Virus record (IMG/VR): IMGVR_UViG_3300025687_000106
Coordinates: 1 to 40,987 of that record
Origin: a virus
Length of the DNA: 40,987 nucleotides
Direction: 5' to 3' (one strand)
Shown here: positions 1 to 40,987 of the stretch, in pieces
How the letters are laid out: the number at the start of each line of letters is the position of its first letter
How positions within the stretch are numbered: the first letter of the stretch is position 1
The notes under the pieces: generated by a model
Seen by the model: only the letters and a program-made list of their open reading frames with translations
The model's database searches: none
Told to the model about the DNA's origin: nothing
Made by a program: the position numbers and the translations under genes

Positions 1-8
1 TATCTCAA

Positions 9-81
9 GGGGTTATAGCTCAGTTGGTAGAGCGCCTGCTTTGCAAGCAGGATGTCAGCGGTTCGAGTCCGCTTAACTCCA
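9..81 (+). tRNA. tRNA-Ala (anticodon TGC)
   Basis: Full cloverleaf: 7-bp acceptor stem (9-15 with 74-80, one G-U pair), D arm, anticodon stem CCTGC/GCAGG with loop TTTGCAA, and T arm with TTCGAGT loop. Anticodon TGC reads alanine codons. The 3' CCA is not encoded, unlike the tRNA-Glu at 20154. It is much more GC-rich than the phage genes, so it could be a host tRNA at an integration boundary or an acquired phage tRNA. Confidence 0.95.
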
Positions 82-105
82 TTCTAAATACTTCAAAAAA
101 GTATT

Positions 106-681
106 ATGGCAACTTTATCCGAAGTATTGTTAGCGGTAAATAAAGTATCTGAATCATTGGATACTGAAGTTGAAAGTGCTCGTCAAAAGGTTACTACAAT
201 TTTAGTTAAAGTTGATGATAGGGTAAGTGCTCGTGCAGATATGGTTCAGGCACTTAAAGATGCTAAGTTAAAGCAAGGTGATAACGACGATAATAATCCA
301 CCATCTTTTGGTTCTTCTGATTTTGTTATTGGTTCTGTTCCAGGATCTACATTTGCTGGAATTAAGATAAAAGAAACTAATAATTCGGTTATTAGATTTA
401 AATTTAAAGGAAAACGTGGAGGTTCTGGTGCAGGTGCTGCGGAGACTAAAAAGTTTGAGTGTGGTCAAGCAGTATATGCAGCTATTGCTTTTATGAAAGG
501 GGATAAAATAACTTCTGCAGATTTCAATGAGGAAAATATTAAATCTGCAAGTAGTATGTATGATATTGATGACACAATTGCAAACATTAAAACTTTAAAT
601 GATGAATGGCACGAATCATGTGTGAAAGGTGCAAATGAACTATGGGAAAAATTAAAAAAAGATTTAATAGATTTTAATTAA
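106..681 (+). CDS. unknown 191-aa protein, UGA-free, possibly a virion protein
   Basis: Not recognised. The N-terminal third (residues 1-55) is helical and coiled-coil-like, followed by an acidic/Asn linker near 57-65, a beta-rich middle and a Gly/Ala patch around 104-111, then helical C-terminus. It starts 25 bp after tRNA-Ala. All 13 glycines are GGN and none is UGA, a property shared in this window mainly with the major capsid protein. I infer a highly expressed, perhaps structural protein; there is no homology evidence. It could also belong to the host if the left edge is an integration boundary. Confidence 0.75.
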   Translation: MATLSEVLLAVNKVSESLDTEVESARQKVTTILVKVDDRVSARADMVQALKDAKLKQGDNDDNNPPSFGSSDFVIGSVPGSTFAGIKIKETNNSVIRFKFKGKRGGSGAGAAETKKFECGQAVYAAIAFMKGDKITSADFNEENIKSASSMYDIDDTIANIKTLNDEWHESCVKGANELWEKLKKDLIDFN

Positions 682-687
682 TAGATT

Positions 688-858
688 ATGCAAATGACAG
701 ACTTTGCCCCACTCTTGATATATACAGACAAATGTATAGAAAAAATCAAAGAAAAAAATAAAGATTGTAGTGAGTGTGTAAATTTAGTAGAACATATAAA
801 AACATATCAGGATTATGTGTACACCTTACTTAATAACCAAGAACCAGTATGTGAGTAG
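688..858 (+). CDS. small unknown protein (56 aa)
   Basis: Short soluble, Lys/Glu- and Cys-containing peptide (CSEC around residue 29) with heptad-like hydrophobics. It starts 6 bp after the previous stop, and its own stop overlaps the next start (ATG at 849), indicating translational coupling. No family recognised. Confidence 0.6.
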   Translation: MQMTDFAPLLIYTDKCIEKIKEKNKDCSECVNLVEHIKTYQDYVYTLLNNQEPVCE

Positions 859-1121
859 ACCTTATCAAAACAGCTACCATAGAAGCAGAAATTAAAGAAA
901 ATCTTGAGTGACTTTTTGAAATAGAACAGTGAGTAGAACTTGTTATAGAAGAAGTTAGAAAAGATATTCATAGGCTTTTAAGACAAAAAGAAAACTGAAA
1001 GGATATGGATTGGAGTATAGAATCTGCAAAAAAAGAATTGTCAGATTATATTGATTGTCTTGCTAATATAAGGCAGTCAGTGAATAGACTATTGAAAAAA
1101 TGAGATTTTAAATATAAGTAA
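849..1121 (+). CDS. small coiled-coil protein (90 aa)
   Basis: The start ATG at 849 overlaps the upstream stop out of frame. The product is strongly charged and helical, with long Glu/Lys/Leu heptads. Four in-frame UGAs read as Gly are needed to keep it open. No recognised family. Position between two other small genes and a DUF1353 gene suggests an accessory late or lysis-cluster role. Confidence 0.6.
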
Positions 1122-1122
1122 G

Positions 1123-1494
1123 ATGAGTCAGTTTACTAAATTTAATGCTATAAGACCAATACCTAAAGAAAATCTTTGGATTACTACTGAGGAATTAGTT
1201 TTTTATGAAAACGATGATTTGACTTGAGAAAAATACATTGTTCCAGTTGGATTTAAGTTTGATTGAGCATCCATCCCTAGAATATTATGGGTATTGTTTG
1301 CTCCTGTAGAACCAAAAACTATTTCTAGTGCTGCACTACATGACTTCCTAGTTAGAACTAAAATATGCTGATACCGGAAGACTAACTGTTTGTTTTATAA
1401 AGCCCTAAGAACAAGTAATTGAATACTAAAGAGTTCTATTTTCTATATATGAGTTACACTAGGAACATGGATATTTTACTATTTTAGAAAATAA
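1123..1494 (+). CDS. DUF1353-family phage protein with C-terminal membrane segment
   Basis: Residues near 48-62 carry the family signature VGFKFDGASIPR, followed by a segment ending in AALHDFLVR, as in the DUF1353 domain found near lysis or tail genes of many phages. The Gly of FDGAS is a UGA, so the signature only appears with UGA=Gly. The last ~20 residues are hydrophobic and look membrane-spanning. Biochemical function of DUF1353 is not established. The 123-aa length suits the family. Confidence 0.85.
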
Positions 1495-1505
1495 TTGATA
1501 TAACA

Positions 1506-2201
1506 ATGATTAACTTAAAAGACTACGAATTGAATCAATATAATAACTACTATACTAGAAACTCCTGTTCTATTACAAGTTTGCTTTTAATACTAAGATT
1601 TAATTATGGTATATTTGTGCATCCATCTCGACTTATAGATATATGTGTGTACTTTGAAAAACTCTGAGCTTGGAGTGAAAAATGATGAGCAGTATTTAGT
1701 GTTATATATAAAGTTTTTGTATGGGCATTAAATAGAAAACTAAAACTTAAATTCAAAGTAGATACACAACAGATTGCAAACCTAGCAAAAAATGACAAGA
1801 GAGCATTTTGATTATGAATTAAGGGGTATTCAACCCTAAAGTATAAAAAAGTCACTGAGGATTGAATTATTAATAAAAATGACATAGATTATCTTGCTAC
1901 TTGGGAATGATGAGTTTGACATAATCTTATTTGGGATTGAAATGGACTTTTCAAAGATACGAATTGAAGACCTGCTGCAAAAATGAGTTTAGAAGTATTA
2001 CAATACTGATATAAGAAAAATTTATTTCGGAATAATATCAGAACTATCGAGCCTGCTGATGATGAAACTTCTGAAATATGTGCTTTATGTATAGAGATGT
2101 ATGACCATGAAAGAAAATGAAAACTTCCACTTTTTTATAATAAATACTCAGAGAGTTCGTTTTTAGAAAAGGCTAAGAAAATATATTTTTATTGAAGATA
2201 A
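1506..2201 (+). CDS. unknown 231-aa protein, possible virion or lysis enzyme
   Basis: N-terminal ~90 residues are hydrophobic-rich with basic patches; the C-terminal half contains a compact domain with YLATWEGGVGHNLIWDG, Cys/His/Asp candidates (GH, CALC, DHER) and would fit an enzyme, but I cannot assign a family. It lies directly after the DUF1353 gene and before a terminator at 2239-2260, so it closes the first transcription unit. A peptidase or peptidoglycan-acting role is only a guess. Under the standard code it is broken by more than ten TGAs. Confidence 0.65.
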
Positions 2202-2238
2202 ATTATATAATAAAATTATATATTGTAAACATGCTATA

Positions 2239-2260
2239 TTTTGTTTTAGTTAAAACAAAA
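2239..2260 (+). terminator. intrinsic terminator
   Basis: TTTTGTTTTA and TAAAACAAAA form a near-perfect stem, followed by a short T-rich stretch. It lies 38 bp after the stop at 2201 and would end the unit begun upstream. The rest of 2202-2316 is AT-rich with no gene seen. Confidence 0.55.
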
Positions 2261-2282
2261 GTATATTTTTATTTAAAAAAGT

Positions 2283-2310
2283 TTTTATTTAAAAAAAAAG
2301 TAGATAATAT
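2283..2310 (+). promoter_or_regulatory. possible promoter for the 2422 gene
   Basis: TTTATT around 2284 and TAATAT at 2305-2310, spacing about 15. This is weaker than the other TTTACA-N16 promoters in the window, but something must drive the structured leader that follows. Confidence 0.3.
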
Positions 2311-2331
2311 ATTAAAGTTATTAATTGACAA

Positions 2332-2407
2332 GGTGTGAGTCAGTTTATAACTGAACTATAGGTTTAAACCTTAAAAGCTTAACATTCACACCAATGTTAG
2401 GCTTTTT
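2332..2407 (+). promoter_or_regulatory. structured leader with attenuator ahead of the DUF6291-like gene
   Basis: Hairpins at 2340-2354 (TCAGTT/AACTGA) and 2360-2371 (AGGTTTAAACCT) sit upstream of a strong terminator: 5' arm 2373-2386, loop CACACC, 3' arm 2393-2406, 14 consecutive pairs including one G-U, then Ts. GGTGTGA at 2332-2338 is complementary to TCACACC at 2386-2392, which is the terminator loop plus one stem base. A pseudoknot or an enclosing three-way junction is therefore possible. The gene starts 15 bp after the terminator, so this is an attenuator rather than an end-of-operon terminator. Confidence 0.7.
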
Positions 2408-2421
2408 AAATTTTTAAAATT

Positions 2422-3075
2422 ATGAATAAAAGAGAAAGTTTAATATTTTATAGAAGTTTCTATGAAGCTATAAAAGAATTAGATATAGAGAATCAATGAA
2501 AAATTTATAATGCAATATTTAAATATTGATTAGACTTTATTGAACCTAATTTAGAATGAATATCTAAAACTATATTCACTTTAATTAAACCTCAATTAGA
2601 TGCAAATATTAAGCGATTTAAAAATTGAAGTATAGAAAAAAAAAGCAAAACAGAAGCAAAACAGAAGCAAAAAATAAGCAAAGTACAAGCTAATAACAAT
2701 AACAATAACAATAACAATAACAATAACAATAACAATAACAATAACAATAACAATAACAATAACAAAGAAATAGAGATAGTCACAACTGAAGTTGCTCCCA
2801 AAAAATTAACATTAGAAGAATATATAAAAAAAGAATTTAGTTTAGATTTTATAAAAGAAGTATATGATAAATTTTGATTATCAAAAAAAGAATTTAAAGA
2901 AGAATGTAATGCTTTCGTTGAAAAATGGAAAGAAAAATCTCCAAATTGAAAAAAAGAAAGATGGGAGAAAGAAAAAACATTTGACCCAAAGTTGAGATTT
3001 AGAACATGGATGAGAAATAGTAAGAAATGGAATAAAGTATGAGATAAACAAAAAAATAAAACTATTATTATTTAA
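2422..3075 (+). CDS. DUF6291-like replication-module protein with a 24-Asn run
   Basis: The first ~70 residues (ESLIFYRSFYEAIKEL, then GKIYNAIFKYGL and IKPQLDANIKRFKNG) match the DUF6291 pattern seen in phage replisome-organiser-like proteins. A basic linker leads into exactly 24 consecutive Asn (residues 91-114), then a second helical, Trp- and Lys-rich domain. The Asn tract separates two folded regions, like a flexible linker. The gene is preceded by an attenuator leader. I infer a DNA replication role from the family; DNA binding is not shown. Confidence 0.75.
2692..2763 (+). repeat. (AATAAC)12 hexanucleotide tract encoding Asn24
   Basis: AAT and AAC alternate perfectly for 72 bp. Slippage by 6 bp would keep the frame and change linker length, so length polymorphism between close relatives is expected. 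Confidence 0.95.
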
Positions 3076-3085
3076 TTTTTAAATT

Positions 3086-3541
3086 ATGACTTGATTAACT
3101 AAGAATATAAGAACTAAAGTTGTTATTTTAAATGACAATAGAGAATTTCATATTACACAAGACCAATATGTAACATTGAAGTTAAAATTAGAAGATAGTA
3201 AATTTTCAGACCCATTGGTTATATCTGACCCTGATACATGAGAAATTATGTTTGATGGTAAAGTATCAGCTATAAAAGAGTTTAAACATAAAAGAATACC
3301 AACACATGATAATAAAAATTGGTATTGGATATGTAATTATTGAATAAAACATAAAGTTGATAAAGTAACAAAAGATTTTGAAATTTGTAATTGTATGAGT
3401 AAAATAAAAATTATACCACAAGAATTTTTTAAAAGATTAAAAGAAATGTGATATTGAGAATTATTATCTTATGAAGTTACAAATGAAATTATCAGAGATT
3501 ACAAGAAAAAATATTTTATAAATTGAAATTATTTATGATAA
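3086..3541 (+). CDS. unknown 151-aa protein with Cys pairs
   Basis: Contains WYWICNYGIKHKVDK and, about 12 residues later, FEICNCMSK, giving Cys at three positions that could bind a metal or iron, although the ligand set is incomplete. The rest is mixed alpha/beta. Downstream gene 3535 starts inside its last codons, so they are co-translated. Position in the early replication block suggests a DNA-metabolism accessory. Confidence 0.6.
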
Positions 3542-3705
3542 AATTATATAAAAGTTGAAAATTAATAGAAACATATAAATGAGAAGTAAAAGATATAAAA
3601 AGATGTGCTTTTATATTAAAAAAATATGGAATACAAAGTAAATATCCATGAATTGATTTAATAACAAAAGCAAGAAAAAAATGATATATTTTAAAAAACT
3701 ATTAA
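3535..3705 (+). CDS. small basic protein (56 aa)
   Basis: Overlaps the preceding stop by 7 bp and precedes the next start by 1 bp. Lys/Arg-rich with two short predicted helices; likely nucleic-acid binding by charge alone. No family recognised. Confidence 0.5.
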
Positions 3706-3706
3706 T

Positions 3707-4018
3707 ATGTGAACACTTTGAGAAGATGCATTTAATTTAAGTGATATGATATACATAGAAAAAACACATACACTCAAATTTAAAAAACTTTGACAAAAAC
3801 TTGATGAACAACATTACCAATTTTTCTGAGATAATAAAAGTTTTCAAAAATACAAAATTAATCATCATATCACAAAAAAATACTTCACATATAAAAAAAA
3901 TAAATATACTCTATCAGAATTAGCCTTTAAATTTAATACAAATTACCAATTTCTTTATAGAAATCTTGTACAAAAACAACTCACTATACATCAAGTATTG
4001 AAAATATACAATTTGTAA
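3707..4018 (+). CDS. small HTH-like protein (103 aa)
   Basis: The last ~35 residues (YTLSELAFKFNTNYQFLYRNL) have the spacing of a helix-turn-helix. Codon use is unlike its neighbours, with more CTT, ATC, TTC and CTC, which suggests a separate origin; the gene at 16522 shares this bias. Predicted DNA-binding regulator, low certainty. Confidence 0.5.
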
Positions 4019-4039
4019 GATATAAATATAATGATAGAG

Positions 4040-4069
4040 CATGATTTAAACAATGAGAGAGACACTTTA
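4040..4069 (+). repeat. 30-bp exact repeat shared with 40005-40034
   Basis: Thirty identical bases recur 36 kb away inside the coiled-coil gene. Here they lie in a 14-codon open frame (4031-4075) that encodes the same HDLNNERDTL peptide. The copy carries the GAGACA promoter-like motif. It looks like a transplanted gene fragment or a mobile promoter piece. Confidence 0.85.
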
Positions 4070-4085
4070 ATGTAATTTACTATAA
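4059..4085 (+). promoter_or_regulatory. GAGACA-type promoter-like motif
   Basis: GAGACACTTTAAT followed by TACTATAA, the same layout as the copies before the large terminase (30258) and the 34860 gene. It would drive the small ORF at 4108 and the VRR-NUC gene. Confidence 0.5.
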
Positions 4086-4107
4086 GTTATATACCTTAAA
4101 AATTACG

Positions 4108-4185
4108 ATGCCTCTAAGAATGAATAAACATATAAGTAAAAAATGAAAGCACATAAATGAAAAAATAATTGATTTTATAAATTAG
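4108..4185 (+). CDS. possible 25-aa basic peptide
   Basis: ATG to TAG, Lys-rich, located between the promoter-like motif and the VRR-NUC gene. Too short for confidence; could be leader RNA instead. Confidence 0.25.
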
Positions 4186-4194
4186 CTAAATAAT

Positions 4195-4569
4195 ATGGTA
4201 CCTAAAGAAGATTTTGAAATAGAAGTATTTTCTAATCGGTTAAGAAGTAAATGATATAAATTTAATAATATAATGAATGAGACTGATTGACATTCAATTT
4301 ATAAATGAGCTAAAAGAAAAAGATTATGAGTATCTAAATGATTTCCTGATTTTTGTATTATATTAAAAAGAAGAGCTTTATTATTTATAGAAATGAAAAG
4401 ACAAAGACCTATTGGTAAAACTTGAAAAATATTAAAAAGTCCTAGTAGTATATCAATAGAACAAATAGAATGGATAGAAGCTATAAATAATTGTAATAAT
4501 GTAGAAGCTAGAATATGTTATTGAGCTGAGCAAGCTAAAAAAATAATTAAAGAATTAGAAAAAAAGTAA
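4195..4569 (+). CDS. VRR-NUC nuclease
   Basis: A 124-aa single-domain PD-(D/E)XK nuclease of the VRR-NUC type, usually a structure-specific or Holliday-junction-type endonuclease in phages. Seen: GVSKGFPDF with the catalytic Asp near residue 52, then LLFIEMKR with E66 and K68, and a C-terminal SIEQIEWIEAINNC helix followed by GAEQAKKIIKEL, all in family order and spacing. It stands alone between two promoters. Likely processes branched DNA during replication, recombination or packaging. Confidence 0.85.
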
Positions 4570-4609
4570 TTAGTGAAATGTAATACTGTATTTAAAAAAT
4601 AAAAAAAAA

Positions 4610-4648
4610 GTAAAAATAATTTTACATTTGTAAGAAAATAGTTATAAT
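4610..4648 (+). promoter_or_regulatory. promoter TTTACA-N16-TATAAT with palindrome
   Basis: TTTACA 4621-4626 and TATAAT 4643-4648, spacer 16. The -35 is overlapped by the palindrome GTAAAAATAATTTTAC (4610-4625), also present at 9385 and nearly at 16863, which may be an operator. Confidence 0.8.
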
Positions 4649-4654
4649 CTAATT

Positions 4655-4688
4655 GTTGAAGCTATTCAACTTTTATGTTTTAACTATT
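4655..4688 (+). promoter_or_regulatory. 5' hairpin and T-run ahead of the 4695 gene
   Basis: GTTGAA/TTCAAC (4655-4670) would be the first bases of the transcript. TAACTATT at 4681-4688 is complementary to AATAGTTA at 4637-4644, which overlaps the -10 region, and runs into Ts directly before the start codon. Confidence 0.45.
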
Positions 4689-4694
4689 TTTTAT

Positions 4695-4907
4695 ATGAAA
4701 AGGTATAAAATTGTAAATATAACTGAGGAGAAAATAGTTTGATACTTTTCTGAAGATTGAGCAAAGGATTTTGTTTTAAAGAAAAATCCTAATGAACGTT
4801 TGTATCTTGAATCAATGTTTTGAAATATTGTTACATCAGTTACTGATACAAATACAAATGAAATTTTTGTAATATGGGAAGTGCAAGAAGGGAACAAAAG
4901 TGAGTAA
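4695..4907 (+). CDS. unknown small protein (70 aa)
   Basis: First gene of the nucleotide-metabolism operon. The sequence (KIVNITEEKIVGYFSEDGAKDFVLKKNPN) looks like a small beta-rich domain. The start abuts a T-run without a Shine-Dalgarno sequence. No family recognised. Confidence 0.55.
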
Positions 4908-4929
4908 TTTATTTAGTAAATTTAATAAA

Positions 4930-5373
4930 ATGATAAAATTTTTGAAAATTTGAGATACAAAAACACCTACAAGAGGTACAGAATATTCATCAGGGATAGA
5001 TATATATATTCCTAATGATTTTGAAACAACTACAATGAAAGTATGAGATACTATTCTTATACCGACAAGATTAAAATGTATTATAGAACCATGATTTGAT
5101 TTCACACTTAAAGAAAAAAGTTGAGTAGCTTTAAAGAAAAATTTACAAGTTTGAAGTTGTGTAATTGATGCTGATTATAGAGGTGAGTTTAATATACATT
5201 TTACAAAAATAGCTTGAGAACCTATAGAATTAAAAGCTTGAGATAAAATAGTTCAGTGAATTGTAAGACCAGTTGTATTATGAGATATTGAAATGATTTC
5301 TGAAGAAGAATTTGAAAAAGAAAATAATACAATGAGAGGTTCTGGTTGATTTTGAAGTACATGAAATAGATAA
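4930..5373 (+). CDS. dut: dUTPase (trimeric, dUTP diphosphatase)
   Basis: Hydrolyses dUTP to dUMP and PPi, keeping uracil out of DNA and feeding dUMP. All five motifs are visible in order: I (SSGID, 20-24), II (KSGVA, 63-67), III (G..VIDADYRGE, 75-86), IV (DKIVQGI, 105-111) and V (RGSGGFGSTG, 136-145). Several glycines of motifs II-V are UGA, which makes this gene the clearest proof of the code. Length 147 aa is typical. A GTG at 4900 would add 10 residues; I chose the ATG because motif I then sits at the usual distance from the start. Confidence 0.97.
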
Positions 5374-5375
5374 TT

Positions 5376-5756
5376 ATGAATAAAACAAGAGAAATGTATA
5401 CTCAATTACAAGATAAAAATTTGTATGAGTTATTAAGACGTAAAGAACAATATAGTTGATATCAAGAGAATGATTATCAAAAATATATTAAAGATACTAT
5501 ATCAGAACTTTTAGAATTACAAGAATGAATAGAAAATAATGATTGAGAGAATATAGAAGAAGAATTAATGGATGTTATTATGCAGATTTGACAATTAATA
5601 AACAAATTGTTAAATGATTGATTAATAAACAAACTTGACTTTTGAAAACAAAAAAGTAAAATACTAAAAAGGTCACCAAACCTTAAACTTGGTAAATATA
5701 TTTGATTACAACAAGAACATTATGAATGGATGAAATACAAAGCCTCTCAAAGATAG
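5376..5756 (+). CDS. MazG-like all-alpha NTP pyrophosphohydrolase
   Basis: Residues ~48-80 give the MazG pattern: ELLELQEGIE, then ENIEEELMDVIMQIGQLI, with the metal-binding Glu/Asp set EExxD, followed by FGKQKSKILKRSP (the K...RR/RP tail). Such enzymes hydrolyse (d)NTPs to (d)NMPs. In phages that make modified cytosine, an all-alpha enzyme of this superfamily removes dCTP; the neighbouring predicted dCMP hydroxymethylase makes that role attractive here, but it is inference. It starts 2 bp after dut and overlaps the next gene by 35 bp. Confidence 0.82.
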
Positions 5757-6009
5757 TGAATGAAAAGCGGCTTTACAATATATACAACCAGATTTTTTAT
5801 TACAAATGTGAGAAGTATTAAGAATGTGAGCTGAAAAATATAAACCTATGTCATGGGTTTGAGTTGATACAGAACTCCACTATGCAAGTGCTATGAGACA
5901 TTTATTAGCTTGGAAGAAATGAGAATTAGTAGATAAAGAAAGTTGATTATCTCATCTTATTCATGCGGCTTGTAATTTACATTTTATACATTATAACGAA
6001 AAAAAATAA
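5722..6009 (+). CDS. DUF5664 dNTP nucleotidohydrolase-like protein
   Basis: Carries the DUF5664 signature GAEKYKPMSW, then ELHYASAMRHLLAW, GESGLSHLIHAACN-like segment (here KESGLSHLIHAACNL). These proteins are annotated as dATP/dGTP diphosphohydrolases or pyrophosphohydrolases in the MazG fold. The 95-aa length is normal. The frame overlaps the MazG gene end by 35 bp and the next gene's ATG by 1 bp, so this is a compact nucleotide-pool cassette. Confidence 0.85.
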
Positions 6010-7073
6010 TGATATATATAATCCCATTAGGAGACCAATTCCCTACAACGCAATTATTAGATTATAATAAAATGAGACCTGATGTTTACTATATATTACA
6101 TTCTTTAGAATGAGAAGAAGTAAAAATAATATGTAATACAAGAAATAAATATCAGATAGAAAATAAACATTATAATTTATTGGATTATAATGAATTAGAT
6201 TTAAAAATAAATGAAAATGATATACTTATTATATACAATACACCTTTTATTAATTTTTGATGATTATGGTGAAATGAATATAAGAAACAAATAGAATTTA
6301 TTAATAGATTTAATAATAATAAAGTTTATACATATGTTTTTGATTTAAATAAATCTTTTAGTTTTAAAATGATAAATAAGATTTGTGATAAATTTAATTT
6401 AGAAAAACAAAAAACTATAGATATTATTTCAAATTCTACATTTTTAAGTTGAAATTTATATAATAGAGATAAAATGATAGAAATATATTCAGAACAATGA
6501 ATAAATGTAAAAGAATTTATTTATATACCTGTTATATGAAATGTAAGAAATTTAATAGAATATAAAGAAATAAAAGAAGAACCACTTTATGATACTATTT
6601 ATTATTGAACTACTCGTTGATGAGCAAGAAATAAATTTATAAAAAAGTATTATGAAGATATGGAATGAAATCATTTATTAATATGACCATGGAATAAAAT
6701 ATTAAATAATGATAATCACTTTTATAAAAGCAAAACACAATTTAATGAATTATATAATCTTATTAATAATTCTAAGGTATCTATAATGACGTGAGATGAA
6801 AGTTATTATAACAATAGTATACATCATAGATTAATTGAATTAAGTTTATGTGGTACACTTATTCTTATTGATTATGATTATGATATAGAATATAAAATAT
6901 TTTGAGAAGAAAATAAACATTGGTATATTGAGAATAAAGAAGATGTACATAATATGATAAAATTTTTAAAAAATAATCCTAAATTAAGAACAAAATATAT
7001 AAAATATCAAAGAGAACTTTTAGAACAAAAATTTAATACTTATACAAAATTACAATATGAAAGATTTATATAA
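6009..7073 (+). CDS. GT-B-like glycosyltransferase, possible DNA-base glucosyltransferase
   Basis: 354 aa. The C-terminal half has the CgeB/GT-B-type layout: IYYGTTRGGARNKF (a loop like the second nucleotide-binding domain start), then LLIGPW, then SKVSIMTGDESYYNNSIHHRLIELSLCGTLILID and a helical tail with NPKLRTKYIKYQRELL. The N-terminal half is a Rossmann-like domain. It shares 17 bp with the downstream thymidylate-synthase-family gene, so the two are translationally linked. That pairing recalls phages that glucosylate hydroxymethylated bases. Alternative: a surface or polysaccharide glycosyltransferase. Confidence 0.72.
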
Positions 7074-7890
7074 AAATATATTAAGAGATTTATTAGAAAA
7101 TTGAAATGACTCTGCACCAAGATGACAAAATATAAAAGAATTACTTAATTTTAGTGTAAAAATAGATGATATACTTAATGTATGATATGAATATCCATCA
7201 AGAAAATTTCTATATAAATATATATCAAGTGAATTATTATGGTATCTTTCATGAGATTTATCAGTAGATAATATATGACAATATGCTAATTTATGGAATA
7301 CTATTCAAAATGAAGATTGATTAGTAAATTCAAATTATTGATATTTAGTATTTTATAGAGATATTTTAACAAATAATTGATGAAATCAATACGAATGGGC
7401 ACTTAATAGTTTAAAACAAGATAAAGAAAGTAGACAAGCATTTATAAGATATAATCATGATTGATGTCAAGAACTATTTGAAAAAGATGTGATATGTACA
7501 TATTATCAACAATTTTTTATAAGAGATAATCAATTACATTGTATTAACTCAATGAGAAGTAATGATATTATATATGGATTTACTGCGGATGTTGTATGGT
7601 TTAGTTTAGTACATCAAAGTTTATATTTAGATTTAAAAGAAACTTATCCTGAATTAGAACTATGATGTATGTGGCATAATGCTAATTCAATGCATATATA
7701 TGAACCAATGTTTAATAAAGCTAAACAACTTATTTTAGAAGAATGAACAAATATAAAAATAGAACTGAAACAATCTTTATATGAACAATTAGATAAAGAT
7801 TATGATAAATTATGGGAAATACTAAAATATACTACAAACTATAAACAATTTATTGAAAATAACTTTTTTATTAAAATAACAAAAGAATAA
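7057..7890 (+). CDS. thymidylate-synthase family enzyme, predicted dCMP hydroxymethylase
   Basis: 277 aa with the core of the ThyA fold: catalytic Cys147 in DVICTYYQQFFI, phosphate-binding R167-S168 in SMRSND, and H213-Y215 in MHIY. At the position of the Asn that selects dUMP in thymidylate synthase (E. coli LPFN) this protein has Asp178 (FTAD). An Asp there is the known hallmark of T4-type dCMP hydroxymethylase. The Pro before the catalytic Cys is Ile. I therefore predict 5-hydroxymethyl-dCMP formation. Neighbours (dUTPase, MazG, glycosyltransferase) fit a modified-cytosine pathway. Confidence 0.85.
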
Positions 7891-8063
7891 TGAAACAACT
7901 CCTAACTAATAAACAATTCAATAATGCTATAAAACAATTAGAAGATGTTCTTAAAAAAAGATGATATGAACTACTTTTTAATAATACATGATTTAATATA
8001 ATAGAAAAACCTAAAATAGAATTTAAGTCTATGAAAAATCAGGAAACTAAAAATAAGACATAA
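7890..8063 (+). CDS. small basic protein (57 aa)
   Basis: Starts on the last base of the preceding stop codon. Mainly helical and Lys-rich. Its final codons lie inside the 55-bp conserved motif at 8051-8105. No family recognised. Confidence 0.5.
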
Positions 8064-8105
8064 AAACCGGATTAACTAAACTTAATTATATCTATTGTGG
8101 TAACT
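8051..8105 (+). other. conserved noncoding motif, copy 1
   Basis: Shares AAATAAGACATAAAAAC (17/17) and TATTGTGGTAACT (13/13) with 32702-32754, with 24-26 bp between the two blocks in both copies. The downstream part can fold: TGTG/CACA here, ATTGT/ACAAT in copy 2. Both copies lie upstream of a TTTACA promoter and beside one of the two leader-RNA modules. Function unknown. Confidence 0.75.
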
Positions 8106-8187
8106 CACAGAAAGTAAAATAAAAAAAATAAAAAAAGTATAAAAAAGTGTTAAAATAAACTAAAAATTTAAAAAATAAAAAAAAAGT

Positions 8188-8215
8188 TTTACATTTTAAA
8201 ATAATTAATTAATAT
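8188..8215 (+). promoter_or_regulatory. promoter TTTACA-N16-TAATAT
   Basis: TTTACA 8188-8193, TAATAT 8210-8215. The expected start near 8222 coincides with the palindrome TATCATTTAATGATA (8221-8235), so the RNA would begin with a hairpin. Confidence 0.78.
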
Positions 8216-8220
8216 ATAAA

Positions 8221-8327
8221 TATCATTTAATGATACACAAAACATAAACCTCATAGTGTTTGAAGTCTATCCAACTTAGTACACTATGGATAGACGCTAA
8301 GTAATAGATTTTAAATATATAGAGGTT
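8221..8327 (+). ncRNA. pseudoknotted leader RNA, module 1
   Basis: Three interleaved helices: A 8252-8259 (CATAGTGT) with A' 8281-8288; B 8265-8272 (GTCTATCC) with B' 8288-8295; C 8274-8279 (ACTTAG) with C' 8297-8302. One base (8288) is shared by A' and B'. AACCTC 8247-8252 can pair with GAGGTT 8322-8327 as an outer helix. AACTTAGT 8273-8280 is also perfectly complementary to the terminator 5' arm ACTAAGTT 8333-8340, so C can choose between C' and the terminator. Module 2 on the minus strand at 32.5 kb has the same order with different sequences. Confidence 0.8.
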
Positions 8328-8368
8328 AAAAAACTAAGTTGGTATTAATTTATTAACTTAGTTTTTTT
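8328..8368 (+). terminator. leader terminator abutting the start codon
   Basis: A-run and ACTAAGTT pair with AACTTAGT and a T-run; the seven Ts end immediately before the ATG at 8369. There is no room for a Shine-Dalgarno sequence. The hairpin likely limits read-through into the gene. Confidence 0.8.
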
Positions 8369-8941
8369 ATGCAATTAGTTAAAGATATAAATACATTTTT
8401 TAGAAAAGATAAACAATATTGAATAAATGAATTATTTAAAGTAATGTATTCATTTTGTATTGAACAAAATAATTGTTTTATGTTAACGAGTACATATAAA
8501 ACTAAATGATTAAATAGAAATAATCATAGAAAAATAATGTGATTATTAAAAAAATATAAATTTGTAAAAAGTTGGAAAGTATATAATTCTAAATATAAAA
8601 AGAAATGTACTTACTATAGTTTATCCACAAAATTATATAATATATGTAGAAAAATATCAACAAAATTAGTTAATAAATATAATTTTATACAATTACATAA
8701 TGATATTAATATAAATGATGTAAAAATATTTATAAAAAATATATATAAAAAAACTGAATTTATTATTGATACTAATACTAAAATAACGAAACATATTTTT
8801 AGATTAAAATGAATAATCTATAAATTATTTAGAGATAATCAATGAATAAAAATATCACAAAATATATGATTTAATAAAATAAGAATATATAATTTTATTG
8901 AATTTAATAATTTAGTAATGAAATGATATGAAAAACAATAA
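8369..8941 (+). CDS. leader-controlled basic protein, module 1 (winged-helix-like)
   Basis: 190 aa, Lys-rich. The N-terminal ~85 residues (YGINELFKVMY, KTKGLNRNNHRKIMGLLKKY, then KSWKVYN and CTYYSLS) read like a winged helix: helices followed by a beta wing. A second basic alpha/beta part follows. It is clearly paralogous to the minus-strand gene at 31914-32462, with roughly half of the first 85 residues identical by eye, including DIN.FF, YGI.ELFK, KGLNRN and KSWK. Function unknown: autoregulatory DNA/RNA-binding protein or a toxin of a type III-like pair. Its end overlaps the next gene by 14 bp. Confidence 0.8.
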
Positions 8942-9296
8942 ATATGAAGAATATTTTTCTCAATGGATGTATGATAATTTACCTCCAAGTGATTTAGGTA
9001 TAATAATCCAAGATATTGATGCTATCATACAAAATTATAAAACTAAACGCTTTATGATTATTGAACTCAAAACAAGAGGAAATAATGTTACGAAATCACA
9101 AAGAGCTTTCTATTCAATGCTCAATGAAAGATTATATAAAACAAATAAAACAGATTGATGGGAATATGTATGAACAAATTTAATACGTTTTGAATGAACA
9201 AACTTCTATGACTGAAACGTTTTTCTTAATAATCAACTCACAGATGAATATAAACTTCAACAATTTATATTAAAAGAACTATGATATATTAACTAG
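8928..9296 (+). CDS. PD-(D/E)XK-like nuclease-fold protein
   Basis: 122 aa. IIIQDIDAIIQNYKTKRFMIIELKTRG gives an Asp pair, a beta hairpin and ELK, the D...E-x-K arrangement of restriction-type nucleases; TKSQRAFYSMLNERL continues as the usual helix with a Gln. Overlaps the preceding gene by 14 bp, so it is downstream of the same leader RNA. Substrate unknown; a role in processing DNA ends or in restriction of other DNA are both possible. Confidence 0.65.
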
Positions 9297-9316
9297 TTTT
9301 TTATTTTTGTATAAAA

Positions 9317-9328
9317 ATTGTATACAAT
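9317..9328 (+). other. palindrome in the 9297-9474 gap
   Basis: ATTGTATACAAT is a perfect 12-bp palindrome between the nuclease gene and the next promoter. It could be an operator or part of a terminator. Nothing else is seen in the gap apart from the promoter at 9385. Confidence 0.4.
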
Positions 9329-9384
9329 AAATGTTATTTTAAAATTAAAGAAACGTTTAGTTTAAAACAAAACTACAAAAAAAA

Positions 9385-9423
9385 GTAAAAATAATTTTAC
9401 ATTTTCAATAAAATAAGTATAAT
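9385..9423 (+). promoter_or_regulatory. promoter TTTACA-N16-TATAAT with palindrome
   Basis: TTTACA 9396-9401, TATAAT 9418-9423, and GTAAAAATAATTTTAC at 9385-9400 overlapping the -35. The hairpin AATTGAT/ATCAATT (9432-9452) would begin the transcript. Confidence 0.8.
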
Positions 9424-9474
9424 ATACATATAATTGATAAAATAAATCAATTAATTTAATTTTAAAATATATAT

Positions 9475-9699
9475 ATGAAAAAATCAGAATATATATTAGA
9501 AGCTAATCAAATTATACAAGATTTGTTTCAATATACATTAGATAATTGAACTCAAAATGAATGGAAACGTATGATTTCCTTCGTTAATGATAAAGTATAT
9601 TGATTAGAACAAACTTGTGGAGAATGAAAACATACTTGGAGACAAGTACAAAAGATACTTTTAAGTAAGTATGGTAAAAAATTTATTACTAAAAAATAA
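9475..9699 (+). CDS. unknown small protein (74 aa)
   Basis: First gene of the recombination operon. Soluble, helical, with a Trp/Cys patch (EQTCGEGKHTWRQ). No family recognised. Confidence 0.55.
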
Positions 9700-9701
9700 T
9701 T

Positions 9702-9929
9702 ATGAGAGATATAAAACCATGAATGATTGAGTTTATAGCATTTGAAGAATTTATTAAAGAAGAATTAGAATTACTTCAAAAAACTCAAAATAAAATTGAA
9801 TTATGAACAGATAGTTATTTAAGGATAGAAGACAAAATAACAGTAAATAGACATACATTAAGGAAAATAGATGAATGGTATAATTCAAAAGCTCAAGATG
9901 AGAGAATGGATTATGACCATGAAGAATAA
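9702..9929 (+). CDS. unknown small acidic protein (75 aa)
   Basis: Starts 3 bp after the previous stop. Mostly helical, acidic (EEFIKEELELLQK), with a short C-terminal DYDHEE tail. No family recognised; an adaptor-type protein is plausible. Confidence 0.55.
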
Positions 9930-9946
9930 TTTTTAACTAAATACTT

Positions 9947-10000
9947 ATGGAAATATATATCTTATTATGACTTATATTTATTATATGACATATTTTATAA
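9947..10000 (+). CDS. possible 17-aa hydrophobic peptide
   Basis: Almost entirely Ile/Leu/Phe and long enough to insert into a membrane. No clear ribosome site. It may be only leader sequence of the ERF gene. Confidence 0.25.
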
Positions 10001-10014
10001 TTTAATTTAATAAT

Positions 10015-10584
10015 ATGAAAAATTTATATCAAAAATTATTTGAAGTAAAACAAAAATGAATAAAACTTCAACGTAATACAAACGCTTATAATTATAAGTA
10101 TGCTACATTAGACCAAATACAAGAAAAATTATGGCCAATATTAGAAAAATTACAATTAGCTATTATACATAAAATAATAAATAATGAAGTAGTAACTATT
10201 ATATATGATATTGAAAATAATTCTCAAATAGAAAGTTCAATACTTATGTCTGAATGAATAAAACCACAAGATAAAGGTTCAGAAATTACATATTATAGAC
10301 GTTATAATTTATTAGCTTTATTTGATTTGGAAGTAGAAGATGATGATGGTAAAGCAGCTCAATATTCTAATACAAAAAAATCTTTACCTAAGTTTACACA
10401 ACAAATATTTGAAAAATTTAAAGAAAAAGAAAATTATAAAGATTATTTTGATGCTAAAAAAATTATAGAACAAAAATATACTTTAGATTTAAATATGGCA
10501 AAACAAGTTAAAGATTATTATGATATGAAAATTGATTGACAAATGAAAGAAATGATAGGAACAGAAGGTAATCCACCATTTTAA
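10015..10584 (+). CDS. erf: ERF-family single-strand annealing protein
   Basis: 189 aa. ERF signature: YKYATLDQIQEKLWPILEK near residue 30-48, then a beta region, then PQDKGSEITYYRRYNLLALFDLEVEDDDG (residues ~86-112), the conserved core of Erf/Sak-type recombinases. These anneal complementary ssDNA, supporting recombination and genome circularisation or concatemer formation. The C-terminal half is Lys-rich and variable. Followed by Gp157 and preceded by nuclease genes, as in many phage recombination modules. Confidence 0.9.
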
Positions 10585-10600
10585 TATTTAATATATAATT

Positions 10601-11041
10601 ATGACAGAATTAACAACATTATGATTAGTTTGAGATTTATCTGAAATCCAAACAAAAAAATTAGAATATCAATTAAATTTAGAAAAATTAAAAAATGAAT
10701 TAGAAAGTTCTATGCTTATGATAAGAATTAGGAAATGAGAAGAAATGTTAAAACAACTTAATGAAAAAGAAAACGAACTTAAATCTAAATGATTAGAACT
10801 TTTAAATAAATCTAATATAGATAAATTTGAAAGTAATTGAGTACAAGTAAGAAAAAAAACAAGTATTTGAAAACTTATTATTGATAATGAAGATGAAGTA
10901 CCTAAAGATTATATAAAAACAGAAACAAAAACAATAACAAAAATAAATAAAAATGAAATCAAAAATGATTTAAAACAAGGAGTTATAGTTCCTTGAGTTC
11001 ATTTAGAACAAGATGTAACTTTAGAAATAAAGTATTTATAA
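10601..11041 (+). CDS. Siphovirus Gp157-like protein
   Basis: 146 aa. Long N-terminal coiled coil (LSEIQTKKLEYQLNLEKLKNE), a middle beta segment (FESNGVQVRKKTSIGKLII), and the typical end DEVPKDY...IKNDLKQGVIVPGVHLEQDVTLEI. This pattern matches Gp157, which commonly accompanies ERF or RecT genes. Its role is unclear; links to recombination and phage resistance have been proposed for the family. 16 bp after erf. Confidence 0.85.
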
Positions 11042-11059
11042 TTAACTAAAAAGAGAAAG

Positions 11060-11824
11060 ATGACAACATTATGAGACGTTTTTAACGTAATATGAGCTAT
11101 AGAGCTTATTACAATTGCAAAATTTATTGGTTTATTCATTGTGGGAGGCATTTTAATTAAGTATGGTATATATCTATATAGAAAACTAAAAACATTTATC
11201 CAGGATGTGCAAGAGTATAAGAAAAACAAAAAACAAAAAGCTATTCATAATACAATAAAAAAAATTGAAGAAGCTCAAAAAAAATTAAAAGAAACAAAAA
11301 ATGAGCCATTTGTATTAATGAATAAAAGAACTTATAAAAAAAGAAAAAATACTACTTGGGAAAAAGCTAGTAAAGCTAAAATAGATGAAACTGCAGAACT
11401 TATTAATGAACTAAGAGAAATATATGGTAATCATAAAAGATTATGAGAAGCATTATGAGGAATTAGTTATTGTATGATTGCTAAATATAGTAGTAAAAAA
11501 ATAGTTTCTAAAAAACATGTAGAAGCTGTAAATAAAAAATTAAAAGATTTAAAAGCTTGAAAAGAAGTAAATAAATATGTACCAAGACAAAGTCCTACAA
11601 AAACCCATAGTGATTATGTTTTACCTTCAGAAATAGAACAATTAAGTAAAGATATATGATTTTTAATGGAAAAATGAAAAAGTCAACAAGAAATAGGTTT
11701 GAGAACTTGATTAAATCAATGTTATATATCTCTTGCATACAATAAAAAAATTACAAATAAAGAAATTATACAAAAAATATCTCAATGAATACAACCATTA
11801 TTAAAAATATTAAAAAATAATTAA
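11060..11824 (+). CDS. membrane-anchored coiled-coil/HTH protein (254 aa)
   Basis: Residues ~11-38 are a hydrophobic segment (ELITIAKFIGLFIVGGILI), followed by a long Lys-rich coiled coil to ~100, a basic domain, and a C-terminal ~90-residue part with HTH character (SQQEIGLRTGLNQCYISLAY). A membrane anchor joined to a predicted DNA-binding end is unusual and might tether replication or transcription to the envelope. No family recognised. Confidence 0.6.
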
Positions 11825-11831
11825 AAAAAAT

Positions 11832-12125
11832 ATGAAATTAAGAATTTGAAAATATATTATTGAAGAAGATAGATTCGGATGGATTTTAAAAGAAATGGTA
11901 ATAAGAAAAGAAGGTAAAAATATATGAGAAGAAATGCAATGAGATTTTATATTATTTCCTTCAACATTTGAACGTGCATTATTACTTCTTTCACATAAAT
12001 TAAAAAAAGATAAAAATAATGAATATAATTTAGAAGAATATATAGAAGAAATTAAAAATATAAATAATGAATTTTTAAAAAATTTACAATCTATTTTAAA
12101 AGATTATGATTTGAACGAAAAATAG
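11832..12125 (+). CDS. unknown small protein (97 aa)
   Basis: Short beta segment (LRIGKYIIEEDRFGWILKEM) followed by helical Lys/Glu-rich C-terminus. It resembles small phage proteins of the DUF5405-like type, but I am not sure. Its 3' end overlaps the next gene by 20 bp. Confidence 0.55.
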
Positions 12126-12453
12126 TGTTATAGAATATATATCTAAATGAAATGAAAATGATATATATGAATGTATTAAAAAACAAAAAAAAAGTGTAAG
12201 AACTTTAGCACAAAATTCATATTATTGGTGAGTAATTATTCCTATTATTAGTGAACATCATTGATATTTTCAAGTAGAAACTCATGAACTTATTAAAAGT
12301 ATATTTAAATTAAAAACTACTACATGATTAAATACTTCAGAATTCAAATGGTTTATAAACCAAATAAGAGAAATATGGGAAACAAAATATTGAGTTATTA
12401 TACCAAAACCAGAAGATAAAAATTTACTTAATTGGATAGATGAAAATTATTAA
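12106..12453 (+). CDS. NinB-like recombination protein
   Basis: 115 aa. KKSVRTLAQNSYYWGVIIPIISEHHG followed by THELIKSIFKL, TTTGLNTSEFKWFINQIREIW and VIIPKPED resembles the RT.xQNxxyW...tS.EF..fi..I pattern of NinB/Orf-like and related phage recombination proteins. Those bind ssDNA and help recombinases. The gene is downstream of ERF and Gp157 in the same direction, which fits. Assignment to the exact family is uncertain. Confidence 0.6.
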
Positions 12454-12470
12454 ATATTTAGAAAAATATT

Positions 12471-12605
12471 ATGAAAGTAAAAGACTTAAAATTACAAGAT
12501 AAGATTATATTTCATGGTAATATATTGTCAAAAGAAGATATTGATAAAGATATAGAAGTGGAGCAGTGTGGGGATTATTATGTAATTAAGAGAGAATATG
12601 AATAA
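12471..12605 (+). CDS. unknown 44-aa protein
   Basis: Acidic peptide; starts 17 bp after the NinB-like gene, and its end overlaps the next start by 8 bp. No UGA codons and three glycines as GGN. No family recognised. Confidence 0.45.
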   Translation: MKVKDLKLQDKIIFHGNILSKEDIDKDIEVEQCGDYYVIKREYE

Positions 12606-12810
12606 AATTATAAAATTTACAATCAGGGATTTATTTGATGATTGAAGTAATATGCTACATTGATTTTTTTTACTGATAACAGTAAATATATATATAAGCT
12701 GATGTATTATAGTGGATGAATGAAGTTTTTTTGTATGACTAAATATGATAATAATTTGTTTAATGTTATTTGTAGTAATAATAAAAGATTTTTTAAATGA
12801 AAGATTTTAA
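12598..12810 (+). CDS. small membrane protein (70 aa, two TM segments)
   Basis: Two hydrophobic stretches (about 20-40 and 47-63) separated by DEGSFF. Both ends are charged and probably cytoplasmic. Could be a holin-like or superinfection-exclusion peptide; no direct evidence. Confidence 0.5.
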
Positions 12811-12853
12811 TGAAATAAAAGAATATTTATTAACAAAAAAACTATGAAACTAA
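12797..12853 (+). CDS. possible 18-aa peptide
   Basis: Overlaps the preceding stop and the following start, bridging them by translational coupling. Too short to assign. Confidence 0.2.
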
Positions 12854-13059
12854 AAAACCTATTTCCATTCACAGTTCAAGAACTCAAGGATGGAACACAA
12901 GAAGTGATTGATGATGAAAATCCAGCTTACACTTATATTGGTAATATTCGCAGGAAGACCTTTTCCCTGCTTGACCTAAGGGAGAAAGAAGAATACTTTA
13001 AATTAAGTGTAAGTGAGAGAGAGAAGTATTTGATAGATAAGGCTGTTAATAGATTTTAA
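12844..13059 (+). CDS. unknown 71-aa protein
   Basis: No in-frame UGA. The sequence (FTVQELKDGTQEVIDDENPAYTY) looks like a small soluble fold with a basic C-terminus. Base use is richer in C/G than its neighbours. No family recognised. Confidence 0.6.
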   Translation: MKLKNLFPFTVQELKDGTQEVIDDENPAYTYIGNIRRKTFSLLDLREKEEYFKLSVSEREKYLIDKAVNRF

Positions 13060-13078
13060 TTTATAATAAAGAGATATG
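13054..13078 (+). repeat. recurring intergenic cassette (family 1)
   Basis: Twenty-five bases ending in TTTATAATAAAGAGATATG recur identically at 13638-13662, over 23 bp at 15489-15511, and in variants at 14737-14762 and 16051-16075. Each contains TATAAT and ends in the start codon of the next gene, with AAAGAG as a possible ribosome site. The spacing from TATAAT to ATG is 8 bp, so transcripts might be nearly leaderless. Confidence 0.75.
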
Positions 13079-13318
13079 AGTAAAGAAACAATAATTAGTT
13101 GTGATTTATGTTGATATACTGGAGATAATAGTAATATAAAAAACATAAATGTTGATGTAATAATGACAACTGAACAAGATGAATGAAGAGCAACTACACC
13201 ATATTTTGAAAAATTTAAAATTGATGTATGTAATGAATGCCAAAAGAGGAGATTAAATTGAGAGCCAGTATTTTGAAGTTGAGCACAATGATATAATGAT
13301 TATTTTTTTAAAAAATAG
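13076..13318 (+). CDS. zinc-ribbon-like protein (80 aa)
   Basis: CDLC at residues 9-12 and CNEC near 55-58 give a four-Cys metal site. Gly-rich end with several UGA. Likely nucleic-acid or protein binding. Preceded by a family 1 cassette. Confidence 0.6.
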
Positions 13319-13324
13319 TATATT

Positions 13325-13349
13325 AAATAACTCACTTATATAATATAAC
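13325..13349 (+). repeat. recurring intergenic cassette (family 2)
   Basis: Twenty-five bases containing AACTCACTTATATAATATAA are identical at 16488-16512. Both copies lie between genes and include a TATAAT-like box about 10-20 bp before the next start. Confidence 0.8.
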
Positions 13350-13358
13350 CAAAGAGAT

Positions 13359-13634
13359 ATGAAAAATATATTAATATTTGATGATGAAATTTTACAGTCT
13401 TTTAAAAAAGAAATTAAGCCTAAGATTGTAGATAGATGAGAACATGATGATTTTAGAGTATCTATGATGTATTGAATGAAAGTTATTGATTGAATTAGGA
13501 GAGAAAAAAAGTTTATAAGATATATGTGGCACAAGAAAAAAAGAATACAAAAAAAATGGGATAAAATATATAATGATAGATATAAAATTATTAAAACAAA
13601 CCCTATGATGATAACTTGACTACCAGTAGTTTAA
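13359..13634 (+). CDS. unknown basic protein (91 aa)
   Basis: A short beta/helix start, then a strongly basic helical centre (KKFIRYMWHKKKRIQKKWDK) and a hydrophobic tail. Nucleic-acid binding is suggested only by charge. Confidence 0.5.
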
Positions 13635-13659
13635 TAATTTTAATTTATAATAAAGAGAT

Positions 13660-13761
13660 ATGGAAAAATACACTTGCACCAATTGTTTTGAAATTTATGA
13701 GTATGAACCTCCAGTTTGTCCTTGATGTTTAAATGATAATTTTGATAGAGAGTATGAATAA
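13660..13761 (+). CDS. zinc-ribbon peptide (33 aa)
   Basis: CTNC near residues 6-9 and CPGC near 20-23: a rubredoxin-like double CxxC knuckle, with the Gly of CPGC encoded by UGA. Preceded by an exact family 1 cassette. Confidence 0.6.
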
Positions 13762-13945
13762 AGAATTAGAAAGAATACCATATAAACAATGGATTAATAG
13801 TCAATTATCAATAGCTAAATTTACTTGATGTTGTGATATTAATTGAAAAAGGTATGAATATGACAGAGAAGTTGTAAAACAAATGGCGATAGATGACGAT
13901 GATGATAAGCTTTATAAGCCAGATTTAGTTTGTTATTGAAAATAA
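13754..13945 (+). CDS. unknown 63-aa protein
   Basis: Overlaps the zinc-ribbon peptide by 8 bp. Contains FTGCCDINGKRYEYD and a run of five Asp (DDDDD) near the end. No family recognised. Confidence 0.45.
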
Positions 13946-13970
13946 GAATTTAATTTATTATAAAGATAAT

Positions 13971-14285
13971 ATGAAAGAAAAAAGAGAATGGACAAATGAA
14001 ATATATGATACTCCACCAGAGAAAAGATGAATAAGAGATTATTTGTATTTACTCAGTAAATGAGTAACGCAAGAAGCAAGAGAGAAATTCCATGCTTGAG
14101 ATATTTTTATAAATGGAGCAGTGTGCGTACACTGTAAAGATTTTATAAGAAGTATGAATGGACATGATTTTAAAACTTGTTCTTGTGGAAAAGTATCTGT
14201 GGATTGATGAAGTTGGTATGCAAGAAGAGTTGGAAATCCAAAGGATTATATCGATGTGATAGAATATTTTACAGATATTAAATAA
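13971..14285 (+). CDS. DUF7695-like phage protein
   Basis: 104 aa. Matches a very widespread phage family: CVHCKDFIRSMNGHDFKTCSCGKVSVDGGSWYARRVGNPKDYIDV (CxxC...S.N.HDF..CSCG..VDGG..Y.RR.G). Two consecutive UGAs encode the GG of VDGG. Metal binding is likely from the Cys set; function unknown. Confidence 0.85.
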
Positions 14286-14328
14286 AAATGATAGTGTGGT
14301 GCTTTAATTATTAAATAAAAATGGTAGC

Positions 14329-14700
14329 GTGAAAACAACCTATAGAAGTAGATACAGAAATCTAAATTTAAAAATATCATACTCACGGTATTGGTATCTT
14401 TCTAATAAATGATTTACTGATGAACAAATTAAAAATATGGATAAGAATAAAAGAAATTCATATATGAATAGATATAAGGAATTATGACTTCCTATATCTT
14501 ATAAAACATATTGGAATTATGCATCTTTATGATGATTCTCTGATGAAGAAATAGTTGAGAAATATAATAATTGAGAAATGAAAGTATGAGGGAATAGAAT
14601 AAAATGAATTACCCAAACAGAAAAATGGAAGAAATGGAAAAAAGAAACTTGAGGAGAAAAAAGTAAACAATGGTATCGTATAAATATTTTATGACTATAA
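14329..14700 (+). CDS. unknown basic protein, GTG start (123 aa)
   Basis: Trp/Tyr/Lys-rich with two similar segments (YLSNKGFTDEQIKNM and YASLGGFSDEEIVEKY), suggesting an internal duplication of a small HTH-like unit. No ATG in frame; GTG at 14329 is the first plausible start. A short ATG frame (14321) runs across it, so a frameshift at the 5' end is possible. No family recognised. Confidence 0.5.
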
Positions 14701-14732
14701 TGAGAATATCATTTAATGAGTATGCGAGATAA
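14700..14732 (+). CDS. possible 10-aa peptide
   Basis: Starts on the last base of the preceding stop. Too short to call; listed only because it occupies the gap before the repeat gene. Confidence 0.15.
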   Translation: MRISFNEYAR

Positions 14733-14759
14733 ATAATTTTAATTTATAATATAAAATAT

Positions 14760-15098
14760 ATGTCAATAATATACTGAAACTGAAACTGATACTGATATTG
14801 AAACTGAAACTGAAACTGATACTGATACTGATACTGATACTGATACTGATACTGAGACTGAAACTGATACTGAGACTGAAACTGATACTGAGACTGAAAC
14901 TGATACTGAGACTGAAACTGAAACTGATACTGAAACTGATACTGAGACTGAAACTGATACTGAGACTGAAACTGATACTGAGACTGACACTGAAACTGAA
15001 ACTGATACTGATACTGAAACTGATACTGAGACTGAAACTGATACTGAGACTGAAACTGAGACTATAATAAAATAGTTAAAACTTTAATTACTAAATAA
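14760..15098 (+). CDS. Gly-X dipeptide-repeat protein, UGA at every second codon
   Basis: Read with UGA=Gly, ATG 14760 opens a 112-aa protein: five leader residues, then 48 Gly-X units with X = Asn, Tyr or Asp, then a short tail. A higher-order unit Gly-Asp-Gly-Asn-Gly-Tyr recurs. It has a family 1 variant cassette at its start, and the next gene begins 7 bp after its stop. The frames giving Thr-Asp/Glu and Leu-Lys/Ile are also open across the tract, but lack a start with this context. A disordered, sticky or silk-like protein is the natural reading. Alternatively the DNA repeat itself matters. Confidence 0.7.
14775..15062 (+). repeat. 288-bp hexanucleotide repeat ACTGAN
   Basis: Forty-eight uninterrupted 6-bp units TGANAC-type, with N mainly A, T or G and one C, and one TAT variant. 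Many units are grouped as 18-bp ACTGAG-ACTGAA-ACTGAT blocks. Size changes by unit slippage would keep frame. Confidence 0.95.
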
Positions 15099-15105
15099 TA
15101 AAAAA

Positions 15106-15492
15106 ATGAAAGAACAGATTATAGAAAAAATATTAGAAAAATATTTACTTTGAGAAGATACTCAAACAAAAACAATTAAATGACAAGAATTTATTTGAAA
15201 ATATGTTATACTTAGATGATATGATAGTTGAGTACATTTTGGTATACTAGAAAAGGTAGAAGAAGATTATTATGTTTTATCTGAAAGTAGAAGACTATGG
15301 AGATTTTGGGCGAAGAAATGACTAGCTTTAAGTTGAGTAGCTCAATATGGATTAGCAGATAGAAGTGAAGTAAAGATATGTTGAATTGTTCCATTAATTT
15401 GAATAACTGATAGTAGAATTAGTGAGATAATACCTTGTTCAGAAGTTGCTATTGAAAGCATTAAAAATTATAGAGAAGCTGAACAAGATTAA
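15106..15492 (+). CDS. DUF6948-like phage protein
   Basis: 128 aa. Matches the family seen in many phages: GKYVILRGYDSGVHFGILEKVE, then SESRRLWRFWAKKGLALSGVAQYGL, then PLIGITDSRISEIIPCSEVAIESIKNYREAE. Gly residues in GYDSGVHFG and KKGL are UGA. Function unknown; genes of this family usually occur in accessory blocks. Confidence 0.82.
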
Positions 15493-15508
15493 TTTATAAT
15501 AAAGAGAT

Positions 15509-15673
15509 ATGGAACATTTAGATTTAGTGATATGGTTACTTTGATACCAACTTGTAATAATACTTGAAGCATACGTATTTCATAAAATAAGCTGAAAAAA
15601 CGTGGAAATGACCACTTGAAAAGCAAGATTAATCTTATTGATATGGATTTGAGTATGACTTTTAATTTATTAA
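15509..15673 (+). CDS. small membrane protein (54 aa)
   Basis: Two hydrophobic helices (about 5-22 and 38-54) around a charged loop with KISGKNVEMTTGK. Preceded by a family 1 cassette. Forms a pair with the next membrane peptide; holin/antiholin-like or exclusion functions are possible. Confidence 0.5.
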
Positions 15674-15681
15674 TAAAAAGA

Positions 15682-15816
15682 ATGAAAATATTGTGATGAA
15701 TACTTGTGTTTATAGCTGGTGTTATGATGAATAAAGCTACTGAGGATGTATTAAGTTATGATTTTTTTGTAATGATACTATGACAAATAGGGGCAGTTTT
15801 ATTTTTTATTGATTAA
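15682..15816 (+). CDS. small membrane protein (44 aa)
   Basis: Two short hydrophobic helices with a charged turn (MNKATEDVLSYD). Nine bp after the preceding membrane gene. Confidence 0.45.
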
Positions 15817-15820
15817 AATT

Positions 15821-16049
15821 ATGAAAAATTTAACCCAAATATAAATATATATCCTTGAGAAACACTTAAAGAAGTAATAAAATTATATTGAGTAAAACTC
15901 CTAAGCATATTTCAAATATAATAACTTGAAAAACTCCGATAACATATAAATTAGCATTTGAATTAGAAAAAGTTTTTAAAATATCTGCTGAATTTTGGTT
16001 AAATATGCAAAACTGATATGATTTATGGGAATTGAGAAATAATAAATAA
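15821..16049 (+). pseudogene. HigA/VapI-like antitoxin, frameshifted
   Basis: Across two or three frames the segments read: YPGETLKEVIKLYGV, then TPKHISNIITGKTPITYKLAFELEKVFKISAEFWLNMQNGYDLW. This is the HigA order (HPGE.LKE.....S.....I..GKRPIT...AL.LA...G.S.EFWLN.Q..YDL). The ATG at 15821 is in a different frame from the first segment, and a -1 shift at an A-run separates the two segments. No toxin gene lies next to it. Either a dead gene, sequencing errors in A-runs, or, less likely, programmed shifting. Confidence 0.75.
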
Positions 16050-16072
16050 TTTTAATTTATAATACAAGAGAT

Positions 16073-16489
16073 ATGAAAACAAAATTAAATATATTACAAT
16101 GAAAATTTTTAGCAAAAGTTAGATGATATACAAAAATGCCAAAATGATACTATTTATGAAAATTATTAGATGAATGATGAGAGCCTACAATGGAGGAAAT
16201 GGTAGAAGTTTGAAAAATGATTACTAATTTTTATGTAAATAAGACAAAAGAACTTGAAGAAAAAACAAAACCAATCAAACAAAAAGAATTTAAAGATTTT
16301 ATTTTAGAAAAAATTGATGAAGAATTTTTAAAACAAAAAAATGAAGAATTAGATGAAAGTGTTGTTTGAACAGAGTTTAAAATGGATTTAGTGGAAATAA
16401 AAGTAATATGATATTGGGAAAAATGAACTTGGTATGATTATGAGATTAAATTTTGAGATGAAAACATAAATTGAACAAAATATTTTTAA
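16073..16489 (+). CDS. unknown 138-aa protein
   Basis: Helical N-terminal half, a Lys/Glu coiled-coil centre, and beta-like end (DLVEIKVIGYWEKGTWYDYEIKF). Preceded by a family 1 variant at 16051-16075. No family recognised. Confidence 0.55.
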
Positions 16490-16521
16490 ATAACTCACTT
16501 ATATAATATAACAAAATAACT

Positions 16522-16866
16522 ATGTATATATGATGTAGTAAGTATTCTATAAATAAAACAATTAAACTTTGTCCTTTTATACAATGAGATGTATATAAAT
16601 ATAATCAACAAGAAGCTATCTTCTTCTTAGAAAAAAAACTAAGAGAACTTATATCAGACAGAAATGAATATAAAACATCTCTTAAAATACATTGAAAACT
16701 TATTAATATATCAGACTGAGTCCATTATATAATCTATACAAAATCATGAAATAATGAACTCCTTATACTTTCATATTCATATAAAAAATTTATATCAAAT
16801 AAAGAATTAAACTATATACAAAAATTTAATATACATAAAATTAAACCAAAATGAAAATATAAGTAA
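16522..16866 (+). CDS. unknown 114-aa protein with atypical codon use
   Basis: Two Cys near the start and mixed alpha/beta sequence. Uses CTT, ATC, TTC and CTC more than its neighbours, like the gene at 3707, which hints at a common foreign source. Preceded by family 2 cassette at 16488-16512. No family recognised. Confidence 0.5.
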
Positions 16867-16902
16867 AAAATAATTTTACTTTTTGTAATAAATATATATT
16901 AT
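16863..16902 (+). promoter_or_regulatory. promoter TTTACT-N16-TATTAT
   Basis: TTTACT 16875-16880 and TATTAT 16897-16902 drive the 16931 gene. A near-palindrome GTAAAA...TTTTAC (16863-16879) overlaps the -35 as at 4610 and 9385. It also covers the stop codon of the preceding gene. Confidence 0.7.
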
Positions 16903-16930
16903 ATATATAGTAAAAATAAAAAATAAAAAG

Positions 16931-17233
16931 ATGACATATAAACAACAAATAACACAAGAATTAAGAGAGTTATGAATATATAACTGATTAGAATATGAAA
17001 GATGAAATATATTACTAAAAGAAGGTTTTTATATATCGAAAGAATTAATTAAATTTCTTAAATATAATGAACCAGTAAAAATTACATCAAATAATATAGA
17101 AATATTTAGGTCCTATTTAGAAGTTACAAAACATACTGTAAGAAATAATGTAATTAATAGAAAATATCTTTATCTTAAATGAGGCTATTATAATAAAAAT
17201 AAATTTATTAAATATATAATAGAAAGAATATAA
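16931..17233 (+). CDS. unknown 100-aa protein
   Basis: Helical and basic; YLEVTKHTVRNNVINRKYLYLKGGYYNKNKFIKY could be a winged-helix-like end. Its stop overlaps the next start by 1 bp. Confidence 0.5.
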
Positions 17234-17574
17234 TGAATAAAAAATATAAAGTAATAAAATCTTTTAAAGATGAAGAAATATGATTTATTAGTGTATGAAG
17301 CTTATATGAAAATATATCACGTATAGCTAATAAAATATTAGAAGTAAATTGATTTATAGAAGAAATAAAAGAAAAAAAAGAAAAAAAATTTGAAAATTTA
17401 CCTAAATATAAAGTATGAGATTATGCTGTTATGATAACTAATAATTATATAGATTATATAAAAATATTTTCTATTACAAAATATGAAAATAATGATATAT
17501 TATATAATGATAGTTGGAATGAAAATGAATTAAGAAAACCTACACAAAAAGAATTAGATTTATATTTCAGATAA
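17233..17574 (+). CDS. unknown 113-aa protein
   Basis: Lys/Glu-rich helical start and beta-like middle (KYKVGDYAVMITNNYIDYIKIFSITKYEN), a pattern of small SH3-like barrels. Last gene before the packaging promoter. Confidence 0.5.
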
Positions 17575-17578
17575 GTTA

Positions 17579-17606
17579 TTTACAAAATATTATACAAAAT
17601 TATAAT
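17579..17606 (+). promoter_or_regulatory. promoter TTTACA-N16-TATAAT
   Basis: TTTACA 17579-17584, TATAAT 17601-17606, spacer 16. Predicted start near 17613 falls on the first base of the hairpin that follows. Confidence 0.85.
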
Positions 17607-17612
17607 ATATAT

Positions 17613-17707
17613 AAGTCCTATTAGTTGTCTCTCTTTCTCTTACTTCTAGGACTTACATATTAATAAAAGTTAATATATTAGAATAATATATTACATAAAA
17701 ATAACTT
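17613..17707 (+). promoter_or_regulatory. structured 5' leader of the packaging operon
   Basis: AAGTCCTA (17613-17620) pairs with TAGGACTT (17647-17654) around a 26-base pyrimidine-rich loop. A second stem-loop TAATATATT/AATATATTA (17671-17693) is nested in AAGTTA/TAACTT (17667-17707). The gene starts at 17734. No other coding sequence is seen in 17575-17733. Confidence 0.6.
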
Positions 17708-17733
17708 AAAAAATTAATACTAATATAATACTT

Positions 17734-18153
17734 ATGCCTAAATGAGATTTCTGAGGTAAAAGAAATACAAATTGATTTAAACAAAATCCACAAAATGCTT
17801 GAAGAAAAAAAAGTGGTATAGCTTTTATAAACGAAGAACTACAAAATAAAGGTAAATATCCTGCTACTAAACAAGATATAGAAGTAAACTATCTTAGTAT
17901 GATATCATTAGAAAGAGATGAATTAGAAAAATTAGCTACAGATACTACTAAACCTATATTGATAAATATATTAGCTAAGAATTTATTAAATGAAAAATGA
18001 TTTGATATAGCTGAAAAGATGTTAGATAGAGGTATATGAAAAGCTAAACAAACTGAAGAAGTAAAACAACAAGTAGAAATAGTAAGTTCTAAAGAGATAG
18101 AGAATAAAGATTTGACAGAATTAAAGAATATTATTAATAATCTAACCAAATAA
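17734..18153 (+). CDS. terminase small subunit-like protein
   Basis: 139 aa. N-terminal NPQNAGRKKSGIAFINEELQNKGKYPATKQDI, then LSMISLERDELEKLATDTTKPILINILAKNLLNEKGFDIAEKMLDRGIGKAKQ, as in phage small-terminase-like proteins of the 'Gxxx.GRK' type (flexible basic start, helical core). It would recognise the packaging site and hand DNA to the large terminase at 30292. First gene of the morphogenesis block and close to its own promoter, though unusually far from terL. Confidence 0.72.
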
Positions 18154-18155
18154 TT

Positions 18156-19094
18156 ATGGCACAAACATTACAATGACTTAGAGATATATATTATGCTATA
18201 TTAAAGGAGGATGAAGATAGTTCTGCATATCCTTTAATACTTACAGATAGTTTATTAAATAGTACACAAAGAAATATATGTGCTTGAAATCTTATAGATT
18301 TAACTACACAAAAAAAAGAACAAATACAAAAAACATCTCTTCCTTTTATATCTACAGATAAATTCTATTCTTCTGTACAAGATAATTATTTAGATACTAC
18401 AGCTATAGTTTGATGAACAACATTAAGTTTAGCTGATAGTTCTAATTTTGCTTCATCAGGTAAATTATGGATAAATGAAAATATAATTACTTATACAGGT
18501 AATACATGAACTTGATTTACTTGAGTTACTTGAATAGAATTTGCTCATTTATCTTGAAGTAGAGTATCACAATTATTTGATTTACCTACTGATTTTGCTA
18601 GTTCAACAAGAGTAATTTATGATAATAGAAAAGCATTAGACCCTATAGATTATAAGAACTTATATTTAGAATTGAATAATTTTAAACCAGGGAGTGTTTG
18701 AACTACTTGACCAATAGATACTACTAATAATTCATCAGGATTCATTTGAGATTGAATAAGACCGTTCTATACTATAATTCACGGTACATACTTATTACCT
18801 TTTCAATATGATGTATCAAATAATATGATACATATGTTATATGAGAAGAAACCAACTACATTATCTAGTTGAACAGATGAAGCTATTATACCTGAAGAAT
18901 ATGCTGATGTTATAGCTTATATAGCTGTAGCAAAAACATTATATAATAGATGAGAAGAAGATAGAGCATTAAAATTATGGAATTATTGATTATGAGAAGT
19001 ATTGAGTATGTATGATTTTTATTGAAAACAAAATATGGAGAAATTAAGTAATCAACGTGTTGAAACAGGTAAAGATGCTATTCTTAATATTTAA
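18156..19094 (+). CDS. head-tail connector/adaptor-like structural protein
   Basis: 312 aa. A helical start, a Ser/Thr/Gly beta-rich centre with many UGA glycines (TTAIVGGTTLSLADSSNFASSGKLWIN), and a helical C-terminal half (EYADVIAYIAVAKTLYNRGEEDRALKLW) resembling phage adaptor proteins that sit below the portal. It follows terS by 2 bp. Function inferred from the fold-like pattern and position. Confidence 0.6.
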
Positions 19095-19192
19095 TGATAT
19101 ACTGAAAGAAAGAAAAGAAAGAACAGATAAAGTATAGTAAACTATGAACTTATGAAAAATGGATATGTATATGTATTTGATTTTTGAAATAG
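19094..19192 (+). CDS. possible 32-aa basic peptide
   Basis: ATG overlaps the preceding stop; Lys-rich then hydrophobic. It covers the start of the GIY-YIG gene in another frame and may only serve translational coupling. Confidence 0.3.
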
Positions 19193-19694
19193 AATTAAGA
19201 TATGAAGAAGTACTAATGTAGAAAGTAGAAAAAGATGATTAGAAACTTCTAGTTGATGTCATGTAATACAAACTTATTATAAAGAATTTGAAGATACTAT
19301 ATTTGTTGAAAATAAAATGCATAAAATTTTTTATAAATATAGATGATTATGAGAATATTTTTTTAATATTTCATTTGAAAAAATAGTAAATGAATTAAAA
19401 AATATAAGTAATAAAAAATTAAATTGAAAATATTGGTATGATAATTTATCTAAAAATGATAAAATAATTTATTTATTAAAATCTTGTGTTGAAGATAAAA
19501 ATTTAATAGAAGCAGAAATATATTGACAATGTTATTTTTGTCCTAAAGTATTAAGAGTGATAAAAGAAAATTGACAAATAGAAGAAAAAGTTGTTAATTT
19601 AGATAAATATACTAATAAAGATATTAAAGAATTAGAAAAAATATCTAAAGAAATAAATCATGAAAAAAAATATTATTATAAAAAAATGAAGTAA
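19152..19694 (+). CDS. GIY-YIG (T5orf172/MUG113-type) nuclease
   Basis: 180 aa. NGYVYVFDFGNRIKIGRSTNVESRKRGLETSSGCHVIQTYYKEFEDTIFVENKMHKIFYKYRGLGEYFF shows the GIY-like YVYVF, the K-I-G-R-S-x-N-x-E-x-R catalytic helix, and the Glu in VENKMH, as in MUG113/T5orf172 domains. A Lys-rich C-terminus with CYFC follows. It sits among structural genes like a homing endonuclease or a moron. Catalytic Arg, Glu and Tyr are present, so it is probably active. Confidence 0.85.
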
Positions 19695-19721
19695 TATTGA
19701 ATTAATTGAAAAATTTAAATA

Positions 19722-19823
19722 ATGTATAAAAATAGATGAAAATTAAAGATATGTAATAAATGTTGAATATTACAATATCATTATAATAGAAGTGAACAAT
19801 GTATTGATTGTAATAAAAAATAA
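19722..19823 (+). CDS. zinc-knuckle peptide (33 aa)
   Basis: ICNKCG near residues 10-15 and CIDC near 28-31 form a double CxxC site on a basic peptide. Typical of small phage zinc-ribbon accessories. Confidence 0.5.
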
Positions 19824-19825
19824 TT

Positions 19826-19999
19826 ATGAAAGAAAGAATACATATATGATGTAGTTGTAATCAATGTAAGCATCCATGAAATAAATTAAGACAATACGAA
19901 AGAAAAAGAGTACATAAATTAAAAAGACATTTATATAAACAAAATCTTAAACAAGGTATATATGATATTATAGAAAAAAGTATTTGATATACAGATTAA
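19826..19999 (+). CDS. small Cys-rich basic protein (57 aa)
   Basis: GCSCNQCKHPGNKLRQYERKR at the start suggests a small metal site followed by an Arg/Lys helix. Three bp after the previous gene. Confidence 0.5.
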
Positions 20000-20012
20000 T
20001 TTGTCAATGGAG

Positions 20013-20040
20013 TTTGTAGTACTTAACATAAGACTATACT
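20013..20040 (+). promoter_or_regulatory. promoter TTTGTA-N16-TATACT
   Basis: TTTGTA 20013-20018, TATACT 20035-20040, spacer 16. It would transcribe the structured RNA and tRNA-Glu that follow. Confidence 0.65.
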
Positions 20041-20050
20041 ATATAAATTA

Positions 20051-20145
20051 CTCAGTTATTATTATATAGTTATGCTATATTGAAATATATAGAGAACTGA
20101 GCCACCTATTTGATTAAACATAGTCGCTACAACTATAAATAGGTG
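20051..20145 (+). ncRNA. two-stem structured RNA upstream of tRNA-Glu
   Basis: Stem 1: CTCAGTT 20051-20057 with AACTGAG 20095-20101, with AU-rich inner pairing. Stem 2: CACCTATTT 20103-20111 with AAATAGGTG 20137-20145, enclosing ATAGT/ACTAT and a CGCTACA loop. The tRNA begins 8 bp later. It may be a stable processed 5' leader or a separate small RNA. There is no open frame of note in this stretch. Confidence 0.6.
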
Positions 20146-20153
20146 CGATATTA

Positions 20154-20230
20154 GAGACTATGGGCAAGTTGGTTAAGCCGCAAGACTTTCAATCTTGAAA
20201 TCAAGGGTTCAAATCCCTTTAGTCTTACCA
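20154..20230 (+). tRNA. tRNA-Glu (anticodon TTC), CCA encoded
   Basis: Acceptor GAGACTA/TAGTCTT (one G-U pair), anticodon stem CAAGA/TCTTG with loop CTTTCAA, T arm AAGGG-TTCAAAT-CCCTT and encoded CCA. The loop centre is TTC (positions 34-36), so it reads GAA/GAG. GAA is a very common codon here, so the phage may boost supply. Confidence 0.93.
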
Positions 20231-20239
20231 TATTATAAA

Positions 20240-20279
20240 TAAAAGATGTTAGCCTTTTTAGGTAATAGTCTTTTTTTTA
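20240..20279 (+). terminator. terminator after tRNA-Glu
   Basis: AAAAGATGTTAGCCT and AGGTAATAGTCTTTT form an imperfect stem followed by a run of Ts. Confidence 0.65.
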
Positions 20280-20282
20280 TTA

Positions 20283-20310
20283 TTTACAAATTATTTTCTA
20301 AGATTAATAT
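20283..20310 (+). promoter_or_regulatory. promoter TTTACA-N16-TAATAT
   Basis: TTTACA 20283-20288 and TAATAT 20305-20310, directly after the terminator and 27 bp before the next gene. An alternative TATAAT at 20308-20313 would give a longer spacer. Confidence 0.7.
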
Positions 20311-20336
20311 AATAATATACATTTAAAAATAAATCA

Positions 20337-21908
20337 ATGAGTTACGATACTGCTAAACCATATAATCCTAAAGATGTTTTTAGTTGAGCATATGTAGATA
20401 ATACATCAAATGTAACATTAATGGATAAATATAGTCCTTATCTTAGGAATTGTAGATTAGATTGAATGGCTATAGAGAGTAGACCATGACATTCATTATT
20501 TGCTACACTTACTGCTTGAGATTATCCTAAAGGTATTTGAAGTTATTTAAGAGCTAATCCTTCTAATGATAGATTAATAGTAAGACATAATACAGATGCA
20601 ACTCATAAACTTTATACTATAGAAGAAGATGGTACTACTACATCTATAACAACAGCTTCAGATATATCTTCAGATAATAGAATGAATTTTCTTAATATAT
20701 GAGATGTTATTTATTGTATGAATGGTAGTGATGATTATGGTAAATTGAATTGAACAACATATACAACACCAAGTACATGAGTAACTAATTTAGCACCATC
20801 ATTTTGAGTATCATTTAATAGTTCTGCTTTTGTATCATGATGGAGTACTAATGCTAATGTAGTATATAAATCAGTATGAGATAATTATGAAGATTTTAAT
20901 AGTTCAGGTTCAGATACATTTACATTCAATGAAACAATTACTTGATTAGCTACAAATTCACAAGCATTGTTTTATTTTACAAAAAACACTGTATCTATGA
21001 CTGGAAAAGCTGATATACAAGATATATGATGAGCTATTAATTATACAACAAGAGCTTTAACTACAAAAGAATGAAGTGTTAATCATAATAGTATAGTAAC
21101 AGCATGAAATTATATATATTATATAACACCTTCTAATAAAATAATGCAAATAGCTCAATGAACTGATGTTGATTGATACGAAGTTATTGAATTGTCTGAA
21201 AGGAAATATGCTTGAATAACTAAAATAATGAGTACATTAGATTTAGACCAAACTGATAGTTTTGGTTATTACTTACCTAAAGAGAATTTAATTAAATGGT
21301 TTTTTAAAACAAAAAATGCTACTTTTAATAATTTATGTATAATTTATGATATTACTAAGAATGCTTTCTTAGTTGATAGCAATAAGTTTTTCTATTGAGG
21401 AGTGTTTTTCAAATGATATAATTATACTATTAGTATGATAGAACCTAAAGTATATTTAGATGAATATTGATATGATGATGAAGACCAACCTATAGAATTT
21501 GAATATCAAACAAAAGCTTTTGATGTATGAAGACCTACATATAAGAAAGAATTATGGGAAGTGAGAACTTATGTTGCTATAAATGATTTAGCAGAATTAA
21601 CACAAGAGATTTATGTAGATTGATGATTAATTGATACAAAAGTTATTGATAGTGATAATATACCTATTTCTACAAGTTGAATATGAACAACTCCTGTATG
21701 AACATATGCTATTTGAACATGATGACATGTATTTGATGATTCACTTTATAATGTAGATATAATAAGAACTAAATGAAATTTACAAGTAAAATGAAAAAAT
21801 ATACGTTTTAGATGGACAAATAATACATTAGCTTGAAGAATACGATTAGAATTTTTAAATATGAGAATAGAGATGTTACCATGAGTACAAAATAATTTAA
21901 CTATATAA
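20337..21908 (+). CDS. large beta-rich virion protein (523 aa)
   Basis: Ser/Thr/Asp/Gly-rich throughout with repeating short beta-strand motifs, as in tail-nozzle or propeller-like phage proteins (e.g. DVIYCMNGSDDYGKLNGTTY, ISTSGIGTTPVGTYAIGTGGHVFDDSLYNVDIIRTKGNLQVKGKNIRFRW split over several strands). The C-terminal ~100 residues look like a jelly-roll end. Dozens of UGA glycines. Likely a structural tail protein. Exact role unknown. Confidence 0.6.
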
Positions 21909-21917
21909 TATTATATT

Positions 21918-22121
21918 ATGGATATATTTAATAAAAAGAAAGTAAAACAATTAGAAGAAAAAGTTTGATATTACAAGAATTTATTAGAACAATGCGAAGA
22001 ATTATGTAAACCAGAAATCTGACTTTATGTAGATAGAGAAGATTTATATGATAAAATAGAGAATAGTCAACAACCAACATTTACAAAGCAAGAACTCTTG
22101 CAATTATTTGATAATTTATAA
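21918..22121 (+). CDS. small coiled-coil protein (67 aa)
   Basis: N-terminal Lys/Glu/Leu coiled coil (KKKVKQLEEKVGYYKNLLEQ), Cys pair, acidic end. Between two structural genes; could be a chaperone or minor virion component. Confidence 0.5.
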
Positions 22122-22124
22122 AAT

Positions 22125-23504
22125 ATGTGATTTGTAAGCTGAACTAAAATAAAATTAACAGCAAAACTTAATGCAGCAGATACAAGTTTAACAGCAGATA
22201 CAGATGTGTGAATAACTGCAGGTCGTTTGTATTGAGTGAATAATAATCAGGAAGAATGGATAGATTTTACTTGAGTAGCAGCAAGTTGAAGTAATTATAC
22301 ATATTCATGATTAACTAGATGATTAAGCCAAACAGCAGACCCTGCTACAGCTTGAACATGAAAAACATGGATAGCATGAAGTGAATTTGTAGTAGTACAA
22401 ATGCATGACCAAATGAGTGATAAACAGAATGGAAGTCCTGTAGCTGTATATGCTGATGCAACAGCGAGAGATGCTGCTATAACAAGTCCAAGTAATTGAA
22501 TGTCTTGTTATTTAACAGCAGAATGAGTATTTAGTGATTATATATGATGAGCATGGACTGATAGAGCTGCAGATACTACACAAAACATGAGTGAAACAGT
22601 TGCTTGAAGATGAGAATTATGAACACAAACTGAAAATGATAATGGTACAGAAACATGAGGTACATGAGCTCCTTTAGTGACAAATCCATTAAGACTATGA
22701 AGAAGTATTCAAAAACAAGCATATACTTATGATGAAGATACATGAGCTGCGAATGCTTATGTAGTTACACTTACTCCTGCTCCAACAGCCTACATAGAAT
22801 GAATGAGAATCAGTGTTAAAATATGAGTTTGAAATACAAACACATGAGCAAGTACAATAAATGTGAACAGTTTATGAGCTAAAGCAATACAAGATAGAGA
22901 TTGAGATGCATTATCAGCTAATCAACTTATAGAAGCACAATTATATGATTTAATATATGATGGAACACAATTTAAATTAATTACAGTTGAAAAAGCAAGT
23001 GATAGTGATGTTACAACATGAACAGATACTATAAAATATGCTTCTCCAAAACAATTAAAAGATACATATTGACAATTATATGGTACAACAGTGTCAGTGG
23101 CATTAGAACAAAAGACATCTAGTTGAACTTATGATTATGAGATAGCTATTTGAGCAGCATGAAATTATTATGAAGTATGGTTTACGATATGGGCATGAAA
23201 TACAGCAGGTTCTCCTGATGCTCAAGCTGAGAGTGTTTTTGTTAAATGAATAACTTGATGAGATAAAACAGTATGGACTTCATGAACATCAAATGTAAAT
23301 TTTTGAACACAACCATGAACACCAGTTTTTCCTACATGAAGTAGAAAGTTAACACTACCTGCTGTTACATATTGAAGTGATTCAGCTACAATAAATAGTA
23401 TAACAATTAATTGAAGTTGAAACTTAGTAATAAATTATACAGCAACATTAGCAGCATGAGGTGAAACTCAAATAGATTGTTATTATGCTAATATTACAAA
23501 TTAA
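22125..23504 (+). CDS. tail fibre-type protein (459 aa)
   Basis: Residues ~190-285 match a common phage fibre module: NPLRLGRSIQKQAY, AYVVTLTPAPTAYIEGMRISVKIG, NTNTGASTINVNSLGAKAIQDRDGDAL, LYDLIYDGTQFKLIT. The rest is repetitive Thr/Ser/Gly/Ala beta sequence with many UGA glycines. Likely binds the cell surface or sits at the baseplate. It ends with an Ala/Gly-rich strand and a Cys-Tyr-Tyr tail. Confidence 0.75.
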
Positions 23505-23514
23505 TTAAAAACAA

Positions 23515-26500
23515 ATGTGAGATTTATGAACATTGACTAGTCTTTGAAGTAATCTTTTAAGAAAAAAGAAAGATGAAACTTTTAAAACGAATAATGTATC
23601 AAAATGAAGTGAAATAAATAAAGATTATACATCATCTTGAACTACTTCATGGTGAAAAGAAGAAGGAAAAATGGTACATTGACAAGATTCATGATGATAT
23701 ATACCTAAAACACAAGCTACACCAGAGTGATATTCTGATACTCCTATTAGTAAACCTAATAAAATCATTTCAAGTACCTCTGAGGCATCCTTATCTACCG
23801 TAGAACCAACAACTACAGATACTAATATTGATACAAAAAGTTGAGATTGGTTGCATAAGGATATTACTGAATGAAAAGTTAAAGATACTTGATTAACTGA
23901 TTGAGTAGTGGAATGAGTATGAGGTACTACTACAGACCAAGCACAAATTACTTGAAAAACTTGATATGAAGATACTAATTGAGATTGAACTATAAGTGCT
24001 GATGAATTATCTTGAGATTATAAAACATTTTATGACCAATTAAGTCCTATAGACCAAAAACAGTTTCTTGCTATATGACAAAATGCTATGGATAAGAATT
24101 TAGATATAGCAGAAGCATATGCAAATTATATGAGAGATTATAATACGACTAAAACAAGAGCTCAAGAAGATGAAGATTATAGATTAAAGATTGAAGGTAT
24201 ATCTGAAGAGATGGCTCAAATACAAGAAAGTCAATCTATAAGAAGAGCACAACAATCTTTAGATAATTTAAAACAAAGTATTTACTATTTATGAAATATG
24301 TGAATGCCTTGACAATCTGCACAAAGAATGGTATCATTAGAAAATCAAATTAATGAAGCTGAAAAAACAACATATGAAGTTAAAAGATTAGTACAATTAG
24401 CTCAATCTGCAAGAGAAGCTGATAAATATAAAAAAGCTGAAGAATATGAAAGACAAGTAGAAGATTTAACAACAAAATTGAATGATGATATTGATAAATC
24501 TATACAAGATGCTTATAATACATTAGTTAATGCTGATAATAATGGTAAATTAGATACAGTAGAAGAACTTACAGCTTTTAGAAATAAATTGTATTTTGAT
24601 TTAGATAGAAGTATTACTTGATTTACTGATGCAAGTATAGAACAAATGCAATTTTTATCATGAGAAGTAAATAATGCTATTAAGGAAGCAAAAGAATATC
24701 AAACAAATAGTATGGTAATTAATAGAGATATGAGTGAATTATCATGATATTATGTTGATTGAAATGGTAATAAGATTATATGAAGTGATTGAGTTGCTAT
24801 ACCTTATCAAATAGCTGCTCCTTTAGAACCTGTATTCGATAAAGATAAATGAATATTGTATACATTTAGTTTAGATGAAAATTGAGGTATTACTACTTCT
24901 GTTAATCAAGTAACAGATGAAAATAATTTTACAGCACAAACTATAGATAGTTATGTAAATTTATTACAAAAAGGTAAAATAGATATAGATGATGTACCAT
25001 GATATATAAGAGATAATCCTACATTTATACAATCTTATGCTAAACAATATCAAGATACTACTTCTCAATATACATGAGATTATAGTACATTAAGTTTTGC
25101 AAATAATCAAAATTTAATTAATAAATATCCTAATGAAGCTTCGTTTAAAAATAATAATCCTGCATGAATAACATGGCAATCTATGTCAAGTAATTTAAGA
25201 AGGTTATTTGATGATGCTTGAATACAATATAGTAAATGAACTCCTAGACCTACAGAAGAATGATGAAATTATGTATTATTTAATTCTGTACAAGATGGTA
25301 TAGATGGTTATATGATAGCATTAACACAAGCTTGAAATCAAAATATTAAGAATAGATTGGCTACTTGGGTATGAACTATGGATACTGAAGCAAATCAAAG
25401 ATATGCTGAAGAAGTTATGTCTTATGCTTGAATACCATCAGACCAAGATATAAGATTTGAAGATTTAAATGAAGACCAATTAAGTTCTTTAGTTGCTGCA
25501 CAAATGCAAAGAGAATCACCTAATTATTATAATGAACTTGTTAATTTATCTGAACAACCTGTTTGAATACAAATAAGTCCTATAGAAGAACAAGTATTTA
25601 AAACAGCAGATAGTATGACTTGAAATCAAAAAGTTAATTATCTTAAAGATGAATGACTATATGATAAATATTTAAATTATCAAGTTCAAAAGAAAGAACA
25701 ATTTGGTTGAGTATATGCTGAAGATGTAGCATTTGATATTACTTCAATATTACCTAGAGATTTATATAGAACTGATGCTGATTTTGAAAGAGTTATAAGA
25801 AAAGTAGAAAATAGTATGAGTAAATTACAAGAACAATGAATAGAATTAACTCCAGAAAATATAGCAAATGATATAAGATGATGGAATATAAATGAATGAG
25901 TTAATCAAGTATTAGCTGAAGATTTAAAGAAAGTATTAACAAGAAATAATACAGAAACTGATAGAATACAATGGACAACTGTAGCAAATTTATTAAATGA
26001 ATGAAAAGATGTTGAAGCTGATAGATATATAAGAAATATGGTAGATGATTTTGTAAAAACTGATTTATGAACAGATGCTATAGATACAACAACAATAAAT
26101 CAAATATTGGAAGATAATAATATATTGAATAATCTTATAGCTAAGAATCCTGATAAGATAGGTGCATTTGATTGAAGAGTAAATGATTTTATGAGAAAAT
26201 TTAAAGATTATCCTGAAATGCAACAATTAAATACACTTCTTACAATGAATCAAGCAGATATAAGAAAATATTTTGCTTGAAGTGCTGTGACTGATTCAGA
26301 AATGAGTGCATTAGTAGATTATATAGGTTGAAATATTAAAATGACACCTAATAATTTATTAACTATGTTAAATACTATTAAAGATAGAACAGAAAATCTT
26401 TATATAAAACAAAGAGAAAAATATTGATATACACCTAAAGCTACAATAACTGAAACATGAGAATTTGCTGAAGAAAGATGGAGGTGAACTTCAAATATTT

Positions 26501-26547
26501 CATCTGAATCTTCAGATGAGGAAATACTTAATTACTTAAATGAATAA
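23515..26547 (+). CDS. large internal virion/ejection-type protein (1010 aa)
   Basis: Low-complexity Ser/Thr/Asp N-terminus (to ~180), a coiled-coil region (about 190-370, with a repeated QxxE/AxxA pattern), then a segment with NNNPAGITWQSM, FNSVQDGIDGYMIAL and RYAEEVMSYAGIPSDQD that resembles the NPGN-type domain of large phage structural proteins. The C-terminal part has KYFAGSAVTDSEMSALVDYIGGNIKMTPNNLLTML, also common in such proteins. It lies just before another giant protein; the pair suggests ejected internal proteins of a short-tailed phage. Confidence 0.65.
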
Positions 26548-26549
26548 TT

Positions 26550-29500
26550 ATGAATGAATTTAACAACAAAGATATAGTTAAATTTAAAAAGTTATTAAAT
26601 GAATGATTACCTGCTGAAGAAGCTAAAAGTATTATATTAAAAGATAAACAAAAACCTAAACAATATAATGCTACTGATTATTTATTTTGAACAACTGTTG
26701 AACCACAACAAGTACAACAAGAAAAAAAAGTAGAACCTATGTCATTAAAAGGTTTTTATGAATATGGTATAAAACCTTCTGCTAAACAATTAGTAAAACA
26801 ACCTAAAGAAATCGTAGAAAAAACATATGATATAGCAAAATGATGATTATGAAGAATTAAAGAAGCTTGAGAATGATTAGTTATACCAAGAGAAGATATA
26901 TGAAGAACATATACATTTCCTGAAGCAGCGACTAGATGAGCATGATGAGCATTACAAACAGTAGGTTCACCTTTTTTTGGTACATTTTTTCAATGAGCAC
27001 AAAATATATGATGAGTTGTAGAGCCTTTAGCTAAAGATATATATGAAACTACTTGAGAAGTTATACCTGATGTAGTAAAAGATATTATAGAAAATAAAAT
27101 TGTTGACCCTAGTATAGAATGAGTAAAGAATTGGTGGGATAAACAAACACCTGAACAAAAACAACAATTAAAAAATGTTTGAGTATGATTAGAAGTATTG
27201 AGTTATTATGCATGATTTTGATTATATAAAGCATTAAAAGGTAAAGCTCCTATAAGTCCTAAAGTTCCTACTACAAAACCTACAGTACCACCTAAAACTA
27301 CTTATCCATTAGATATACCTAAAGTTCAAAGGCCACTTAAACCAGTTTGAAAAACTTTAGAAGCATGATTGAAAGAAGTTCCTACTATGAAAGCTCCTTT
27401 TTCTATATCACAATCATTAAGAAATATACAAAGATGACCTAAAGAATTTAAATGAGTTGTATGAGAAACTCCTAAAATAACTCAAGTAAAACCTGATAAA
27501 ATAATAAAAGAATGAATTAATTTAACCAAATCTGATGATTTAATACAAAGATGATTAAGACCTACTATTAAAGGTAAAGATACTTGAGATAAGATGGATA
27601 TTTATAAAACTAAGATTAGAGAATGAGTTGAATCTACAACTAAAAGAAAATGAATACCAGATGATTGAATAGATGCATTAAATAAGGTATGAGAAAGTAA
27701 AAAAGATGTATGGAAACAAATAGAAAATAATCAATCTTATGTAAATAAAGTTACAAGAGAATGAGATATTGCTGATGATATTTATAAATTTTTAGATAAT
27801 GAAGAAAATTATGCTACATTAAAAGCATATCCTTGATTAGAAAAGAAACTTACTAAATATATAGAAAATTTTACTACAAATAAGAAATTAACACAACAAC
27901 AATTATTAGATTTAAAAACGAAACAAGCTGGTAAAATACCTTCAGATAAATGGGCTGAATTACTTACTACGGATAAAGAACAATTATTAGCTGATAGTAT
28001 AGTATCAAGAATTATTTGAAGAAGATTTGATGATGCTATAGAAGAAGTTCTATGAGTAGTTAATAAAAACTTAATGAGAGAATATTGAGCATTAAGAACT
28101 TTAGAAAAAGATTTAGCAAGAAGAATGTGAGTATTTACAAGAAATACGAAATGATGACTTACTTGATTAACTGATATATTTACTCTTCCTGATATTATAG
28201 TAGGTTGACTTACTTGAGATTTAAAACAATTATGAAAATGAGCTTTATGAAAAATAGCTTCATATACAATTAAAAGATGAGAAAATCCTAATGTTATTAT
28301 AAAAGAACTTTTTAAAATACATTCTCCTAAAAAACCTTGATTTATAGAAAAAGCTATATGAACTCAAGAATTTAAATGAGTACCAAAAAAAGGTATAATT
28401 TGACCTAAAAATATAACAAAAGAAACAAAATCAATCAAAAGTACATCAAATATAGCTAAAACAGGTAAAAATTCAATCTCTGAGGCATCGAAAACATCTT
28501 CTAATAAAAATATAAGTAAAACTAAAAAGAATGTCTCTAAGAGTGTAAAAAAACCAACAAAAGTAAGTAAAGCTGATGAAAGAGTAAGAAATGCTATAGA
28601 AAGTCATAAACAAAGACAAAAAAATGATTGATTTGAATTATTAGATAGATTAAAAGAACGTTCTGTTCAATTAACTAATAAATTAAAAGATGATGCTTTA
28701 AAATGATTAAGAGAAGAATATAGAATAACTAATAAAAATATTTCAAAGTATAAAGATATATTTTGAAATAAAAAACCTACAGATACTATTACTGTTTATA
28801 GATGAGCTAAAAATAATATAAATATATGAGACCAAGTAACTATAGATAAATTAAATGCTCAAAAATATATATGATTAAGAGAATGAGCTCAACTTCAAGA
28901 AATGAAAGTTAAAGTATGAGATTTAATAAGAAATGAATGATTAAGAACAGAATTTATATATGTACCTAAAAAATCTATTAAAAAACCATTAATTAATAAA
29001 TGAGGTTATATAAATCCTACTGAAATTAAAAACTCATTAAAAATACTTAATACTAAAAATATAACAACAACTGCTTGAAAAATAGCTAAACAATTATGAA
29101 TAGAAGTTTGAAAAGTAAAAGAATTATTAAAATGATATGTACAAAAATACTGAACAAAGCTAAAGGATAAGATATGAGAAATCTTTGATGATTTGGCAGA
29201 TAAGTTGTGAGTAAGAAGTAAACTACTTGCTTGAGAGAAAGCACAATTTGCTCCTTTATGAATGAAAAAAAAAGCTATAGATTTAACGAAAGCATGAAAA
29301 AAGCCTAATGAAGTATGGAAAAAGACTTGATGGGAAAAATGAAAAGATGGGAAGTGGAGATTTGAGATAGATGATACGAAAGCTAAAGTAAAATCATATA
29401 TGCAAATAGAATGATGAGAGGGAACAAAGCTAACAAATATACTCAAACATGATGATTTATATAAGCAATATCCTAAATTAAAAGATACAAAAGTTATATT

Positions 29501-30179
29501 TGATGATTTATGAGATACTACTGCTAAGTTTATACCAGAATCTAATAAAATTATATTCAATGTAAATAAATTAAAAACAAAATGAACACTTTGGAAAGAT
29601 AGAGTGCTAGATAGAGCATATTCACAAAGAATGTCTGCACCAAAAGCCCCAAAGCGTTTACAATGATTATACAAAAAATGAGATGAAAAATCATATCAAG
29701 TCTTTGAATTAACAGCAAAAGATAAGAGTAATTTATTACATGAAATACAACATAATATTCAGAAAGTAGAATGATTTACTAAATGAACAAGTAGTAAAAC
29801 AGCATGAAGTTATAGTAAATATAGAAGAACTGCTTGAGAAGTAGAAGCGAGAAATGTAGAAAAAAGAGCATTATTAAGTAAGCCTAAAAAAATATGAAGA
29901 AGACCATCACTTACAGAGGATATACCGAGAAGTAAACAGATAGTTACAAAAGGTTCACAAATGAGTGCTAAACAAATAGATGATTTATTTGATTTCTTTC
30001 CTAAAAAGACTCCTAAAGAAAAATTACTACAATTCAAGAGAGAAATTAAAGCTTGAATGCATAATGATTTAATTAATAAAATATTAGAAAAACCTAGAGA
30101 AGCTTTTAGTAAAAGATATATTATAAAATATATGAATGAAAATACTTGAATTAAAAAACCTAATAAAATAACTAAATAA
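26550..30179 (+). CDS. large polyvalent protein with ART-like and metallopeptidase domains (1209 aa)
   Basis: Pro/Lys linkers separate several modules. Near residues 745-830 there is VYRGAKNNINIGDQVTIDKLNAQKYI..VKVGDLIRNEG...FIYVPKK, the order seen in ADP-ribosyltransferase-like phage domains. Around 1060-1100 there is LLHEIQHNIQKVEGF (H1064-E1065-H1068) and AGEVEARNVEKR (E1097), a zincin-type metallopeptidase module of phage polyvalent proteins. Such proteins are thought to be packaged and injected to act early in the host. Catalytic HExxH is intact. Many glycines are UGA. Confidence 0.78.
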
Positions 30180-30181
30180 TT

Positions 30182-30238
30182 ATGTGATGCTGAAAAATTA
30201 AAAAACCTAGTAAGGTATGACCAAAACCTAAGAAATAA
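30182..30238 (+). CDS. 18-residue Gly/Pro/Lys peptide
   Basis: MGCGKIKKPSKVGPKPKK resembles tiny Cys-Gly-Lys-Pro peptides found beside terminase genes in podovirus-like genomes. Starts 2 bp after the polyvalent protein stop. Confidence 0.45.
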
Positions 30239-30257
30239 ATATAAAAATTTAATCTTA

Positions 30258-30285
30258 GAGACACTTTAATTACTTTTATATATAA
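30258..30285 (+). promoter_or_regulatory. GAGACA-type promoter-like motif before terL
   Basis: GAGACACTTTAAT followed after 6 bp by TATATATAA. The same arrangement occurs at 4059, 34826 and 40024. It sits 6 bp before the terL start, so the transcript would have almost no leader. Confidence 0.6.
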
Positions 30286-30291
30286 ACATAT

Positions 30292-31917
30292 ATGAATAAA
30301 GAGAAAGAAATAGTTTCATTGGAACAATTACATTTACAAAAAATACAAAAAATTATTAAAGAAAAATGTAAAATTTTAAATGAAGCAGCAAAATCTGATG
30401 AAACTAAACAAGTACTTATAGAAATATGTAAAAAAGACCCTATCTACTTTTTTACTTATTTTTTAGTTACAGACCGTAATCCTGGTTTAATTCCTGAACA
30501 ATATTGAAATGAAATACCTTTTATACTATTTGAATTTCAAGAAGAATTTATTAAAGATGCTTGGGATTGTATATTAATGTGAAGATTACCTCCTGAAGAA
30601 AGAACTGAACCAACTGATATGTTTAGTGAAAAATCTCGTCAAATGTGATTCTCATGGTTATTTGCTTGATTACAACTTTATGCTTATATATTTCATGATA
30701 TGAAATCTTTATATATATCAATGAAAGCAGATGAGGTAGATAGAGCATGAGATATTAAATCACATTTTGAAAAGATTCGTTTTATGATACGTAATCTACC
30801 TCAATGGATATTACCAAAATGATTAAATAAAGAATCAGGTACAGAACATAATAAATCTATGGTTATTTCTCGTTGAGATTGAACTTGAGTTATTAAATGA
30901 GAATCTGCTAATCCTAATGCTTGAAGATGAGGTACTACAGCTTTTACAATCTTTGATGAAATGGCTTTTATGCAATATGCTCAAGCTATTAATATGGCAA
31001 TAGCTTCTTCTACTCCTTGTCGTTTCTTTAATAGTACACCAAACTGAGAATGAAATGAGTATTATAGAATGAGAAAATTAGCAGTTGATTGAAAAATAAG
31101 ATATCATTCTTGCATGCGGTACGAAAATCCTTTTTATACTAAAGAATGGTATAAATGGAGAACTGAGTCTATGACTAAAACCCAAATTGCTCAAGAAATT
31201 TTAATAGACTATAATACTGCATTAGTTTGACGTGTATATCCAGAATATAAACATTGAACAGAATTAATTGAATATGATGATAGTTTACCGTTGTATATAG
31301 GGATTGATAATTCACATGGTGGTCAAGATAACAATGCTCTCGTTGTATTACAAAAAGATTGACATTATTTTAATATTATTGATAGTTGTGAATTCAATTG
31401 TAGTCCTAGACAAATGGCAGAAATAATGGCTAAACAACCTACTATACAAATGAGTAAAAAACAATTGGATTTTTATAATAAATATAGAGAAATGAAATTA
31501 CCTATATTTGTAAGTGATTGTTATGATACACATACTTCAGTTTGAGATAATACAATATTTTGATATTATCAAGATGTATGAATATTTTTAAATATACCAT
31601 CTACTAGAAAAAAACAAGAACAAATACAAATAGTAAGTTCTAATTTACATAGAGTAAGAGTAAGTGAAACTTGTGCAGATTTTAGTTCATGTATACAAAA
31701 TTCTATTTATCCTGAAATTAAAGAAAATAGTATGAGAACTACTCCAGCTACTTTACCAGTTCATTCTTGGGCGAGTCATATAAGGACAAGTTTTGAATAT
31801 TTAATTGTATGGTTAATAGAACAAGAAAAATATACTAATGTAAAACCTAAGAGAATAGCAACAGAAGAAAGAAATCCAATAACTTGAGAAGTAGAAACTA
31901 AATATGTCTATATTTAA
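30292..31917 (+). CDS. terL: terminase large subunit
   Basis: Packaging ATPase/nuclease, 541 aa. Walker-A-like SRQMGFS at residues 115-121 (Gly from UGA), a coupling region with SMKADEVDRAGDIKSHFEKIRF, Walker B TIFDEMAF with D222-E223, then STPNGEGNEYY. The nuclease part begins at YIGIDNSHGGQDNNALVVL (D339) and includes FVSDCYDTH with a later acidic residue, as in RNase H-like terminases. The length is normal. It is unusual that the minus-strand gene is inserted between it and the portal; their stop codons overlap. Confidence 0.93.
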
Positions 31918-32462
31918 GTTTTTTTCATAATTAAATGATTAAATTCAAATATTGTATATATTGTTTTTCTTAAATTATTTCTTTCTGTTATTAACCATAG
32001 TCATTTACTTTTAAATAAACAATATAAAACTCATCGTAACCTAAATAATCTTTTTCACTCAAATATAATAAATTCAGTTTTAGGATACATTTTTTTTATA
32101 AATTGTTGTATCTTTTCGATTCTCATTCATTCTTTTAATTCAATATATGTAGATTTTTTACTTAATTTAACTATAATATCTCTACAAATCATATATAAAT
32201 CATTACTTATACTTCTATAAGTACATACTTTTCAATATGTTTTATTATATTTTTTCCAACTCTTTATTTTTCAAGCTTTTTCTAATAAATCTAATATTTT
32301 TCTTAAACTATTTCTATTTAATCATTTAACTTGATATGTAGTAGTTAATAAAAAACTATTATTATTTTCTATACTCTTAGTATAAAAAGTCTTAAATAAT
32401 TCAGTTATTCAATAATCTTTATTTTTTTTAAAAAATCAATTTATATCTTGTATTATTCTCAT
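31914..32462 (-). CDS. leader-controlled basic protein, module 2 (winged-helix-like)
   Basis: 182 aa, the only clear minus-strand gene. Paralogue of the 8369 protein: DINGFFKKNKDYGITELFKTFY, QVKGLNRNSLRKILDLLEKAGKIKSWKKYN, CTYRSISNDLYMICRDI, then FIKKMYPKTEFII and IFEFNHLIMK at matching positions. A helix-helix-wing layout is likely in the first 85 residues. It has its own promoter, structured leader and terminator. Its stop overlaps the terL stop. The position between terL and portal is that of a moron. Confidence 0.82.
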
Positions 32463-32465
32463 AAT

Positions 32466-32492
32466 AAAAAAAACTAGTAATTAATACTAGCT
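32466..32492 (-). terminator. leader terminator abutting the module 2 start
   Basis: On the minus strand CTAGTATTAATTACTAG is followed by eight Ts and then ATTATG. AGCTAGT at its 5' side is complementary to ACTAGCT inside the upstream RNA (32578-32572). No Shine-Dalgarno sequence fits. Confidence 0.8.
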
Positions 32493-32612
32493 CTTTTTAT
32501 CTTTTACTAAAATCTTAACATAATAAATCTTTTTTTTCTTCTTAGTGTCTTGACCAAAAGCATAACTAAGAAGCTAGTCAAGACTTACTATGCTAAGGTT
32601 TTTAATTTTAGT
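32493..32612 (-). ncRNA. pseudoknotted leader RNA, module 2
   Basis: On the minus strand, three interleaved helices in the order A-B-C-A'-B'-C': A AGCATA (32594-32589) with A' TATGCT (32564-32559); B GTCTTGAC (32584-32577) with B' GTCAAGAC (32554-32547); C CTTCTTAGT (32573-32565) with C' ACTAAGAAG (32546-32538). B pairs 8/8 and C pairs 9/9. The segment ACTAGCT (32578-32572) can instead pair with the terminator 5' arm. Same topology as module 1 with different sequences, so pairing is conserved by covariation. Confidence 0.8.
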
Positions 32613-32618
32613 AATTAC

Positions 32619-32646
32619 TTTATATATATTTTTTTTAGTTTGTAAA
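32619..32646 (-). promoter_or_regulatory. minus-strand promoter TTTACA-N16-TATAAA
   Basis: TTTACA on 32646-32641, spacer 32640-32625 (16), TATAAA on 32624-32619. It fires toward the leader RNA and gene of module 2. Confidence 0.75.
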
Positions 32647-32701
32647 ATCTTTTTTATATAATAATAATAAATTATATAATTTAAGTATGTTGTATGAACT
32701 A

Positions 32702-32754
32702 AAATAAGACATAAAAACTTCATTATCTAAACAATATATATTATTGTGGTAACT
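32702..32754 (+). other. conserved noncoding motif, copy 2
   Basis: AAATAAGACATAAAAAC at 32702-32718 and TATTGTGGTAACT at 32742-32754 match copy 1 at 8051-8105. Inverted ATTGT/ACAAT can form a small hairpin. It lies between the divergent promoters at 32646 (-) and 32785 (+). Confidence 0.75.
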
Positions 32755-32784
32755 GAAACAATTGTAAAACTTTTTTTTAAAATA

Positions 32785-32812
32785 TTTACAAAATAATACA
32801 AAAATATAAAAT
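32785..32812 (+). promoter_or_regulatory. promoter TTTACA-N16-TAAAAT for the head genes
   Basis: TTTACA 32785-32790, TAAAAT 32807-32812. TAACAT at 32821-32826 pairs with ATGTTA at 32840-32845, which contains the portal start codon, so the AUG may be partly occluded. Confidence 0.78.
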
Positions 32813-32839
32813 AAAATATATAACATTAACTTAAAAAAT

Positions 32840-34792
32840 ATGTTAGTTTGAAATGAATCTAAAAATACAGAGAAAGAATTAGAAACAATAAAACAAATAA
32901 CTGAACCAGAAGTAAAACCATATATTTCAAGTAAAGAAGATGAAGAGATTATTTGATTTATTACTACAAGAAAAAGACTTATGGCTGCTAAAAGAAGTCA
33001 AATGGATAAATCTTGGAAACAATATCAAAAACAATATGAAGCATTATTTGTACCTTATAGTGATTGAAGAAGTTCTAGTAATGTACCTTTAGAAAGAGCT
33101 ATAGTTGAATTATTTGTTGCAGAAGCTATTAAAAGACCTACTACATATAATTTTAATGCATGAATTGAATATGATTTTCAATCTCAAGTATTAGAAAGAG
33201 TATGGGAAGATGATTGGTCTATAAATAATAGAGATAATGAAATATTAGATAATGAGTATTTAACTGCTATATATGGTACATCTATTATATATAATGGTTA
33301 TAAAAGAAGTTATAGAGTTATAGAAGATTTTGATTGATATAATGAGGAAACTGGTAAAATAGATTATGAAAGAAAAATGCAAACAAAATCTGATATATTA
33401 TTAGAAAATATAGATATTAGATATTTTTGGATAGATGAAAGAGCAAATTCTATAGAAAAAGCTATTGATTGTATATATGAAAGTTATATTACATATGAAG
33501 AATTTAGAGAATTTTATTTAGATAATGAATATGATGATGAGAAATTAAATGCTATTGTTCCTACTTATCAAAAACAAGATGAACATAGACCTTATGTTAT
33601 TAATGAAGAAAGATGAGATTGAGAAGCTAAATTTGTTAAAATAACACAATATTGGAATACAAAATTAGATAGACATTATACTATAGCTAATGAAAATGTA
33701 TTAATTAAAAAACATCCTATATTGAATGCTACTCATTGTATACCTTTTACACCAAGACAATATGGTAAAAATTTATTTAGTATTTATTGATATGGTTTAT
33801 GTGAAGCTTTAGTTACATTCAAATCAGATATTAATAATTTAAGAGAAATGTTGATGGAAGCTATTAAAAAATCTAATCAAGATGTAATAGCTTTATGAAA
33901 TTGATTAGAATTTGATGGTAATAAATTCGCATATAATAATCAATTTATAACATTTAAAGGTAATTTACAATGAAATTTTCATCAATTATCTTGAACTCCA
34001 CCAAATCAATCTATATTTACATATTTACAAGAATTATTTAAACAAATAGCTATATTTACAGGTATAGATATAATGAATATATTATGAGAACCACAACAAA
34101 CAGCATATCAAACAGCTGTACAAAAAGAAAGTTCTTTACAAAGAGTAAATGTAGTACTTAAAAATAGAGATGCAGCATTTGAAAGAATAGCAAATCAACA
34201 TAAAGATAATTTACAAATGTTTTATCCATTAAAACTTGTGAGAGAATTGGTAAAAGTTGATAAAGAAAATAATCCTATGGAAGAATGAGAAGCTAAATAT
34301 CCTACTATAGAAACAACAAAAGTTAAAGGTAAAAGATTTGCAAAAGATTGAATAAAAGAAGTATTTGAAGTTACTCCTGAAAAAATAAGATGAAAAATTA
34401 AAATAGATGTAAGTACTGATTTAAATACTCCAACTATTAATGAAGTAGAAAAAGCACAAAAATCTGAATTTTTTATTAAATTAGCAGAAATAACAAATGC
34501 TTATAATGCAGATAAAGATTTAGAAAGTATTATACCTAAAAAGAAAGCTATTATGGACCTTGCTGAACTTAATAATATAGATATTATGAGAAGTGATAAT
34601 AATGAAGTTGCAGAAGAAAAACAAAAACTTTATGAAGAACTTCAAAGTATGATGAAAGGCACAAGAACACCACAACAAAGACCAAATTTTGAATGAATTA
34701 AAAAAGAAGCTGAACTACAAAATATGGCACAAGTTGCTCCAGAAGCAGCAGTTCAATGAGAATTACCTACTACACCTAATATAGCAAGATAA
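32840..34792 (+). CDS. portal protein
   Basis: 650 aa. Helical core regions including TTRKRLMAAKRSQMDKSWKQYQKQYE, then a beta-rich clip/stem portion, and IAIFTGIDIMNILGEPQQTAYQTAVQKESSLQRVNVVLKNRDAAFERIANQH, which is characteristic of portal stems in short-tailed phages. The size is in the range of P22-like portals. Its DNA-exit ring would be bound by terL. C-terminal third is coiled-coil and Gln-rich. Confidence 0.82.
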
Positions 34793-34825
34793 TATATATA
34801 CTAGAAGTATAAAAATATGTATTTA

Positions 34826-34852
34826 GAGACATTTTAATTTATTTTATTATAA
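34826..34852 (+). promoter_or_regulatory. GAGACA-type promoter-like motif
   Basis: GAGACATTTTAAT followed by TATTATAA, 8 bp before the start at 34860. Third copy of the motif seen before terL. Confidence 0.55.
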
Positions 34853-34859
34853 AATATAT

Positions 34860-35174
34860 ATGGAAGAGAAAATATGATATCAGATTATCCCTAAGACAAC
34901 TATTGAGATTTTACAATTAAATGCAGAACATACTCTTGATGAAACAGAAGTTTGACTGATTACAGTTCATCGTAAGTTATTAGCTAAATTTTTAAGACAG
35001 TATACTTTAAATTATCAATTAGAATTATGAAAATGATTATTATGAGAGAAAACTTCTTTATGATTTGAAGTAGTACAAGAATTATCTAAAATAGCAAAGC
35101 AAATAGAAAATATAGATAAGGTATTTAATGAATTTAGAGAAGAACAAAGAAAACAAGAACAAAAAGAAAAATAG
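34860..35174 (+). CDS. small helical protein (104 aa)
   Basis: Two helical regions and a Lys/Glu/Gln C-terminal coiled coil (EFREEQRKQEQKEK). Between portal and scaffold genes, so possibly a head assembly accessory. No family recognised. Confidence 0.55.
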
Positions 35175-35202
35175 TTTACAAAATTCTTTATGATATTAAA
35201 AT
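35175..35202 (+). promoter_or_regulatory. promoter TTTACA-N16-TAAAAT for the capsid genes
   Basis: TTTACA 35175-35180 begins immediately after the preceding stop; TAAAAT 35197-35202. Confidence 0.8.
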
Positions 35203-35227
35203 ATAAAAAAGTTCTTTAACATAAATA

Positions 35228-35308
35228 CTAATTAATTGCTAGTGATTATAAAGAAATTTATAGTTACTATGTAGCGAATTAGCTACACATTTATTCGTTA
35301 ATAATTAG
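35228..35308 (+). promoter_or_regulatory. three-way-junction leader of the scaffold/capsid operon
   Basis: Outer helix CTAATTA 35228-35234 with TAATTAG 35302-35308. Inside: a 13-bp hairpin (35240-35269) with a GAAA tetraloop, all pairs Watson-Crick or G-U, and TGTAGC/GCTACA (35270-35287) with loop GAATTA. The scaffold gene begins 5 bp after the outer helix. It may stabilise or regulate the mRNA for the most abundant virion proteins. Confidence 0.72.
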
Positions 35309-35313
35309 ACTCT

Positions 35314-36072
35314 ATGTCAAAAGACCAAGAAAATCAAGAAGAAATTCTTGATAGTCAAGAAGAGGAACAAAATAGTAACTCTAATGACAACGAAGAAGAT
35401 GAGACTGCTGATGCAAACTCTCAAAAATGAAGCGATGACAATATTGACTATAAGAAACGTTATAGCGATAGTTCTCGTGAAAACTCAAATATTCGTAATA
35501 CATTTACTGCTTATCGTGATGTATTAAAAGATAATTCTAAGTTATTGGATTTAAATAAAGATATTTGAAAAAAAATTGTTGAACAATTATATGAGGATTG
35601 ATATACAGAAACTGATGATTATGATGAGTTAATTTCTATTATTAAATGAGAAGAAAAACCTCAAAATAAAGAAATTGATGAAGAAAAATTAACAAAACGT
35701 ATTCGTCAACAAATAATTGATGAACAAAACGAAGAAGCTGCTAATAAAGTATTAGATAAAGCTCTTAAAAAGTATGATTCTGATGTTAAAGATAAATACC
35801 TAAATGAGTTTAAAGAAACTGTAGGTAAAAGAAAATTAACACCTGAACTTGCTGAAAAAGAAATAAATAAAATAATACTTTATTATAATAAAAAAAGCAC
35901 ATCTAAAAGTAATAAAAATGATGATGTTTTAAGTAAATTGGCTTCTAATAATCTTTGAGGTAGTAATACAAAAAGTGCTACTACTATGACAATAGCTAAA
36001 TTGGATGCAGCGTGAGTTCCTAAAGATAGACAAAAAACGTTATATCCTGAATTATTTTCTAAAAAATCATAA
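35314..36072 (+). CDS. scaffold-like protein (252 aa)
   Basis: Very acidic, Ser/Asn/Glu-rich N-terminus, long helical and Lys/Glu-rich centre, and a short conserved-looking end (MTIAKLDAAGVPKDRQKTLYPELF). This composition and its place before the decoration and capsid genes fit a scaffolding protein. Few UGA codons relative to other genes. Confidence 0.62.
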
Positions 36073-36074
36073 AT

Positions 36075-36650
36075 ATGGCAAAAATTAAGAAAGAACAAGT
36101 TAAAGAACTTGATAAAACTAAAAATGCAGATATAATTAAAAAAGATACAGTTACAAAAGAAGATTATAATAAACTTTTATCTGATTTTAAAAATCTTGAG
36201 TCATTAGTAAGAAAAACATGAGACCATAATAAAATTAAAGAGTATGAAGATACTAAGAAAACTATGGATAAATTTAGTTTTTCTATTAAATTATATCCTA
36301 CTGAAGAAGCAGATTATCCAATAATAAATTGGAAATTAATAAGAAATTATGTTGCTAATGAAGGTAAAGATGTTGACCAAAGAATAAAATTAGTATATTT
36401 AAAAGATTGAAAAGAAGTTGAGCAAGAAATAAAATTAGTTGATTTCGTAAGAATACTTAAAAGAACTGAACCAATTCTTGCTGATAAACTTGAAAATCTT
36501 GATTGAACTGATGTTTATGTAGATAAAAAAATTAATGCTGAAGAAGATATTATGTTTTATGTTTTAAAACCTAAAGATGATATTTTTAAAGTTAATTTAA
36601 ATTATCAATGACAAAAACTATCTATTTTATCTACTTATTTAAATGCATAA
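36075..36650 (+). CDS. unknown 191-aa head-region protein
   Basis: Acidic, mixed helix and strand, with two beta-like parts (LVYLKDGKEVEQEIKLVDFVRI; INAEEDIMFYVLKPKDD). Starts 2 bp after the scaffold stop. No family recognised; may be an assembly or minor capsid protein. Confidence 0.55.
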
Positions 36651-36991
36651 TGTATATTTGAGAAAAAGAAATCAAGGAAATTAAAGGTTGAACTGTAATT
36701 TATACAGATGATACTAAAGAAAAATTTTCTAAAAACTATGCAAATTATTTTGCAACTAATGAAAAAAAATCATTAGATGAATTTTATCAATATAAACAAC
36801 ATAAAATTATAGCTGATATAATGAAGTTATTTATTGATAGTAATTCAACAATGAGAGAAATACAAGCAATTTATGATGGTTTAATTGAAAGTATTGAACA
36901 TAATAAAAATGAAGCTATAAGTAAAATGTTTAAAGTATCTCATCCAAGTGAAATATCATTTAAACAAATTAATGATATTGTACTTAAATAA
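36650..36991 (+). CDS. unknown 113-aa head-region protein
   Basis: Starts on the last base of the preceding stop. Helical, with ADIMKLFIDSNSTMREIQAIYDGLIESIEHNKNEA. No family recognised. Confidence 0.5.
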
Positions 36992-37015
36992 TTTAATTTA
37001 ATAATTTTGTAAAAA

Positions 37016-37492
37016 ATGGCAAATCCAACAGATTCTGTTAATAATGTACAAAATTTTGAAAGAGCAAAAGGTGTAACAGAAATTGTAGAAGTTTTATTTT
37101 CTGCTTCTGTTGCTGTAGAGGAAGGTTCTTTAGTATACCCAAATCCTAGTGCTGCGGGACAATATACTAAAGCTGATGCTACTGCTGGTTGAAATTTTGG
37201 TGTTATTAGACAAACAATTGCATCTACTGATGATGATTATGCTTCAACAAAAACTGTAAAAGTTGAAGTACCTAGAGAAAACAATGTTGAATGGTTCTTT
37301 ACAGTATGAAGTGGAACATTCACACAAGCAGATGAAGGTAAATTAGTTGACTTAGCTGATGAAAAATCAGTTGCTGTCGATGGAACTACAGCTCCAACAT
37401 TTTGGATTACTAAATATATTTCAGCGACTCGTTGAAAAGGTATATTAGCTTGAAATCTTGGTTCTGGTCCTGCTTTACCTGCTACAACTTAA
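37016..37492 (+). CDS. head decoration-like protein (158 aa)
   Basis: Beta-rich, Thr/Ala/Gly-rich: VTEIVEVLFSASVAVEEGSLVYPNPSAAGQYTKADATAGGNFGVIRQTIA, which has the shape of capsid decoration proteins (DUF2190-like/LamD-type). Directly upstream of the major capsid gene. Most glycines are GGN, with only a few UGA, an intermediate between capsid and other genes. Confidence 0.68.
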
Positions 37493-37516
37493 TATTAATT
37501 CTTAATTAAATAAAAA

Positions 37517-38533
37517 ATGGCTGTTTTAACTACATTTAGTTACGAAGATTCAGTTGATTTGATTAATAGAGAGTTTGATGCTGGTAAGCTTAATCCTCTT
37601 GATAATTCAATGAAAGAATCAGGAATCGTAAAAACAAACACTGTTCCTGCGAATAGTGGAGGTACTAGAAGACATAAAGAAGTACCTGTAGGAGAACTTT
37701 ATGCTAATGATAAAGCTGAAGGTGGTCTCACTACAAAAACTAGAGTTCAACAAGGATATTATAAGGATACTACTGCTAGAAGTTTTTCTAAAAGTATTGA
37801 TATTACTTATGAAATGAGAACTCTTAATAAAGTAAATGAAATTTACAATGCTGCTAATTTTATTGGTGGTGTAATTACTAGAAGGGAAGATTTGAACTTA
37901 AGTTTATTCTTATCTTTTGGTACTGCTACTTCATATACTAATATGGATGGTAGAAGTGTAGATATTTCAACTGGTGATGGTTTATCACTTTGGAATACTT
38001 CACATACATTAACAGGTTCAAGTACTACTTATAGAAATAGACTTGCTAATAATCCAGCATTCTCTGAAGGTGCACTTGAATTAATGGAAGATTTATTCGT
38101 TACTAATATTTATACTAATCTTGGTGAACAAGTTGGTTGTACTCCAGATACTATCTTTTCAACTGATTATCCAACATTAGTAAATACTATAAGAAGGAAT
38201 TTACAATCTACTGCACAAATTTCAGCTCCAAATGAAGGTGTTGTTAATGTATATAAAGGTAAATATAAACATGTAATTCTTAATAAATTTGATATGAATG
38301 CAAATGGTGTTAAGGATGCTACAAAGAAAAATTATTGGGGAATGGCTGATTCTAAAATCTCTTCATTCTTCCATGATGTATATTCTTCTCCTGAAATGAA
38401 ATATCCAACTAACGGAAACAATGGTGAAGATATTGAAACCCTCGATTGGACTTTTACATCAATTGGGATAAATGACTCTTGTGTTGTTGCTGGTAGAGGT
38501 TTAATGTTCTCATCAGGTGATGGAACTGCATAG
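37517..38533 (+). CDS. major capsid protein (HK97-type fold likely)
   Basis: 338 aa. RHKEVPVGELYANDKAEG, RREDLNLSLFLSFGTA, SLWNTSHTLTGSSTTYRNRLANNPAFSEGALE, and a C-terminal domain with HVILNKFDMNANGVKD and a final beta strand are typical of phage major capsid proteins of the Mu gpT-like/HK97-type kind. All 29 glycines are GGN; none is UGA, in contrast to almost every other gene here. Followed by a G-rich hairpin. Confidence 0.85.
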   Translation: MAVLTTFSYEDSVDLINREFDAGKLNPLDNSMKESGIVKTNTVPANSGGTRRHKEVPVGELYANDKAEGGLTTKTRVQQGYYKDTTARSFSKSIDITYEMRTLNKVNEIYNAANFIGGVITRREDLNLSLFLSFGTATSYTNMDGRSVDISTGDGLSLWNTSHTLTGSSTTYRNRLANNPAFSEGALELMEDLFVTNIYTNLGEQVGCTPDTIFSTDYPTLVNTIRRNLQSTAQISAPNEGVVNVYKGKYKHVILNKFDMNANGVKDATKKNYWGMADSKISSFFHDVYSSPEMKYPTNGNNGEDIETLDWTFTSIGINDSCVVAGRGLMFSSGDGTA

Positions 38534-38552
38534 TTAATAAAGTTATTGAATC

Positions 38553-38584
38553 TTTAAAATTCTGGAGGTGGTTGGGAATTTAAA
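38553..38584 (+). other. hairpin with G-rich loop after the capsid gene
   Basis: TTTAAAATTC pairs with GAATTTAAA (one bulged A) around a loop GG-A-GG-T-GG-TT-GG (38564-38575), which could form a two-layer G-quadruplex. GGAGG is also a perfect anti-SD match, but it lies ~32 bp before the next start. Such a G cluster is very rare in this AT-rich sequence. Confidence 0.6.
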
Positions 38585-38599
38585 ATTAACTATAAAAAA

Positions 38600-39331
38600 A
38601 TGTCTTATAATTTGAATAGTAATTACTGAAGACTTGTTGCTCAAGCTAATACTGGTAAAGGTTTAGGTAAAACATTTTATGTAACTGCTGTTACAGGAAC
38701 TACTGCTGATATGTTACAAGATTTGTTTACACCTGACTTTGATTGAGTGACTAGAGTTTATTCTACAATTACTTTAGCATTAGCAGCTACTGTTGCTGAT
38801 AGAGGTGATACAATTGTTATTGCACCTGATTATACTACTGCAATTACAGATGCTGAACTAACAACTGCTGGAACAAATTGAGTAGAAATTGTTTATGCAA
38901 GTGGTACTGATGGATGAACTCAAATAGCTGTTACAGAAAGTAAAGCACTTCCAGCTACAACAACTTGAGATTTGTTTAATGTAGTATGACTTGTAGAAAT
39001 TACTTCTATTATAGGAGTTGTTACTACTGTAATAGAAACACAGGCTTGTAATTTAAAACTATCAACAGTTTCAAATTCAGCTACTACAGACATATGTGCT
39101 GATTTAGATATTAGTGCTGATGCTGCACAATCAAGATTTTCTATAACTTGAACGTTTGCAAATGCACTTATTAATACTGCTAAATGAGTACCTGTAGCAA
39201 TTCAAGCTACTTCAATCGTGGCACAAGAAGGAACTATTATAGCTACTACTTCTGCTACAAATACTTGAGAAGTTAGATGGCAAGTACAATATAGACCATT
39301 AACTGCATGAGCGAGAATTTATGCTGCTTAA
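38600..39331 (+). CDS. virion surface/structural protein (243 aa)
   Basis: Ala/Thr/Gly-rich beta protein with RVYSTITLALAATVADRGDTIVIAPDYTTAITDAELTTAG, a pattern common in phage structural proteins of beta-helix type, followed by repeated strands and a short C-terminal sheet (GEVRWQVQYRPL). Downstream of the capsid gene. Likely head or tail decoration. Confidence 0.62.
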
Positions 39332-39369
39332 TATATTCAAACTACTCTGTAAGAAATTATAGGGTAGGA

Positions 39370-39792
39370 ATGAGTTTATTAAATAACAATTTAAACATGA
39401 AACATATAGTATATTATGATGTTTTTGATGCTAAGAATGATACAGGTACAGAAGATAAAGCATTTTTTGTATGAGATTTTAGACATTGCGTATTAAGTAT
39501 AAATACAGCTTCAAGTGCTGCTTGTACAATAAAAGTATACTGAAGTATTGAAGAAACTGCTCCTGATTTTACTTCTGCTGCTTCTGCAACAAATAGATAT
39601 GACACAGTAAAAATTATAGATTTAGAAGATTGAACTTCAATAGCTTGAGATACTGGTATTGTTTATACATGAACAGATGCAGATAGAAACTTTGAAATTA
39701 ATATAAATGCTTTGAGTTATGTAGCTATAGACATAACTGCTATTTCAGCATGAAAAGTAACAGCAAGACTTCAATTAACAAATAATGCTTAA
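39370..39792 (+). CDS. small beta-rich structural protein (140 aa)
   Basis: SSAACTIKVYGSIEETAPDFTSAASATNRYDTVKIIDLEDGTSIAGDTGIVYTGTDADRNFEININALSYVAIDI describes a compact beta sandwich often found near tail genes. AGGGTAGG lies just upstream of the ATG as ribosome site; an internal ATG (39397) is a second option. Confidence 0.6.
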
Positions 39793-39794
39793 CT

Positions 39795-40406
39795 ATGAAA
39801 GTTATTAAATGACTTGAATTACAAAAACATTATCTTAAAGAAGCTGAAAAAGCTAGATTAGAAATGATTGAAGCTATTCAAGATAGAGATAAAGTGTTTT
39901 CTGAAATAAAAGAACAAAGAAATTGATTAAATATAATAAAAAAAGAAATAAATGAATTAGAAAATATATATAATCAAAAAAATATTGATTATAAGTGATT
40001 AGAACATGATTTAAACAATGAGAGAGACACTTTAGAGAAAAATATATATAAACATATAGAAACATCTAAACAAGTGTCTCTATCTTTACATAAATGAGAA
40101 GAAGAATTAGAAAAAATAAAAAAAGAGATAGAAAAATATAAAATTGATTTAAAAAGATTAAAAGAATTAAAAAAACAAGAAAAATATTTACAAAATGAAA
40201 TTCAAAAATTAAAACATCATAAATCTTTATATGAATTAGAATTAGATGAAAGAGAGAAATGAATGGATATGGAGAGAAAAATACTCGACGATTCTAAAAA
40301 AGAATTTAGTAAACAAGTAAATGAATTACAGAAAAAAGAAAAGAAATTAAATCTTAAAGAAAAGAGATTAAATGAATTAGAACAAAGTTTATTTTCTAAA
40401 AAATAA
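39795..40406 (+). CDS. coiled-coil protein (203 aa)
   Basis: Nearly all heptad-like Lys/Glu/Leu/Ile, with a long continuous coiled coil of about 180 residues. It carries the 30-bp repeat shared with 4040-4069 (peptide HDLNNERDTL). Likely a rod-like structural or assembly protein. No enzyme motif is visible. Confidence 0.6.
40005..40051 (+). repeat. 30-bp repeat with intragenic GAGACA motif
   Basis: 40005-40034 is identical to 4040-4069. GAGACACTTTA continues to TATATATAA (40043-40051), matching the terL promoter-like motif spacing. GAGACACTT and AAGTGTCTC (40068-40081 region) form an inverted repeat around it. Within a coding gene, so a promoter role would be internal. Confidence 0.6.
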
Positions 40407-40409
40407 AAT

Positions 40410-40987
40410 ATGTGAAGAAGTGCAGGTTCAAATATAACGATACCAACTTGAATATCATATGCTGATAATGCTACAACAGATGCATTTTGAAGACTAAGAA
40501 CTTCAGAGCCAGTTACATTATTTGATAGTAAGCAAATATTTGATAATTTACCATTACTTTATGATGACCAAGAAGTAAGTGGAAGTGGTACAACAAGTAC
40601 ATGGTCGCAAGATACAGCTTCTAGTGTAATGTGAGTAGCTGAAACAACTGCTTGAAAAAGAGTAAGACAATCTTTCATGTGGTTTAATTACCAGCCATGA
40701 AAATCTCATCAGATTATCACAACATGAGTATTAAGAAAATCAGGTGGTGGAACTTGAATAAAGTCAGCTATGTGATATTTTAATGATGAAAATTGAGTTT
40801 TTGTTTTAGATAATGAATGAACACCAACAATGGTACTAAGAAGTTATGTAACATGAAGTGCTGTTGATACAGAAGTAGCTCAATCTAGTTGGAATATAGA
40901 TACTATGGATTGAACATGAGATAGTGGAATAACAATAGATTTTACAAAATCACAGATATTTTTTACAGATTTAGAATGGTTATGAGT
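40410..40987 (+). CDS. tail/fibre-region structural protein, partial at right edge
   Basis: At least 192 residues, open to the end of the window. RLRTSEPVTLFDSKQIFDNLPLLYDDQEVSGSGTTSTWSQDTASSVMGVAETTAGKRVRQSFMWFNYQPGKS and GTGIKSAMGYFNDENGVFVLDNEG, IDTMDGTGDSGITIDFTKSQIFFTDLEWLG match a recurrent phage structural protein found with fibres and head fibres. Many conserved glycines are UGA. The C-terminus lies outside. Confidence 0.8.

Follow-up and report, generated by a model that had tools for sequence, protein, structure and literature searches.

The dUTPase gene of this locus is crossed by in-frame TGA codons, which raises the question of which residue UGA encodes and of how completely the code of this virus is described. 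The window, i.e. the whole stretch of 40,987 bases that was analyzed (IMGVR_UViG_3300025687_000106, 24% G+C), is the record of a tailed phage. Under table 11, stop-free frames of at least 200 aa covered 4% of the window. Opening TGA raised this coverage to 52%, as compared to 4% with TAG and 34% with TAA opened instead. A total of 59 ORFs tile the record, all except one on the plus strand, and together they contain 639 in-frame TGA codons. The 58 ORFs that end within the window do so in TAA (52) or TAG (6), which follows from the way the ORFs were constructed. UAA and UAG are still stops, and the opening of TAG brings no gain in frame coverage. With a repeat ORF of 48 TGA codons excluded from the codon counts, 591 TGA and 199 GGN codons remained, and TGA accounts for 591 of the 790 glycine codons (approximately 75%). 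The first-pass annotation had taken UGA as glycine throughout. This holds in the sense that TGA is a sense codon genome-wide, but 3 of the 59 ORFs contain no TGA, among them the gene for the major capsid protein. The features discussed are listed in Table 1.

Table 1. Coordinates of the features discussed, as positions in the window.
Feature	Position	Strand	Remarks
tRNA-Ala(TGC)	9..81	+	not a UGA reader
TGA-free ORF	106..681	+	phrog_1462 (E=1.7e-19); 13 GGN
DUF1353 protein	1123..1494	+	PF07087 (E=2.5e-13); 5 TGA; CGG at 1375-1377
AATAAC repeat	2692..2765		perfect; 12.3 copies
VRR-NUC nuclease-like protein	4195..4569	+	PF08774 (E=1.3e-6); 7 TGA; CGG at 4237-4239
dUTPase ORF	4900..5373	+	GTG start, ATG at 4930; stop TAA; 12 in-frame TGA
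dUTPase, MazG and dATP/dGTP diphosphohydrolase-like genes	4900..6009		
Glycosyltransferase-like and dCMP-hydroxymethylase-like genes, overlapping	6009..7890		PF13524 (glycosyltransferase-like)
dCMP-hydroxymethylase/thymidylate-synthase-family protein	7057..7890	+	PF00303; 12 TGA
Paired protein, first member	8369..8941	+	
DUF7695 protein	13971..14285	+	PF24749 (E=8.5e-18); 5 TGA
Repeat ORF	14760..15098		48 TGA
Hexanucleotide repeat	14771..15063		approximately 49 copies of ACTGAN
tRNA-Glu(TTC)	20154..20230	+	not a UGA reader
Tail gene	22125..23504		
Terminase large subunit (TerL)	30292..31917	+	terL matches; 22 TGA; CGG at 31117-31119
Paired protein, second member	31914..32462	-	
Portal-like protein	32840..34792	+	named by position and conservation; 18 TGA
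Small virion protein	37016..37492	+	phrog_1731 (E=0.0097, weak); just upstream of capsid gene
Major capsid protein	37517..38533	+	HK97 fold (predicted model); 338 aa; 0 TGA, 29 GGN

The excluded ORF had been considered as additional proof of glycine and was dropped, since its sequence is a hexanucleotide repeat in which only the last base of ACTGAN varies, with an 18-base super-repeat. Read in code 25, the repeat gives Gly alternating with Asn, Tyr or Asp, all 48 glycines being TGA, and it is either a gene or a satellite. The AATAAC repeat encodes a poly-Asn run in a DUF6291 protein.

The dUTPase ORF was identified by a Pfam match (PF00692, E=1.9e-20) and, with TGA as X, by its match to solved dUTPases (8y1q_A, E=1.3e-15). 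When the alignment to the solved structures was inspected visually, a residue stood opposite 11 of the 12 TGA codons; six of these 11 face Gly, the remaining five face Q, F, L, N and L, and Trp is faced at none. All three TGA codons of the C-terminal G-F-G-S-T-G motif face Gly, and the glycine of the SRQMGFSW motif of TerL is also written TGA. What had been called a ThyA-family core does match the thymidylate synthase family of Pfam, but the nearest solved structure is a T4-type dCMP hydroxymethylase (1b49_A, E=6e-19 with TGA as X). The gene for this protein overlaps a glycosyltransferase-like gene, and the pair adjoins the dUTPase, MazG and dATP/dGTP diphosphohydrolase-like genes, suggesting that the phage DNA has a modified cytosine of the T4-like kind, possibly glycosylated.

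For a neutral test of the residue, TGA, CGA and CGG were masked everywhere before alignment. Gly was the majority residue at 93 of the 152 masked TGA sites of the window, and a 20-way likelihood over these sites gave lnL values of -235.6 for Gly, -457.8 for Ala as the next best and -826.7 for Trp. With TGA written as X, the conserved columns at window TGA sites were Gly in 15 of 15 cases across all relatives; against 44 standard-code loci, Gly was the majority at 30 of 48 sites and in 5 of 5 conserved columns. The 44 loci were relatives recovered via the capsid protein, with a further 18 loci from recoded contigs, and the residue counts over the 44 + 18 loci were made on non-overlapping genes. 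Codon exchange was counted in 58 gene pairs with TGA-open relatives, omitting V5 (L006), a near-copy of V4; these alignments set TGA to Gly in advance, and the masked and X-based tests are the neutral ones. The TGA codons of the window stood opposite GGN 179 times and opposite TGG never, while the TGA codons of the relatives stood opposite GGN of the window 102 times and TGG once, which sums to 281 TGA/GGN against 1 TGA/TGG.

Of the 185 TGA sites in the window at which a relative has a sense codon, one had Trp as the majority residue. The statement that no Trp-type position is filled by TGA holds but for this site. Trp was in the majority at 23 of the 29 window TGG sites, which bears out UGG as tryptophan. 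The masked alignments, likelihoods, codon exchanges and conserved columns likewise uphold the proposal that UGA is glycine, and in the tabulation of aligned residues neither Trp nor any other residue prevailed over Gly. On these sequence comparisons, we regard UGA as glycine in the window as settled. That UGA is instead tryptophan (code 4), or that a host with the standard code suppresses it or reads through it as a leaky stop, is exceedingly improbable and ruled out by the profile data: the low G+C is like that of mycoplasma phages and code-4 phages exist (PMC11210395), but the Trp likelihood, the exchange counts, the absence of a suppressor tRNA and the presence of TGA by the hundred, in early genes too, speak against these readings.

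The 338-aa protein among the TGA-free ORFs had no family match and no match among named phages. A structure model built on 45 relatives reached a pLDDT of 84, an earlier one from 6 sequences having been too poor (pLDDT 36). Comparison of the model with HK97-fold capsids gave Foldseek E-values down to 7.8e-11 and VIA-align Z scores up to 14.8; against the HK97 capsid 1ohg_A, Z was 14.4 and the rmsd 4.2, with 250 aligned. The predicted structure confirms this protein as an HK97-fold major capsid protein.

Among the 42 genes tested, TGA was strongly depleted in the capsid gene (0 of 29 glycines, p=8.5e-19), in the TGA-free ORF near the start of the window (0 of 13, p=1.2e-8) and in the gene for the small virion protein (4 of 15, the other 11 being GGN; p=1e-4). 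The second of these has a G+C content of 0.33 and resembles (41%) a Synechococcus phage S-SCSM1 virion protein; from its sequence it could be an abundant protein or a recent import. The capsid gene was located in 18 of 29 contig groups. Its TGA share was reduced in all 18 of these UGA = Gly groups, whose contigs are related and include near-copies (L105/L106, D10/L107, L115/L117), and the one-sided p-value was below 0.05 in 17 of them, the exception being L097 (p=0.053). In L033, outside the 18, the capsid gene has 0 TGA and 20 GGN (p=2.7e-5). Among genes with at least 10 glycines, the capsid gene ranked 1-3 for depletion in 17 of 17 contigs and first in 10, and the other top ranks were often held by its direct neighbours.

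The depletion is common to the relatives, and inertia does not explain it. At conserved 4-fold sites, the third bases agree between the window and its relatives barely above random expectation, and in TerL and the portal gene TGA and GGN exchange freely over the same distances, which makes inertia unlikely. Composition is also unlikely, since AGA/Arg (0.86 and 0.86) and GGA/GGN (0.24 and 0.25) are unshifted in the window capsid gene while ATA/Ile drops from 0.62 to 0.12; ATA/Ile was likewise lower in 10 of 10 contigs (L010 included). A neutral origin, through higher local G+C or through a standard-code ancestry so recent that GGN had too little time to become TGA, would fit the G+C of the capsid gene (0.317 versus 0.24 in the window) and the many standard-code relatives of the capsid protein. 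We nevertheless consider such an origin improbable, given the static AGA and GGA shares, the near-random synonymous sites, the free exchange in TerL and portal, and a tail gene of similar G+C (0.321) that has 45 TGA and 8 GGN.

The drop in ATA/Ile with AGA/Arg and GGA/GGN unshifted suggests that the capsid gene is under general translational selection and that UGA would be a poor codon there. Selection for fast or accurate translation would exclude UGA from the most heavily made virion proteins, the capsid gene, with glycine written GGU or GGA, being the strongest case of avoidance. The reason for the avoidance is what we infer here; the rare incorporation of Trp for Gly at UGA reported by proteomics (Hanke et al., PMC4032931) points to a possible reason in accuracy.

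The first-pass annotation had assigned genetic code 25, which fits UGA as glycine and UGG as tryptophan but is probably incomplete for CGG. The window contains 5 CGG and 4 CGA codons. At TerL residue 276, a conserved Trp position, CGG faces W in 21 of 28 aligned residues. At residue 15 of the VRR-NUC protein, CGG faces W in L082 and L083 (near-copies) and in L086, and Y in L162, L084 being unaligned there. At residue 85 of the DUF1353 protein, six phage homologues have R (1), K (3), H (1) and A (1). Of the remaining two sites, one faces Y in a single relative and the other is uninformative. Thus, two of the three informative CGG sites are at Trp positions and one is against.

Trp was the majority residue at 3 of the 5 CGG sites in the clade of the window, and Arg at none, two of the five being a single I/V/Y portal column; in the pooled likelihood over these 5 sites Ile came slightly above Trp because that column was counted twice. 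Control AGA/CGT sites had a Trp majority at 0 of 583 sites in the window clade and at 3 of 1932 overall. For CGA, Arg was the majority residue at 2 of the 3 sites in the clade and Trp at none. A code identical to NCBI table 25, with CGG at Trp positions by chance substitution, is unlikely but carries appreciable weight: the DUF1353 site faces Arg and Lys and the record holds only the five CGG codons, whereas the TerL and VRR-NUC sites face Trp and the majorities in the clade differ from those of the AGA/CGT control. The reading of CGG as tryptophan in the window is likely, if thinly evidenced. The host would then read CGG as tryptophan with CGA staying arginine, and the true code would be intermediate between table 25 and that of Absconditabacteria, in which UGA is Gly and both CGA and CGG are Trp. 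Separate NCBI table numbers exist for CGG/CGA reassignments. Taken jointly, a host with UGA as glycine, translational selection that purges UGA from the capsid gene, and a host in which CGG is probably Trp and CGA Arg make up an account that we hold with good confidence.

Among the related phages, the capsid gene of L052 has no TGG, and 49 of 50 relatives have W opposite its CGG; on these alignments, CGA and CGG are Trp in L052. In seven pooled Trp-type contigs, of which L105, L106 and L114 are weak members, Trp was the majority at 22 of 39 CGA and 7 of 17 CGG sites and Arg at none of either, while in eight other contigs CGA had an Arg majority at 108 of 212 sites and a Trp majority at 2. In a TerL tree built with TGA, CGA and CGG masked, all UGA = Gly phages and L104 were set apart together by a branch with 100/100 support, and the Trp/Arg state of CGR required 3 changes. 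L052 (Trp) was sister to D10/L107 (Arg) with 99/99 support, which indicates that a sense codon differs in meaning between phages that are close relatives. A single clade of CGR = Trp phages was rejected by TerL (p=0.0006) but not by a second tree based on the portal-like gene (p=0.13), for which no family match was found, and we are less sure of the number of switches. There is an even chance, in our judgement, that the phages form one TerL-joined clade with UGA = Gly throughout and CGA/CGG as Trp or Arg by member, in which the branch of the window now has CGG as Trp and CGA as Arg. There would have been approximately three moves between host codes, with CGR codons rewritten each time, and the sense code would be a fingerprint of the host lineage.

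A capsid tree of 43 of the 55 capsid loci (L008, L009, L031, L046, L057, L061, L062, L063, L077, L079, L080 and L081 were left out) divided the UGA = Gly phages into two groups. A twofold origin of UGA = Gly had been considered on this basis and was dropped because an AU test did not reject a single clade (p=0.144) and TerL joins both groups. L104/L010 (IMGVR_UViG_3300002307_000094, one contig) has 46% G+C and a TerL within the UGA = Gly clade. It had been taken as recoded by ORF coverage and was set aside, its 9 TGA sites showing no glycine signal (Glu best at -21.5, Gly -31.7). This phage probably uses the standard code, perhaps as a return to it or as a code-11-compatible member. Two A+T-rich phage records (G011 and G012; L165-L167; 23-27% G+C) have TGA-open stretches at L082/L083; the window has its VRR-NUC gene in common with both and its ERF-family gene with G011, and no match to the window capsid protein was found in either.

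ARAGORN and Rfam identified only the two tRNAs of Table 1 in the window, neither of which reads UGA, and ARAGORN found no tRNA in the scanned related TGA-open loci. With no UGA-reading tRNA found in the phage, it would have to use the tRNA-Gly(UCA) of its host. The host that translates the phage would have UGA as glycine and would read the phage UGA with this tRNA, and A+T mutation bias would have made UGA the default glycine codon. The code of the phage and the literature (PMC8629427, PMC10746230) lead us to infer an Absconditabacteria/Gracilibacteria-type host. Dense in-frame TGA across the genome, a feature of the phages of these bacteria, is present in the window. A UGA = Gly phage contig, RXKB01000065.1 (G010:C75; L018, L028, L029), was found in a MAG labelled Candidatus Dependentiae. 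One other stretch of this MAG has 54% G+C as compared to 36-37% in the phage contig, so that the contig is probably misbinned. Within the window, the two paired proteins of Table 1 are alike by eye in their translations and lie on opposite strands, one of them inserted between TerL and the portal-like gene; they are possibly a mobile or regulatory gene pair.

What the ribosome of the host does is reported by the phage genome. A capsid gene without UGA suggests that in these uncultured bacteria UGA, although assigned, is second-rate as a codon for glycine. This bears on the opposite suggestion of Liu et al. 2023 (PMC10746230) that tRNAs reading UGA may be abundant and that genes dense in TGA may be efficient; the window phage, contrary to this, bars UGA from its capsid gene. 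If it is true that sister phages differ in CGA/CGG, the reassignment of sense codons would not keep viruses out for long, and the host group could be named from the codon meanings of a phage where a spacer match is lacking. Annotation of such phages with table 25 may place Arg where some have Trp. UGA = Gly phages are already known, and the core claim is accordingly not new; the avoidance of UGA in the capsid gene and the CGR sense-codon variation among phages look new. In the open-access literature searched, no phages with CGA/CGG as Trp were found, and only PMC8629427 was relevant; as far as the consulted text goes, it reports phages for AGG = Met only.

Liu et al. (PMC10746230) describe phages and prophages with code 25 from Absconditabacteria and Gracilibacteria, which the window resembles in its dense in-frame TGA as glycine and in the code of the putative host. 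Those authors tie hosts by CRISPR spacers, whereas the host placement of the window rests on the code and the literature; in its consulted parts, their paper makes no mention of CGA/CGG or of capsid genes. Phages whose hosts keep the standard code but which themselves recode TAG or TGA are described as often carrying suppressor tRNAs and using the code in late genes (PMC10746230, PMC11210395). The window shares with them former stop codons in-frame in phage genes, but differs in that no suppressor tRNA was found and in that TGA is depleted in the main late protein. According to Shulgina and Eddy 2021 (PMC8629427, in the parts consulted), Absconditabacteria are inferred to read CGA and CGG as Trp as well, and CGG is inferred to be Trp in some Gracilibacteria. 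CGG at Trp positions in the window is like the Absconditabacteria code, as are CGA and CGG as Trp in L052 and L109, whereas CGA in the branch of the window looks like Arg. Finally, a ciliate and Blastocrithidia are reported to avoid reassigned stop codons in their highly expressed genes (PMC10553269, PMC12153298). The likeness lies in a reassigned codon that is common genome-wide and depleted in the top-expressed genes; the eukaryotic examples concern nuclear genes, whereas here the genes are those of phage virion proteins and the codon is UGA for glycine.

Follow-up and report, generated by a model that had tools for sequence, protein, structure and literature searches.

The window analysed here is the whole of the viral record IMGVR_UViG_3300025687_000106 (positions 1 to 40,987), a stretch of 40,987 bases. 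It contains a run of six plus-strand genes between positions 4900 and 8063 (Table 1), whose tight packing suggests that they constitute one operon. Pfam and PHROGs agree on the families of the run, as does NCBIfam where it matches, and the dUTPase, MazG-type and DUF5664 genes that a preliminary description had reported upstream of the two larger genes were all recovered by their Pfam families. The DUF5664 gene is listed from a TTG codon at 5689, although translation more likely begins at the in-frame ATG at 5722, and its stop codon shares base 6009 with the start codon of the following glycosyltransferase (GT) gene. The GT gene in turn overlaps the ThyA-like gene by 17 nt (7057-7073). Contrary to the preliminary description, which called the two fused by overlap, they are separate genes read in different frames. 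For the 57-aa ORF at the end of the run no PHROG match was found, and its Pfam matches were weak and below the cut-off.

Table 1. Genes in the run between positions 4900 and 8063 of the window, read with code 25
Position	Strand	Product	Length (aa)	Remarks	Supporting matches
4900..5373	+	dUTPase	157	code 25; GTG start; first in run	PF00692 E 1.9e-20; PHROG_135 E 2.7e-34
5376..5756	+	MazG-type NTP pyrophosphatase	126		PF03819 E 1.5e-6; PHROG_5164 E 1.9e-5
5689..6009	+	DUF5664 / dGTP_diPhyd_N nucleotidohydrolase			PF18909 E 9.4e-25; PHROG_801 dATP/dGTP pyrophosphohydrolase E 3.7e-28
6009..7073	+	DNA beta-glucosyltransferase relative, predicted 5hmC DNA glycosyltransferase	354	14 TGA	PHROG_7922 beta-glucosyltransferase E 1.1e-12; PF13524 E 1.5e-7
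7057..7890	+	dCMP hydroxymethylase relative (predicted), ThyA family	277	12 TGA	Pfam thymidylate synthase E 1.5e-19
7890..8063	+	small ORF	57	start shares base 7890 with hydroxymethylase stop	ORF list

Read with the standard code, the window contains almost no long frames. Reading TGA as sense raises the total of stop-free runs of at least 200 codons, taken over six frames, from 568 to 7,753 codons, and the GT and ThyA-like genes are open only in this reading. Across 42 ORFs of the window, TGA occurs 561 times compared with 178 GGN codons. TGA was translated as each of the 20 residues, and the products were scored against profiles from which the window's own sequence had been left out. Glycine ranked first of the 20 in both genes, reaching 241.9 bits for the ThyA-like protein (alanine 220.5, tryptophan 201.8) and 86.1 bits for the GT (serine 70.1, tryptophan 52.3). 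The margin of glycine over the runner-up is 21 and 16 bits, respectively, and tryptophan scores 40 and 34 bits worse. On this sequence evidence, TGA is to be read as glycine in the window, i.e. according to code 25. Absconditabacteria and Gracilibacteria use this code, and phages and prophages with code 25 are reported from both in a published survey (PMC10746230). Because TGA reads as glycine, the host is probably a patescibacterium of the Absconditabacteria/Gracilibacteria type, a prediction drawn from the genetic code alone. A first scan of genome_contigs with the terminase found no relative, and a second recovered a single one, contig RXKB01000065.1, the terminase of which is 46% identical to that of the window. 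This contig belongs to a MAG titled Candidatus Dependentiae and itself reads as TGA-sense; it may derive from a code-25 phage and have been misbinned, in which case the Dependentiae title may not name the host.

Single-sequence scans of viral_contigs revealed no close relatives of either the ThyA-like protein or the GT, and alignment profiles were used instead. In a phmmer search of PDB, the ThyA-like protein matched T4 dCMP hydroxymethylase first (E 4.6e-21), followed by the CMP hydroxymethylase MilA (5.4e-17), with the best thymidylate synthase (TS) at 2.1e-11. Its residues were compared in an alignment with 18 named enzymes and 110 viral_contigs rows, some of which derive from the same record. 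Asp178, which the preliminary description had correctly located in place of the Asn of dUMP-specific enzymes, aligns with T4 Asp179 and E. coli Asn177. Asp144 aligns with T4 Asp145 and E. coli Leu143, and Ile83 with T4 Val85 and E. coli Trp83. In the T4 gp42 structure, as described in excerpts of PMC6400193, Asp179 serves cytosine recognition, Asp145 activates water and Val85 replaces Trp83, and a text excerpt of PMC8670742 reports that among 433 environmental TS-family proteins those on modified-cytosine contigs mostly carry Asp at the first of these sites and the others mostly Asn. Glu59, Ser92, Tyr94 and Cys147 likewise match T4 gp42, and R126 and D170 are also present; Gln127 (T4 Arg124), Thr176 (Arg177) and Pro217 (Arg220) depart from it. 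All 110 viral_contigs rows carry Asp at the 145 site as well as at the 179 site, in a sample biased toward relatives of the Asp-bearing query: 80 of the underlying loci came from a scan that fixed the motif MRS[NS]D and are its best matches to that query.

In a midpoint-rooted tree of 55 rows, the window enzyme is grouped with T4 gp42 and a huge-phage enzyme in a clade of 22 rows (support 100/96), apart from true TS and from the dUMP and CMP hydroxymethylases, although its position within this clade is weak (85/46) and the nearest row is only 44% identical. The predicted structure is of high confidence (pLDDT 94.9), and its fold agrees with those of the TS family (Z 22-26). Because MilA (Z 25.9), TS (about 23) and T4 gp42 (22.5) all fall within this range, the fold by itself was set aside as a means of telling the activities apart. 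Taken on sequence, the prediction of a dCMP hydroxymethylase of the T4 gp42 type is well supported, and the T4-type assignment of the preliminary description agrees with both the discriminating residues and the tree.

The alternative that the gene encodes an ordinary TS, which would convert dUMP to dTMP for a nucleotide-poor host next to a GT unrelated to DNA, is extremely unlikely. It could draw on membership of the Pfam ThyA family and on the neighbouring dUTPase, which makes dUMP. However, the three true TS in the comparison (E. coli ThyA, Geobacillus E2 TS and that of Acinetobacter phage Td) carry Asn, Leu and Trp at the sites where the window enzyme has Asp, Asp and Ile. The window enzyme also falls well short of the NCBIfam TS cut-offs (60 of 327 bits in one example), and in the tree it joins T4 gp42 rather than true TS.

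Two further activities of this family deserve consideration. A dUMP hydroxymethylase producing 5-hydroxymethyluracil, which the GT would then glycosylate, finds some support in Maribacter phage Molly. There, the hydroxymethylase next to the annotated beta glucosyl transferase has Asn at the 179 site and the gene order is that of the window, and such a GT may thus also accompany a dUMP enzyme. Asp at the 145 site is common to the window and the SPO1 dUMP hydroxymethylase. At the 179 site, however, SPO1 and Molly both have Asn, whereas the window and all 110 viral_contigs rows of the biased sample have Asp. SPO1 and Molly are also placed elsewhere in the tree, where both, like MilA and GodonK, form long branches, and we regard a dUMP enzyme as very unlikely. 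The chance that the enzyme is instead a dCMP methyltransferase yielding 5-methylcytosine, as in phage XP12 (the enzyme of which lay outside the comparison), is exceedingly small. Replacement of Asn by Asp in TS is by itself sufficient to give a dCMP methylase, according to an excerpt of PMC8670742. Hydride transfer, on the other hand, would be expected to preserve Trp83 and Leu143, the TS residues that govern solvent access, a role described for Trp83 in PMC6400193. The window enzyme has Ile83 and Asp144 at these positions, as hydroxymethylases do, and a methylase would leave the adjoining 5hmC glycosyltransferase without a substrate.

The GT of the window was compared with known enzymes by both sequence and predicted fold. 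A phmmer search of PDB with the single sequence returned only two entries at E <1, both T4 DNA beta-glucosyltransferase (BGT) sequences (2.2e-7 and 1e-6, residues 60-340). The predicted structure, of moderate confidence (pLDDT 74.6), matched T4 BGT first (Z 25.5 over 325 residues, rmsd 3.5), followed by T4 alpha-glucosyltransferase (17.8) and other listed entries at 16.2 or below. Foldseek was concordant, with E 4.6e-14 for BGT. As the alignment behind the model included T4-like GTs, the model may lean toward BGT, and searching PDB with the single sequence provides the cleaner evidence. The structural comparison with DNA glucosyltransferases that the preliminary description had proposed as a check thus places T4 BGT first by a wide margin, in agreement with that search.

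Residue conservation was examined in 24 aligned rows (the window and 23 relatives), to which T4 BGT was added. T4 Asp100, Gly188, Arg191, Arg195 and Arg269 are kept in 24 of 24 rows, Glu272 in 23 and Asp258 in 22. We take Asp100 to be the catalytic residue of T4 BGT, and Arg191, Arg195, Arg269 and Glu272 to form its UDP site; the fold matches include 1nzd, which is titled a D100A mutant. The window retains all seven counterparts (Asp112, Gly200, Arg203, Arg207, Arg274, Glu277 and Asp263) and departs from the other 23 rows at Ile125 (Lys or Arg elsewhere) and Asn229 (Gly elsewhere). As a thin control of one genome, the GT profile was run against the Dependentiae MAG, where the best match reached only E 0.066. 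Sequence and model comparisons together make it well supported that the protein is a relative of T4 DNA beta-glucosyltransferase (GT72) and, by prediction, a 5hmC DNA glycosyltransferase. Beta-GTs are treated as the phage-only family GT72 in a 2026 paper (PMC13216743). The transferred sugar is most likely glucose from UDP-glucose, although it may differ, since the window GT is only about 20% identical to T4 BGT.

It is highly unlikely that the neighbouring enzyme is a true dCMP hydroxymethylase while the GT acts on a surface polysaccharide, teichoic acid or protein. Such a role would be compatible with Pfam, which above its curated cut-off assigns only the broad Glyco_trans_1_2 family. The only PDB sequence matches at E <1, however, are T4 BGTs, and in the fold comparison TarM, which ranks highest among the listed enzymes with a substrate other than DNA, trails T4 BGT by 9 Z units. 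The genomic context of the family points in the same direction: at GT-profile loci in viral_contigs, a TS-family gene lies upstream on the same strand in 30 of 31 cases, with 365-1,937 bp between the profile matches. Many of the 31 loci are near copies, which leaves fewer independent cases, and a single locus (L121) lacks the upstream TS-family gene. In the reverse direction the association is sparse, with a strong GT match in the flank of 3 of the best 80 hydroxymethylase loci, or 6 of 80 when weak matches are included, and some named hydroxymethylase relatives are accompanied by a carbamoyltransferase instead of a GT.

Close pairs of GT and hydroxymethylase genes occur in T4, Enterococcus phages, Lactobacillus phage ATCCB, the huge phage LR756500 and Maribacter phage Molly. 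Gene 42 and b-gt of T4 belong to the same two families, adjoin on one strand and share the key catalytic residues with the window pair. They are separated by 23 bases, whereas in the window the GT comes first and the genes overlap; identity to the T4 proteins is 28% for the hydroxymethylase and 20% for the GT. The window further differs from T4 in its use of code 25 and in the 41-kb size of its record, in which no polymerase, dCTPase or dNMP kinase was recognised.

In Enterococcus phages VPE25 and vipetofem and in Lactobacillus phage ATCCB, a TS-family enzyme adjoins, or lies one gene from, a beta-GT, as in the window. VPE25 and ATCCB also share Asp at the 179 site, and VPE25 a dUTPase. Unlike the window, these phages use the standard code and infect Firmicutes, and the VPE25 and ATCCB enzymes fall outside the clade of T4 and the window. 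In ATCCB, a UDP-galactopyranose mutase (L011:5941-7038) directly follows the hydroxymethylase and beta-GT, and its DNA sugar might be of the galactofuranose type. The 462-kb phage LR756500.1 encodes the best phage-collection match of the window hydroxymethylase (40% identity, same clade) and a GT nearby on the same strand, although with a gap of about 1.4 kb, in the opposite order and in the standard code. The pair of Molly, annotated as beta glucosyl transferase and thymidylate synthase, has an 8-nt overlap; its Asn at the 179 site predicts a dUMP enzyme, in contrast to the window. The Xp15-type enzyme is a TS-family relative that shares Asp at the 179 and 145 sites with the window, but its loci contain carbamoyltransferase genes nearby rather than the window's GT. 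Carbamoyltransferases of the Xp15 type act on 5hmC, as stated in an excerpt of PMC8670742.

The preliminary description had read the whole gene set as a pathway. The MazG and DUF5664 genes, taken alone, give no indication of it and were dropped as pathway markers, as relatives of both were absent from the 31 GT-scan loci in single-sequence searches; in the best 80 TS-scan loci, such a search found one DUF5664 relative. Relatives of the dUTPase occur in 19 of the 31 GT-scan loci and in 19 of the best 80 TS-scan loci. When 55 ORFs of the window were compared with PHROGs, none was named a DNA polymerase, a dNMP kinase (T4 gp1) or a dCTPase (gp56). In the cytosine replacement pathway of T-even phages, gp56 and gp1 act as dCTPase and dNMP kinase, respectively. 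The host may supply these enzymes, or the record may be incomplete, or the genes may be too divergent for recognition. It is also possible that the MazG-type enzyme lowers dCTP and could stand in for the dCTPase. As no relative of gp1, gp56 or a polymerase was named among the 55 ORFs, cytosine replacement may be less than full.

Related records allowed the distribution of the gene pair to be assessed. The window shares its terminase with six viral_contigs records (54-69% identity) and a putative capsid protein with three (35-81%), and TGA reads as sense at L012 and at the locus of each of the six records with the terminase. Both cassette genes are absent from nine related records at E values up to 0.001, although most of these records are fragments. 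Two are long and use code 25, namely G006 (45,095 b) and G007 (43,391 b). Searches of their ORFs with the cassette's own profiles, taken in pieces, gave nothing above 7.4 bits. At the BLAST cut-off applied, G006 and G007 share most structural genes of the window, and among window genes before position 18000 a match was found for one in G006 and three in G007. As nine relatives, including G006 and G007, lack the pair, the hydroxymethylase-GT cassette is best seen as an accessory module. Among the 122 TS-family and 44 GT-family loci listed, some of which are record copies, only that of the window contains TGA inside the aligned frame. A search for a second code-25 hydroxymethylase or GT with a DNA pattern in which glycine had to be written TGA gave 21 stretches, none of which contained either gene; such scans for code-25 relatives are weak, as glycine was written as GGN or codons were fixed.

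The absence of the cassette from nine related records and its low identity to known relatives (44% to the nearest tree row) could also indicate that it is decayed or newly acquired and no longer works. Both frames are nevertheless intact over their full length, the catalytic residues are present, and the genes are tightly packed and overlapping. Recoded glycine usage is moreover established in both genes, with 12 and 14 TGA glycines in the hydroxymethylase and GT, respectively, and the cassette has thus been retained over a period sufficient for adaptation to code 25. A non-functional cassette is accordingly most improbable.

Several other features of the window were recorded. The putative major capsid gene (37517-38533), which was named by position and size only, without a family match, contains no TGA among its 29 glycine codons, compared with about 76% of glycines encoded by TGA in the 42 ORFs. 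Its homologues in G006 and G007 are also TGA-poor (6 of 25 and 4 of 24 glycines), and this scarcity probably reflects the codon preference of a highly expressed gene. Two paralogues 23 kb apart, at 8369-8941 on the plus strand and 31914-32462 on the minus strand, are 49% identical over 185 aligned positions. Furthermore, a long degenerate tandem repeat of 6/18 bases (ATACTG-like) at 14771-15063 reads as a low-complexity peptide, and an array of AATAAC hexamers at 2692-2765 encodes about 24 asparagines within the protein at 2422-3075.

Taken together, the discriminating residues, the placement in the T4 gp42 clade, the T4 BGT match and the occurrence of the two families as neighbours in many phages favour the proposal of the preliminary description that the genes form a pathway for glycosylated hydroxymethylcytosine. 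The window thus very likely represents a code-25 phage with a T4-type cytosine hypermodification module, the activities, sugar and protective role of which we infer from sequence and predicted structure. In the proposed scheme, the dUTPase, MazG and DUF5664 hydrolases would reshape the nucleotide pool, and the hydroxymethylase would convert dCMP and methylene-tetrahydrofolate to 5-hydroxymethyl-dCMP. Cys147 would attack C6, Asp178 would recognise and protonate cytosine N3, and Asp144 would activate the water that ends the reaction. As no phage kinase or polymerase was recognised, host kinases and the host polymerase are assumed to place 5hmC in the phage DNA, after which the GT would move a sugar, most likely glucose from UDP-glucose, onto the hydroxymethyl group post-replication. 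The glycosylated DNA would then be hidden from restriction enzymes or CRISPR nucleases, and the phage would, by analogy, probably disguise its DNA as T4 does.

While the chemistry is known from T4, its setting in a recoded, probably patescibacterial phage is new. Searches of one open-access library found no paper on patescibacteria and hydroxymethylcytosine, on code-25 phages and hydroxymethyl, or on DNA modification in Gracilibacteria phages. The main texts on such phages in PMC10746230, PMC12911398 and PMC13059738 contain no mention of hydroxymethyl, thymidylate or glucosyltransferase. The suggestion that such a pathway was not previously known for this host group is consistent with these searches. 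On balance, we consider it rather probable that phages infecting recoded, ultra-small Patescibacteria carry a glycosylated hydroxymethyl base as a replacement or decoration of cytosine. A minimal cassette of two genes would serve this purpose in a genome of ~41 kb, together with the host polymerase and with folate and UDP-sugars supplied by the host or by the host's prey. If so, T4-type glycosylated hydroxymethylcytosine would extend to phages of recoded and metabolically very reduced bacteria, and a phage could carry the pathway in a 41-kb record even though no polymerase or dCTPase was recognised there. Such hosts would, moreover, exert restriction or CRISPR pressure worth the cost of the pathway. 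This leads to the testable prediction of a modified cytosine in the phage, detectable in nanopore or nucleoside data from such communities, and the two enzymes may accept new sugars or serve as tools for labelling 5hmC.

Follow-up and report, generated by a model that had tools for sequence, protein, structure and literature searches.

Phages of Gracilibacteria and Absconditabacteria that read TGA as glycine are already known (PMC10746230), and this reading is common to them and to the window analyzed here, the whole stretch of 40,987 bases that makes up one virus record (G000). Control sites or cassettes, which the present window carries, do not appear in the abstract of that report. We also found no report of such sites in the literature on these hosts or among the titles listed for code-25 phages, with most subscription journals lying outside the coverage. 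The window is a phage contig using genetic code 25 (TGA = Gly). Translation table 11 gave just 10 frames of at least 80 residues, and the expected phage gene set opened up under translation table 25. Opposite the TGA codons of four window genes, relatives carried TGA 142 times and GGN 60 times, with TGG outside the 15 commonest codons; the alignments behind this count were built with TGA as glycine, and one near copy (L007) was left out of it.

The two-copy site that concerns us here is most readily compared with the operators of MarR/PadR-type regulators. Like them, it accompanies a predicted promoter whose gene codes for a small, perhaps winged-helix protein, and it does so at two loci. Unlike them, it is 55 bp long and, among the pairs listed, has no palindrome common to both copies, and the module protein encoded beside it has no family match. 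Nor does it overlap or adjoin a promoter in the MarR/PadR style, being 55 to 82 bases away from the −35 hexamers of the leaders and 30 from that of the portal gene. The cassette around the site, as opposed to the site itself, recalls type III toxin-antitoxin loci (ToxIN-like), which consist of a promoter, a structured RNA, a terminator and a protein gene; the order of elements is alike, and the protein has 180 to 190 residues. In contrast to those loci, the leaders contain no tandem repeats, the A/T-rich repeats lying outside them, and no type III toxin family was among the matches at E ≤1 in Pfam, PADLOC and NCBIfam. The features of both cassettes and their surroundings are as follows.

7057-7890: thymidylate synthase gene (Pfam, 1.5e-19)
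7890-8063, + strand: 57-codon frame, opening on the final base of the stop codon of thymidylate synthase, its end overlapping copy 1
8051-8067, + strand: copy 1, block A, AAATAAGACATAAAAAC, 17 exact bases (18 counting 8050)
8071-8081, + strand: copy 1, middle block, ATTAACTAAAC, 10 of 11 bases common with copy 2
8093-8105, + strand: copy 1, block B, TATTGTGGTAACT, 13 exact bases
8188-8215, + strand: predicted leader 1 promoter, TTTACA-16-TAATAT, from a consensus scan only
8247-8367, + strand: structured leader 1 with terminator-like hairpin, the T run ending at the start codon (z −8.24, 0 of 200 shuffles)
8369-8941, + strand: module 1 protein, 190 aa, its N-terminal part perhaps winged-helix
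30292-31917: terminase gene, from matches to phage records
31914-32462, − strand: module 2 protein, 182 aa, 50% identical to the module 1 protein
31917-32785: segment missing in six relatives, with the module 2 gene, its leader, the leader promoter and copy 2; edges approximate
32463-32602, − strand: structured leader 2 with terminator-like hairpin (z −8.72, 0 of 200 shuffles)
32617-32646, − strand: predicted leader 2 promoter, TTTACA-18-TAAAGT, from a consensus scan only
32702-32718, + strand: copy 2, block A, 17 exact bases
32722-32732, + strand: copy 2, middle block, ATTATCTAAAC, 10 of 11 bases common with copy 1
32742-32754, + strand: copy 2, block B, 13 exact bases
32785-32812, + strand: predicted portal promoter, TTTACA-16-TAAAAT, from a consensus scan
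32840-34792: gene that we take to be portal-like, the name coming from its position

The exact pair AAATAAGACATAAAAAC...TATTGTGGTAACT occurs twice in the window, at 8051-8105 and 32702-32754, both times on the + strand, and each half is exact at those two places only. Our scan of the window thus agrees with the first-pass annotation, which had placed the pair at these positions alone. The two blocks are separated as it described, by 25 bases in copy 1 and 23 in copy 2, which corrects its range of 24 to 26 bp. A third block, ATTA(A/T)CTAAAC, lies 3 bases 3' of block A in both copies, and its gap to block B differs by two bases between them; over the whole site, 43 of 55 columns are identical. 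The site had also been called noncoding. Copy 1 is nevertheless partly coding, in its first 13 bases: frame 7890-8063 ends within block A, its final three codons and stop occupying 8052-8063.

Both modules share one layout, in which a predicted TTTACA promoter is followed by a structured leader, a terminator-like hairpin with a T run at or near the start codon, and the gene; each copy of the site lies 5' of one cassette's leader promoter. In module 1 the site has the orientation of the gene and ends 82 bases before TTTACA (8188). In module 2 it is opposite to the gene, lies 55 bases from the minus-strand TTTACA (32646) and ends 30 bases before the + strand TTTACA of the portal gene (32785). 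This bears out three earlier claims, namely that orientation relative to the gene is the same in module 1 and opposite in module 2, that the site lies 30 to 85 bp upstream of a + strand TTTACA (82 and 30 bases) and that it is not simply part of the leader. Counted from the site, the folded leaders begin 141 bases away in module 1 (about 8247, +) and 99 bases away in module 2 (32602, −). A leader distance of 75 to 140 bp had been given as well, which holds for 99, with 141 just over the range.

The leaders have diverged in sequence and keep one layout, segments A, B and C followed by their complements A', B' and C' (8252-8259/8281-8288, 8265-8273/8287-8295 and 8274-8279/8297-8302 in leader 1; 32594-32589/32564-32559, 32584-32577/32554-32547 and 32573-32565/32546-32538 in leader 2). 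A segment D is complementary to the 5' arm of the terminator-like hairpin (8271-8280/8333-8342 and 32578-32572/32492-32486, respectively), and the predicted lowest-energy folds also contain other pairs. As modelled, each leader looks like a bistable, pseudoknotted attenuator directly before the start codon. A simple terminator scan found no terminator near either copy of the site and missed the leaders' own hairpins too, which have too few G-C pairs for its rule. Between copy 1 and the leader 1 promoter, 8116-8184 is A-rich with repeats of about 9 to 11 bases and may be curved DNA. The end of module 1 is overlapped by a gene at 8928-9296 with a VRR-NUC match (5e-4) under the Pfam cut-off.

Single halves of the site are unremarkable, and the pair is remarkable. 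With 3 mismatches allowed, block A alone was seen 6 times against 3.3 expected (10 of 100 shuffles reached 6), and block B alone 26 times against 24.8. Local alignment of 7891-8250 with 32606-32860, by comparison, gave a score of 46 for the same strand; for opposite strands it was 21. A score of 46 was reached by none of 2,719 random window pairs of equal size (maximum, 33), the remainder of 3,000 drawn after near or module pairs were skipped, and by none of 2,000 order-1 Markov shuffles (maximum, 41). When the whole window was compared with itself, the site pair scored 36, and 20 order-3 Markov windows topped out at 23 to 32; three other pairs lay at 36 to 39 (39, 37 and an A-rich promoter pair equal at 36), and the module genes themselves scored 168. 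The match is bounded. Flanks are near chance upstream (P of 0.11 for 100 bases and 0.06 for 60 bases) and downstream (P of 0.42), leaving homology of the flanks unsupported, and the leader-promoter regions aligned in cassette orientation gave no clear match (P of 0.36).

Other repeats were apparent in the window. The 23-base TTAATTTATAATAAAGAGATATG, which ends in ATG, is exact at 13056, 13640 and 15489, with a near copy at about 16052; its ATG starts a listed frame at 13056 (13076) and 16052 (16073), and no frame of at least 60 residues is listed for 13640 and 15489. Positions 4605 and 9380 both carry AAAAAGTAAAAATAATTTTACATTT, which holds the palindrome-like GTAAAAATAATTTTAC over a TTTACA hexamer; judging by these letters, a promoter with an operator is possible at both places. 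Among the direct repeats listed, the longest distant one is an exact 30-base repeat at 4040-4069 and 40005-40034, its second copy falling in the listed frame 39795-40406.

The module genes provide a yardstick for the age of the duplication. Their nucleotide identity is 66% (363/546), and the third codon base agrees at 78 of 91 identical residues (86%), compared with 85% in random draws from the same codons. As this agreement equals the codon-usage expectation, silent positions are saturated and retain no trace of common origin; with the paralogous genes saturated, the 30 identical bases of the site require selection or later copying. Later copying should have made the spacer match too, yet 12 of the 25 spacer columns differ (two are gaps). 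The concentration of mismatches in the spacer has a permutation P of 0.001, with blocks chosen after the fact, and the post hoc choice of block edges weakens the selection argument. From this comparison we infer that selection probably acts on the site.

Searches for further copies covered viral contigs and genome contigs, with no hit to the exact two-block patterns in either, and 353 genomes of one Gracilibacteria class, again with none (0/353). Block A followed by ATTA occurs in 26 viral stretches, none of which fits block B anywhere within the following 60 bases with fewer than 4 mismatches out of 13. The middle block with block B occurs in four viral stretches, with no block A visible by eye within 60 bases 5'. 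A 65-base DNA search matched 14 of the 353 genomes at E ≤0.01 with pieces of 20 to 49 bases, none spanning both whole blocks; the best (L071) matches the surroundings of block A in 22 of 22 bases, lies in a reading frame that stays open for all 117 codons printed, and by eye has no block B within the next 200 bases. Among seven phage records, our own and six relatives, both blocks occur in the window only. Partial matches in two records were set aside as being of another kind: that in G003 (85% across 26 bases) falls in a frame that is open under code 25, and that in G004 reaches 89% across 19 bases. The search of relatives for the site beside such modules, which the first-pass annotation had recommended, therefore found no relative with the site, and the wide scatter away from modules that it named as counterevidence was not seen in the contigs and genomes searched.

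No convincing family match for the module proteins came from Pfam, PHROGs, NCBIfam or PADLOC. AlphaFold gave a poor model (mean pLDDT of 49.3, pTM of 0.40, from an alignment of two rows), best in residues 51-90, the only part where the 10-residue mean pLDDT is 66 to 76, which form helix-strand-strand. Foldseek hits, the best at E of 0.0022 and none reaching 0.001, include TFIIE/TFE (TFE-alpha), MarR and PadR chains, and a profile search of solved structures listed an RRF2 regulator (E of 0.75) and a sperm protein (E of 0.91). A DNA-binding regulator is plausible. In viral contigs, one set of module-protein patterns picked out 235 stretches, none of which was confirmed, and a second set picked out none. 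No match at E of 1 was found for the module 1 protein against phages or the module 2 protein against plasmids, and searches of the six relative phages and of 8 genomes gave none either. A profile search of the 353 genomes returned 16 weak matches at E ≤0.05, the best being 2.6e-4 for one genome, which is weak for 353. Of five loci inspected (L051-L054 and L056), two resemble winged-helix regulators, L051 by its sequence and L056 by tblastn with the module 2 protein (E of 1.4e-5 for that locus alone), and three resemble nothing clear. Pattern and tblastn searches may overlook genes rich in TGA glycine codons.

We tentatively favor the reading that this well-supported yet unexplained conserved site, whose two copies, bounded extent and position are directly established, is recognized as double-stranded DNA over about 55 bp and may well be an operator for the cassettes' own protein. 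The two strict blocks and the weaker middle block would then belong to the cassette control region and be bound by the two paralogous module proteins or by one factor serving both cassettes. The bound protein would repress or activate nearby promoters, in both modules that of the leader; at module 2, binding could also affect the divergent portal promoter 30 bp away and so couple the cassette to the portal operon. Both DNA binding by the module proteins and its regulatory effect are what we infer from several lines of evidence: the match is far above chance and its flanks are near chance, each copy precedes the predicted promoter of its leader (82 and 55 bases from the −35 hexamer), the mismatches concentrate in the spacer, the module genes are saturated, the better-modelled part of the protein is helix-strand-strand with MarR, PadR and TFE-alpha chains in the fold list, and two weakly matching loci resemble winged-helix regulators.

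Consistent with a role of the DNA itself, RNA folding of both strands of both copies was no better than that of shuffles (z of 0.70, −0.32, 0.04 and 1.73), Rfam showed no family at the site and only two tRNAs in the window, and duplex pairing between site and leader was at chance level, with P below 0.05 in one of eight tests (0.045), so that leader-site pairing is unsupported. Taken together, these three results favor a function at the DNA level. The protein-binding site that had been among the first suggestions is favored too, the site being bounded, unstructured as RNA, placed among predicted promoters and neighbored by perhaps winged-helix proteins; the binding is putative.

Several observations count against an operator. 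Orientation and distance to the leader promoter differ (82 bp on the same strand, 55 bp on the opposite strand), which is unusual for an activator site; a repressor or architectural site fits such variation better than an activator that contacts RNA polymerase. A 17-base palindrome, 76% complementary, reaches from the middle block into block B in copy 2 (32723-32752), with none for copy 1 among the pairs listed (25 of 68 and 25 of 50). The model is poor, no fold match reaches E of 0.001 and no family match is convincing. The promoters are predicted from consensus, and shuffles yield similar numbers (4 sites versus 4.2 in module 1; 7 versus 4.3 in module 2), and the site is present in just two copies on one contig, with no relative found to carry it.

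A doubtful alternative is that the site serves mobility or recombination, a recombinase of the phage or host using it while the cassette travels between phages. The terminase gene matched 195 phage records (<60% identity), 16 of 20 among the matches listed carrying the annotation terminase large subunit. A terminase relative is encoded by six viral contigs; two of them (L006 and L007) are identical where printed, so that the independent cases number about five. The portal match starts 47 to 81 bases past the end of the terminase match in each of the six. In the window, 922 bases separate the two genes and contain module 2 and copy 2. Since a segment of about 870 bases is absent from 6/6 relatives, module 2 and copy 2 arrived together or as two insertions at one place. 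Every other long minus-strand frame is moreover antisense to a + strand gene, module 2 being the exception (frame list inspected by eye), and the differing orientation is what an independent site would permit. The 7-base direct repeat ATATTTA lies near both insertion edges (31910 and 32782); it is one of three 7-mers shared by the edges, all A/T only, and may be chance. The first-pass idea of a recombination site that moved with the module is supported in part: copy 2 lies inside the module 2 insertion, but the site, a single internal copy, is not at both ends. The cassette contains no recombinase. The neighbors of module 1 matched nothing in the relatives (just two of these, G003 and G004, are long), and the thymidylate synthase search yielded no relative able to show an empty site there.

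That a third factor unrelated to the module proteins, for instance a phage or host transcription factor, binds the site for the + strand promoters of leader 1 and the portal gene appears rather unlikely. It would explain why both copies are on the + strand, 82 and 30 bases upstream of a predicted TTTACA promoter. The portal TTTACA is found at a comparable place in three of the five relatives compared (L003, L004 and L005; not evident in L007 and L008, with L006 left out), but these three terminase-portal spacers have no site, and neither do the TTTACA regions at 4605 and 9380.

We consider it quite improbable that the site is a piece of a short + strand RNA or an RNA control element, and the small RNA proposed at first has little support from the folds, Rfam and pairing tests described above. 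In its favor, promoter-like sites end 28 bases before copy 1 (7993-8022, 9 of 12 matches) and 21 bases before copy 2 (32653-32680, 10 of 12 matches), placing both copies near a possible transcript start, and the fold predicted for copy 1 has block B in a 5-pair hairpin that by eye is possible in copy 2. Such promoter-like sites are, however, about as many in shuffles, that of copy 1 lies inside frame 7890-8063, and no terminator is listed near the site, in the scan that also misses the leaders' hairpins. A minus-strand promoter-like site (32768-32740) overlaps block B of copy 2.

Chance, or a functionless leftover of recent short copying, has very little probability. Only two copies on one contig are at hand and the blocks were picked because they match, but no real pair or shuffle reached the score, and a recent copy should match in the spacer as well. 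Least probable of all is a replication origin or initiator site, for which the AT content of 87 to 90% on the promoter sides of the copies and the block B reverse complement GTTACCACA, which resembles a degenerate DnaA box, would speak, and which is unsupported given the fit of 6 of 9 bases by eye, the lack of a GC-skew switch at either copy (the only negative 1-kb bin, 32001-33000, contains the minus-strand module 2 gene) and the presence of A/T-rich repeats only, with no iteron array.

If the site were one for mobility, it would explain the spread of the cassettes. A broader scheme, unlikely in our estimate, would make site and leader a portable two-layer control cassette of a phage with an altered genetic code, in which a regulator from a family lacking known relatives is expressed through an RNA attenuator, the 55-bp site travels with each insertion and a newly inserted cassette thereby gains control of the gene next to it, here at the portal promoter. 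Should the module proteins bind the site, as under the operator reading that we prefer, an inserted regulatory cassette can control a phage structural operon, and the site would offer a handle on the regulon of a protein family without known relatives in phages of uncultured bacteria.

Follow-up and report, generated by a model that had tools for sequence, protein, structure and literature searches.

What decides whether a phage gene is expressed when its start codon directly follows a strong transcription terminator? The question is raised by positions 8221-8368 of the 40,987-base virus record IMGVR_UViG_3300025687_000106, a phage source that is referred to in its whole length as the window. 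Ahead of the terminator, three pairs of complementary strands occur there in interleaved order, and the same arrangement precedes a second, paralogous gene. The reading favored here, with a probability of about one half, is that each of the two leaders is a cis-acting attenuator that operates by co-transcriptional strand exchange and is off by default.

Two paralogous genes and their leaders

In this phage TGA codes for glycine: long frames appear in the window under code 25, the canonical C-terminal motif RGSGGFGSTG of the dUTPase (4900-5373) has several of its glycines encoded by TGA, and in seven large genes of the window TGA is the commonest glycine codon (264 versus 87 GGN codons). Because this code is common to the Absconditabacteria, the Gracilibacteria, and most phages predicted for Absconditabacteria (PMC10746230), a host of the Absconditabacteria/Gracilibacteria type is likely, as judged from codon usage. 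An ORF at 14760-15098 is made up of short tandem repeats in which nearly all residues are Gly, Tyr, Asn, or Asp and contains 48 TGA glycine codons, and the gene at 2422-3075 contains a run of about 25 asparagine codons (AATAAC repeats, 2692-2766). At 6009-7890, a beta-glucosyltransferase-like gene is followed by a thymidylate synthase-like gene, a pair that may point to modified, glucosylated DNA bases. The two genes that carry the leaders in question, each called a module together with its leader, are:

8369-8941, plus strand: module 1 gene, 190 amino acids with TGA read as Gly, no database family
31914-32462, minus strand: module 2 gene, 182 amino acids, between terminase and portal, 49% identical to the module 1 gene

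Neither protein matched a Pfam, NCBIfam, or PHROG family, and PADLOC returned two weak matches for them, which were neither ToxN nor AbiF. The predicted structures were poor (mean pLDDT 49 and 44). A fold search of the PDB with a low-confidence model gave mostly winged-helix proteins and no match at E <= 0.001, which is a weak hint at a possible N-terminal winged helix in the module 1 protein. No relatives of either protein were found by profile and single-sequence scans of IMG/VR and species genomes or by tblastn of phage records, and the protein profile had no match in the nine records behind the related loci described below; the absence of matches carries little weight, since only a few peptide patterns entered the searches and glycines encoded as TGA may conceal a match. 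As no homologues were found and the paralogous pair alone was at hand, covariation within the exact leader family was not countable.

Both genes are preceded by a promoter-like site and a terminator hairpin:

8188-8215, plus strand: promoter-like site of module 1 (TTTACA 8188-8193, 16 nt, TAATAT 8210-8215), RNA start presumably near 8222
8328-8344 / 8351-8367, plus strand: 17-bp terminator hairpin of module 1, U run directly 5' of the ATG at 8369 (-15.7 kcal/mol, z = -6.66)
32646-32619, minus strand: promoter-like site of module 2 (TTTACA 32646-32641, 16 nt, TATAAA 32624-32619), RNA start presumably near 32612
32501-32485 / 32479-32463, minus strand: terminator hairpin of module 2, directly 5' of the ATG at 32462 (-16.6 kcal/mol, z = -7.33)

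From the putative start to the ATG the leaders would measure about 147 nt (module 1) and about 150 nt (module 2). They have in common this length, the TTTACA/AT-rich promoter-like site, the order of the helices, the 17-bp terminator, and the U run adjoining the ATG; no convincing sequence similarity was seen between their folded parts, which share the arrangement alone. Since promoter-like sites overall occur at chance frequency in the AT-rich DNA of the window, the promoter of module 1 is a candidate only. An earlier note, made from the sequence of this DNA, had proposed a leader RNA between the promoter-like site and the ATG with a strong terminator hairpin, and this proposal is supported; in both modules an intrinsic terminator lies in the leader ahead of the start codon, as in transcription attenuators. 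Upstream of both promoter-like sites a further element, E, was found:

8052-8105, plus strand: first copy of element E (AATAAGACATAAAAAC...TATTGTGGTAACT), 5' of the module 1 promoter
32703-32754, plus strand: second copy of element E, beyond the module 2 promoter on its upstream side, in opposite orientation to the module 2 gene

Element E has a size of 52-54 nt, with exactly conserved ends of 16 and 13 nt and about 24 nt between them, and its two copies are in opposite orientation relative to their genes. Searches for it among other viral contigs and at the related loci gave no further copy, and blastn of leader 1 and element E yielded partial AT-rich matches of low identity only. Module 2 (31914-32839) looks like a cassette inserted between terminase and portal, because these two genes are 35-78 nt apart in five relatives (located through their terminase) versus 922 nt in the window, where the cassette lies between them.

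Interleaved strands and the rod fold

The complementary strands of the two leaders are the following:

8252-8259 (CATAGTGT) / 8281-8288 (ACACTATG), plus strand: helix A/A' of module 1
8265-8272 (GTCTATCC) / 8288-8295 (GGATAGAC), plus strand: helix B/B' of module 1
8274-8279 (ACTTAG) / 8297-8302 (CTAAGT), plus strand: helix C/C' of module 1
32594-32589 / 32564-32559, minus strand: helix A/A' of module 2
32584-32577 / 32554-32547, minus strand: helix B/B' of module 2
32573-32565 / 32546-32538, minus strand: helix C/C' of module 2

The earlier note had placed helices A, B, and C of module 1 at these coordinates and in the order A-B-C-A'-B'-C', and all of them are present in the sequence; the related second copy to which it had referred lies at 32538-32594 on the minus strand, as the leader of the paralogue 31914-32462, two points that the note had missed. 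The first scan had suggested a plus-strand element for module 2, which was dropped when the paralogous gene was found on the minus strand. Strict triples were defined as three interleaved helices spanning no more than 75 nt, with a minimum of 6 Watson-Crick bp and 2 G-C pairs per helix. In the 41-kb window such A-B-C-A'-B'-C' triples occur at two places, 8252-8302 and 32538-32594, and both are leaders of the paralogous genes. Dinucleotide shuffles of the window (n = 300) contained a mean of 0.017 triples and in no case two, and shuffling of each leader alone produced a triple in 2 of 20,000 (module 1) and 36 of 20,000 cases (module 2). The complementary strands are real and beyond chance.

Just 3' of C', both leaders contain a strand X that is a second partner for A and B and that, together with an outer stem, had been missed in the earlier note. 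The minimum-energy fold of both modules is a nested rod composed of these parts:

8247-8252 (AACCTC) / 8322-8327 (GAGGTT), plus strand: outer stem, module 1
8256-8270 / 8304-8318 (strand X), plus strand: helix H1, module 1, 15 bp with 4 G-U pairs
8274-8280 / 8296-8302, plus strand: C:C' in the rod, module 1
32614-32605 / 32513-32504, minus strand: outer stem, module 2, 10 bp
32597-32580 / 32531-32514 (strand X), minus strand: helix H1, module 2, 18 bp with 3 G-U pairs
32573-32565 / 32546-32538, minus strand: C:C' in the rod, module 2, 9 bp

On the transcribed strands the rods have z-scores of -6.84 (module 1) and -6.38 (module 2), compared with -2.36 and -3.07 on the opposite strands, and this preference argues for a function of the RNA rather than the DNA. 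Clustered inverted repeats acting at the DNA level, as binding sites of a phage protein or in recombination, would be in keeping with the common element E adjoining both loci, with the apparent insertion at one of them, and with the A-B-C order, which is identical when read on either strand. However, the G-U pairs of H1 exist in the transcribed strand only, the z-scores differ by strand, and terminator and ATG follow in the same orientation at both loci, so that a DNA-level feature appears extremely improbable.

The rod of module 1 has an energy of -28.7 kcal/mol, versus -15.3 kcal/mol with A and -24.0 kcal/mol with B enforced; the respective values for module 2 are -35.0, -15.0, and -27.6 kcal/mol. 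After emergence of the outer stem, the penalty is 13-20 kcal/mol for a fold in which A is enforced and 5-7 kcal/mol for one with B, and at full length rod plus terminator reach -45.6 (module 1) and -51.6 kcal/mol (module 2). These values bear on the view of the earlier note that the helices form a triple pseudoknot rather than nested stems, and on a model based on it, in which A, B, and C would exist together in a static knot that acts as a ligand-binding riboswitch of a new class. The three helices do exist and are interleaved, and the linkers of module 2 are slightly longer than those of module 1. Nevertheless, when nested folds are compared, the rod with strand X is more stable by 5-20 kcal/mol than those that keep A or B. 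In module 1, moreover, A' and B' share base 8288, so that A and B cannot both be complete, and the linkers from C to A', A' to B', and B' to C' measure 0-1 nt. From this geometry we infer that the complete triple pseudoknot would be sterically strained and that a static knot is doubtful. Between the two copies no conserved unpaired core is visible that could form a ligand pocket, and a pseudoknotted riboswitch is regarded as very unlikely.

When the growing transcripts were folded, A:A' appeared first in both modules and B:B' next, followed by the rod with C:C' once X emerges and by the terminator last; the order is that of minimum-energy folds of transcript prefixes, not of a kinetic simulation. 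These predictions suggest that A, B, and C are hairpins replacing one another in turn and not parts of a single static fold.

Possible competition for the terminator arm and known systems

In both modules the B/C junction is complementary to the 5' arm of the terminator:

8271-8280 (CCAACTTAGT) / 8333-8342 (ACTAAGTTGG), plus strand: antiterminator pairing of module 1, 10 bp, perfectly complementary
32578-32572 (ACTAGCT) / 32492-32486 (AGCTAGT), minus strand: antiterminator pairing of module 2, 7 bp, weaker

The perfect complementarity between strand C and the terminator 5' arm, pointed out by the earlier note for module 1, was confirmed and extends to 10 bp with the neighboring bases; it was equalled by 0 of 1000 shuffles (p < 0.001). 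The pairing of leader and arm in module 2 was reached in 42 of 1000 shuffles (p about 0.04) and is marginal. Once the arm has emerged, the antiterminator conformer lies 10.8 (module 1) and 18.2 kcal/mol (module 2) above the rod, and the RNA alone should therefore terminate. The two-state switch suggested previously, in which C:C' permits and pairing of C with the arm prevents the terminator, is possible, and a second strand that could compete for the arm is present, but the switch would not operate at equilibrium, and its "on" state would need kinetics or a bound factor because C:arm lies 11-18 kcal/mol above the rod. In the rod of module 1, C lies beyond a helix of >20 bp, and the spacer between the outer stem and the terminator arm, which starts at 8333, measures no more than 5 nt, so that rod and antiterminator should be mutually exclusive.

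In the proposed attenuator, A and B would pair first with A' and B' as successive hairpins. At this stage the B/C junction would be looped out and might seize the 5' arm of the terminator, causing read-through and turning the gene on. Strand X, made shortly after, would then take A and B, whereupon the long rod would close and lock C with C' at its far end; with the rod closed, the terminator would form and the gene would be off, the state that is energetically the default. The gene would be turned on by any signal preventing X from pairing with A and B; if there is such a signal, it might be the speed of the polymerase, a second RNA, or a protein of the phage or its host, perhaps the gene product itself. 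This reading is favored by two A-B-C sites versus 0.017 expected, by the identical layout and folding order, by the strand-biased rods, by the predicted competing pairing of B/C junction and arm in both modules (strong in one), and by similar leaders in relatives. Against it stand the low stability of the antiterminator relative to the rod and a module 2 pairing marginally beyond chance, because of which the "on" state would rest on some factor or on kinetics. If true, the model would explain why the genes start directly after a terminator, and it would imply attenuators with free sequence in which strand order alone matters. It would also mean that phages sharing the TGA=Gly code of uncultured Absconditabacteria/Gracilibacteria use RNA folding cascades absent from RNA-family libraries, and that a related trick recurs ahead of replication and scaffold-like genes in other phages.

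The dominance of rod and terminator at full length, with the antiterminator far above them, and the marginal antiterminator of module 2 would suit an ordinary strong terminator behind a stable rod RNA, with constant low read-through, no switch, and an interleaving left over from an inverted-repeat origin. Yet the interleaved order arose independently in two dissimilar leaders, far beyond chance, and A/A', B/B', and the 10-bp competitor would be superfluous for a plain terminator, which is why we consider this explanation unlikely, if still a serious contender to the attenuator.

Rfam 15 detected two tRNAs only in the window at curated thresholds and no riboswitch or cis-regulatory class, and at E <= 10 over either leader it gave only matches far below the gathering scores; the remark of the earlier note that it recognized no known riboswitch class holds in Rfam for both leaders. 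The attenuators of plasmid rep genes (pT181, pIP501) combine competing helices with a terminator in the leader and need a counter-transcribed RNA. They resemble the modules, in which these parts likewise precede a gene for a possibly DNA-binding protein, and a counter-transcript from the opposite strand might decide termination here, too. No such RNA is evident, however: the opposite-strand promoter-like site inside the module 1 gene (8660-8632) is one of a kind that occurs at chance frequency in the window, and antisense control does not require that a leader's own upstream strands match its own loop. Antisense control is accordingly rated as highly improbable. Attenuators are a known kind of regulator; for interleaved strands with a downstream competitor in two paralogous leaders, no Rfam family was found, nor any description in an open-access library of papers, whose coverage is limited.

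In the HMP-PP (thiS) riboswitch the aptamer, which has a highly conserved core, is embedded in the terminator stem, and a pseudoknot-bearing alternative fold competes with the intrinsic terminator and leads to read-through when stabilized (PMC6478431). The leaders described here are similar in this competition but differ in that C:C' lies apart from the terminator, three interleaved strands and the competitor X are involved, and no conserved core is visible; neither the thiS-motif core in the terminator stem nor an Rfam match was found in either leader. The yxjA purine riboswitch is not known to contain A-B-C interleaving. Its termination is described as being decided by out-of-equilibrium intermediates and strand exchange as the RNA emerges, which resembles the proposed attenuator, but yxjA has a known purine aptamer (PMC9756952).

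A different use of the same parts would be that the terminated leader itself is the product, a stable rod or pseudoknotted RNA restraining the downstream protein, which would be made by occasional read-through, with the terminator setting the ratio of RNA to mRNA. Such a function is known from type III toxin-antitoxin systems (ToxIN) and from AbiF with the ncRNA RCd22, and the succession of promoter, structured, pseudoknot-capable RNA, intrinsic terminator, and an ORF of similar size (about 185 codons here) is the layout of those loci (PMC5086642; PMC12373285). RCd22 is also a phage-borne RNA that, with its terminator and read-through, lies ahead of a protein gene (PMC12373285). Module 2 moreover resembles an inserted, self-contained cassette, and the RNAs of the modules have different sequences, in contrast to their proteins, which share 49% identity. 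However, tandem repeats in the antitoxin RNA are a key feature of type III systems (PMC5086642), and leader 1 contains no direct repeat, neither leader an exact 9-mer repeat, and module 2 a single weak 15-nt AT-rich repeat pair; a strand that could compete for the terminator arm also sets the leaders apart from ToxIN. A ToxN/AbiQ/TenpN/CptN endoribonuclease was not found at E <= 1 in Pfam, NCBIfam, PHROGs, or PADLOC, a comparison at the sequence level as the structure models are poor. RCd22 contains two copies of a conserved motif and its protein belongs to Abi_2/AbiD/F (PMC12373285); neither was found here, with no match of either gene product to the Abi_2 (AbiD/F) family. Considering also the lack of Pfam, NCBIfam, and PHROG families, the weak PADLOC matches outside ToxN and AbiF, and the similar leaders of related phages, which precede replication and scaffold-like genes and not toxins, an RNA product seems improbable, although it is, with the plain terminator, one of the two main rivals of the attenuator.

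Leaders of similar logic in other phages

Related TGA=Gly phages contain leaders of similar logic ahead of other genes, two of which have the A-B-C order and a terminator before the ATG; unlike in modules 1 and 2, C:C' is the terminator itself in these leaders. We tentatively suggest, at somewhat less than even odds, that TGA=Gly phages and others share an undescribed principle: the loop of a terminator, or of a hairpin competing with it, would be complementary to strands lying upstream, and the order of strand emergence would decide termination. The two A-B-C leaders with their third competitor strand would be its most elaborate form, and gene-specific strands would yield switches without cross-talk. 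In part, these wider leaders substitute for compensatory changes in true homologues.

Within the window, a third leader (2331-2421), which precedes the gene 2422-3075, contains the strand GGTGTGA (2331-2337) matching the terminator loop TCACACC (p = 0.0065). In the homologue of this gene in contig G004 (L016 10460-10560, minus strand), two upstream strands match the terminator loop. Among 13 leader hairpins of the window phage and its relatives, the two C:C' helices included, the loop is complementary to an upstream strand in nine (p <= 0.0135), with p > 0.1 for the other four; this count is descriptive, because the hairpins were picked after viewing the leaders and three are the window's own. 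An enlarged set of 0.5 Mb, which includes near-duplicate contigs, contains 22 places with interleaved pairs of 7-bp helices, compared with an expectation of 4.15, and 18 of the 22 lie no more than 130 nt from a potential start. The set also contains ten interleaved triples versus 3.5 expected from shuffles. Six of these ten triples (L013, one in L016, L017, L032, L053, and L058) lack a terminator-before-ATG arrangement and were set aside as likely chance.

A second recurring arrangement precedes scaffold-like genes, where the 3' arm of a rod overlaps the terminator arm:

35175-35313 of the window: scaffold-like gene leader
about 7960-8060 of L006: scaffold-like gene leader
about 8090-8200 of L007: scaffold-like gene leader
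about 8050-8150 of L010: scaffold-like gene leader
about 8930-9030 of L012: scaffold-like gene leader

In the leaders of L006, L007, and L012, the terminator arm is part of the 3' arm of a rod, and the rod loop matches a strand located upstream. Each contig has its own sequences for this match: CCCCCAC/GTGGGGG in L006 (p = 0.003), ACCCACTA/TAGTGGGT in L007 (p = 0.002), and ATCCCCC/GGGGGAT in L012 (p = 0.09). The leader in the window retains rod and terminator, without a matching strand. GTGGG recurs in the rod loops of the scaffold-like leaders. L012 (RXKB01000065.1) and L021 are phage-like, TGA-using contigs within a MAG named Candidatus Dependentiae, an assignment that is possibly a binning error.

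Homologues of gene 2422 in other IMG/VR phages have a leader terminator in 30 of 52 upstream regions, and in 15 of these 30 the loop complementarity reaches p <= 0.01; as some of the contigs are near-duplicates, the number of independent cases is lower. Eight leaders (L033, L047, L057, L063, L070, L073, L088, and L095) form a group in which an upstream hairpin and the terminator have matching loops, in the manner of kissing loops. Own combinations of these loops pair at 64/64 positions versus 284/448 for crossed ones, with changes on both sides at 8/8 positions, but the blocks were chosen by eye for complementarity, a procedure biased toward own combinations, and L073 did not pass the automatic check of the order. 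Rfam had no match in the leaders of the gene 2422 homologue loci tested. Promoters of the TATATTTG type, found in one set of other-phage leaders that likewise had no Rfam match, suggest Bacteroidota as hosts. Two further leader groups of the same gene family (L029, L032, L039, L058, L089, and L101; L071 and L096) have other conserved cores (e.g., TTGCCAT...GCAC...GTGC...AGCC) and a terminator before the ATG.

What the first reader, a model, noticed from the sequence alone, without database searches (positions are those of the whole stretch)
31914..32646. A lone antisense gene cassette inserted between terminase and portal
The terL-portal pair is normally adjacent. Here a complete minus-strand unit (promoter 32646-32619, leader, terminator, gene) sits between them, and its stop codon overlaps that of terL. 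It is the only clear minus-strand gene in 41 kb. This is moron-like: a self-contained unit that may be expressed when the late genes are silent, for example to affect the host or superinfecting phages.
Basis: partly seen in the sequence, partly recalled or inferred. Interest (0 to 1): 0.75.

Follow-up and report, generated by a model that had tools for sequence, protein, structure and literature searches.

The report
Attenuator-controlled optional DNA-binding gene cassette
A phage that reads TGA as glycine carries, back to front between two essential virion genes, an extra gene for a probable DNA-binding protein behind an RNA leader that looks built to keep it switched off; a distant second copy sits elsewhere in the genome, and known relatives lack the insert at this junction.

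Summary
With TGA read as Gly (code 25) a 182-aa minus-strand ORF (31914-32462) lies between terL and the portal gene, its stop overlapping terL's. In all seven relatives that span the junction (at least six different phages) terL and portal are separated by only about 50-80 bp, so the insert is optional. It is not lone: a 49%-identical paralogue (8369-8941, plus strand, E 8e-55) sits in the early region with the same layout.

Both copies have a leader with interleaved complementary strands A-B-C-A'-B'-C', an A/T-rich terminator-like hairpin ending at the ATG, and a strand complementary to that hairpin's own arm. The two leaders are the two most structured 120-nt stretches of the genome. This fits transcription attenuation: normally a ~150-nt RNA, with the protein made only on read-through. 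The protein has a predicted N-terminal winged helix and matches no known family.

Best reading: an optional, probably mobile, attenuator-controlled winged-helix gene cassette. Its layout resembles free-standing homing genes (T4 segD lies antisense between capsid genes) and type III toxin-antitoxin loci, but it failed the tested sequence criteria for both. 'Moron' fits the position; an effect on the host or superinfecting phages is unsupported.

The parts
31914..32462 (-). cassette gene, 182 aa (code 25), predicted N-terminal winged-helix domain (residues ~1-105), C-terminal domain unresolved
32463..32610 (-). structured leader RNA (about 148 nt; start inferred from the promoter-like site)
   Evidence: fold -53.9 kcal/mol, z -8.9 for 32463-32620; second most structured 120-nt stretch of the genome
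32589..32594 (-). strand A (AGCATA); partner A' at 32559-32564
   Evidence: first hairpin in the folding path
32577..32584 (-). strand B (GTCTTGAC); partner B' at 32547-32554
32565..32573 (-). strand C (CTTCTTAGT); partner C' at 32538-32546
32580..32597 (-). 5' side of the 18-bp long arm that takes over A and B; partner at 32514-32531
32555..32579 (-). candidate antiterminator strand, complementary to the 5' arm of the terminator hairpin
   Evidence: duplex -14.5 kcal/mol, shuffle p 0.017
32463..32502 (-). terminator-like hairpin with U8, ending 3 nt before the ATG
   Evidence: below the scanner's G+C threshold
32617..32646 (-). promoter-like site (TTTACA, 18 nt, TAAAGT)
   Evidence: count at chance level; the 8 kb copy has a comparable TTTTACA...TATATAA upstream, part of a repeat family seen at 4587, 8154, 9362 and 16841
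32701..32754 (+). flanking element M, shared with 8050-8105 (also + strand)
   Evidence: exact 18-mer plus exact 13-mer at similar spacing; not found in relatives with up to 1 mismatch
8369..8941 (+). paralogous gene, 190 aa
8226..8368 (+). paralogue's leader with the same A-B-C-A'-B'-C' order (A 8252-8259, B 8265-8273, C 8274-8279), candidate antiterminator 8270-8281, terminator-like hairpin about 8328-8367
   Evidence: fold z -7.9; rank 1
30292..31917 (+). terL, left neighbour
32840..34792 (+). portal gene, right neighbour

Best explanation
The cassette is an optional, probably mobile, self-contained expression unit. SHOWN from sequence: a gene with a divergent second copy; the insert absent at the junction in all relatives seen; the same leader architecture in both copies. 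INFERRED: transcription starts on the minus strand about 150 nt upstream. The nascent RNA first folds hairpin A:A', then B:B', which leaves strand C free. If that state persists, strand C pairs with the arm of the terminator hairpin and RNA polymerase reads through into the gene. If not, a long arm sequesters A and B, C:C' closes, the terminator forms just before the start codon, and only a short RNA is made. The product is a small winged-helix DNA-binding protein. Its likely role is regulation or maintenance of the cassette itself (self-control or homing-like spread) rather than making the virion. The signal that sets the switch is unknown.
For: Paralogy 49%, E 8e-55. Junction empty in seven relatives. 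The two leaders are ranks 1 and 2 in fold stability over both strands, each on its gene's coding strand, z -8.9 and -7.9. They also tie for the best A-B-C-A'-B'-C' pattern in the window (score 32; best of 12 shuffles of the + strand 30). Both follow the same minimum-energy path with length: A:A', B:B', long arm with C:C', terminator, although helix sequences differ between copies. In both, the strand after B is complementary to that copy's own terminator arm (p 0.017 and 0.006). Winged helix: VIA-align Z 8.8, rmsd 2.2 over 79 residues, against wHTH protein AF1382, with many MarR, PadR and HxlR regulators close behind. Relatives carry HNH homing-type genes inserted between capsid-region genes.
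Against: Only two leader sequences exist, so covariation support is thin. Promoter matches are at chance level. The protein model is weak (mean pLDDT 58; 48 for the paralogue) and Z near 8 can reflect a common arrangement. No nuclease or recombinase motif was found, so mobility rests on presence/absence and the second copy. No transcript data. Copies are too diverged to show recent movement. Element M has opposite orientations relative to the two genes, which a simple moved unit does not predict.
Confidence: 0.55

Rival explanations
1. Free-standing homing-type mobile gene: the protein, or a partner, promotes copying of the cassette into empty terL-portal junctions, with the RNA structure limiting its expression.
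For: T4 free-standing endonuclease genes sit between conserved genes; segD lies antisense between capsid genes 23 and 24; several such genes are restrained by RNA hairpins and I-TevI binds an operator near its promoter (PMC2988022). Relatives of this phage carry NUMOD/HNH genes between capsid-region genes, and in relative G003 the best interleaved-strand leader (40247-40340) directly precedes an ORF that I read as HNH-like by eye. Element M lies upstream of both copies. The right flank resembles the terL 3' end of L002 (suggestive only).
Against: No HNH, GIY-YIG or other nuclease match in Pfam, PHROGs or NCBIfam; the C-terminal domain is unresolved; no cut site known.
Confidence: 0.3
2. Type III-like toxin-antitoxin or abortive module: structured RNA, terminator, then toxin gene.
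For: Gene order (single promoter, structured RNA, Rho-independent terminator, protein of about 180 aa) matches the type III layout (PMC5086642).
Against: The RNA has no tandem repeats, the criterion in PMC5086642; no ToxN Pfam match; the predicted fold is a winged helix; PADLOC matches are marginal (0.0016 and 0.0057, one copy only).
Confidence: 0.1
3. Moron: an accessory gene expressed when late genes are silent, acting on the host or on superinfecting phages.
For: Optional, antisense, own leader and terminator-like element, between late genes.
Against: No host-directed or exclusion family match; no integrase or repressor was identified, so lysogeny is not shown; the paralogue lies in the early region.
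Confidence: 0.25
4. Replication or copy-number module: a winged-helix initiator controlled by a leader attenuator, as in plasmids with attenuated rep genes.
For: Weak Foldseek matches to phage replisome organizers and initiators; this phage and two relatives put pseudoknotted terminator leaders before replication-region genes.
Against: Matches are not significant (best E above 0.002) and winged helices are generic; no antisense RNA identified; two copies in one genome would be redundant; an insert between terL and portal is an odd place for an initiator.
Confidence: 0.12

Closest known systems
T4 segD and other free-standing homing endonuclease genes (PMC2988022)
   Same: Optional gene inserted between conserved virion genes; segD is antisense to its neighbours; several members are restrained by RNA hairpins upstream of the start codon
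   Different: No nuclease motif found; leader looks like a transcription attenuator rather than a hairpin hiding a ribosome-binding site; segD has no identified promoter of its own
Type III toxin-antitoxin systems (ToxIN, CptIN, TenpIN; PMC5086642)
   Same: Structured RNA, intrinsic terminator, then a protein gene of similar size
   Different: No tandem RNA repeats, no ToxN-family match, winged-helix fold predicted
Leader attenuators of the terminator/antiterminator kind (T-box, antisense-controlled plasmid rep genes; PMC7430163 and general knowledge)
   Same: Mutually exclusive antiterminator and terminator pairings just upstream of the gene
   Different: Not matched by any Rfam family at gathering score; signal unknown; three interleaved strand pairs used in sequence
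Phage morons (general knowledge)
   Same: Extra gene with its own control signals between late genes, absent from relatives
   Different: Terminator precedes rather than follows the gene; a diverged second copy exists in the same genome

Membership tests
Free-standing homing endonuclease gene | Recognisable nuclease domain (GIY-YIG, HNH, LAGLIDADG, PD-(D/E)XK) | tested here: not met
   No match in Pfam, PHROGs, NCBIfam; an unrecognised domain in the C-terminal half is not excluded
Free-standing homing endonuclease gene | Optional insertion between conserved genes, empty site in relatives | tested here: met
   Seven empty junctions
Free-standing homing endonuclease gene | Cuts the empty site and is copied into it | not testable with these tools
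   Needs biochemistry and phage crosses
Type III toxin-antitoxin | Toxin homologous to ToxN/CptN/TenpN | tested here: not met
   No ToxN hit in Pfam scan or six-frame search (whose controls did not ring either); CptN and TenpN covered only by the general Pfam, NCBIfam and PADLOC scans
Type III toxin-antitoxin | Antitoxin RNA made of tandem repeats | tested here: not met
   No tandem repeat in either leader (sequence read directly; none in repeat search)
Type III toxin-antitoxin | Rho-independent terminator between RNA and protein gene | tested here: inconclusive
   Strong A/T-rich hairpin with U-run in both copies, but below the scanner's G+C criterion
Transcription attenuator leader | Mutually exclusive terminator and antiterminator pairings | tested here: met
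   Both copies; p 0.017 and 0.006; in silico only
Transcription attenuator leader | Termination and read-through switched by a signal | not testable with these tools
   Needs in vitro transcription or RNA-seq
Phage moron | Extra gene between conserved genes, absent from relatives | tested here: met
Phage moron | Own promoter and a terminator after the gene | tested here: not met
   Promoter at chance level; the terminator-like hairpin precedes the gene, and downstream the gene runs into terL
Winged-helix DNA-binding protein | Winged-helix fold | tested here: inconclusive
   Predicted in both paralogues; best Z 8.8, rmsd 2.2 over 79 residues, on models of low confidence

The most novel reading that the evidence does not exclude
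A new kind of mobile phage module: an RNA that folds through three successive strand exchanges as it is transcribed (a kinetic timer) gates a DNA-binding protein of an undescribed family, and the unit spreads by inserting between virion genes of phages of TGA-recoding bacteria.
Probability: 0.2. Interest if true: 0.75.

Novelty: new variant of a known kind. Interest (0 to 1): 0.5.

Why it matters
If right, phages of the uncultured, TGA-recoding Absconditabacteria/Gracilibacteria carry optional genes controlled by elaborate attenuator RNAs, a control logic seldom described for phage accessory genes. The leader gives a compact, sequence-divergent pair with which a step-by-step RNA folding switch could be tested in vitro, and the protein is a family without relatives in the searched collections.

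Tried and rejected
(1) Close relatives of either protein: none in viral contigs by single protein, by alignment, by a degenerate DNA pattern (one hit, unrelated), in genome contigs, or in phage and plasmid records. These searches reach near relatives only, and the phage and plasmid ones may break at TGA, so absence is not shown. (2) A scan for host genomes by a TGA-rich EF-Tu motif found nothing, probably because my pattern was too strict. (3) Rfam: no match above gathering other than two tRNAs; low matches (mycoplasma frameshift element, PreQ1) are far below cut-off. (4) A simultaneous three-helix knot: rejected by reasoning, since in the 8 kb copy strands A' and B' have no linker between them, so the pairings are better read as alternatives. 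(5) Element M as an antisense partner of the leaders: no specific complementarity stood out. M elsewhere: none by exact pattern. (6) Missing Shine-Dalgarno as a special feature: rejected, most genes here lack one (13 of 64 have one). (7) Structural membership of any one wHTH family: many families tie, none singled out. (8) TGA=Trp: rejected, since Gly restores glycine motifs (versus 9, 24). (9) Covariance model of the leader: not built, as two sequences are too few.

Full report
WHAT IS THERE. The window is a phage genome in which TGA is a glycine codon: open frames appear only with TGA as sense, and reading it as Gly restores motifs such as NTGTGFTGVTGIEFAH. Code 25 is that of Absconditabacteria and Gracilibacteria and of many of their phages (PMC10746230); the host itself was not identified here. 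Under code 25 a 182-aa ORF runs on the minus strand from 32462 to 31914, its stop overlapping that of terL. TerL is confirmed; the portal assignment rests on synteny and a match of two relatives to the SU10 portal family.

IT IS A GENE AND IT IS NOT ALONE. The protein aligns over its whole length with the product of 8369-8941 (plus strand) at 49% identity, E 8e-55. All 9 and all 7 glycines of the two are TGA. The copies are old, so this is not a fresh duplication.

IT IS OPTIONAL AT THIS PLACE. Seven relatives spanning the terL-portal junction (L002-L007 and L010; L005 and L006 appear to be the same phage; TerL 52-69% identical) have gaps of roughly 50-80 bp there and nothing between. In the window the gap is 922 bp. 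A profile of the two proteins finds no homologue in those records; most are fragments. The extra DNA spans about 31918-32785; the last ~55 bp before the portal gene resemble the relatives' junction. The right flank also resembles the terL 3' end of L002, which might be a remnant of insertion, but in such A/T-rich DNA this is only suggestive.

THE LEADER. Both genes are preceded by a leader of about 145-150 nt. Over the whole genome and both strands, the two leaders are the two most structured 120-nt stretches for their composition, each on its gene's coding strand; fold z-scores are -8.9 and -7.9. In both, complementary strands occur in the order A, B, C, A', B', C'; a scan for this pattern puts the two leaders joint first in the window at score 32, while the best of 12 shuffles of the + strand reached 30. 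The helix sequences differ between copies but the arrangement is kept. Minimum-energy folds of growing transcripts give the same order of events in both: hairpin A:A', then B:B', then a long arm that takes up the A and B strands while C:C' closes, and finally a terminator-like hairpin whose U-run abuts the ATG. The strand after B is complementary to the 5' arm of that copy's own terminator (p 0.017 and 0.006 against shuffled leaders). In the 8 kb copy A' and B' have no linker between them, so I read the pairings as successive alternatives and not as one knot. Caveats: the terminator hairpins are A/T-rich; copy 1's is not called by the consensus scanner, and promoter matches are at chance level. 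Missing Shine-Dalgarno motifs are normal in this genome.

THE PROTEIN. No Pfam, PHROGs or NCBIfam family matches; PADLOC gives two marginal matches to one copy only. AlphaFold models from two sequences are weak (mean pLDDT 58 and 48), but both give the same N-terminal helix-helix-helix-strand-strand-helix order of a winged helix. Structure comparison returns mostly winged-helix proteins: best Z 8.8, rmsd 2.2 over 79 residues, with MarR, PadR and HxlR regulators close behind. The C-terminal half is unresolved.

MECHANISM. The best-supported account is transcription attenuation: by default RNA polymerase stops just before the gene and releases a ~150-nt RNA; if the B:B' state is held, strand C pairs with the terminator arm and the gene is read. 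Shown: the gene, its paralogue, the empty junctions, the shared leader architecture. Inferred: transcription, termination, the switch, DNA binding, mobility. The signal is unknown.

WHAT IT RESEMBLES. T4 segD is a free-standing endonuclease gene lying antisense between capsid genes 23 and 24, and several T4-type homing genes are restrained by RNA hairpins (PMC2988022). One relative carries two HNH genes between capsid-region genes (L006 9348-9887 and 10403-10933), so such inserts do occur in the group. But no nuclease motif was found here, so membership is not claimed. Type III toxin-antitoxin loci share the order RNA, terminator, protein gene (PMC5086642), but the tandem RNA repeats and the ToxN match are missing. 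The position fits a moron; a host-directed effect has no evidence.

ELEMENT M. A ~55-bp element (18 exact bases, then 13 exact bases about 40 bp from its start) lies upstream of both genes, on the plus strand in each, so in opposite orientation relative to the gene. It might be an operator or target site; it is unexplained.

VERDICT. The interpretation needs amending: a two-copy, attenuator-controlled winged-helix cassette, a new variant of known kinds of optional phage genes.

Noticed in passing
2334-2412, upstream of DUF6291 gene 2422-3075: GGTGTGA is complementary to the loop (TCACACC) of a terminator-like hairpin just before the gene. Relatives have the same design with different sequences before replication-region genes: G004 about 32840-32920 and G003 about 26880-26970. 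Looks like a covarying pseudoknot attenuator.
   Followed up: partly
32701-32754 and 8050-8105: Element M, about 55 bp, shared upstream of both cassette genes, always on the plus strand; partly overlaps the end of a small ORF at the 8 kb site.
   Followed up: partly
37517-38533: Probable major capsid gene (assigned by position and conservation only) has no TGA and 29 GGN glycine codons, whereas most genes here use mainly TGA for glycine.
   Followed up: no
1-681: tRNA-Ala followed by an ORF with 13 GGN and no TGA glycines and higher G+C than most of the window; might be foreign or a contig-end artefact.
   Followed up: no
14760-15098: Tandem array of 12- and 18-bp steps encoding a low-complexity ORF of 112 codons, 48 of them TGA.
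   Followed up: no
4035-4069 and 40000-40034: 35-bp direct repeat, 97% identical (30 bp exact); the second copy lies inside gene 39795-40406.
   Followed up: no
record G003 (holds L004), 40247-40340 in record coordinates; L012/L013 cover it: Strongest interleaved-strand leader among the relatives (score 34) directly before ORF 40359-40922, HNH-like by eye.
   Followed up: partly
8928-9296: Gene overlapping the end of the 8 kb paralogue has a sub-threshold VRR_NUC nuclease match (E 0.0005).
   Followed up: no
35208-35360: Structured intergenic stretch on both strands; relatives have strong hairpins at the same place (G003 12211, G004 18001, L010 9241).
   Followed up: no

Follow-up and report, generated by a model that had tools for sequence, protein, structure and literature searches.

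Avoidance of UGA glycine codons in the capsid block of a code-25 phage, its relatives and EF-Tu of code-25 bacteria

Introduction

The virus record IMGVR_UViG_3300025687_000106 (40,987 bases, GC 24%), whose whole length is referred to here as the window, writes most of its glycines with UGA, a stop codon of the standard code: 639 of 838 glycines, or 0.76, over all 59 open reading frames (ORFs) listed. An earlier note on this DNA had counted 29 GGN and no UGA glycine codons in the major capsid protein (MCP) gene, and 13 and none in a gene at 106-681, and had proposed that UGA is selected against in the most highly made proteins. Here, we ask why a codon that serves most glycines of a phage is absent from its capsid gene, and whether the same avoidance is found in related phages and in bacteria that share the code.

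Genetic code and UGA use across the phage genome

The coding density of the window is 0.10 under code 11 vs 0.85 under code 25, which places the phage among those whose in-frame UGA is read as glycine. In alignments of code-25 relatives, glycine (GGN) was the top non-TGA codon class opposite TGA, in the large terminase subunit (TerL, 151/327), portal (39/105), decoration (24/38) and MCP (27/32) genes. In distant standard-code homologues, glycine was again the commonest residue opposite TGA, but only at 66 of 366 positions.

The UGA share of glycine codons was 180/225 in the non-structural half, 285/340 in the tail module, 58/79 in the packaging module and 35/55 in the genes after MCP. The three genes that the earlier note had described as mostly UGA were indeed so, namely a putative glycosyltransferase (6009-7073, 14/16), a putative tail fibre (22125-23504, 45/53) and a putative polyvalent protein (26550-30179, 86/100), all labelled as in that note. 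Two plus-strand genes served as controls: the terminase large subunit of the packaging module (30292..31917, phrog_2, E 8.2e-24; UGA 22/28) and a portal-like protein (32840..34792; UGA 18/28), the label of which comes from a homologue, as the gene at the same place in the standard-code phage L002 matches the head-tail adaptor family phrog_332 (E 4.6e-7). Codon-score and native-gene statistics used 52 of the 59 ORFs; 106-681, 3448-3705, 4653-4907, 5689-6009, 14760-15098, 15616-15816 and 31914-32462 (minus strand) were left out.

No tRNA-Gly(UCA) of the phage's own was detected in the window, and the sole phage-own tRNA found by ARAGORN was a native tRNA-Glu(ttc) at 20154-20230, in the gap before 20337. 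Two further features were observed. The 112-aa ORF at 14760-15098 is composed of (Y/N/D)G repeats in which 48 of 48 glycines are UGA; at the DNA level it is an array of hexamers containing CTGA 47 times, which could represent either a glycine-rich protein or a non-coding repeat. The translations of 8369-8941 (+) and 31914-32462 (-) look alike by eye and are possibly paralogues, the latter lying on the opposite strand within the structural module.

The gene at 106-681 and the foreign contig end

The count of 0/13 UGA in 106-681 was reproduced; the gene, however, is not native. Positions 1..653 (+) share 100.000% identity over 653 nt with L148 (IMGVR_UViG_3300034418_013823), a standard-code phage contig (GC content 37%, coding density 0.95 under code 11), and the match then stops. 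Read with code 11, the L148 copy of the gene extends to codon 465; homologues in L149 (92%) and L150-L152 (75%) are 464 to 466 aa long and contain no UGA. The ORF at 106..681 (+) is the truncated 5' part of a gene (phrog_1462, function not known) that comes from a foreign phage with the standard code, and a tRNA-Ala at 9-81 sits in the same foreign piece. The most likely origin of 1-653 is a chimeric assembly; less likely, a very recent transfer cut the gene short at the end of the contig. As a piece of a standard-code phage, 106-681 offers no evidence on the codon use of this phage, and one false case is removed from the evidence for UGA avoidance.

UGA depletion in the capsid block

The MCP gene (37517..38533, +, 338 aa) encodes its 29 glycines by 21 GGT, 7 GGA and 1 GGG codons, in agreement with the earlier count. 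The contrast between 0/29 and the 562/714 of the 51 other native genes is highly significant (Fisher 2.7e-19; hypergeometric P over all listed ORFs 1.5e-19). TGA trinucleotides do occur in the gene off-frame (6 and 22 in the other two frames), and the absence is in-frame only. Upstream, the decoration-like head gene (37016..37492, +, 158 aa; weak match to the virion structural protein family phrog_1731, E 0.0097) has UGA at 4 of 15 glycines (P 5.9e-5), and is intermediate as had been noted before. Downstream, the gene at 38600..39331 (+, 243 aa), for which family searches gave no match, is also intermediate and low in UGA (10/20; hypergeometric P 0.0088). MCP, 38600-39331 and the decoration gene are the lowest-UGA phage genes among those with at least eight glycines.

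The MCP label rests on homologues and on the gene order TerL-portal-decoration-MCP, which point to a major capsid protein. Its homologues L201 and L003 match the major head protein family phrog_1650 (E 1.9e-4 and E 0.0076, respectively), and L201 also matches a 'major capsid protein' in MW202647.1 (E 1e-7, 26%). Neither searching PDB sequences with an alignment of MCP (no meaningful match) nor TBLASTN of MCP against annotated phages (no match) added to this. The AlphaFold2 model of MCP has a mean pLDDT of 30, too weak to read an HK97 fold from, and that of the decoration gene is weak as well (pLDDT 61). A scan of 36400-39500 revealed no terminator and 11 promoter-like sites, fewer than in shuffled sequences (mean 18).

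Recurrence in related phages

Searches with MCP, TerL and portal identified related code-25 phages, and three independent contigs (L001, L045 and L046) carry the capsid block; L047 and L199 belong to a contig nearly identical to that of L046 and were left out of the count. The nearest relatives of the phage are these code-25 phages (82, 67 and 64% identity), vs 33% for L002. The same MCP gene is also carried by the standard-code phages L002, L201 and L202. L003 was rejected as a code-25 case, as its few TGA codons are not at glycine positions.

Decoration and MCP genes together have UGA at 4/44 glycines in the window, 13/43 in L001, 9/42 in L045 and 8/38 in L046, vs UGA fractions elsewhere of 0.80, 0.80, 0.67 and 0.63, respectively. 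The difference from the remaining plus-strand ORFs (99 aa or longer) was significant in each relative (L001 193/241, Fisher 2.8e-10; L045 252/377, 1.6e-8; L046 210/331, 8.1e-7). Of the positions at which GGN is shared with the window, 8/16, 8/18 and 3/11 differ in the third base for the three relatives. Thus, GGN has been retained while synonymous third bases turned over, which disfavours a recent import of the gene. In L046, two HNH-homing-like ORFs (15989-16528 and 17044-17574; UGA 15/18 and 15/21) flank the decoration gene before MCP. The presence of such UGA-rich ORFs amid low-UGA genes implies that the effect is gene-wise, and a regional effect was ruled out.

Prophage capsid genes of another family (PF05065) in code-25 genomes gave a mixed picture. 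Among 14 places, 7 (L203, L205, L206, L207, L214, L215 and L216) were not counted since code 11 explains the stretch about as well. Three of the remaining seven were depleted relative to their neighbours, namely L204 (13/33 vs 30/38), L211 (6/29 vs 17/26) and L212 (9/34 vs 20/24), the latter two matching PF05065 below the family cut-off. The other four were not, i.e., L208 (19/28 vs 16/26), L209 (21/29 vs 22/33), L210 (25/34 vs 24/37) and L213 (10/28 vs 12/34). The depletion is therefore no general rule for capsid genes. All of these are integrated copies, and some of them may have decayed.

EF-Tu and ribosomal proteins in code-25 bacteria

A search pattern built on a universal RpoC motif, with a glycine written as UGA, identified 39 stretches in GTDB genomes. 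For candidate hosts, S10-operon and background stretches were then taken from 20 of the genomes so identified, together with 49 genomes of the order to which one of them belongs, and 59 genomes yielded both. With 1 to 34 background ORFs (200 aa or longer) in each genome, values for any one genome are rough; the genomes are also related and do not represent independent trials. The UGA fraction of EF-Tu was below background in all 38 genomes with EF-Tu in the stretch (in four of them the ORF is partial, with 199 to 308 aa). The candidate from G020 was excluded as another GTPase, which we take from its sequence to be LepA-like. S10-operon ribosomal proteins were below background in 47 of 59 genomes (Wilcoxon 1.9e-6) and not below it in 12, the exceptions varying in size and sign; in G045, G040, G037 and G059, ribosomal proteins are richer in UGA than the background (e.g., 84/121 vs 161/409). 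EF-Tu thus gave no case of the UGA-rich, highly expressed host genes that the earlier note had counted against its proposal, and ribosomal proteins gave few, although those 12 genomes go the opposite way. Background UGA falls with non-glycine GC (rho -0.66, 58 hosts) and thus follows AT richness, which implies that the depleted genes withstand a mutational push. A TerL profile of the phage, run against 379 phylum-level and 353 class-level genomes, gave no close relative; there was one weak match (E 2.8e-11, G031).

One genome of the Absconditabacteria order, G021 (828 of 1,045 kb seen), allowed a broader view. Its low-UGA proteins presumably include DnaK, AtpD, EF-Tu, enolase, S1, FtsZ and EF-Ts, and the lowest-UGA genes also include probable transferred ones and ordinary housekeeping genes, the latter presumably UvrB and ProRS among others. 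Over 460 genes with at least 12 glycines, an EF-Tu-like codon score correlated with UGA at -0.04 raw and at -0.31 with non-glycine GC fixed; by tenths of the score, the top and bottom were both UGA-poor (0.206 and 0.242, vs 0.30-0.38 between). Expression and foreign or GC-rich origin overlap in this genome. Several long proteins of G021 stand apart: L180 3879-6779 (UGA 1/70; the highest EF-Tu-like score of the 460 genes), L192 2825-5563 (0/74) and L185 3529-5136 (0/54), which resembles a Bacteroidota-type secreted protein.

Codon preferences outside glycine

For Ile, Thr, Phe and Leu, too, codon choice in MCP deviates from that of its own genome. It avoids ATA and ACA and takes ATT and ACT instead; these changes are GC-neutral, and GC content therefore offers no explanation for them. 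We built a codon score from non-glycine codons only, comparing host EF-Tu with each host's own background in 37 hosts. Among 52 phage genes, this score ranked MCP, 38600-39331 and the decoration gene first to third, and it correlated negatively with UGA over the 28 genes with at least eight glycines (rho -0.60; -0.55 without MCP). After amino-acid normalisation the same three genes still ranked 1-3 of 28, and in the relatives MCP and decoration were within the top four, in both cases with an EF-Tu training set that still contained the G020 GTPase.

Over all genes, and with that same training set, the correlation between score and UGA was -0.49 in the window (-0.45 given GC) and -0.87 in L001 (-0.75 given GC); it was not significant in L045 (-0.45) and L046 (-0.25), where it became 0.06 and 0.12 given GC. 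Few single amino acids reached significance in the relatives. When the score was trained on three AT-rich hosts alone, MCP ranked 8 of 52 and rho was -0.36. Overall, the phage capsid block favours the same codons as host EF-Tu, weakly so with AT-rich hosts alone. Judging from such codon proxies, the capsid-block genes would be highly expressed. The earlier proposal, that the proteins made in the highest amounts are selected to avoid UGA, is thus supported for the capsid block by the relatives, host EF-Tu and non-glycine codons, and loses the gene at 106-681 as a most likely artefact.

Relation to known systems

Similar observations have been made in other codes. In Blastocrithidia, reassigned stops are depleted in highly expressed genes: as here, in-frame reassigned codons decrease with protein abundance and codon adaptation index, cytosolic ribosomal protein genes have few of them, and AUA shows a similar but weaker trend (PMC12153298, in the text available). 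Unlike the present case, this is a eukaryote in which UAR encodes Glu and UGA encodes Trp, with eRF1 as competitor (PMC12153298), whereas here UGA encodes glycine in bacteria and phages with no RF2 above cut-off. In the ciliate Oligohymenophorea sp. PL0344, reassigned UAA and UAG are rarer in highly expressed genes and translational inefficiency has been proposed, although for a eukaryotic nuclear code (PMC10553269, available text).

On the phage side, head genes are known to favour codons of highly expressed host genes, which was attributed to translational selection (PMC2266997, 2008, available text). Those phages use the standard code and the effect covers head and tail genes as a class, whereas here it is confined to the capsid block and tail-type genes are UGA-rich. 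Code-25 phages of Absconditabacteria/Gracilibacteria are tailed, of ~40 kb and dense in in-frame UGA for glycine, as is the phage studied here (PMC13059738, PMC10746230). One of them, RSA-ATP1, encodes its own tRNA-Gly(TCA) (PMC13059738), unlike the window, in which none was found. Gene-wise UGA avoidance was not found reported in the available text of these two papers, and the word 'capsid' is absent from that of PMC10746230. In open PMC literature (open-licence papers only), we found no report of UGA avoidance in code-25 bacteria or phages. This case unites the depletion of reassigned stops and the host-codon bias of phages in a bacterial code and its phages.

Possible explanations for UGA avoidance

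It is probable that translational selection for efficiency keeps a costly UGA out of the capsid block. AT mutation pressure would drive glycine codons toward UGA genome-wide, and UGA would be read as glycine but more slowly, or at a higher cost, than GGU and GGA. Selection for efficiency (fast elongation, few stalled ribosomes and low demand on the UGA-reading tRNA-Gly) would then retain GGN in the most heavily made genes, leaving the capsid protein and, to a lesser degree, its neighbours UGA-poor.

A recent acquisition of the MCP gene from a standard-code phage, with UGA not yet accumulated, appears unlikely. Standard-code relatives with the same gene are known, as mentioned above, some low-UGA genes of G021 look transferred, and the capsid block has a GC content above the genome average; against this, the closest relatives are code-25 phages in which the shared block is likewise depleted but does contain some UGA, their synonymous third bases have turned over, and the non-glycine GC3 of MCP (0.098) is ordinary for the genome. 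Base composition as such, with less UGA in GC-richer genes, is even less probable. In each of the four phages, UGA does drop as gene GC rises (rho -0.68 to -0.73), as it does with rising genome GC in hosts, but gene GC itself includes glycine codons and amino-acid content, and UGA is uncorrelated with non-glycine GC3 (-0.28, p 0.14). Moreover, the putative tail fibre gene has the GC of MCP (0.32) and is UGA-rich nonetheless, and the A-to-T third-base preferences in Ile and Thr are GC-neutral.

Least of all do we favour a timing or dual-host device, by which UGA-free genes could be expressed where UGA is poorly read, either early or in a host with the standard code. Some phages are reported to match spacers of code-25 as well as standard-code bacteria (PMC10746230, available text); however, the non-structural, packaging and tail genes are so dense in UGA that a UGA-free capsid alone would be of no help in a standard-code host, and the direction is opposite to recoding that delays late genes. 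In that pattern recoded stops are enriched late and absent early, and here the capsid is lowest while the non-structural half is UGA-rich. For the same reason, and since the capsid is late by function, early expression in a UGA-poor state, as the earlier note had suggested, is disfavoured. An accuracy explanation, in which occasional misreading of UGA keeps it out where errors cost most, also has little probability. Proteomics of a code-25 bacterium did detect individual peptides in which a UGA position held another residue (PMC4032931, available text). Conserved glycines, however, carry UGA as often as others, e.g., 2289/6062 vs 1684/4494 in ribosomal proteins, with odds ratios of 0.99 for these (10,556 glycines), 1.45 for EF-Tu, 1.48 for TerL and 0.98 for MCP. 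Selection for accuracy at the level of sites was thus rejected, and the avoidance is gene-wide, which fits speed or tRNA demand better than site fidelity; under the accuracy reading, a gene-wide cost of errors in abundant proteins may still play a part.

As for what would make UGA costly under selection for efficiency, the earlier note had also named competition by release factor. An RF2 model gave no match above cut-off in 49 host genomes, which makes release competition unlikely. The RF1 model matched in 46 of the 49 (above cut-off in 19); strong sub-threshold RF2 matches coincided with RF1 places, and nine more were weak (E 2.6e-7 to 5.7e-4). tRNA gene copy number was rejected as a cause: G021 has one tRNA-Gly(tcc) and one (tca), labelled SeC by ARAGORN, and no (gcc) in the part seen. 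The best remaining candidate, close to the limiting tRNA-Gly that the earlier note had offered as well, would be slow or scarce decoding by tRNA-Gly(UCA). The codon UGA gives one G-C pair, and GGA and GGU give two. The tRNA may in addition be held scarce, as its U34 could reach UGG, an ambiguity that has been mentioned for these bacteria (PMC8629427, available text). It is conceivable, if rather doubtful, that the tRNA-Gly(UCA) pool is kept low, possibly against misreading of UGG (Trp) as glycine, so that UGA acts as a standing speed limit and all heavily expressed genes purge it, most strictly in the capsid of phages without their own tRNA-Gly(UCA). If this were true, expression in these largely uncultured bacteria, and in their viruses, could be gauged from sequence alone by the UGA fraction. 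The present data indicate that a long-established change of UGA to glycine still bears a translational cost in bacteria and phages. This would already give a rough measure of expression in organisms that mostly resist cultivation, and whether a reassigned codon ever equals the old ones could be tested by comparing UGA-rich with UGA-poor genes.
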